In this document: positions 1 to 23,775 of the stretch, piece after piece
How positions within the stretch are numbered: position 1 is the first letter of the stretch
Layout: every line of letters begins with the position of its first letter
DNA from: a virus
Length of the DNA: 23,775 nucleotides
IMG/VR virus record: IMGVR_UViG_3300018083_000111
Span: 1 to 23,775 of that record
Reading direction: 5' to 3' (one strand)
Program-made: the position numbers and the translations under genes
Notes under the pieces: model-generated
Told to the model about the DNA's origin: nothing
The model's database searches: none
Seen by the model: the letters and a program-made list of their open reading frames with translations, nothing else

Positions 1-35
1 GGTCGTATGCACGTTTATGCAGGGAGTATGCAGTA
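1..35. promoter_or_regulatory. Three helically phased TATGCA repeats before the small terminase
   Basis: TATGCA occurs at 6-11, 16-21 and 27-32, so the copies are 10 and 11 bp apart and lie on one face of the helix. They stop 3 bases before the small terminase ATG. The same hexamer occurs near the other end of the window (23571-23576 and 23604-23609), which suggests that the two ends belong to one site. Phased repeats beside a small terminase gene are typical of terminase-binding sites in cos or pac regions. An operator for the late genes is the main alternative. Confidence 0.5.
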
Positions 36-557
36 ATGGGCGGAAATGCGAATAGCGGTCGGCGCCCTGGTCGGCCGCCGATGCCGACGGCGTTAAAGCT
101 ACTTCGCGGGAATCCAGGGAAACGCCGCCTGAACGACGACGAACCCGTATTAACGGCCGCCGACGAAACATTCGACATACCGCCGACCGAATTAAACGAC
201 AACGATCGCGCGCGCGCGGAATGGTCGCGCCTGGCGCCATTAATGCGCGCCTGCGGCCTGGTATCGCAGGCCGAACGGTCGGCGTTAATCGCCCTGTGTA
301 TCGAATGGTCGGCGTACCTAGCGGCGCAGGACGAACTAAAACAGGCGCGCCTATTACCCAAGGGTAAGAACGGGAAGTACCGCCTATCGCCTGCCATTGC
401 GATCGCCGATCGCGCCCTATCGAACTGTCATCGCCTATGGTCTGAACTAGGGTTAACCCCTAGCGGCCGCGCGCGCGTCGCGAGACTACCGAACGGTAAT
501 ACAGGACGCCTGGCGCCGACGGCGACGCCGCCGAGTAAGTGGCAAGGGATTATTTAA
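36..557 (+). CDS. terS: Terminase small subunit (P27-like)
   Basis: This 173-residue protein resembles the P27 family of phage small terminases (Terminase_4), which bind the packaging site and load concatemeric DNA onto the large subunit. It has the usual basic, Gly/Pro/Arg-rich N-terminus (GRRPGRPP, residues 8-15), then a PTALKLLRGNPGKRR segment, then a helical core with a conserved-looking AEWSRLAPLM stretch. Length is normal for the family. It is the first gene of the rightward morphogenesis block and lies next to the probable packaging region, with the large subunit 470 bases downstream. The family call rests on overall sequence pattern and position. Confidence 0.88.
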   Translation: MGGNANSGRRPGRPPMPTALKLLRGNPGKRRLNDDEPVLTAADETFDIPPTELNDNDRARAEWSRLAPLMRACGLVSQAERSALIALCIEWSAYLAAQDELKQARLLPKGKNGKYRLSPAIAIADRALSNCHRLWSELGLTPSGRARVARLPNGNTGRLAPTATPPSKWQGII

Positions 558-570
558 CGCCAGCGCGTCG

Positions 571-780
571 ATACCGACCGCGTACGCGCGTTCCCGTTCC
601 GGCCAGTGTGCAAGGTGTAAAACCGACGTCGTCGTAAAGGCGACAATTCCACAATTCGTCGACCTACTCTGTATCGACTGCTATTACGACGGGGTTACCT
701 GGTTCGGCGCCCAATTATTCGAAGGCATCATTCCAACGGCCATGGTATTAGAATTGGAATCCCTAACCCGTCGGAATTGA
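571..780 (+). CDS. Zinc-ribbon-like frame without a normal start codon
   Basis: A frame open from 457 to the TGA at 778-780 continues past the end of the small terminase in the +1 frame. The part after the terminase stop encodes CARC near its start and LCIDC about 25 residues later, a two-CxxC zinc-ribbon pattern. Its codons (GAA, TTA, CTA, GCC, GGC) match the neighbouring real genes. There is no ATG, GTG or TTG before the first CxxC. The only start-like codon at a sensible place is ATA at 571, which would give a 69-residue protein beginning MPTAYARSRSG. Alternatives are a +1 frameshift from the small terminase at its stop (555-557), a mutated start, or a sequencing error. Function unknown; the stop is followed at once by the ribosome binding site of the next gene. 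Confidence 0.5.
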   Translation: MPTAYARSRSGQCARCKTDVVVKATIPQFVDLLCIDCYYDGVTWFGAQLFEGIIPTAMVLELESLTRRN

Positions 781-792
781 AAGGCGGCCGCA

Positions 793-933
793 ATGCTAAC
801 GATCGTCGCGATCCTGCATTTACTGGCGTTCTTTTGTTTCGTGTTCGCGTCGATCCAGATTCCGGCCAGGGTTAACCTAACGGCCGCAGGCCTGGCGTTC
901 TGGATGCTATCGCTATTAGTCGGTCGCGTGTAA
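793..933 (+). CDS. Small membrane protein, 46 aa
   Basis: This short gene starts at ATG 793, five bases after AAAGGCGG (780-787), and ends at TAA 931-933. The product begins MLTIVAILHLLAFFCFVFAS and has two hydrophobic stretches (about residues 2-20 and 31-45) separated by a short polar segment with QIPARVN. It probably sits in the inner membrane as a hairpin. I recall similar 45-50-residue hydrophobic proteins with a VNL..LGLAFW-like second segment near terminase genes of temperate phages, but cannot name a function. A holin-like role is possible, but nothing specific shows it. Confidence 0.7.
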   Translation: MLTIVAILHLLAFFCFVFASIQIPARVNLTAAGLAFWMLSLLVGRV

Positions 934-995
934 CAGGGTGTCCAGATGCCTCTGGCGGGATCTTCGTGGGCCATTGGGTATTGCCCCCCACCCTG
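934..995 (+). ncRNA. Possible structured RNA element before the large terminase
   Basis: The sequence just after the small membrane protein can fold as a three-way junction. CAGGGTG (934-940) pairs with CACCCTG (989-995). Inside, CCAGA (942-946) pairs with TCTGG (951-955) around a TGCC loop, and GGGC (968-971) pairs with GCCC (983-986). No coding frame with the local codon style crosses it on the + strand. It lies about 30 bases before the large terminase start, so it could control that gene or be a processing or packaging element. I do not recognise it as a known riboswitch or ribozyme. Confidence 0.35.
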
Positions 996-1027
996 ATTTG
1001 TTACCATAATAGCGCGCCAGGCGAGTA

Positions 1028-2596
1028 ATGGCGCGCCAGAAATCCATTCCTACCCGTAAAGTCGAATTAATTAACCAGCTAACCCACACTAAAGGCCCGT
1101 TTGCAGGCCAGGCGTTTAACCTGCGCCCATGGCAGGAAAAGCGAATTATTCGGCCGCTATTCTCGATTAATAAAGAAACAGGCCTTAGGCAATACCGAAC
1201 ATGCCTGTTAATGATGCCGCGTAAGAACGGGAAAACAGAATTATGTGCAGCATTGGCGATCGACGGCCTGTTATTCGATAACGAGATCGGCGCCGAAGTC
1301 TATTCGGCCGCGAATGATAAGGACCAGGCCGCGCTATGCTTCAACGTTGCGGCGCAAATGATTCGGAACGACGCCGAACTATACGGCGCCTGCGACATTA
1401 TCGACTCGCAGAAACGAATCGTTCATAGGAAAACCGGCAGCGTATATCGGGCGATTAGTGCAGAGGCGTACACGAAACATGGTCTGAATTCGTCGCGCGT
1501 GATAATAGACGAATTACACGCCGCAGAGTCTAGGGAGCTATTCGACGTCTTATCGTCGTCGACAGGCGCCCGATTACAACCATTAGTAATCTGTATTAGT
1601 ACCGCAGGATACGATCGCCATTCGATTTTATGGGAACTGTACCAACACGCGAAAAAGGTACAGGAAACGCCCGAATTAGATCCGTCGTTCCTGTCGGTAA
1701 TTTATGAGGCGCCGATCGACGCCGATTGGACTAGCGAAGATGTATGGCGCGCGGCGAACCCTGCCTTAGGCGACTTTCGATCGCTAGACGAATTACGCGC
1801 CGCCTGTAAACGGGCGCAGGAAATACCCGCCCAAGAAAATGTTTTTCGAAGGCTATATTTAAATCAGTGGACGGAACAGGCGACGCGATGGATCGGCCTG
1901 GACGCCTGGGATTTATGCAGGGCGCCGATCGACCAGGCCGCATTAGTCGGCCGTCGTTGCTATGTCGGCCTAGACCTATCGACGACGACCGACCTAACGG
2001 CCGCCGTCGCGGTATTTCCCGACGACGACGGTAACGGGTTCGCGGTTATCGCGTCCTTTTTCGTTCCTGCCGAACGCATTAGGACCAGGGCGCAACGGGA
2101 TAAGGTTCCATACGACGAATGGGCGCGACGGGGTTACCTAACCGCGACGCCAGGGCCAACGGTCGACTACGAACAGGTTCGCGCCCATTTACAGGACTGG
2201 CGCGACCTGTACGACGTTCGGATCGTCGCCTTCGATCCATGGAACGCGACCGACCTGGTTACACGCCTGGAAAACGTCGACGGGTTTACCTGCGTCAAAA
2301 TTCGCCAGGGTAAGGCGTCGTTATCGGCGCCGTCGAAGGCCTTCGAAAAGTCGATACTAGAAAAGAACCTTAGACACGACGGGAATCCTATACTTCGCTG
2401 GAACGTCGGTAATGCGGCCGTCGACGTCGACAACGCAGGGAATATACAGCCGAGTAAGTCGAAGTCTACCGAACGGATCGACGGGGTTTACGCCTTAGTA
2501 ATGGCGATCGACGCCATGCATCGCGACGGCGGCGCGAAACAGCCCGAATACCAAATGGTAATTCTGTCTGGACCAGGACCAGGAACCTATGAATAA
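1028..2596 (+). CDS. terL: Terminase large subunit
   Basis: This 522-residue protein has both domains of a tailed-phage large terminase (Terminase_1-like), the motor and nuclease that package DNA into proheads. In the ATPase domain, PRKNGKT (64-70) is the Walker A-like loop, RVIIDELH (157-164, D161/E162) is Walker B, and ISTAGYDR near 190 is the coupling motif. In the RNase H-fold nuclease domain, acidic residues fit at D316 (YVGLD), D403 (VAFDP) and D485 (TERID). The ATG follows a GGCGAG ribosome binding site. The 9-mer GCGCGCCAG occurs both just before (1012-1020) and just after (1030-1038) the start codon. The stop overlaps the start of the next gene. Confidence 0.96.
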   Translation: MARQKSIPTRKVELINQLTHTKGPFAGQAFNLRPWQEKRIIRPLFSINKETGLRQYRTCLLMMPRKNGKTELCAALAIDGLLFDNEIGAEVYSAANDKDQAALCFNVAAQMIRNDAELYGACDIIDSQKRIVHRKTGSVYRAISAEAYTKHGLNSSRVIIDELHAAESRELFDVLSSSTGARLQPLVICISTAGYDRHSILWELYQHAKKVQETPELDPSFLSVIYEAPIDADWTSEDVWRAANPALGDFRSLDELRAACKRAQEIPAQENVFRRLYLNQWTEQATRWIGLDAWDLCRAPIDQAALVGRRCYVGLDLSTTTDLTAAVAVFPDDDGNGFAVIASFFVPAERIRTRAQRDKVPYDEWARRGYLTATPGPTVDYEQVRAHLQDWRDLYDVRIVAFDPWNATDLVTRLENVDGFTCVKIRQGKASLSAPSKAFEKSILEKNLRHDGNPILRWNVGNAAVDVDNAGNIQPSKSKSTERIDGVYALVMAIDAMHRDGGAKQPEYQMVILSGPGPGTYE

Positions 2597-2786
2597 CAGG
2601 CGCAATGGCAGGCCGCCACTAGATCCGGCCGATCCGTCGGTGAGTATCCATGTACGCGTACCGGCGAAACGGTTCGACCTAATCCAGAAACAGGCCGCAG
2701 GTAATAGGGTATCGGTTCCCGAATACATTAGGCGCGCGGTCGCGAAGGACGCCGATAAACGGTACCTAAAGCTGACAATCGAGTAA
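2589..2786 (+). CDS. Ribbon-helix-helix-like small protein
   Basis: This 65-residue protein overlaps the end of the large terminase by 8 bases, implying coupled translation. After a basic N-terminus (NNRRNGRPPLDP) comes SVSIHVRVPAKRFDLIQKQA, then VSVPEYIRRAVAKDA. This strand-helix-helix pattern is typical of CopG/Arc-type DNA-binding proteins, which act as dimers. Similar proteins sit between the terminase and portal or protease in other HK97-like phages. It may be a transcription regulator of the late operon or a packaging accessory protein. The fold assignment is from sequence pattern only. Confidence 0.7.
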   Translation: MNNRRNGRPPLDPADPSVSIHVRVPAKRFDLIQKQAAGNRVSVPEYIRRAVAKDADKRYLKLTIE

Positions 2787-2800
2787 TTCGGGCCTAATGT

Positions 2801-2818
2801 CCGATCGTGTCGGATCGG
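2801..2818. repeat. Hairpin enclosing the capsid gene GTG start
   Basis: CCGATC (2801-2806) and GATCGG (2813-2818) form a 6-bp inverted repeat. The 6-base loop GTGTCG holds the GTG start codon of the protease/capsid gene (2807-2809). The upstream ribosome binding site is weak. The hairpin could tune initiation, with the preceding gene ending only 20 bases upstream. Confidence 0.4.
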
Positions 2819-4666
2819 GCCTACGCTTATTTCCACGTAAAGTCGTTCGACGACGAACAGCGAACCATTACCGGTATCGCGTCGACGCCGACATTAGATC
2901 GCCAGGGCGATATATTCGAACCCCTAGGCGCGACGTTCGCGAAGTCGATCCCGCTATTAGTTCACCATGATCACAGTAAACCGATCGGCCTGGCGGTACT
3001 CACCGCGACGCGCGACGGTATCGAATTCGTCGCGACACTAGCCAAGGTCGCGACGCCTGGAACCTTACGCGATCGAATCGACGACGCGTGGGAATCGCTA
3101 AAGGCCGGTCTATTTAAAGGCGTATCGCTAGGGTTCCGTCCACTAGGCGACGGCCTTAAGGCCTTAAAGAACGGCCGATTTCATTTACTCAAAACCGAAA
3201 TATACGAATTGTCGTTAGTCACAGTACCGGCGAACGTCGAAGCGACTATACGAAGTATTAAGTCGTTCGACGCGCCATACCTGGCCGCGCCTGGCCGTAA
3301 ATCATCCGGCGTTTCGGATCGACGGGAACAGGTACGACCAATGGCAAATCAAACCCACGCCGAACAGATTACCAACCTGGAAAATAAACGCGCGTCGCTA
3401 GTCGCCGCAATGTCTGGCCTTATGCAAAAGGCCAACGACGCAGGTACCACGCTGGACGCCGAACAGGGAACCGAATACGACGAATTCGACGTACAAGTAA
3501 AGTCGGTCGACGCCGACCTGACACGCCTTCGTACGTTGGAGAAATTGAATTCGCAGAACGCAAAACCCGTTACCGACGGCATACCAGGCGCGCGCCCGTA
3601 TGGATCGGTGTCCATTGTGTCGAACGCGCCCAAAGGCCAAACGTTCGTTCGCATGGTTAAAACCCTGGTCGAAGCGAAGGGCGATTCGTACCGCGCCTTC
3701 GAAATCGCGAAGCAATATAAAGATCCGAACGTCGAACTAATGGTAAAGGCCGCCGTCGCGCCTGGTTCGACATTGGATCCCGCATGGGCGCAGGCGTTAG
3801 TCCAGATCAACGGGTATACCGGCGAATTTATCGAACTACTCCGACCGGCGACCATTATCGGGAAGATTCCAGGCCTTACCCGCGTTCCGTTCAATACACA
3901 GGTTCCGATTCAGACCGCAGGCGGTACCTATAAATGGGTCGGCCAGGCGAAAAGTAAGCCAGTCGGAAAACTCCAATTCGGAACCGCCAATTTGGGTATG
4001 GCGAAGGCCGCAGGGATTATCGTTCTTACCGACGAACTAATTAAGTCGTCCAGTCCGTCGGCCGAAGATATTGTTCGGCGCGATATGGTCGCGGGAATTG
4101 CGCAATTCCTAGACCAGCAATTTACCGATCCGGCCGTCGCCGAAGTCGCGCAAACGTCGCCTGCGTCCATTACTAACGGCGCAGGTACGGCGGCGTCGCA
4201 GGACGATCCATCTAAAGACTTGGGAACAATTATCGGGTACTTCAACGGCCAGAACGTTCCGTTGAAAGGTATTACGGTAATTATGTCGTCGTCGAACGCG
4301 TACAGCATGGGCGTATGGCGTAACCCGTTGGGACAATCGCTATTCGCAGGGGTCGGCGTCGACGGCGGTTCGGCGAACGGGATCAACATTATCGCGAGTA
4401 ATACGGTTGGCGATAAGGTGATCGGCCTGGTTCCCGAATACATCCTGTACGCCGACGACGGCGGCGTATCGATCGATGTGTCGCGCGAAGCGACATTGCA
4501 AATGAACGACGCGCCTGTGAATCCGGCCGATCCTGCGACGACCGTATGGACCAGCATGTTTCAAGACAACCTAACGGCGTTACGCGCCGAACGGTTTATT
4601 AACTGGAAACGCGCGACGTCTAACGCCGTCTATTACCTGACAGGCGCCGTATACCCCGTTTCCTAA
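2807..4666 (+). CDS. Prohead protease fused to HK97-type major capsid protein
   Basis: This 619-residue reading frame joins two proteins that are often separate genes. Residues 1-160 match the U35 prohead protease: LVHHDHSKPIG (51-61, catalytic His probably H54), FKGVSLGFRPL (103-113, Ser107) and IYELSLVTVPANVEA (132-146, Glu134). From residue 179 (ATG 3341, in frame) the sequence MANQTHAEQI starts a coiled scaffold-like delta domain (about 180-250), followed by an HK97-fold capsid core with TIIGKIPGLTRVPFN and a C-terminal LRAERFINWKR. GTG 2807 is the only start in this frame after the stop at 2795-2797. The protease would cut itself from the capsid precursor; an internal start at 3341 could supply extra capsid protein. 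The portal starts 2 bases after the stop. Confidence 0.92.
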   Translation: MSDRAYAYFHVKSFDDEQRTITGIASTPTLDRQGDIFEPLGATFAKSIPLLVHHDHSKPIGLAVLTATRDGIEFVATLAKVATPGTLRDRIDDAWESLKAGLFKGVSLGFRPLGDGLKALKNGRFHLLKTEIYELSLVTVPANVEATIRSIKSFDAPYLAAPGRKSSGVSDRREQVRPMANQTHAEQITNLENKRASLVAAMSGLMQKANDAGTTLDAEQGTEYDEFDVQVKSVDADLTRLRTLEKLNSQNAKPVTDGIPGARPYGSVSIVSNAPKGQTFVRMVKTLVEAKGDSYRAFEIAKQYKDPNVELMVKAAVAPGSTLDPAWAQALVQINGYTGEFIELLRPATIIGKIPGLTRVPFNTQVPIQTAGGTYKWVGQAKSKPVGKLQFGTANLGMAKAAGIIVLTDELIKSSSPSAEDIVRRDMVAGIAQFLDQQFTDPAVAEVAQTSPASITNGAGTAASQDDPSKDLGTIIGYFNGQNVPLKGITVIMSSSNAYSMGVWRNPLGQSLFAGVGVDGGSANGINIIASNTVGDKVIGLVPEYILYADDGGVSIDVSREATLQMNDAPVNPADPATTVWTSMFQDNLTALRAERFINWKRATSNAVYYLTGAVYPVS

Positions 4667-4667
4667 T

Positions 4668-6053
4668 ATGCGGGTATTCGGTTTCGATATTACGCGCGCG
4701 CGACCGGCGAACCTGACGCCGCCGTTGTCGCGCGCGCGTGATAGTTGGCACCCTACGTCGACGGTAATACGCGAACCATTTACGGGCGCCTGGCAGCAAA
4801 ACCAGGAACTGGCGGCGCCGACAGCCCTAAGCTATTTCGCCGTATACGCCTGCGTTACCCTTATCGCAACCGACATAGGCAAATTGAAATTACGCCTGGT
4901 CGCGCAGGACGACGACGGGATATGGACTGAAACGACGAACCCCGCGTATTCGCCAGTCCTGCGTAAACCGAACCGTTACCAGACAATCCATAAATTCGTC
5001 GAACAATGGATAACGTCGAAACTAAAGGCGGGTAATGCGTACGTTCTAAAACAGCGCGACGATCGCGGCGTCGTATCGGCGTTATACGTCCTAGATCCCG
5101 CGCGCGTAACCCCGTTAATTGCGCCCGACGGCGCCGTGTATTACGGCCTGAACCGCGACGATCTAACAGGCGTGTTTAATCCCGACGTCGACGGTAACGT
5201 AGTCGTACCCGCGCGCGAAATTATTCACGATCCCATGGTTACCCTGTTTCATCCGTTAATCGGGGTACCGCCGCTGTACGCCTGCGGCCTGTCGGCCATG
5301 GCAGGCCTAACGATCCAGCAGGCTAGTGAATTGTTCTTTAGGAACGGCAGTAATCCAGGCGGCGTATTAACGGCGCCTGGCGCGATACGCCAGGAAACGC
5401 TGGACCGTCTTAAAACCGAATGGCAAACGAAATTCAGCGGCGCGAACGTCGGTAACGTCGCGATTCTATCCGACGGCCTGAAATACGAACCGATGGCGGT
5501 TAATGCGAACGATGCGCAACTAATCGACCAGTTACGGTATACGGCGCAAACGATCTGTTCCTGTTTCCATGTACCGCCTGCATTACTCGATTTAGGCGGC
5601 GACGCCGCGAACGTCAACGACCTGGAAGCATTACTACAAAAATACCATTCGCAGTGTATCCAGTCGCTACTAACGAATTTCGAAACGTCGCTAGACGAAG
5701 GCCTGGAATTAAAGGCGCCCTACGGTACCGAATTCGATATAGACGATTTGATCTGGATGGTAACCGCGACCAGGACAAAGGCGGCCGCCGACGCGATCGG
5801 CGCAGGCGCCCTATCGCCGAACGAAGCACGGCGCAAGTATTACGGCGTCGGACCAGTCGACGGCGGCGATTCGCCTATGGTCCAGCAGCAATATTATTCG
5901 TTGGCCGCCTTACAGGAACGCGACCAGGACAAACCGTTCGTCAAACCGCCCATGGGCGCGCCTGCATTACCGCCAAGTAATACCGACGACGACGACGAAA
6001 AATCATTCGGCGTCGCCCTTACGAAGGCATTACAGGATTTATATGCGGCCTGA
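4668..6053 (+). CDS. Portal protein (HK97 family)
   Basis: This 461-residue protein fits the HK97-type portal family, the dodecameric ring at one capsid vertex through which DNA enters and leaves. Supporting features are the N-terminal ALSYFAVYACVTLIATDIGKL, the central LKAGNAYVLKQRDD and LDPARVTPLI, then EIIHDPMV, FFRNGSNPGGVL, and the C-terminal CSCFHVPPALLDLGG with ALSPNEARRKYYGVGPVDGGD, which is the usual family signature. It starts 2 bases after the capsid stop and overlaps the next gene by 11 bases. The C-terminal tail is acidic (NTDDDDEKSF). Confidence 0.95.
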   Translation: MRVFGFDITRARPANLTPPLSRARDSWHPTSTVIREPFTGAWQQNQELAAPTALSYFAVYACVTLIATDIGKLKLRLVAQDDDGIWTETTNPAYSPVLRKPNRYQTIHKFVEQWITSKLKAGNAYVLKQRDDRGVVSALYVLDPARVTPLIAPDGAVYYGLNRDDLTGVFNPDVDGNVVVPAREIIHDPMVTLFHPLIGVPPLYACGLSAMAGLTIQQASELFFRNGSNPGGVLTAPGAIRQETLDRLKTEWQTKFSGANVGNVAILSDGLKYEPMAVNANDAQLIDQLRYTAQTICSCFHVPPALLDLGGDAANVNDLEALLQKYHSQCIQSLLTNFETSLDEGLELKAPYGTEFDIDDLIWMVTATRTKAAADAIGAGALSPNEARRKYYGVGPVDGGDSPMVQQQYYSLAALQERDQDKPFVKPPMGAPALPPSNTDDDDEKSFGVALTKALQDLYAA

Positions 6054-6480
6054 CGTACTCGCCGAAACCCTAGCGACGACCATTCGCGGCCTGGTCGCGC
6101 CGCTGTCGACAATCGTAACGACGACCAACGGCGAATTGTCGGCCTTAACTAAAACCGTCGGCCTGCAATATCAGGGGTTACTGGAAACCGTCGAAACGCT
6201 ATCGGCGCGCCTGGCCGACGTCGAAACGCGCGCGCCTGTTCCTGGTCCGCCTGGTCCACAGGGCGAACCAGGACCAGCAGGAAAGGACGGTACGCCAGGC
6301 CTGCGCTACTGCGGCGTATATGTCAGGAATAAGACATACGACCAGGGCGATCTGGTAACCGCAGGCGGGTCGGCCTGGTATTGCAGGACAACGACGGCGG
6401 CCGCGCCTGGTAATTCTGGCGACTGGTCGCTAATGGTGAAACGCGGTCGCGACGCGCGCGAACGGCAGGCGGTACCGTGA
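6043..6480 (+). CDS. Collagen-like protein with C-terminal carbohydrate-binding-like module
   Basis: This 145-residue protein begins inside the portal gene (ATG 6043, 11-base overlap). Residues about 1-65 look helical and may form a trimeric stalk. Residues 66-87 are Gly-X-Y collagen-like repeats (PGPPGPQGEPGPAGKDGTPG). Residues 88-140 hold a compact module with GVYVRNKTYDQGDLVTAGGSAWYC and a GDWSLMVKRGRD ending, a pattern seen in phage proteins with CBM5/12-like modules. Such proteins may decorate virions or bind glycans. The position between portal and connector argues for a head-associated protein. Identification of the modules is good; the role is inferred. Confidence 0.75.
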   Translation: MRPDVLAETLATTIRGLVAPLSTIVTTTNGELSALTKTVGLQYQGLLETVETLSARLADVETRAPVPGPPGPQGEPGPAGKDGTPGLRYCGVYVRNKTYDQGDLVTAGGSAWYCRTTTAAAPGNSGDWSLMVKRGRDARERQAVP

Positions 6481-6764
6481 ACCTGGTAACCCTGGCGATC
6501 GCAAAGGAACATTTACACGTTACGGATCCCGCGCGCGACGCCGAAGTACAGACCAAATTAGCCCATGCGTCGGACGCGATCTTTAAGTTTATCGACGCGC
6601 GCGCCGATCCGACTTGGGACGAAACGACGGCGCCGCCTGTCGTCCAGGCCGCCACGTTGGAATTACTGGAATTACTCTGGCGCCCTGAACCCGATCGCGC
6701 GGCGTTAGTGTGGTCGCATATCGACCAGCTATTACGCCAAACGCGCGATCCAGCAATGGCCTAA
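6477..6764 (+). CDS. Head-tail connector protein (HK97 gp6-like)
   Basis: This 95-residue protein starts at GTG 6477, overlapping the previous stop as GTGA. It is mostly helical: VTLAIAKEHLHVTDPARDAEVQTKLAHAS, then VVQAATLELLELLW. This is the pattern of gp6-like connector proteins, which form a ring under the portal. Family length is about 95-110 residues. It lies directly before the head closure gene, the standard order for HK97-type phages. Confidence 0.85.
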   Translation: MNLVTLAIAKEHLHVTDPARDAEVQTKLAHASDAIFKFIDARADPTWDETTAPPVVQAATLELLELLWRPEPDRAALVWSHIDQLLRQTRDPAMA

Positions 6765-6767
6765 CGT

Positions 6768-7103
6768 ATGTCGCGTTCCGACTATATACATCGCGTTCGG
6801 TTCGAAAACCCAGGCGAGCCTGTTCCCGACGGCGACGGCGGGTATACGGTCGCCTATACGACGTTTCAATCCGTCTGGTTCGCGGCGATCCGGCCAATGA
6901 CCGCTAAAGACTTCGAATCTGAAACGTCTGGAACCATTACAGCGAACGCGTCGCATGTAATCCAGGCCGACTACCATCCTGGCGTCAACATTAAGTCGCG
7001 CGTCGTCAAACTGGACGACGGCCGAACGTTCGACGTCGCAGGCCTGGCGAACCACGACGAACGCGATATTACGATGTCGTTGTACTGCCTGGAAACGATC
7101 TAA
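6768..7103 (+). CDS. Head closure / head-tail joining protein
   Basis: This 111-residue protein resembles the Phage_H_T_join family (SPP1 gp16-like stoppers), which seal the capsid after packaging and dock the tail. Visible markers are HRVRFENPGEP, DGGYTVAYTTFQSVWFAAIRPM, ADYHPGVNIKSRVVKLDDGRTFDV and the C-terminal YCLETI, a beta-rich arrangement usual for the family. It starts 3 bases after the connector gene and is followed 2 bases later by the gp10-like gene. Confidence 0.85.
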   Translation: MSRSDYIHRVRFENPGEPVPDGDGGYTVAYTTFQSVWFAAIRPMTAKDFESETSGTITANASHVIQADYHPGVNIKSRVVKLDDGRTFDVAGLANHDERDITMSLYCLETI

Positions 7104-7105
7104 CC

Positions 7106-7498
7106 ATGGCGAACCGCCTTATTTTGCCGTTGGACGAATGGATCGCTGAACTACGCGCCGAACCCGTCGACCTGGCGAAGGCCGCGACGCCTGCCGTTCG
7201 GTCGTCGGCGACGCAGGCCGCCGACGACATACGCGCGGCGTACCCGCGCGGCGACACAGGGAACCTTAAGGCAGGGGTAATCGTTCGCCAGGACGCCGAT
7301 AACCGGGATCCGGCCGTCGCGTCGTCGGTTTGTGTTAGTAGCGCGCCGCATGCGCACCTGTACGAATACGGTACACGCGTCGCGCGCGCGAATCCGACGT
7401 TCTGGCCGATTACAAACCGCCATGGTCGGACTATGAATAGCGACGTTAGCGACGTCCTACGCGCGCGCGGGTACCAGGTAACAGGCGCCCTGGACTAA
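7106..7498 (+). CDS. HK97 gp10-like tail completion protein
   Basis: This 130-residue protein looks like the HK97 gp10 family of head-tail or tail completion proteins. It has an N-terminal helical part (LDEWIAELRAEPVDLAKAATPAVR), the typical YPRGDTGNLKAGVIVR segment, and HAHLYEYGTRVARANPTFWP, which corresponds to the E(Y/F)GT motif of this family. It lies between head closure and tail terminator genes, as usual. Its stop overlaps the next start as TAATG. Confidence 0.85.
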   Translation: MANRLILPLDEWIAELRAEPVDLAKAATPAVRSSATQAADDIRAAYPRGDTGNLKAGVIVRQDADNRDPAVASSVCVSSAPHAHLYEYGTRVARANPTFWPITNRHGRTMNSDVSDVLRARGYQVTGALD

Positions 7499-7947
7499 TG
7501 CCGACGTTACCCGACGTTCGCGACGTCGACCAGGCGATCCTGGAAGTACTGACACAGGACGCGATCCTAGGCGCCCTTATGCCAGGCGGGATCCATTGGG
7601 ACGTCGCGCCGCCTGGACTAACGGCGTTCGTCGCAATTACGGCGCAGGATTTCACGGCCGACTATGTATTTGGCGCGAACGACGGCGGTATAGAACGGAT
7701 CGGGTACCAGGTCGTCGCGATAACAAAAGGGTCGTCGGCCGATGCGCCATTGGATGCGGCCGCGCGTATTCACGACTTGTTACAACGGCAGTCGTTACCG
7801 TTGACGGGAACAGGGTACGAAGTCATGGCCGTCGTTCGCGTTCGGCGTATTCGGTTTTCGGAATTCGATCGGACTAATGCCGAGTGGCAGCATATCGGCG
7901 GTATTTACAACGTCATCGTATCCAGCGAAACGACAGTCGTTAATTAA
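7498..7947 (+). CDS. Tail terminator-like protein (DUF3168 type)
   Basis: This 149-residue protein has the size and pattern of tail terminator proteins (lambda gpU / DUF3168 group), which cap the finished tail tube and join it to the head. Typical parts are VDQAILEVLTQDAILGALMPGGIHWDVAP near the N-terminus, GYQVVAITKGSSADAPLDAAARIHDLL in the middle and a final RRIRFSEFD strand followed by WQHIGGIYNVIVSS. Its start overlaps the previous stop by one base. Position just before the tail tube gene supports the call. Confidence 0.8.
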   Translation: MPTLPDVRDVDQAILEVLTQDAILGALMPGGIHWDVAPPGLTAFVAITAQDFTADYVFGANDGGIERIGYQVVAITKGSSADAPLDAAARIHDLLQRQSLPLTGTGYEVMAVVRVRRIRFSEFDRTNAEWQHIGGIYNVIVSSETTVVN

Positions 7948-7977
7948 CCAGTAATACAAACTAAAGGCGGTGATGTT

Positions 7978-8403
7978 ATGGCAGTACTCCGACGCCACGG
8001 TATGCACGGCGAAGTCAGTATGGATCCTGCGGGTACGCCTGTTACTCCGGTGTACGCAGTAATAGCGAGTCTGAATAAATTCACAATCGAATTCACGCGC
8101 GACAAAGTCGACGTAACGGCGTTCCAGGATCCGAATAAGGTATACGTCCAGGGTTTCGCCGACATAAAAGGGACGCTAGGCGGTTGGTGGGAGGCATTAG
8201 CGTCGCGCGCATTATTCGACGTCGCATTAGGCGATACTCCCTGTTCCCTGAAATTGGTTCCGTCGACATTAGATCCGACGGCCTTTTACTCTGGCCTGGC
8301 GTATCTGGACGCGTCGATCGACGTCGCGGCCGACGGCGCCGTTGCGGTTTCGGGTAATTGGGCGGCCGCTGGTCCGTGGGTCGTCGATCCTGTCGTGCCG
8401 TAA
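7978..8403 (+). CDS. Major tail tube protein
   Basis: This 141-residue protein is probably the tail tube subunit that forms the hollow tail. It is beta-rich, with IASLNKFTIEFTRDKVDVTAFQDPNKVYVQGFADIKGTLGG, a pattern seen in phage tube proteins with a DVTAF..P.....G...I.G motif, and a C-terminal GLAYLDASIDVAADGAVAVSGNW. It has the best ribosome binding site of the block, AAAGGCGG followed by TGATG (7963-7970), seven bases before ATG 7978, which fits high expression. No sheath gene follows, supporting a non-contractile tail. Confidence 0.82.
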   Translation: MAVLRRHGMHGEVSMDPAGTPVTPVYAVIASLNKFTIEFTRDKVDVTAFQDPNKVYVQGFADIKGTLGGWWEALASRALFDVALGDTPCSLKLVPSTLDPTAFYSGLAYLDASIDVAADGAVAVSGNWAAAGPWVVDPVVP

Positions 8404-8406
8404 CGT

Positions 8407-8712
8407 ATGCCTGGATCCATTAACGGAAAAGACGCCGTTATTAAATGGACGTATTACACGGCGGCCGCGATTAGTGCGTACGCGATTACCCGTTCGGATA
8501 ATGGCGCGACGACATTAGTTGCGACCGTCGTACAGCAGGACCGATTCAAGCTATCGCAACGGCCGCTCGTATTCGAAGCGAAGCATAAACAGGGCGCCTG
8601 GTCCTGGCCGATCGTGTCCTATACGTTGGCCGATAGTGGGCGCCTGGTCGCGCGCCTAGGACCAGAATTACCAGGCGATAAGGTGTTAAATGTCGCGATT
8701 CCTGAAACCTGA
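8407..8712 (+). CDS. Unknown small tail-module protein
   Basis: This 101-residue protein lies between the tail tube and tail assembly chaperone genes, starting 3 bases after the tube stop and overlapping the chaperone start by 23 bases. It appears beta-rich, with WTYYTAAAISAYAITRSDNG, LVATVVQQDRFKLSQRPL and SWPIVSYTLADSGRLVARLG. I do not recognise the family. Its position suggests a minor tube-like protein, tail component or assembly factor. It uses the same codons as its neighbours, so it is probably an old member of the operon. Confidence 0.7.
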   Translation: MPGSINGKDAVIKWTYYTAAAISAYAITRSDNGATTLVATVVQQDRFKLSQRPLVFEAKHKQGAWSWPIVSYTLADSGRLVARLGPELPGDKVLNVAIPET

Positions 8713-9070
8713 AATCGTTCGCTTGAATCTCACAGGCGGCGACTGGATTACCGTCAAACGCCAGCTAACCGCAGGCGAACAGCGGCGCGTATTCGCGCGA
8801 TCGGCGAAAACCGCGATGGCGGGTAAACCAGTTGAAATCGATTTAGAAAAAGCCGGTCTAATGGAAATGGTTGAGTACTTAATCGACTGGTCCTTTGTCG
8901 ACGAACAGGGTAAACCCGTCGCGATCCGTGATATGCCGTCGGAATATATCGCCGACGTGTTATGTAGTCTCGACTCCGACTCCTTCGCCGAAATACACAC
9001 GGCGATCGACGCACACGAAAAGACCGTCGCAGAGGAAAAAAAAACCCGCAGTACCGCGAACGTGTCCTAA
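8690..9070 (+). CDS. Tail assembly chaperone, short form (gpG-like)
   Basis: This 126-residue product is the zero-frame form of the tail assembly chaperone. It directly precedes the tape measure gene, as in lambda (gpG/gpGT). Visible segments are VRLNLTGGDWITVKRQLTAGEQRRVF, LEKAGLMEMVEYLIDW, and a C-terminus rich in Lys, Glu and Thr. The LTAGEQ segment resembles the tail chaperone pattern of many siphophages. The gene ends after a run of nine A residues (9036-9044), where some ribosomes are predicted to slip. Confidence 0.82.
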   Translation: MSRFLKPEIVRLNLTGGDWITVKRQLTAGEQRRVFARSAKTAMAGKPVEIDLEKAGLMEMVEYLIDWSFVDEQGKPVAIRDMPSEYIADVLCSLDSDSFAEIHTAIDAHEKTVAEEKKTRSTANVS

Positions 9071-9183
9071 GTGACTTGCGAATCTGTCGGTATATGCACT
9101 GGACCTACGACGACGTAATGAATCTACCAGGCGACGTATACGACATTCTAGTCGACGACATTATTAAGGAACAGGACGCCTAA
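8690..9183 (+). CDS. Tail assembly chaperone, -1 frameshift form (gpGT-like)
   Basis: Slippage by -1 on the run of nine A (9036-9044) moves ribosomes into a frame that stays open to TAA 9181-9183. The zero-frame codons GAA-AAA-AAA (9035-9043) shift to AAC at 9043-9045. The fused product is about 164 residues and its extension reads NPQYRERVLSDLRICRYMHW, then TYDDVMNLPGDVYDILVDDI and IKEQDA. That extension has the codon style of the neighbouring genes and no start codon of its own at its beginning, and it ends 6 bases before the tape measure ATG. This is the classic arrangement by which a G:GT ratio helps coat the tape measure protein. The shift itself is inferred. Confidence 0.82.
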
Positions 9184-9189
9184 TTACCC

Positions 9190-11439
9190 ATGGCCTTAAC
9201 CGCCAAATTCCAGGCCGACTTTACATCGTTTTATTCTGCCGTCCAGAAGGCCGAAGGCCATTTAGCGACGTTCCAGAAGGACGCCGACGACGTGGGTAAG
9301 TCGCTGGATAAAATGACCGACCAATTCAGCGGCCGCGACATATTGCAGCAGGCGACGCTAATGTCGAAGGCCATAAAGGACGTCGGCGGCGTCGCCGTAT
9401 TAACCGACCAGGAATTACGCCGCCTAGGGCCGACGTTCGCCGAAGCAACCGCGAAGGCGCAGAAAATGGGCGTCGACGTACCGCAGGATTTTAAAGACAT
9501 TACGAAGGCCGCCGAAGGCGTCGCCGAACCTACCGATAATTGGTCGTCGTCGTTAAATCTGGTAAAAGGCGGAATCGCCGCGATCGTGTCGTCGGGTCTA
9601 GTGAAATTCCTGTGGGATAGCGCAGAGGCTGGGATTAAGTGGGCGGGTACGTTGTCGCGTATGCACGCGCAAACCGACATTAGTTATAAAGACTTACAGA
9701 TATTACAGGACGTCGCGATCGAAACGTCGACCGATATGTCGACGTTAACGAAGTCGGTCCAGGTATTACAGGAACGGCTCGGCGATAAGTCGGCCTATGC
9801 AGGCCTTCGGCAATTAGGTATTAACGTCGACGCGATTTTGAAAATGAACCCCGCCGAACAATTCGGCGAAGTGGCAAAGGCGATCGCGAAAATAGAAGAT
9901 CCGACCAAACGCGCGGCCGCAGCGAAGGCGATCCTAGGGAACGCGTATCGCGAAGCATTACCCGCCATGCGCGCAAATTGGTCGGAGATAGCAAAGAATA
10001 CAAAAGTCGTCGCCGACGACCAAATAGAAGCAGTCGATCGCTTATCGGCGAAATGGAACAAATTCTGGAACGACCAGGATAAATCGTGGGGTTCCTGGTT
10101 AGGGAAACAGGCCGCAGGCCTGGAACAGGGCGCCGCGAATTGGGAACGCGCGTCAGAACGTAGCGCGGCCGCGCGCGCCAAGCTATTCGGCGGCGCGTCG
10201 GAATTACCGACATTACCTAATGCCCCACAGGGACCAGTCGCAGGCGGCGACGCGCATGTAACGGGGTTCGTCGATCCGGCGATTATCAGCGACTTAAAAG
10301 TGTACGGGAAAACGTTAGACGAAACGGCGGCCGCGACCGTTCGCGCGACGGCCGCCGATAAAACCGCGACGGCCGCGCGCCAGGCCTTAGCGGAAATGAC
10401 GCGCGCAGGCGCAGGCGCCGAATTCGACTGGCAAAATCAAATCCTACTGACGAAATTTAAGGCCGACCAATTAACCGTTACAGAAAAGCAATTATACGAA
10501 CAGACTGCGACGTTAGCGTCGTTCGTCGCCGCGCATAAGGCCGACATATTCCCGTACCCGCCCGAAGGATCGTTGGACGCCTGGAAACGCGGCCAAACGG
10601 CCGTTACGGAAATGGCGCCCAAAGTAAACACGTTAGGTAATGCCGTCGGGTTTATGAATTCCCACTTAGGAACCGTCGAAGGGATCCTAGGCGGTATACA
10701 GACAGGATGGGCGCAAACCGCGACCGTCGGCGCGCGCGCGATCCAGGCGATTACGTCAAACCTAATGTCTGGTAATTGGGTCGGCGCTATTGTCGCCGCA
10801 ACGTCGGCATTAGGCGGATTTATCGCCAAGCTATTCGGCGCCTCTGAGGAATCTAAAAAGGTTTCCCCAATGCGCGACGAATTCTTTAGATTACAGGGCG
10901 GATTAGAACGACTGAACCCGCGCGTTATGGAATTGGAAGGAAACCTGGAATCTGTCCAGGCGGTATTTGACGCGCGTACTGTCCAGCAATACGACGCCGC
11001 GATCGCGAACCTGAATAAAATTCTGGCGCAGGACCAGGCCGCATTAGATCGCGCGTCCGAGTCGGCCGACGGTTACGCCGACACATTAAAAAAGATACCG
11101 TCGAAGATTCCGATCGACATTCGGTATACGGAGTCGGGTAGTAAACCCGAAAAAGGCAGCGTACCAGGTTTCGCGACCGGAACAGGCGGCCAATTTGTCG
11201 ACTTTGGCGCCGGTACCCTGGCGATGTTACATGGCCGCGAAGCGATCGTACCCGAAGGCGCCGTACGCAATGCAGGCGCAGGCGGCCAGGGCGCGATCGG
11301 CGGCGCCGCTGTATCGGTCACGATTAATGCACAGGGCGCCTTTTTCGATACGCCTGGCGACCTGCAACGACTAGCCGACAAAGTCAACGATGCTTTAACC
11401 GCGAAGTATGGCCTTACCAACCGCCTTCGCGCCGCATAA
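9190..11439 (+). CDS. Tape measure protein
   Basis: At 749 residues this is the longest gene and follows the tail chaperone. It has the composition of tape measure proteins: long helical and coiled regions rich in Ala, Lys and Asp (FQADFTSFYSAVQKAEGHLA at the N-terminus), a first hydrophobic segment near residue 130 (GGIAAIVSSGLVKFLWDSA) and a second near 535-555 (NWVGAIVAATSALGGFIAKL). The C-terminus has GFATGTGGQFVDFGAGTLAMLHGREAIVPEGA, a segment widely seen in tape measure proteins. By the usual rule of about 0.15 nm per residue the tail would be near 110 nm. It overlaps the next gene by 32 bases. Confidence 0.93.
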   Translation: MALTAKFQADFTSFYSAVQKAEGHLATFQKDADDVGKSLDKMTDQFSGRDILQQATLMSKAIKDVGGVAVLTDQELRRLGPTFAEATAKAQKMGVDVPQDFKDITKAAEGVAEPTDNWSSSLNLVKGGIAAIVSSGLVKFLWDSAEAGIKWAGTLSRMHAQTDISYKDLQILQDVAIETSTDMSTLTKSVQVLQERLGDKSAYAGLRQLGINVDAILKMNPAEQFGEVAKAIAKIEDPTKRAAAAKAILGNAYREALPAMRANWSEIAKNTKVVADDQIEAVDRLSAKWNKFWNDQDKSWGSWLGKQAAGLEQGAANWERASERSAAARAKLFGGASELPTLPNAPQGPVAGGDAHVTGFVDPAIISDLKVYGKTLDETAAATVRATAADKTATAARQALAEMTRAGAGAEFDWQNQILLTKFKADQLTVTEKQLYEQTATLASFVAAHKADIFPYPPEGSLDAWKRGQTAVTEMAPKVNTLGNAVGFMNSHLGTVEGILGGIQTGWAQTATVGARAIQAITSNLMSGNWVGAIVAATSALGGFIAKLFGASEESKKVSPMRDEFFRLQGGLERLNPRVMELEGNLESVQAVFDARTVQQYDAAIANLNKILAQDQAALDRASESADGYADTLKKIPSKIPIDIRYTESGSKPEKGSVPGFATGTGGQFVDFGAGTLAMLHGREAIVPEGAVRNAGAGGQGAIGGAAVSVTINAQGAFFDTPGDLQRLADKVNDALTAKYGLTNRLRAA

Positions 11440-13162
11440 CGGGCCGGTTAATTTACCAGGCGAAGGCGCGTACATCTACGCGCGATCCGGCCTGGCGCGA
11501 TCGGCGACGACGCGAAGTAATTTCGTCGCGGTACAAATCACGATCGGTTGGATCGGGCGCGGGAATTACGGCGGTATTAATTTCGAATACGACATTACCG
11601 CCGACGTTCTATATGACTCATTAACCGTGACGCAGGCGATTAACGACGAACCCGATACCTGTAGTTTTACCCTGAAACCTAAAGACTGGTCGGCGACGGG
11701 AACGAACCCGCCGTCGGTCGGCCAGGAAATACGGATCGCATGGGCGCCAGGCGGTTCGCCAGGCGTCGTCCTGTTTCATGGGTTTATTGTTACGACACAA
11801 TTCGACTGGCGATTAAATAACCTACAGCCGCCCTGGATTTCCGTGCAATGTCAGGATCCAATGTGGCGATTCGACGCGCGCCTAGTAACGTACCGATTTC
11901 CTGCGCAGTCGGTTACGGCGTCGATTCAATTCCTAGTGAAATACTTTTGTAATGCGCCGTCGGCACATCCGTTGGATTTTACAACCGACTTTGTCCAGGC
12001 GAATATGCCGTCGATTCCCGCCTTCGATGTAACAAACCAAAGGCCGTCGACAGTAATGCGTACATTACTATCGGCCGTGAATGGCGGGTTTTATATCGCA
12101 GGCCTGGCGGTACACGCCTGGCCGAATAGTATTAGCGAACCGAACCAGTCGAACCCCGTACCATTAACCGTCGGCCTAAAAACCTTACATACATTCCGGC
12201 GAACCGTCGACGCGACGCAATTACGGCGACGCGTATTAGTCGAAGGCCGCAGGACGTCGACGTTAATTGCATTACCGACAACGACGAATAATTTTACGTT
12301 GGGGTTAGGCGTACCGTTGCAGGACGCGACGATCTTTCCTGTGATGGGTCCAACGGGATCGTTCCTAGCGCGCGTCGGTACGCAATGGATGAATATGCGC
12401 CATGCGATTAGCGTGACGGCGAATGGCGCGAACCCGCCACAAACAAAAGTCGCCGTCGACTACGCCGCTGGCAGTCCGTATCTCGCCTGTACACCGATGC
12501 CGATTATTCCGCCTGCGGCCGGTTGGGTACGGGTCGGTAACCAGTATTCCAGATACGACCAATTTACGGGTAATTCGCAAACGGAAAATTGGACGTTACA
12601 TCTACCGAACGCCGTAGGTATGCCGTACGGCGTCTTTACCGCGAATATTAAAGTCGGCGATACGGTCGAATGGGTCGATTGTGTAATGGCGTTTAGTGCG
12701 AGTGGCGTATGGTGGAATTTACCTGGACAGTCCTTCGTGGCCGATCCAGATTTGAACCCGCGCGCGCAATCGACCGACGCGGCCGTTGTGACGTTAGCGA
12801 TCGCGCAAACGGGCGTATCTGGCGCGCCTGACGTATGGCCGGAAATCGAAGGGTTCGTACAGGACGGTCGGTATAGCTACGCAGGCGCCCAATCGCGCGC
12901 CGATTCCGACTTAGAAAATTTCCGCGATCCGTTGGCGTCCTTCGAATGGGAAACCGACGACCATAACGCCGTTCCTGGTCGGCCGCAGGATATTACGATG
13001 TACTCCGACGGTATCGTCGATCCCGTTGTCGACGCGACCGTAACGATCCTACAGGTCGATATTACATTTCCATTACTGACATTACCGCCACGGCGCCGCT
13101 GTACGGGCGGCGTCGTGAAACCTAGTACGTTTATGGAATTAGTCGTCACGGAAACGAATTAG
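11408..13162 (+). CDS. Tail tip / baseplate hub-like protein
   Basis: This 584-residue protein follows the tape measure gene, where distal tail and hub proteins are encoded. The first part has YGGINFEYDITADVLYDSLT and INDEPDTCSFTLKP followed by GQEIRIAW, a beta-rich pattern typical of phage tail hub proteins (T4 gp27-like/siphophage tail proteins). The middle has repeated beta segments, and the C-terminus ends with LLTLPPRRRCTGGVVKPSTF. ATG 11408 lies within the tape measure end (32-base overlap). It may combine distal tail and hub functions because no separate distal tail gene is seen. Exact family is not certain. Confidence 0.72.
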   Translation: MALPTAFAPHNGPVNLPGEGAYIYARSGLARSATTRSNFVAVQITIGWIGRGNYGGINFEYDITADVLYDSLTVTQAINDEPDTCSFTLKPKDWSATGTNPPSVGQEIRIAWAPGGSPGVVLFHGFIVTTQFDWRLNNLQPPWISVQCQDPMWRFDARLVTYRFPAQSVTASIQFLVKYFCNAPSAHPLDFTTDFVQANMPSIPAFDVTNQRPSTVMRTLLSAVNGGFYIAGLAVHAWPNSISEPNQSNPVPLTVGLKTLHTFRRTVDATQLRRRVLVEGRRTSTLIALPTTTNNFTLGLGVPLQDATIFPVMGPTGSFLARVGTQWMNMRHAISVTANGANPPQTKVAVDYAAGSPYLACTPMPIIPPAAGWVRVGNQYSRYDQFTGNSQTENWTLHLPNAVGMPYGVFTANIKVGDTVEWVDCVMAFSASGVWWNLPGQSFVADPDLNPRAQSTDAAVVTLAIAQTGVSGAPDVWPEIEGFVQDGRYSYAGAQSRADSDLENFRDPLASFEWETDDHNAVPGRPQDITMYSDGIVDPVVDATVTILQVDITFPLLTLPPRRRCTGGVVKPSTFMELVVTETN

Positions 13163-13171
13163 AAGGACGCG

Positions 13172-14005
13172 ATGGCAATTACTAGAACGGCAATGACGGA
13201 CGACGACGGAACGGGTACGACCGGCACAATTATCAATAATGCCTGGAAACAGGAACTATATAACCAGATCGACGCGACGTTACTAGGTGCAGCCGGTGTC
13301 ACGGCGAATTACATTCACTCAACAGCCGTCGGCACAGTTAATAATCTCGCATGTGGATCGCCAAGTTTACAAACAGTAATCCTGCTGGAAAACGCGACGC
13401 CGATAACGCTGACGGGCGTGCAATTTTCAGCGACACCACGACTAGGTGATCTATTAGTGATACAAGGTCGCGGCGCGCAAGTATCGCTCCCGCATATCGC
13501 TGGTACATCTACACATCAATTTGTGAACTATGTAGGATCAGCGCCGACACCATTAACGAACGGGGGAACAGCGACATACATTTGGACAAATGGCTATTGG
13601 TGTATGTGTCACCACGAACAAGGCTCGTGGATTACCCCGCCATTTAATGCGGCGGATTATTTTGGTATTAATGGACTAACGTGGACGGTTGCTGCGGGCG
13701 ACGTAAGACAGGCGCGCTACCGTCTAAGTGGGCGCACGTTGCAATGGACATTATCGGTAACCGGGGTTATTGGCGGCGCGGCGTCGCCGTACGCTATGCG
13801 AAACGTATTCGGCGGTTATTCCGTTCGAACACTCAGTGCAGAGGATTTTACTTGCGCGTATCCTTACGCGGATTCTCTGGCAGTAGGAACTGGGTATGTG
13901 CAGCAATACACAACGCAATTGCAATTTATGAAGGGGTTAACGACGCCAGCATGGGGAGTGGGCGCGATCATAATTCGCGCGTGTGGTATCTGTGAAGTGA
14001 CATAA
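13172..14005 (+). CDS. Tail fibre / receptor-binding protein candidate
   Basis: This 277-residue protein follows the tail tip gene and probably contacts the host. The N-terminal 35 residues (MAITRTAMTDDDGTGTTGTI, then NNAWKQELYNQIDA) look like a conserved attachment segment. The rest is rich in Thr, Gly, Ala and aromatic residues, with a Cys-containing WCMCHH near residue 145, and is probably a beta-structured tip. From about 13280 onward codon use changes: CTC, GCT, ACA, GGT and TGT become common and GC falls. This fits exchange of the tip domain by recombination while the anchor stayed. It starts 9 bases after the previous gene with AAGGACG as ribosome binding site. Confidence 0.75.
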   Translation: MAITRTAMTDDDGTGTTGTIINNAWKQELYNQIDATLLGAAGVTANYIHSTAVGTVNNLACGSPSLQTVILLENATPITLTGVQFSATPRLGDLLVIQGRGAQVSLPHIAGTSTHQFVNYVGSAPTPLTNGGTATYIWTNGYWCMCHHEQGSWITPPFNAADYFGINGLTWTVAAGDVRQARYRLSGRTLQWTLSVTGVIGGAASPYAMRNVFGGYSVRTLSAEDFTCAYPYADSLAVGTGYVQQYTTQLQFMKGLTTPAWGVGAIIIRACGICEVT

Positions 14006-14022
14006 GAAAGGGGACGTAATAC

Positions 14023-14316
14023 ATGAGCGTAGGACTACCCGTTACAAAAAACGAAATCGACAGCCGTGCAGGAGATATTGCGCGCGCGTTCCAGGACCAG
14101 TTTAACGACGTCGCAACGATGCAAGGGTTCCTGGTCGCGACGCCGAACGGCGATCTAGAAACCCTAGGCTACACGCCAGACGAAGTCGCGTCGTTAAAGA
14201 CGGCGTTTACCGACCTGGCGCAACTAGGGACGATTTGGACAGGCCAGGCCGCATTAGCGACCGCGAAGGATTTTCGTACGTTCGTTCGGCGCCTGTGGGG
14301 AGTCGGCGCCTTCTAA
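14023..14316 (+). CDS. Small tail-module protein, unknown function
   Basis: This 97-residue protein is the last gene of the rightward block. It is helical, with VTKNEIDSRAGDIARAFQDQF, an FLVATPNGDLETLGYTPDEV segment and a C-terminal DFRTFVRRLWGVGAF. It starts at ATG 14023 after AAAGGGGA, a good ribosome binding site. Codon use returns to the phage norm after the divergent fibre gene. Position suggests a fibre assembly factor or minor structural protein. I have an impression of similar small proteins following fibre genes in other phages, but cannot name a family. Confidence 0.7.
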   Translation: MSVGLPVTKNEIDSRAGDIARAFQDQFNDVATMQGFLVATPNGDLETLGYTPDEVASLKTAFTDLAQLGTIWTGQAALATAKDFRTFVRRLWGVGAF

Positions 14317-14328
14317 TCGGCCAGGCAT

Positions 14329-14361
14329 AAAAAAACGGCGCTAGGGTTTAACTGGCGCCGT
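14329..14361 (-). terminator. Rho-independent terminator for leftward transcripts
   Basis: ACGGCGC (14335-14341) pairs with GCGCCGT (14355-14361). Read on the - strand, the stem is followed at once by seven T residues (the A run 14329-14335 on the + strand, one base of which belongs to the stem). It lies between the convergent gene blocks, 24 bases beyond the stop of the last leftward gene. There is no T run on the + strand side, so it would stop leftward transcripts best. Confidence 0.8.
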
Positions 14362-14385
14362 CGGTCGGCCGCGCGCGGTTCGGGG

Positions 14386-14637
14386 TTAGGCCTGGCGCGG
14401 TCGGGTTCGCCCGTTGGCCTGCGCCGTTAACGTCGACGCAGGAACGGCCGCCTTACGCGGTCGGCCGCCTTTGGCGCCGTTCGCCCTGGCCGCCTGGATT
14501 TGCCACAATTTTTCCTGCGCCCGTTCTAGGGCGGCGAATTGTTTCGGTTCCAGGTCGTCGCAGTCGCCAGCTAATTTGGCGCCGATAGCTTCGGCGATCG
14601 CGTCCAATTCGGCGGCCGTAAACCGTGGGCGCGTCAT
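14386..14637 (-). CDS. Small DNA-binding-like protein with RANGAKGGRPRK tail
   Basis: This 83-residue protein begins MTRPRFTAAELDAIAEAIGA and continues with a helical part (PKQFAALERAQEKLWQIQAA), then RANGAKGGRPRKAAVPAS and a basic Arg/Thr end. GGRPRK resembles an AT-hook-like DNA minor-groove contact. Its ATG overlaps the stop of the upstream gene as ATGA (14634-14637), so translation is coupled. The 43-bp DNA segment coding for the GRPRK region is identical to that at the end of the upstream gene. Function unknown; a regulator or nucleoid-associated accessory protein is plausible. Confidence 0.65.
   Translation of the reverse strand: MTRPRFTAAELDAIAEAIGAKLAGDCDDLEPKQFAALERAQEKLWQIQAARANGAKGGRPRKAAVPASTLTAQANGRTRPRQA
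14447..14489. repeat. 43-bp direct repeat, copy 1
   Basis: These 43 bases are identical to 14641-14683, 194 bp away. The segment lies inside the 83-residue gene and codes on the - strand for the RANGAKGGRPRKAA region. Identity over all 43 bases, including third codon positions, points to recent duplication or gene conversion. Confidence 0.85.
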
Positions 14638-14939
14638 AACGCCGCCTTACGCGGTCGGCCGCCTTTGGCGCCGTTCGCCCTGGACGACGCCGCCTTCGCC
14701 GCCGACCGAACCGAACCGCCACGGCGCCCGATAGCAGACAGGGCAGCGAATGGCGCGCGCAGGTATTCGGCATGGGCCGTCGCGGCCGCCTTTGTGTCGA
14801 ACGTGTCGGCCGTTACGACGCCGTCGACCAGAACCGCCCATACCCAACGGCCGCGCGTCGTCGTATAGGTTCGCCCGTTGCGGCCTTCCCGTACGCCTTC
14901 GTTTTCGTTCCAGTCCTTCGCGATCGAAATGACGGCCAT
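14634..14939 (-). CDS. Small unknown protein with RANGAKGGRPRK tail
   Basis: The best start is ATG 14939-14937, six bases after AAAGGCGG (14946-14953 on the - strand), giving 101 residues beginning MAVISIAKDWNENEGVREGR. The first 70 residues look like a small mixed alpha/beta domain (RTYTTTRGRWVWAVLVDGVV, then DTFDTKAAATAHAEYLRAPF). The C-terminus is Ser/Ala-rich and ends RANGAKGGRPRKAAL, the same tail as the next gene. A longer frame starting at 15029 would overlap a small upstream gene and lacks a good ribosome binding site. Function unknown. Confidence 0.65.
   Translation of the reverse strand: MAVISIAKDWNENEGVREGRNGRTYTTTRGRWVWAVLVDGVVTADTFDTKAAATAHAEYLRAPFAALSAIGRRGGSVRSAAKAASSRANGAKGGRPRKAAL
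14641..14683. repeat. 43-bp direct repeat, copy 2
   Basis: Identical to 14447-14489. It codes for the last residues of the 101-residue protein on the - strand and lies within 10 bases of the ATGA overlap with the next gene. Confidence 0.85.
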
Positions 14940-15058
14940 TAGCGGCCGCCTTTCGCGCGCCGTTCGGCGCCCTGTCGACGCGCGTATATAGCGCGAATCT
15001 TCGCCAGGGCGTCTAACATTAACGCCCACGAAATCACGCCGTTCGCGTACTGGTCCAT
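14939..15058 (-). CDS. Small protein, 39 aa
   Basis: This short - strand gene starts at ATG 15058-15056 and ends at TAA 14941-14939, overlapping the next ATG as TAATG. The product begins MDQYANGVISWALMLDALAK, continues IRAIYARRQGAERRAKGGR, and looks like one amphipathic helix with a basic tail. Codons such as GCG, TTA and CGC fit the phage. There is no strong ribosome binding site. Coupling to the next gene is the main reason to accept it; function unknown. Confidence 0.4.
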   Translation of the reverse strand: MDQYANGVISWALMLDALAKIRAIYARRQGAERRAKGGR

Positions 15059-15757
15059 TTTGAAATTAGCCGCGCGAATGAATTTTATCGCGCGCCGTTA
15101 ACTGTGTCGCCTTCGCTGTCATGTCTAAAACCCCTATTCCTGGTCGGCGGTATGCCGAACCAGGGAACAGAATAACCTAACCCGTTGGGTTATACATTGC
15201 GCCAGGACAACGAAGGGAACCAGGCGCCGCCTGGCCTGGTCCTAACCTGTCATAGTGAAAAGAATACGCGCGAATACGTGTCTAAGCGTGTCGGCGTGTC
15301 TGTCTTTTGTGTCTGTATCGCAGGTTCGGCCAATGAATACAGGCCTAAACTGGCACGTTTCGCGGTTTGCGGAACCAAGAACCCCGCTCGAGCACCGCAG
15401 GCCTAAACCGTTGATTCTAAAGGACTACGCTAGGATTTAGGTCGGTCGACGCCAGACACAAACTAGGAAAAGAATACGTTAGATATACATGGAAATACGC
15501 GTTCTGCGGTCGGCCTGTGTCTGTAACCTGTGTCTGAGTCGGCGCCGCCTTTGCGATTATTGCGATTCTTACGATTTCGCAATTAACTGGTTGGCGAAGG
15601 GTCGTCGCGAACCAGGACGGTCGGCGGTTTGTGGTATGGGCGCCCTAGCAGGCCGTAGGACGCCGCAGGACGTAAGGCAGGGGAAACCCCGCTAGACCAG
15701 GCGATCGCGCCGCCTGGCCTTAGCGTGGCCGGAATTCGGGCTGTTTAGGCGGTTACC
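15059..15757. other. Repeat-rich non-coding region, candidate attP or regulatory region
   Basis: About 700 bases hold no gene I can support, and the frames present do not follow the phage's codon habits. The region has many short repeats. GAAAAGAATACG is at 15257-15268 and 15467-15478. CAGGCCTAAAC is at 15340-15350 and 15398-15408. CGTGTC is at 15277, 15287 and 15295. GTGTCTG is at 15296-15302, 15309-15315, 15517-15523 and 15530-15536, with its complement at 15453-15459. An imperfect hairpin lies at 15139-15164, and AGGGGAAACCCC lies near 15677. In the same leftward block as the integrase, this could be the attachment site with arm-type repeats. An origin or operator cluster is also possible. 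Confidence 0.45.
15514..15536. repeat. Tandem CCTGTGTCTG repeats
   Basis: CCTGTGTCTG occurs at 15514-15523 and again at 15527-15536, 13 bp apart. Related GTGTCTG sites lie at 15296-15302 and 15309-15315, also 13 bp apart, and the inverted form CAGACAC is at 15453-15459. Two pairs with the same 13-bp offset suggest binding sites for one protein, such as integrase arm sites. Confidence 0.5.
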
Positions 15758-16351
15758 TTAGGGCGCGTCTAGCGAATAGGGTTTATCGGTTCGAATATAG
15801 CCCTTCCCCTGTTTCGCTAGGTACCCGCGACGAACCAGGGAACCGATACCGCGCGCGCCTTTAACCCCTGTCGTCGGTTTCGGTTTGTCCTTATCGAATT
15901 GCGCCAGGATACGCGCCGATACCTGGCGCCGTCGTTTAATGTCGGCCGTCGACTGGCCTGGTTTCGCCTTCGGAACCTTCACGCCTGGTAACGTCGGCGG
16001 CGCCTGGAACGACGCGCGGCGCGCGGCGTCTAGCTTCGCGGCCAGGTGAAACGCGGTCGACTTGCGATCGCCGCCTGCGCCGTTCTTATGACCGTTCGAC
16101 GGGATCCATACCTGCGGTAACGCCAGGCGGTTTGGATGGATCCGGTCGAATACGTCGCGCGTGTCTTTAACCTGTAATTCTCGATTCAGGATCGCCGACA
16201 GGTTCGCGGCCGCCACGAAATTAAAACAGGCGACGGCGGCCAGGTCGGAACGCGTGAAACGGTCGCGGCCGATCGCCAGGACTGCGGCGTCCTGTGTCTT
16301 ATGCAGGTAGGTAACGACGGTCGCGCCTAGAACCTTCGCCGATAGATCCAT
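15758..16351 (-). CDS. Unknown protein with winged-helix-like C-terminus
   Basis: ATG 16351-16349 follows AAAGGCGG (16356-16363 on the - strand) by four bases, giving 197 residues starting MDLSAKVLGATVVTYLHKTQ. The longer open frame upstream overlaps the neighbouring CxxC gene and is unlikely. Residues 30-60 (FTRSDLAAVACFNFVAAANL) are helical. The middle (about 100-150) is basic and Pro/Lys-rich. The end, GIGSLVRRGYLAKQGKGYIR, resembles a winged helix-turn-helix wing. Its place directly downstream of the integrase cassette suggests a lysogeny-region regulator, but it has no recognisable CI-type features. Function not assigned. Confidence 0.65.
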   Translation of the reverse strand: MDLSAKVLGATVVTYLHKTQDAAVLAIGRDRFTRSDLAAVACFNFVAAANLSAILNRELQVKDTRDVFDRIHPNRLALPQVWIPSNGHKNGAGGDRKSTAFHLAAKLDAARRASFQAPPTLPGVKVPKAKPGQSTADIKRRRQVSARILAQFDKDKPKPTTGVKGARGIGSLVRRGYLAKQGKGYIRTDKPYSLDAP

Positions 16352-16368
16352 TTGGCCGCCTTTCGTGG

Positions 16369-16593
16369 TTAGTCGTTCGGTACGTTCTGTTCGGGTTCGG
16401 GTTCGTACGCGTTCGGATGGATCGCGAAGGGTTCCAGGCCGCGCGCGACGCGTTCGCGGTTCGCCCGTTCCATACAGGCCTGGCATATCGGTTGGCGTTC
16501 GCCGTCGACGCGAATAGACGGAACATGGATCGGATTGAAGTCGAATAGGCGGCCGCAGGCGTAACAGGCGCCGAGTACGGATATATAGCCCAT
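16369..16593 (-). CDS. Small CxxC zinc-binding protein
   Basis: This 74-residue protein starts at 16593, three bases beyond the integrase stop, so the two are probably co-transcribed. It has GACYACGRLFDFNPIHVPSI followed by RQPICQACMERANRERVARG, giving two CxxC pairs about 27 residues apart, a likely single zinc-binding fold. I recall similar proteins (YxxGxCxxCxxxFxFNPxxVPS) in many temperate phages, with unknown function. The C-terminus is acidic and proline-rich. Confidence 0.78.
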   Translation of the reverse strand: MGYISVLGACYACGRLFDFNPIHVPSIRVDGERQPICQACMERANRERVARGLEPFAIHPNAYEPEPEQNVPND

Positions 16594-16596
16594 GGG

Positions 16597-17904
16597 TTAC
16601 GAACCCTTCGGAACCAGGCGCAACGGCGCCGCGACGGTTTCGGGCGCCCAATGCGCGCGCATGGCCGACATTGCATCGTTGACGCGATCGGGTATGGCGC
16701 CCTTCGTGTAGCGTTCTAACATGCGCTGATCTTTATGCTGCAAAATCTGCTGTAAGGCGGTTCGATCGCCTGTTCGCCGCAGGAATTCCGTTGCGAACGA
16801 ATGGCGCAGGTCGTACGGGCGCGAATTGGCGGGTACCTGGTTCTGAAACAATTCATACAGGGCGATCGCGTCGTCGGTCGCGCCTGGGATTTCGGCGGCC
16901 GCCTTTAACGACGCGCGAACCGTCGCGACCGCGCGCGACCATACGCCGCGCAGGGCCGAACCTGATAGCGACGTACCCCACAAACCAGCGGCGTCGAACC
17001 GACGTAAGGCGGCCATAGCTTGCGGTAGCGCAGGCGCCAGGAACGCAGGCGCAGGCCGTTTGCCTTTGCGCCTGGCCGGATATTCGATCGTCGACCGCGC
17101 CCACGAAACCTTGACGCGCGCCAGGCGCCGCAACGACGCAGGCGGTAGGGCTGTCCAGGCCATAACCGACAGGAACAATTTGGCCTTTCCATACGCCGCC
17201 TGCGGTTCGCCGCTACGGGCGCAGGACCGATCCGACATAGCGGCCAGAATCATTTCCACAAAGGCCAGGTCCATACCGCGCGATTCCAGGTCGCGCGGCG
17301 CCTGGCCTGGAACCAATGACGTTGGTACAACGACGTCGTCGGCGTCCTGGTCGCGACCGCGTTTCGCCTGGTCCTGTTCCAGGGCGATCCGAAGGACGAC
17401 GCCTAGGGCGCGTTTGCGCCCGTTTAGCGACGTCGGCGAAAACGGTTCGCCGTTCGGTTTGCGCATGGCGTCCAGGGCGTCGACGATATGGGCGCGCCGA
17501 ATGGCCGTCGCCTGCATAGGCGCAAGGTTCGACGTTCGCCAGGGTTTCAATAGCTGATGTAGGTCGAAGATTCGGCCCGATTTCACGCCAGGCGCGATCG
17601 CATGGGTTCGGGTCCAGGCGTCGATCGCGAACAGTAGGGAACCAGGCGCGCCGAATTCGCCGCCGATCTTCCCTGTTCGTAGGTCGTCTAGTAACTGCGC
17701 ATGGCGAACGATGCAATCAAGGTTATTCAGGCGGGTATATTGGCGGCCGTTCGCGTCGAACCGTGGCATACGGTCGGTCGCGCGCAAGGGGTTACGGCGG
17801 CCTGGAACCCGTTTACGCGCCAGGACGACGATCGCATGGCCGTCGTCGTAGCATCCTTCGGCGATTTTGATCCATGTACGCCGTTTAGTCGTCGCGCGTT
17901 TCAT
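16597..17904 (-). CDS. int: Tyrosine integrase
   Basis: This 435-residue protein (ATG 17904-17902; a TTG at 17916 would add 4 residues but sits directly against AAAGGA) is a tyrosine recombinase that would integrate and help excise the phage. The C-terminal catalytic domain has SRPYDLRHSFATEFLRR (box II Arg/His near 367-368), ILQHKDQRMLERYTKG (His near 390, catalytic Tyr near 399), and a basic ARRKGKR strand turn that could supply the Lys. The first catalytic Arg is unclear: in the TGLRxSE position the protein reads TALPPAS, with Pro instead of Arg (about residue 254). The middle of the protein is an alpha-helical core-binding domain. Confidence 0.92.
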   Translation of the reverse strand: MKRATTKRRTWIKIAEGCYDDGHAIVVLARKRVPGRRNPLRATDRMPRFDANGRQYTRLNNLDCIVRHAQLLDDLRTGKIGGEFGAPGSLLFAIDAWTRTHAIAPGVKSGRIFDLHQLLKPWRTSNLAPMQATAIRRAHIVDALDAMRKPNGEPFSPTSLNGRKRALGVVLRIALEQDQAKRGRDQDADDVVVPTSLVPGQAPRDLESRGMDLAFVEMILAAMSDRSCARSGEPQAAYGKAKLFLSVMAWTALPPASLRRLARVKVSWARSTIEYPARRKGKRPAPAFLAPALPQAMAALRRFDAAGLWGTSLSGSALRGVWSRAVATVRASLKAAAEIPGATDDAIALYELFQNQVPANSRPYDLRHSFATEFLRRTGDRTALQQILQHKDQRMLERYTKGAIPDRVNDAMSAMRAHWAPETVAAPLRLVPKGS

Positions 17905-17958
17905 ATGACTTAACAATCCTTTTTGCGCCTGTATCGGCGCGCCTAAAAATAAACACGT

Positions 17959-17989
17959 ATTATAACGTAATTCCTTCCGGTTAGCGCAA
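17959..17989 (-). promoter_or_regulatory. Leftward integrase promoter candidate
   Basis: On the - strand a perfect TATAAT -10 box (17959-17964) lies about 55 bases before the integrase ATG. A weak -35 candidate, TTGCGC (17984-17989), is separated by 19 bases. The long spacer and poor -35 suggest that an activator or low basal use is likely. Confidence 0.5.
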
Positions 17990-17998
17990 GGTTTCCTA

Positions 17999-18042
17999 TT
18001 GACCTGCGTATTTCACAGGTTTAAAAACGTATTTTACGCAGG
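17999..18042 (+). promoter_or_regulatory. Rightward early promoter with overlapping inverted repeats
   Basis: TTGACC (17999-18004) and TAAAAA (18022-18027) are separated by 17 bases and would drive the excisionase-like gene. Two nested inverted repeats overlap this promoter: ACCTG (18002-18006) with CAGGT (18016-18020), and CCTGCGTA (18003-18010) with TACGCAGG (18035-18042). CGTATTT occurs twice. This looks like an operator controlling the lysis-lysogeny switch, but no matching repressor gene is recognised in the window. Confidence 0.55.
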
Positions 18043-18162
18043 CCGACGACGGTTCGTTTACCCCTAGGCGCCGCGCGCCCTGGACGCAAGCGAATCGGCG
18101 TCGGCCTTTGCTATTTCAGGCCGTCGATCGTCCGACCGTCGACCAGGGGAGAAACGCCGCCT

Positions 18163-18441
18163 ATGTCGAAAAAGACGCCGCCGACGTCGTCCGTTCTGGA
18201 TTTACGCGCCCTACCTGCGGTCATTCTGATTACCGACATAGTCCAGGTTTTCCGCCTGTCGGAACGGACCATACGCGACCAGGTACAGAAGGGAACGTTT
18301 CGCCCAATGCCACGCGATAAGTACCCCTATCGCTGGTATCGCGACGACGTCATTGCGTATTTCGAAGGACCATCGAAACGATTAACGCGCCGCGCGCATG
18401 GGTTCGCGGCGCCGAAGGCGCGTAAGGACGACGACGATTAG
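18163..18441 (+). CDS. Excisionase-like helix-turn-helix protein
   Basis: This 92-residue protein is the first rightward early gene, divergent from the integrase. Residues 22-55 (ITDIVQVFRLSERTIRDQVQ, then KGTFRPMP) and 62-70 (RWYRDDVIAYF) match MerR/excisionase-type winged helix proteins (HTH_17-like): a first helix, a recognition helix, then the R..W...DV..Y ending. The C-terminus is basic then acidic (KARKDDDD). It may direct excision or regulate the divergent promoters. The ribosome binding site GGGGAGA lies about 10 bases ahead of the ATG. Confidence 0.75.
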   Translation: MSKKTPPTSSVLDLRALPAVILITDIVQVFRLSERTIRDQVQKGTFRPMPRDKYPYRWYRDDVIAYFEGPSKRLTRRAHGFAAPKARKDDDD

Positions 18442-18450
18442 GCGCCTGTA

Positions 18451-18948
18451 ATGTCTGGCCGCCTGGTATCGACCGTCCTGGAATCAGCATTACCCGCCTG
18501 GTTAAAACCTTACGCGGTCGCGTTCGCGTCGTTCGCGGCCGACGATGGATCGCGCGTCTACCCGTCGGTCGCGCGTATCGCGCGTTTAGTCGGCCGGTCG
18601 GAACGTCAAACGAAACGCGCGGTCGCGGATTTACGGCGACGTCGGATCCTGACCGTTGTAACGCCGTCGACGCATTACGCCGCTACCCGCTATATGTTCC
18701 ACGCGGAACAATTACCCCTAGGCGGCGACGGCGAACAAATCGACCTATTTACTAATGTTTCGAGTTTTCCACAGCGGAATTACTTCGATTTCGGAGTAAA
18801 AGAACGATTTCCACAGGATGCACAGGTACTAACAGGAACCCCACGACACCCCATGGGTGTCATGGGCGACACCCGATCCGTCATTAGATCCGAAGTACTA
18901 AACGTACACGCGCGCGCGCGCGAAAACCGAAAACGTAAGGCCATATGA
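18451..18948 (+). CDS. HTH replication-type protein
   Basis: This 165-residue protein has ALPAWLKPYAVAFASFAADD followed by YPSVARIARLVGRSERQTKR and AVADLRRRRILTVV (residues about 16-70). That is the helix-turn-helix domain common to phage replication initiators and replisome organisers (HTH_36 type, similar in layout to lambda O-like proteins). The C-terminal half is poorly conserved in appearance and its codon use shifts. The DNA there (18765-18874) contains DnaA-box-like and iteron-like sites, as in phages that carry the origin inside the initiator gene. A plain transcription regulator is the alternative. Confidence 0.65.
   Translation: MSGRLVSTVLESALPAWLKPYAVAFASFAADDGSRVYPSVARIARLVGRSERQTKRAVADLRRRRILTVVTPSTHYAATRYMFHAEQLPLGGDGEQIDLFTNVSSFPQRNYFDFGVKERFPQDAQVLTGTPRHPMGVMGDTRSVIRSEVLNVHARARENRKRKAI
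18765..18874. other. Candidate replication origin inside the HTH gene
   Basis: TTTTCCACA (18765-18773) fits the DnaA consensus TTWTNCACA, and ATTTCCACA (18807-18815) differs at one base. Downstream, three copies of one 7-mer alternate in orientation: GACACCC (18845-18851), GGGTGTC (18855-18861) and GACACCC (18868-18874), with 3- and 6-base spacers. The local sequence is less GC-rich than the flanks. A location inside a putative initiator gene parallels lambda ori in gene O. Confidence 0.5.
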
Positions 18949-19022
18949 CCGAATTAGCCTTATTCGCTATTGCCGTCCTGGCGTTCCTGGTGTTGCCGTA
19001 CTTGCTAAGGCGGCGCGACTAA
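18945..19022 (+). CDS. Tiny single-span membrane protein, 25 aa
   Basis: ATG 18945 overlaps the stop of the previous gene as ATGA. The product starts MTELALFAIAVLAFLVLPYL and ends LRRRD: one hydrophobic segment with a basic end, so an N-out/C-in inner-membrane orientation is expected. The stop TAA (19020-19022) touches the next ATG at 19023. Tight coupling on both sides supports it as a real gene; function unknown. Confidence 0.55.
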   Translation: MTELALFAIAVLAFLVLPYLLRRRD

Positions 19023-19223
19023 ATGGCCTTTACAGAACCGCGCGGCGATCGCGTCGTTTGTTCCCTGTGTCATAGGGAATACGGCCATACAACGACTTGC
19101 CCGATCGTCGAATTAAACGAACACGTTCGCGATCTGGTTTCTCATGTCGGCGTGTTCGTTGCGAATATTCAGGAATCATTAACAGCCTTAGCGCGATTAC
19201 TTCACGACGACAGGGAACCGTAA
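19023..19223 (+). CDS. Small CxxC protein, 66 aa
   Basis: This protein begins MAFTEPRGDRVVCSLCHREY, continues GHTTTCPIVELNEHV and then has an amphipathic helix (VGVFVANIQESLTALARLLH). The Cys/His residues near the N-terminus (C13, C16, H17, H22, C26) could bind one zinc ion. It starts directly after the previous stop. No family recognised; one of several small Cys-rich early proteins in this window. Confidence 0.6.
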   Translation: MAFTEPRGDRVVCSLCHREYGHTTTCPIVELNEHVRDLVSHVGVFVANIQESLTALARLLHDDREP

Positions 19224-19240
19224 TTGAATTTCGGTCGACG

Positions 19241-19330
19241 CCTGGCGTTCTGTATTTAGACCGTGTACAGAACGGTTCGCGCCAGGTTGGGAAAGTAAGG
19301 CCGCGCGCCGCCTGTCGACCAGGCGCGCGG
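19241..19330 (+). ncRNA. Two strong hairpins in an intergenic leader
   Basis: The gap 19224-19350 has no gene. Hairpin 1 pairs CCTGGCGTTCTGT (19241-19253) with ACAGAA (19267-19272) plus CGCCAGG (19280-19286), leaving a 7-base one-sided bulge. Hairpin 2 pairs CCGCGCGCC (19301-19309) with GGCGCGCGG (19322-19330), 9 perfect pairs. AAAGGCGG for the next gene follows 7 bases later. Neither hairpin has a T run, so a leader or stable RNA is more likely than an intrinsic terminator. Confidence 0.4.
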
Positions 19331-19350
19331 TAATTAGAAAGGCGGCGTTA

Positions 19351-19572
19351 ATGTTCCAGCAATTACTAGGACTAAAACCACCTGGCGATCTACGGATTTA
19401 CGCCGTATTAGAACCAACGGGCTATATGGACGATCCATGGATCGTTACCTGTATCGCCTGTAACTTTACGGCGACGTCGGAAAACCACAGGGCGGCCGTT
19501 CGCGTCGCGCAATGGCACGATCGCGCCCACGATACAGCGGCCGAACGGCAGAACGAAGGGAAGGCTAAATGA
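19351..19572 (+). CDS. Small CxxC protein, 73 aa
   Basis: ATG 19351 follows AAAGGCGG (19338-19345) by five bases. The protein has LRIYAVLEPTGYMDDPWIVT followed by CIACNFTATSENHRAAVRVA and QWHDRAHDTA. One CxxC pair plus histidines (H46, H56, H60) could form a C2H2-like zinc site: the CIAC-12x-H-9x-H spacing is near that of classical fingers. Its end overlaps the lipoprotein start by 4 bases (ATGA type). Function unknown. Confidence 0.65.
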   Translation: MFQQLLGLKPPGDLRIYAVLEPTGYMDDPWIVTCIACNFTATSENHRAAVRVAQWHDRAHDTAAERQNEGKAK

Positions 19573-20144
19573 GGGTAATACTCGCGATCGTCGTCGGCGT
19601 CCTGGTCGCGGCCTGCGACCTACATATTACGAACCCTGCGCCCGTTGTAACCGCGACGCCGTCGACGCCAGGCATTACCGTTACGAACACGAATACGAAT
19701 ACGTCGACGAACAATAACGATCGATCCGATACGTCGGCGCCGACGGCGCCAACGACGCCAGGCGATACGACGCCAGGCCAGGCGTTACCGTTACCGTCCT
19801 ACGGCGAAACCGTTACGCGCGGCGTCGCGGCTAGTAACCCCGCATTACTCGCGAATAGCTGCCAGGACACTAGCGGCGAATCGGCCTGGGGTTTCCTAGA
19901 CACGGTAATACGGAACCTGCGGTCGCAGGCGTCAGACTTGCGTTGGGGTTACCTGTGTAAAGACGCCGCATGTACCGTATTCGCGCGCGACGTCGTTGCC
20001 TATCGCGCGACGGCCGCTGAAACTGGAATTTGGATCGTCGACGTTATCGGCGGCCATTGTCCAGGACCAGGCGACGGCGCGCCTGCGGTTCGTTGGGGCG
20101 TACTGCCATTCGAAACGGTTCGTAAATGGGCGGCGTCGCGATGA
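19569..20144 (+). CDS. Lipoprotein with Thr/Asn-rich linker
   Basis: This 191-residue protein starts MRVILAIVVGVLVAACDLHI. The VAAC lipobox puts the lipidated Cys at residue 16, so it is probably anchored on the outer face of the inner membrane or sorted to the outer membrane. Residues 20-80 are a low-complexity Thr/Asn/Pro linker (TNTNTNTSTNNN). Residues 85-190 form a compact domain with four or more Cys (C102, then LCKDAACTVF, later GGHCPGPG) and aromatic residues, suggesting disulphides. Phage lipoproteins of this kind can act in superinfection exclusion or lysis (Rz1-like), but the domain here is not recognised. Confidence 0.7.
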   Translation: MRVILAIVVGVLVAACDLHITNPAPVVTATPSTPGITVTNTNTNTSTNNNDRSDTSAPTAPTTPGDTTPGQALPLPSYGETVTRGVAASNPALLANSCQDTSGESAWGFLDTVIRNLRSQASDLRWGYLCKDAACTVFARDVVAYRATAAETGIWIVDVIGGHCPGPGDGAPAVRWGVLPFETVRKWAASR

Positions 20145-20317
20145 ACGGCCTTTACCCTATGACAACGGCGCAACTAATACGCGTGATTCGCGGATTATGG
20201 ATCGTGGTAATTGTGGCGCTATTACTCGCCTTATTTAGTTTGTATATGGCGGCGTGTAGCGTCGCAGGCCGAATCGACATAGGAACCCCGAACCCGCCGA
20301 CGTCAAATTGTCCATAG
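20141..20317 (+). CDS. Small membrane protein, 58 aa
   Basis: ATG 20141 overlaps the lipoprotein stop as ATGA, which is a better start than the GTG/ATG positions further upstream. The sequence begins MNGLYPMTTAQLIRVIRGLW, then one strong transmembrane stretch (IVVIVALLLALFSLYMAACS), then a short polar tail ending PTSNCP. A cysteine sits at the end of the membrane span. The pairing with a lipoprotein gene makes a joint envelope function possible; a spanin or holin role is not shown. Confidence 0.65.
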   Translation: MNGLYPMTTAQLIRVIRGLWIVVIVALLLALFSLYMAACSVAGRIDIGTPNPPTSNCP

Positions 20318-20330
20318 GTAAGGTGCAACG

Positions 20331-20603
20331 ATGCCAATTCCAGAACCGACCAGGCAATTAGTCGCGAAGCTAAAACAGACGGCCTTATTATTCGACGCCG
20401 TCGCGACGCAGGTGAAAACAGATAAGGCGTACAGCCTGGCGAATAACGCCGCGAATACGATTTGGCAGGCGATTAACAGGATCGAAGATTTGGCGCAGGC
20501 GATCGAAGATATGGCGCCGACGTTCCATAGGGAACCTAGCGACGAACAGACCGACGACGCTAGGGATAATTACGCGCGCGATTTCCTGAACGAACGGGAT
20601 TAA
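20331..20603 (+). CDS. Small helical protein, 90 aa
   Basis: This protein starts after AAGGTG, nine bases ahead of ATG 20331. It is predicted almost wholly helical: PEPTRQLVAKLKQTALLFDA, VATQVKTDKAYSLANNAANT and IWQAINRIEDLAQAIEDMAP, followed by an acidic tail (DEQTDDARDNYARDF). The stop is adjacent to the next start. No family recognised; a small coiled-coil accessory protein is the most that can be said. Confidence 0.6.
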   Translation: MPIPEPTRQLVAKLKQTALLFDAVATQVKTDKAYSLANNAANTIWQAINRIEDLAQAIEDMAPTFHREPSDEQTDDARDNYARDFLNERD

Positions 20604-21107
20604 ATGACCGACGACCGCGACGCATGGGCGAAGTACGCCGAACGCGAAGGCCTAATAAAGGCCGACGACGAACGGTGTACCTGTCCACGGTTTTATCACG
20701 GTAGCGTTCCGACTAGCGCCTATGGATGCGCCGTTCATTTTCCTAATAAGGCGGCGCCCACGAATAAATTCCACGCGGTACCCGTTCATATCGACGGTAT
20801 ACGGTTCGCTAGTACAAAAGAGGCGGCGCGATTCTTAGAACTACGATTAATGGAAAAAACCGGCCTTATCGCCGACCTGGAAACGCAACCACTTTTCCCA
20901 CTTCATATTTTCGCCTTATGGCGATCGCAATTACCAATTCAGATCGTGACGGTCGGCGTTTATCGCGCCGACTTTAGGTATATAGATTTAAAAACAGGCG
21001 AAATCGTTATTGAAGATACAAAAAGTCCAGCGACGCGAACAGAGGCGTATGTATTAAGGAAAAAATTAGTTGAAGTAATACACGGCGTCCATATTCGTGA
21101 ATTGTAA
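20604..21107 (+). CDS. DUF1064-like nuclease-fold protein with Cys-rich N-terminus
   Basis: This 167-residue protein matches the pattern of DUF1064 phage proteins. Visible marks are NKFHAVPVHIDGIRFASTKE, AARFLELRLMEKTGLIADLE and the later YRADFRYIDLKTGEIVIEDT followed by KSPATRTEAYVLRKKLVEV. The Glu of STKEAARF, the Asp of ADFRY and the (V)IEDTKS segment fit a PD-(D/E)XK-like active site. A role in recombination or Holliday junction processing has been suggested for this family; that is inference here. Residues 20-45 (RCTCPRFYHG, YGCAVHF) add a possible zinc site not needed for DUF1064. GC falls toward the 3' end, just before the GG array. Confidence 0.78.
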   Translation: MTDDRDAWAKYAEREGLIKADDERCTCPRFYHGSVPTSAYGCAVHFPNKAAPTNKFHAVPVHIDGIRFASTKEAARFLELRLMEKTGLIADLETQPLFPLHIFALWRSQLPIQIVTVGVYRADFRYIDLKTGEIVIEDTKSPATRTEAYVLRKKLVEVIHGVHIREL

Positions 21108-21112
21108 AACGT

Positions 21113-21354
21113 GGCAAGGTCGGATCTGGCGAGTTTTGGTCGGCGTTGGTCTGGTGAGGCAAGGTCGTTGCGGGTCTGGTTTAGGTGAGGCGATGTGAGG
21201 CATGGTGAGGCGCGGTTAGGGTGCGGGCCGGTTCGGTTACGGCAGGGTTCGTCGGGTAACGGCGTGGCACGGTCCGGTAAGGCGTGGTGAGTCGAGAGTA
21301 AGGAACGGTTCGGTTAGGTATGGTCGGGTCAGGTGGGTAATGGTTCGGCGTGGT
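21113..21354 (+). repeat. Degenerate GGYNN pentamer array 1
   Basis: From the end of the DUF1064 gene to just before the ribosome binding site of the next gene, a GG doublet recurs every 5 bases on the + strand. Doublets start, for example, at 21148, 21153, 21158 and 21163; then at 21204, 21209, 21214 and 21219; then at 21261, 21266, 21271, 21276, 21281 and 21286; then in an unbroken series from 21302 to 21352. Phase slips by one base occur only about four times in roughly 48 units. The base after GG is nearly always T or C; other positions vary. No coding frame fits. The RNA would be G/U-rich and weakly structured. Confidence 0.85.
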
Positions 21355-21382
21355 TTGTTTTTACACAAAAGGATGGTGACGA

Positions 21383-22000
21383 ATGACGACAGTAACGGCG
21401 ATCGGTCCGGAAGTCACGAATGGCGCGAAGGCGATTATTGAATCTGGCGTTCCCTATGGCGCCGAAGTATCAATAGTCGGCGCGTCCGATTTCCTATTTC
21501 ACCGTTGGAATTGCGAAGCGGTCGAAGCGAAGGGAAAAGCGGCGAAGGGAAGTAAAGCGAAAAAGTCGGACGATATAGAAAGTTACGTCTATCGCGACGA
21601 CCACGGGTTACTCGCGATACCAGGCGAGTACTTACGCCAGTCAGTAATTAACGCCGCGAAATTCCGACAGGATCCATGTAGTCCGCGCAAGTCGGCGATG
21701 GATCTATTTAAGGCCGGTATTGTGTCGCTAACGCCGTTGGCGTCATTAGGCGTCGCAGGTTGGGATTACGAACATAAATGCCGAGTAACCGTACAACGAA
21801 ACGGTATTACTCGCGTTCGGCCTGCGATGAAAGTAGGTTGGACGGTTACGTTTCTATTTATGGTTAATCTTCCTGAATACATCCCGCCAGACGTATTACA
21901 GGACGTCGTCGTCAACGCAGGACGACTTGTGGGAATAGGTGATTCCCGTCCAACCTACGGCCGATTCCAAGTATCGCATTTCGACCTAACTGGATTGTAA
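21383..22000 (+). CDS. Unknown 205-aa protein, possibly RAMP/RRM-like, between GG arrays
   Basis: ATG 21383 follows AAAAGGATGGTGA, a good ribosome binding site. The N-terminal part has VSIVGASDFLFHRWNCEAVE, then a very basic loop (AKGKAAKGSKAKK, 49-61). The middle has YRDDHGLLAIPGEYLRQSVI followed by NAAKFRQDPCSPRKSAMDLF. The C-terminus has GRLVGIGDSRPTYGRFQVSH (180-199). That last glycine-rich loop before a strand resembles the G-rich loop of RAMP/Cas7-type and related RRM-fold nucleic-acid-binding proteins, but this is pattern recognition only. No Cas genes or CRISPR array are present. Location beside a nuclease-like gene suggests a single-strand DNA- or RNA-binding role in replication or recombination. 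Confidence 0.6.
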   Translation: MTTVTAIGPEVTNGAKAIIESGVPYGAEVSIVGASDFLFHRWNCEAVEAKGKAAKGSKAKKSDDIESYVYRDDHGLLAIPGEYLRQSVINAAKFRQDPCSPRKSAMDLFKAGIVSLTPLASLGVAGWDYEHKCRVTVQRNGITRVRPAMKVGWTVTFLFMVNLPEYIPPDVLQDVVVNAGRLVGIGDSRPTYGRFQVSHFDLTGL

Positions 22001-22003
22001 TAC

Positions 22004-22229
22004 GGCGGGTTGTGGTCCGGTTAGGTACGGTTCGCCCTGGACGGTTAAGGCCTGGCGTGGCATGTCCAGATTTGGTAAGGCGAGTCGAGTAAAGGACAGG
22101 TTAGGTCTGGCGCGATACGGTAGGGCGTGATTTGGTTCGGTCGGGTTCGTCTCGTCAGGGTCAGGCGTAGCAAGGGTATGGCGTGTTGACTGGTCAGGTC
22201 GGGTCAGGTCCGGCATGGTGAGGTATGGC
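22004..22229 (+). repeat. Degenerate GGYNN pentamer array 2
   Basis: This array starts 4 bases after the stop of the 205-aa gene and runs into the start codon of the zinc-ribbon gene (ATGG at 22225-22228 is in phase). GG doublets fall every 5 bases, for example at 22014, 22019, 22024 and 22029; 22094, 22099, 22104 and 22109; and 22192, 22197, 22202, 22207, 22212, 22217, 22222 and 22227. It has the same strand, the same GGYNN form and some of the same longer words (GGTCGGGTCAGGT) as array 1, but it is not a copy of it. Confidence 0.85.
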
Positions 22230-22335
22230 TATTACCTGTCCACACTGCGGCGAAACGCGACTAATCGAACAAATAGGCCAGATTTGGTTTTGTTCGGTGT
22301 GCGGTCGAACCTGGAATTGGGTTAAACGGAAATGA
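22225..22335 (+). CDS. Zinc-ribbon micro-protein, 36 aa
   Basis: ATG 22225 begins at the end of GG array 2 and the TGA (22333-22335) overlaps the HNH start as ATGA. The product reads MAITCPHCGETRLIEQIGQI, then WFCSVCGRTWNWVKRK. Two CxxC knuckles (CPHC, CSVC) 15 residues apart with aromatic residues are a textbook zinc ribbon of the kind in transcription factors. The upstream AGGTATGG provides a possible ribosome binding site that overlaps the array. It may regulate transcription or assist the HNH protein. Confidence 0.8.
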   Translation: MAITCPHCGETRLIEQIGQIWFCSVCGRTWNWVKRK

Positions 22336-22658
22336 ATTACTGTCCTGAGCCAGGATGCGGCGCGATCGTGCAACGCGGTCGCTGTACCGCCCATACCAGG
22401 AATAACAGGAATACGAACGCGTACGCCAAGGTCGTACACGCCTGGTACTGTTCGAAACGTTGGCAGCGAATACGCGAAGGCGTTATACGCGCCGATCCGT
22501 TCTGTCGACAATGTATCGCGCGCGGCCTGCGGGTTCTAACCGTCGACGTCGACCATATACGGCCGCATAAGGGCGATCCGTACCTGTTCTGGAACCTGGA
22601 AAATTTACAGGGATTGTGTAAGGCCTGCCATAGTCGGAAAACGACCGCAGGAGAATAA
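22332..22658 (+). CDS. HNH endonuclease
   Basis: This 108-residue protein has a complete HNH core: FCRQC (57-61), then VDVDHIRPHKGDPYLFWNLE (71-90) with the metal-binding D74/H75, then NLQGLCKACHSRKT (91-104). C58, C61, C96 and C99 form the structural zinc site and H100 is the last HNH residue. The N-terminus has an extra Cys cluster (CPEPGCG, RCTAHT). Small HNH proteins of this type act with terminase at cos cleavage in HK97-like phages, and this one lies close to the probable packaging end. The start overlaps the zinc-ribbon stop. Confidence 0.9.
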   Translation: MNYCPEPGCGAIVQRGRCTAHTRNNRNTNAYAKVVHAWYCSKRWQRIREGVIRADPFCRQCIARGLRVLTVDVDHIRPHKGDPYLFWNLENLQGLCKACHSRKTTAGE

Positions 22659-23021
22659 ATGGCGCGACGTAAACGTAATACGCCGTTACTCGATTTAGCC
22701 GAAGGCCGCCGACGTCGCGACGCCGGTATGGACGCCGTCGACAATAGCGCCGAATTCCAGTACGCCGCCGATCGCGCGGTCGCGCAAACCGCGCGCGTCT
22801 TTTCGTCGTTCGTTGTCGACCAGGTATGGCAATACGTCGACGGCGACTACGGAGTAGACAAACGCGCCATGGGTCCAGCGATGCTACGCGCCGCGCGCGC
22901 CAAACTAATAGAACCGTCGTCGGATTTCCGGCCGACGTCGCAACCGAAAAGCCATGCGCAACCGCGACGGATTTGGATTAGTCGTATTTATGAGGCGCCG
23001 CGCGCCGCAGGCCAAGGGTAA
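22659..23021 (+). CDS. Unknown protein between two HNH genes
   Basis: This 120-residue protein begins directly after the HNH stop, with AGGAGA as ribosome binding site. The N-terminus is basic (MARRKRNTPLLDLAEGRRRR). The middle is helical (FQYAADRAVAQTARVFSSFV), followed by VDKRAMGPAMLRAARAKLIE and a C-terminal SQPKSHAQPRRIWISRIYEA. The final SHxxPxRxW-like segment occurs in other phage proteins known to me only as hypothetical. Position between two HNH genes near the packaging end suggests a DNA-processing accessory role. Confidence 0.65.
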   Translation: MARRKRNTPLLDLAEGRRRRDAGMDAVDNSAEFQYAADRAVAQTARVFSSFVVDQVWQYVDGDYGVDKRAMGPAMLRAARAKLIEPSSDFRPTSQPKSHAQPRRIWISRIYEAPRAAGQG

Positions 23022-23042
23022 ACAGGAAAGGAGTCTATTTAC

Positions 23043-23552
23043 ATGGCAAAGGTAATCGACGTCGTAATGTTGGACGGTATACGTAATATGTTTCGCCTGT
23101 CATTTGGTTACGATCCGACCGACCTACGAATAGATAGTGACTTAGATCCAGCGATCGGGCCTGGCATTTCCTTTTTTGCATGGCAACCAAACTCGCCGCG
23201 AACGGAACCATTACCTAATGTATTACCGTTTCCTGTAACGCCGTCGCCTGCGTCGTTAGTATCTAATCGGCGTCGTAGTACTTGGCCTGGCACGTACGCC
23301 GAATATACAAGTACGCCAGAGTATCGACGTATCGCCGCGCAAGCGAAACGCGATTGGAATTACCAATGCTTAATAGATCCGAAGCATACCGGACCAGTCG
23401 AAATGCATCACAGGGATTACAGCCTAGTACCATTCGGCGAAGATTGGCGCGTCCTGATTCCATTATGCGAATCGTGTCATCGTATTTACCATGCGCGCTT
23501 ACCATTACCGCCGATCGGCCTATTCGACGACCTGCGTATAAAGGCTGCCTAG
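23043..23552 (+). CDS. Second HNH-type endonuclease
   Basis: This 169-residue protein has a C-terminal HNH-like domain: EYRRIAAQAKRDWNYQC (93-109), then GPVEMHHRDYSLVPFGEDWR (117-136) with H122/H123, and LIPLCESCHRIYHARLP (138-154) with C142, C145, H146 and H150. The N-terminal 75 residues are of unknown type and proline-rich before the nuclease domain. ATG 23043 follows AAAGGAG, the only fully canonical ribosome binding site of that form in the window. It is the last gene before the packaging-like end. It could be the cos-associated HNH or a homing endonuclease. Confidence 0.82.
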   Translation: MAKVIDVVMLDGIRNMFRLSFGYDPTDLRIDSDLDPAIGPGISFFAWQPNSPRTEPLPNVLPFPVTPSPASLVSNRRRSTWPGTYAEYTSTPEYRRIAAQAKRDWNYQCLIDPKHTGPVEMHHRDYSLVPFGEDWRVLIPLCESCHRIYHARLPLPPIGLFDDLRIKAA

Positions 23553-23571
23553 TATGCTAGGTAGGTCGGTT

Positions 23572-23600
23572 ATGCATGGCCTGGTATACAGGCCATGCAT
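23572..23600. repeat. Perfect 12-bp inverted repeat (cos/pac region)
   Basis: ATGCATGGCCTG (23572-23583) and CAGGCCATGCAT (23589-23600) form a perfect 12-bp stem with loop GTATA. Each arm contains the ATGCA core seen in the TATGCA repeats at the start of the window. No T run follows on either side, so a protein-binding site is more likely than a terminator. Confidence 0.75.
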
Positions 23601-23621
23601 TGTTATGCAGTGTGATAGTTG

Positions 23622-23638
23622 GGAAACCTAGTGTTTCC
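23622..23638. repeat. Small hairpin GGAAAC/GTTTCC
   Basis: GGAAAC (23622-23627) and GTTTCC (23633-23638) form a 6-bp stem with loop CTAGT between the large inverted repeat and the TTACGTAA cluster. Confidence 0.5.
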
Positions 23639-23655
23639 TGGGCTGTAACAAGTCA

Positions 23656-23715
23656 TTACGTAAGGTTACGTAATGCGTTACGTAATGTTACGTAACCCTA
23701 AGTCGTTGATACGTA
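23656..23715. repeat. Four phased TTACGTAA palindromes plus a fifth TACGTA
   Basis: TTACGTAA occurs at 23656-23663, 23666-23673, 23678-23685 and 23688-23695, at 10-, 12- and 10-bp offsets. A shorter TACGTA lies 21 bp beyond the last core, at 23710-23715. All copies are close to one helical face. This is a strong signature of cooperative binding by a dimeric protein, probably in the packaging or late-gene control region. Confidence 0.85.
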
Positions 23716-23775
23716 GGTAGTTATGGGTAAGTACGGGGGGGTCTAGATCGGTGAAATTTTTAAATGGCGGCAGAC
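23716..23775. other. Right-end segment with G7 tract, possible cos cleavage area
   Basis: After the palindrome cluster come GGTAGTTATGGG, a run of seven G (23735-23741), GTCTAGATC and an AT-rich GAAATTTTTAAATGG. No gene is present. The segment lies between the TTACGTAA sites and, if the ends join, the TATGCA repeats and small terminase gene, which is where a cos nick site would be expected. The exact cut site cannot be read from sequence. Confidence 0.35.

Follow-up and report, generated by a model that had tools for sequence, protein, structure and literature searches.

VIPR consists of a phage-encoded RAMP protein, Vipr, and guide RNAs built of alternating GGY and NN motifs (PMC13142463, bioRxiv 2026.04.26.720920). 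The NN pairs recognise double-stranded DNA with one target base skipped between pairs; the skips fall at codon wobble positions, and the targets lie in rival phages and include other VIPR systems (PMC13142463). For the system of Escherichia phage SUSP1, which is of type II among types I-VII, the evidence presented comprises RNA sequencing, pull-down of the RNP, binding to DNA, repression of GFP and defence against phages, and an accessory gene, vap, "typically" accompanies VIPR (PMC13142463).

The locus studied here lies in a 23,775-nucleotide stretch of viral DNA (IMG/VR record IMGVR_UViG_3300018083_000111), referred to below as the window. This virus contig carries terminase, portal, capsid/protease and integrase genes; it is a temperate tailed phage, and the locus is thus encoded by a phage or provirus. 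The surrounding genes belong to recombination and replication, and the features of the locus are the following:

20604 to 21107, + strand: DUF1064 / Holliday-junction-resolvase-like gene, context upstream of array 1
21110 to 21357, + strand: GGYNN array 1, a putative vrRNA-type guide array of about 48 units upstream of vipr, located by autocorrelation and a five-state HMM
21383 to 22000, + strand: vipr gene for the 205-aa RAMP/Cas7-like Vipr, assigned by PDB profile match, hhalign, AlphaFold2 and Foldseek
22001 to 22231, + strand: GGYNN array 2, a putative vrRNA-type guide array of about 45 units downstream of vipr, located by autocorrelation and a five-state HMM
22225 to 22335, + strand: 36-aa zinc-ribbon-like ORF with two CxxC motifs, context, starting in the last units of array 2
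22332 to 22658, + strand: HNH endonuclease gene, context

We interpret this as a VIPR locus made up of Vipr and two guide-RNA arrays, with a probability of roughly 95%.

A preliminary description of the window had reported GG every five bases in two + strand arrays, and autocorrelation against shuffled sequence bears this out. At lag 5 the GG count was 27 against 9.2 expected in array 1 (z 6.6) and 21 against 6.6 expected in array 2 (z 6.2), values reached by 0 of 1000 dinucleotide shuffles, and GG autocorrelation was also raised at lags 10, 15, 20 and 25 in both arrays. The next-best 200-base stretch of the window, around 14201-14500, had 7 lag-5 pairs against 24. The faint signal there comes from GC-rich DNA at and after the end of a coding region, and the HMM makes no call in it. 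The arrays run unbroken and, as had been described, occupy the spaces flanking the 205-aa gene. The HMM counts about 48 units in array 1 and about 45 in array 2, with a few slips of 6-7 bases; the 36-aa ORF at 22225 begins within the final unit of array 2. Strict GGYNN was found in 66% of the units of array 1 and 63% of those of array 2. Position 1 was G in 97% of units, position 2 was G in 78%, position 3 was a pyrimidine in 91% and positions 4-5 were free, percentages that are biased towards GGY because the HMM presumes it, whereas the autocorrelation is free of such bias. The earlier statement that all positions other than GG drift was therefore wrong, since the third position is constrained too. 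The two arrays have in common a stretch that departs from the canonical unit and is alike in both, GAGTCGAG(A)GTAA(A)GGA (window 21288-21308 and 22081-22098); it may be a boundary mark or chance.

The RNA of the arrays folded no better than shuffled sequence (z -0.01 and -1.4), and a structured-RNA reading was therefore dropped. Rfam gave zero matches for the window, nine related loci and two inter-array regions, the latter at relaxed thresholds. No sigma-70 promoter match was found at the window arrays, and no 3' tail was seen between or after them.

A profile of the 205-aa protein, built from 50 homologues, matched one relevant chain in the PDB, SUSP1 Vipr (36pp_D, E 8.6e-10), and hhalign aligned the two proteins over 160 columns with 97.7% probability and 28% identity. 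The AlphaFold2 model had a mean pLDDT of 89. When this model was submitted to Foldseek, the top 50 PDB matches were all Cas7-type CRISPR effector subunits or effectors (Csm, type VII, Cmr, Cas7-11), among them a Csm subunit at E 7e-7 and a TM of about 0.55. A family for the protein was not found in Pfam or NCBIfam, and in PHROGs it falls into the unnamed family phrog_4652. Judged by its model, the product is a RAMP protein with the Cas7 fold, and by sequence comparison it is a homologue of SUSP1 Vipr; a single RRM core would follow from its size and homology.

The window and SUSP1 both have a phage-encoded RAMP-fold Vipr of about 200 aa and GGY/NN pentanucleotide guides up- and downstream of vipr on its strand; the window's clade further shares with SUSP1 the one-base-skip code, a preference for skipping at wobble positions and targets in other phages. 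SUSP1 differs in its guides, four separate ones of about 11-16 units that each carry a structured 3' tail, whereas the window has two unbroken arrays; in addition, the two Vipr proteins are only 28% identical in the hhalign alignment, and a vap1 homologue was not recognised in the window. Guides of 9-16 repeats with an invariable structured 3' tail, which describe the type II systems studied and not all VIPR, do not apply to the window, whose arrays are continuous and show no visible tail.

Cas7 subunits polymerise on guide RNA. The Cas7 proteins of class 1 CRISPR systems (Csm3, type VII Cas7, Cas7-11) have the same fold as the window Vipr; those systems have repeats and cas genes and pair 5 of 6 bases, whereas the window has a 5-base unit whose pairing would be non-contiguous. 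No CRISPR direct repeats were found in the window and no cas genes among its scanned proteins, so that the direct-repeat array and the Cas5, Cas6 and Cas1 of a class 1 CRISPR-Cas system are missing.

RNA expression, RNP assembly, DNA binding and repression are expected of the window VIPR by homology to the SUSP1 work. Both GGYNN arrays would be transcribed as guide RNA(s), and Vipr subunits would line the RNA, one per 5-base unit, with GGY held and NN exposed. The exposed NN pairs would then base-pair with the double-stranded DNA of a competing phage, one target base being skipped between pairs, and the bound gene would be repressed.

A search with the 205-aa protein collected 80 loci from IMG/VR, 31 loci from bacterial genomes and one from a phage isolate record (L-numbers below denote loci in this set). 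Members of the clade come from viral contigs as well as from bacterial assemblies, the latter of Planctomycetota, Cyanobacteria, Proteobacteria and Bacillota. The expectation that homologous loci should carry arrays held: nearly all of about 110 loci have + strand period-5 arrays beside vipr. The HMM found arrays in 109 of 114 sequences; of the 299 arrays, 296 share the strand of vipr and 3 lie opposite to it. As a positive control it was run on the SUSP1 locus, where it found exactly four arrays, one upstream and three downstream, matching the published vrRNAs; as a negative control, 807 kb of phage DNA that had been retrieved with unrelated patterns yielded none. Downstream of vipr in L049 and L022 a weaker period-5 pattern was seen with another consensus by eye (GGNTN-like in L049), and the GGY detector gave little or nothing beside vipr in these two loci. 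The relatives' loci adjoin DUF669-like, AAA-ATPase and helicase-like genes, and neighbour comparison revealed no accessory gene common to the clade.

The NN pairs change fast. Among close relatives, for the most part 86-96% identical in vipr, NN identity was 64-66% against 92-97% for GG, a comparison made in other clade relatives since the window vipr has a single near relative, L001, at 82% identity. The proposal that GG spacing is selected was borne out.

We tested the code by taking every eight-unit run of all arrays and searching for its NN string in all loci, on both strands with arrays masked, with 0, 1, 2 or 3 free bases between NN pairs; reversed, complemented and unit-shuffled strings served as further controls. 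A skip of one base gave 252 eight-unit seed matches, extending to 28 matched bases, whereas skips of 0, 2 and 3 and the reversed, complemented and shuffled strings gave 1-5 matches each. At a score of at least 18, skip 1 retained 187 matches, contributed by 19 distinct arrays, whereas no control kept more than 3, and those came from a single array. Many skip-1 matches represent one guide against several related phages, and the 19 arrays are the fairer count, although some of these are themselves close relatives. When each of 31 representative sites was assigned to its longest ORF, the skipped base proved to be the third of a codon in 23; the 8 others are probably explained in part by a longest frame on the opposite strand that is not the true gene. 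From the translated ORFs we recognised by eye, as targets, a DUF669-type protein, helicase-like ATPases, a RecD-like helicase, a ParB/methylase-type protein and vipr genes. On these sequence matches, the NN positions of the clade are information, forming a guide that is matched to DNA while one base is skipped between pairs, and not mere drift as had been supposed. The wobble-position code is thus found in the clade, in 19 distinct arrays, and the window's own arrays stand outside this result.

The window vipr gene is itself matched by guides of other loci:

21862 to 21894, - strand: predicted target in window vipr of the L017/L018 array 2 guide, units 6-17, 21/22 NN bases
21559 to 21591, - strand: predicted target in window vipr of the last guide of L058 array 1, 20/22 NN bases

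Matches of at least 20 NN bases to the window vipr numbered 0 in six unit-shuffles and one with skips 0, 2 and 3 together. The L058 guide also matches L047 and L052, in L052 inside vipr. From the L017/L018 and L058 matches, at least two other VIPR phages therefore appear to be armed against the window vipr.

When the window's own arrays were compared with about 1.1 Mb of related loci, no match rose above chance, and seven 8-unit seeds from them gave only chance-like matches in IMG/VR. One candidate target, in L202 (23/24 over 12 units), is probably chance: the skip falls at codon position 1, and by our estimate about 0.1 such matches would arise by chance. In the other direction, a guide of L053/L054 matched a replication-initiation-like gene of the window (16/16, 8 units) at the same level as controls. 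The window arrays may be in use, aimed at unsampled targets, or decaying.

Decay of the whole locus is the alternative that survives best, though we think it unlikely. It would make the arrays a former guide array drifting with no live target, with GG lost in a third of units; the modest proportions of canonical units (66% and 63%) and the failed target searches in related loci and with IMG/VR seeds are consistent with it. Against it, the vipr reading frame is intact and retains almost every conserved residue, the period-5 phase is maintained over 240 bases, and similarly irregular arrays of L017 (72-73%) and L013 (73%) give target matches, those of L013 at control level. Partial decay of the window arrays, in which about a third of the units are imperfect, could nevertheless have occurred.

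Longer arrays than those of the window occur in the clade: 238 units in L020 (up to 1186 bases), 183 in L019 and 149 in L058, and several target-matching guides sit inside such long arrays (L017, L058). Other subclades split their arrays by structured elements, and tail-like elements exist in other clade members. In L060-L076 a structured RNA element of the form CAGCG-[stem]-GCGAT is located behind guide arrays or between them (e.g. L062:5711-5767, L070:5412-5456). It shows pair-keeping changes on both sides in 8 of 18 predicted pairs, had no Rfam match in L062, and probably represents the tail of the vrRNAs in this subclade. Between the arrays of L029, L032, L035, L036 and L038 lies another element, about 80 nt long, GTGTCCGCTG...AGCGATACACGAGAG (e.g. 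L036:2483-2565). Its predicted closed stem with two inner hairpins shows little covariation, no credible Rfam match was obtained in L036 and a hammerhead core was not recognised by eye; the element may act as a tail or in processing. We tentatively raise the idea, which we consider rather doubtful, that the unbroken tail-less arrays of the window and of others in the clade stay uncut and that a long Vipr filament, or many overlapping registers of one transcript, would read the array as a sliding guide. If true, its architecture would set it apart from the vrRNAs studied to date, which are discrete and tailed; it may already be described in part, as the preprint lists other VIPR architectures, including staggered overlapping vrRNAs (PMC13142463).

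Very improbable, by comparison, is a TRAP-like or other RNA-binding track in which only the GG rhythm matters, as in attenuation, a sponge or a packaging signal. TRAP is a multimeric protein that recognises RNA repeats about 5 nt apart; it is a fixed 11-mer ring that binds (G/U)AG, and the intervening bases carry no information. The window arrays resemble TRAP sites in their five-base RNA period and flank a gene for a protein with an RNA-binding fold, and the preliminary description had offered TRAP as the precedent. The window has neither (G/U)AG repeats nor the TRAP fold, which is unrelated to that of the Cas7-like Vipr homologue, Rfam is silent, and NN strings match genes of other phages under one skip rule (252 against 1-5 in controls). 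What stands of the roles then proposed, by homology to Vipr, is a track for an oligomeric protein, whereas the skip-rule matches and the Cas7 fold speak against the origin and the sponge. Equally improbable is an annealing protein acting on the arrays as a single-stranded DNA track, a recombination hot spot or an origin of replication: the locus does sit among recombination and replication genes, and its relatives beside DUF669-like, AAA-ATPase and helicase-like ones, but the protein has a Cas7/RAMP fold and not that of RecT/Rad52, and NN differs between close relatives yet fits other genes when the skip rule is applied. Weak TRF hits in the arrays might speak for chance, low complexity or tandem duplication, but these can be dismissed, as no shuffle reached the lag-5 count, the units differ in NN and the 807 kb of other phage DNA held no array.

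The VIPR reading of the locus matters as VIPR is a proposed CRISPR ancestor with a non-contiguous guide code, for which we found one preprint (2026). The window and its relatives provide an independent confirmation of this code from sequence alone, with strong controls. VIPR as a kind has been known since 2026; what is new here is the window's locus and its unbroken arrays. Guides of the clade are aimed at rival vipr genes and core replication genes, and its very long unbroken arrays pose a concrete question of processing.
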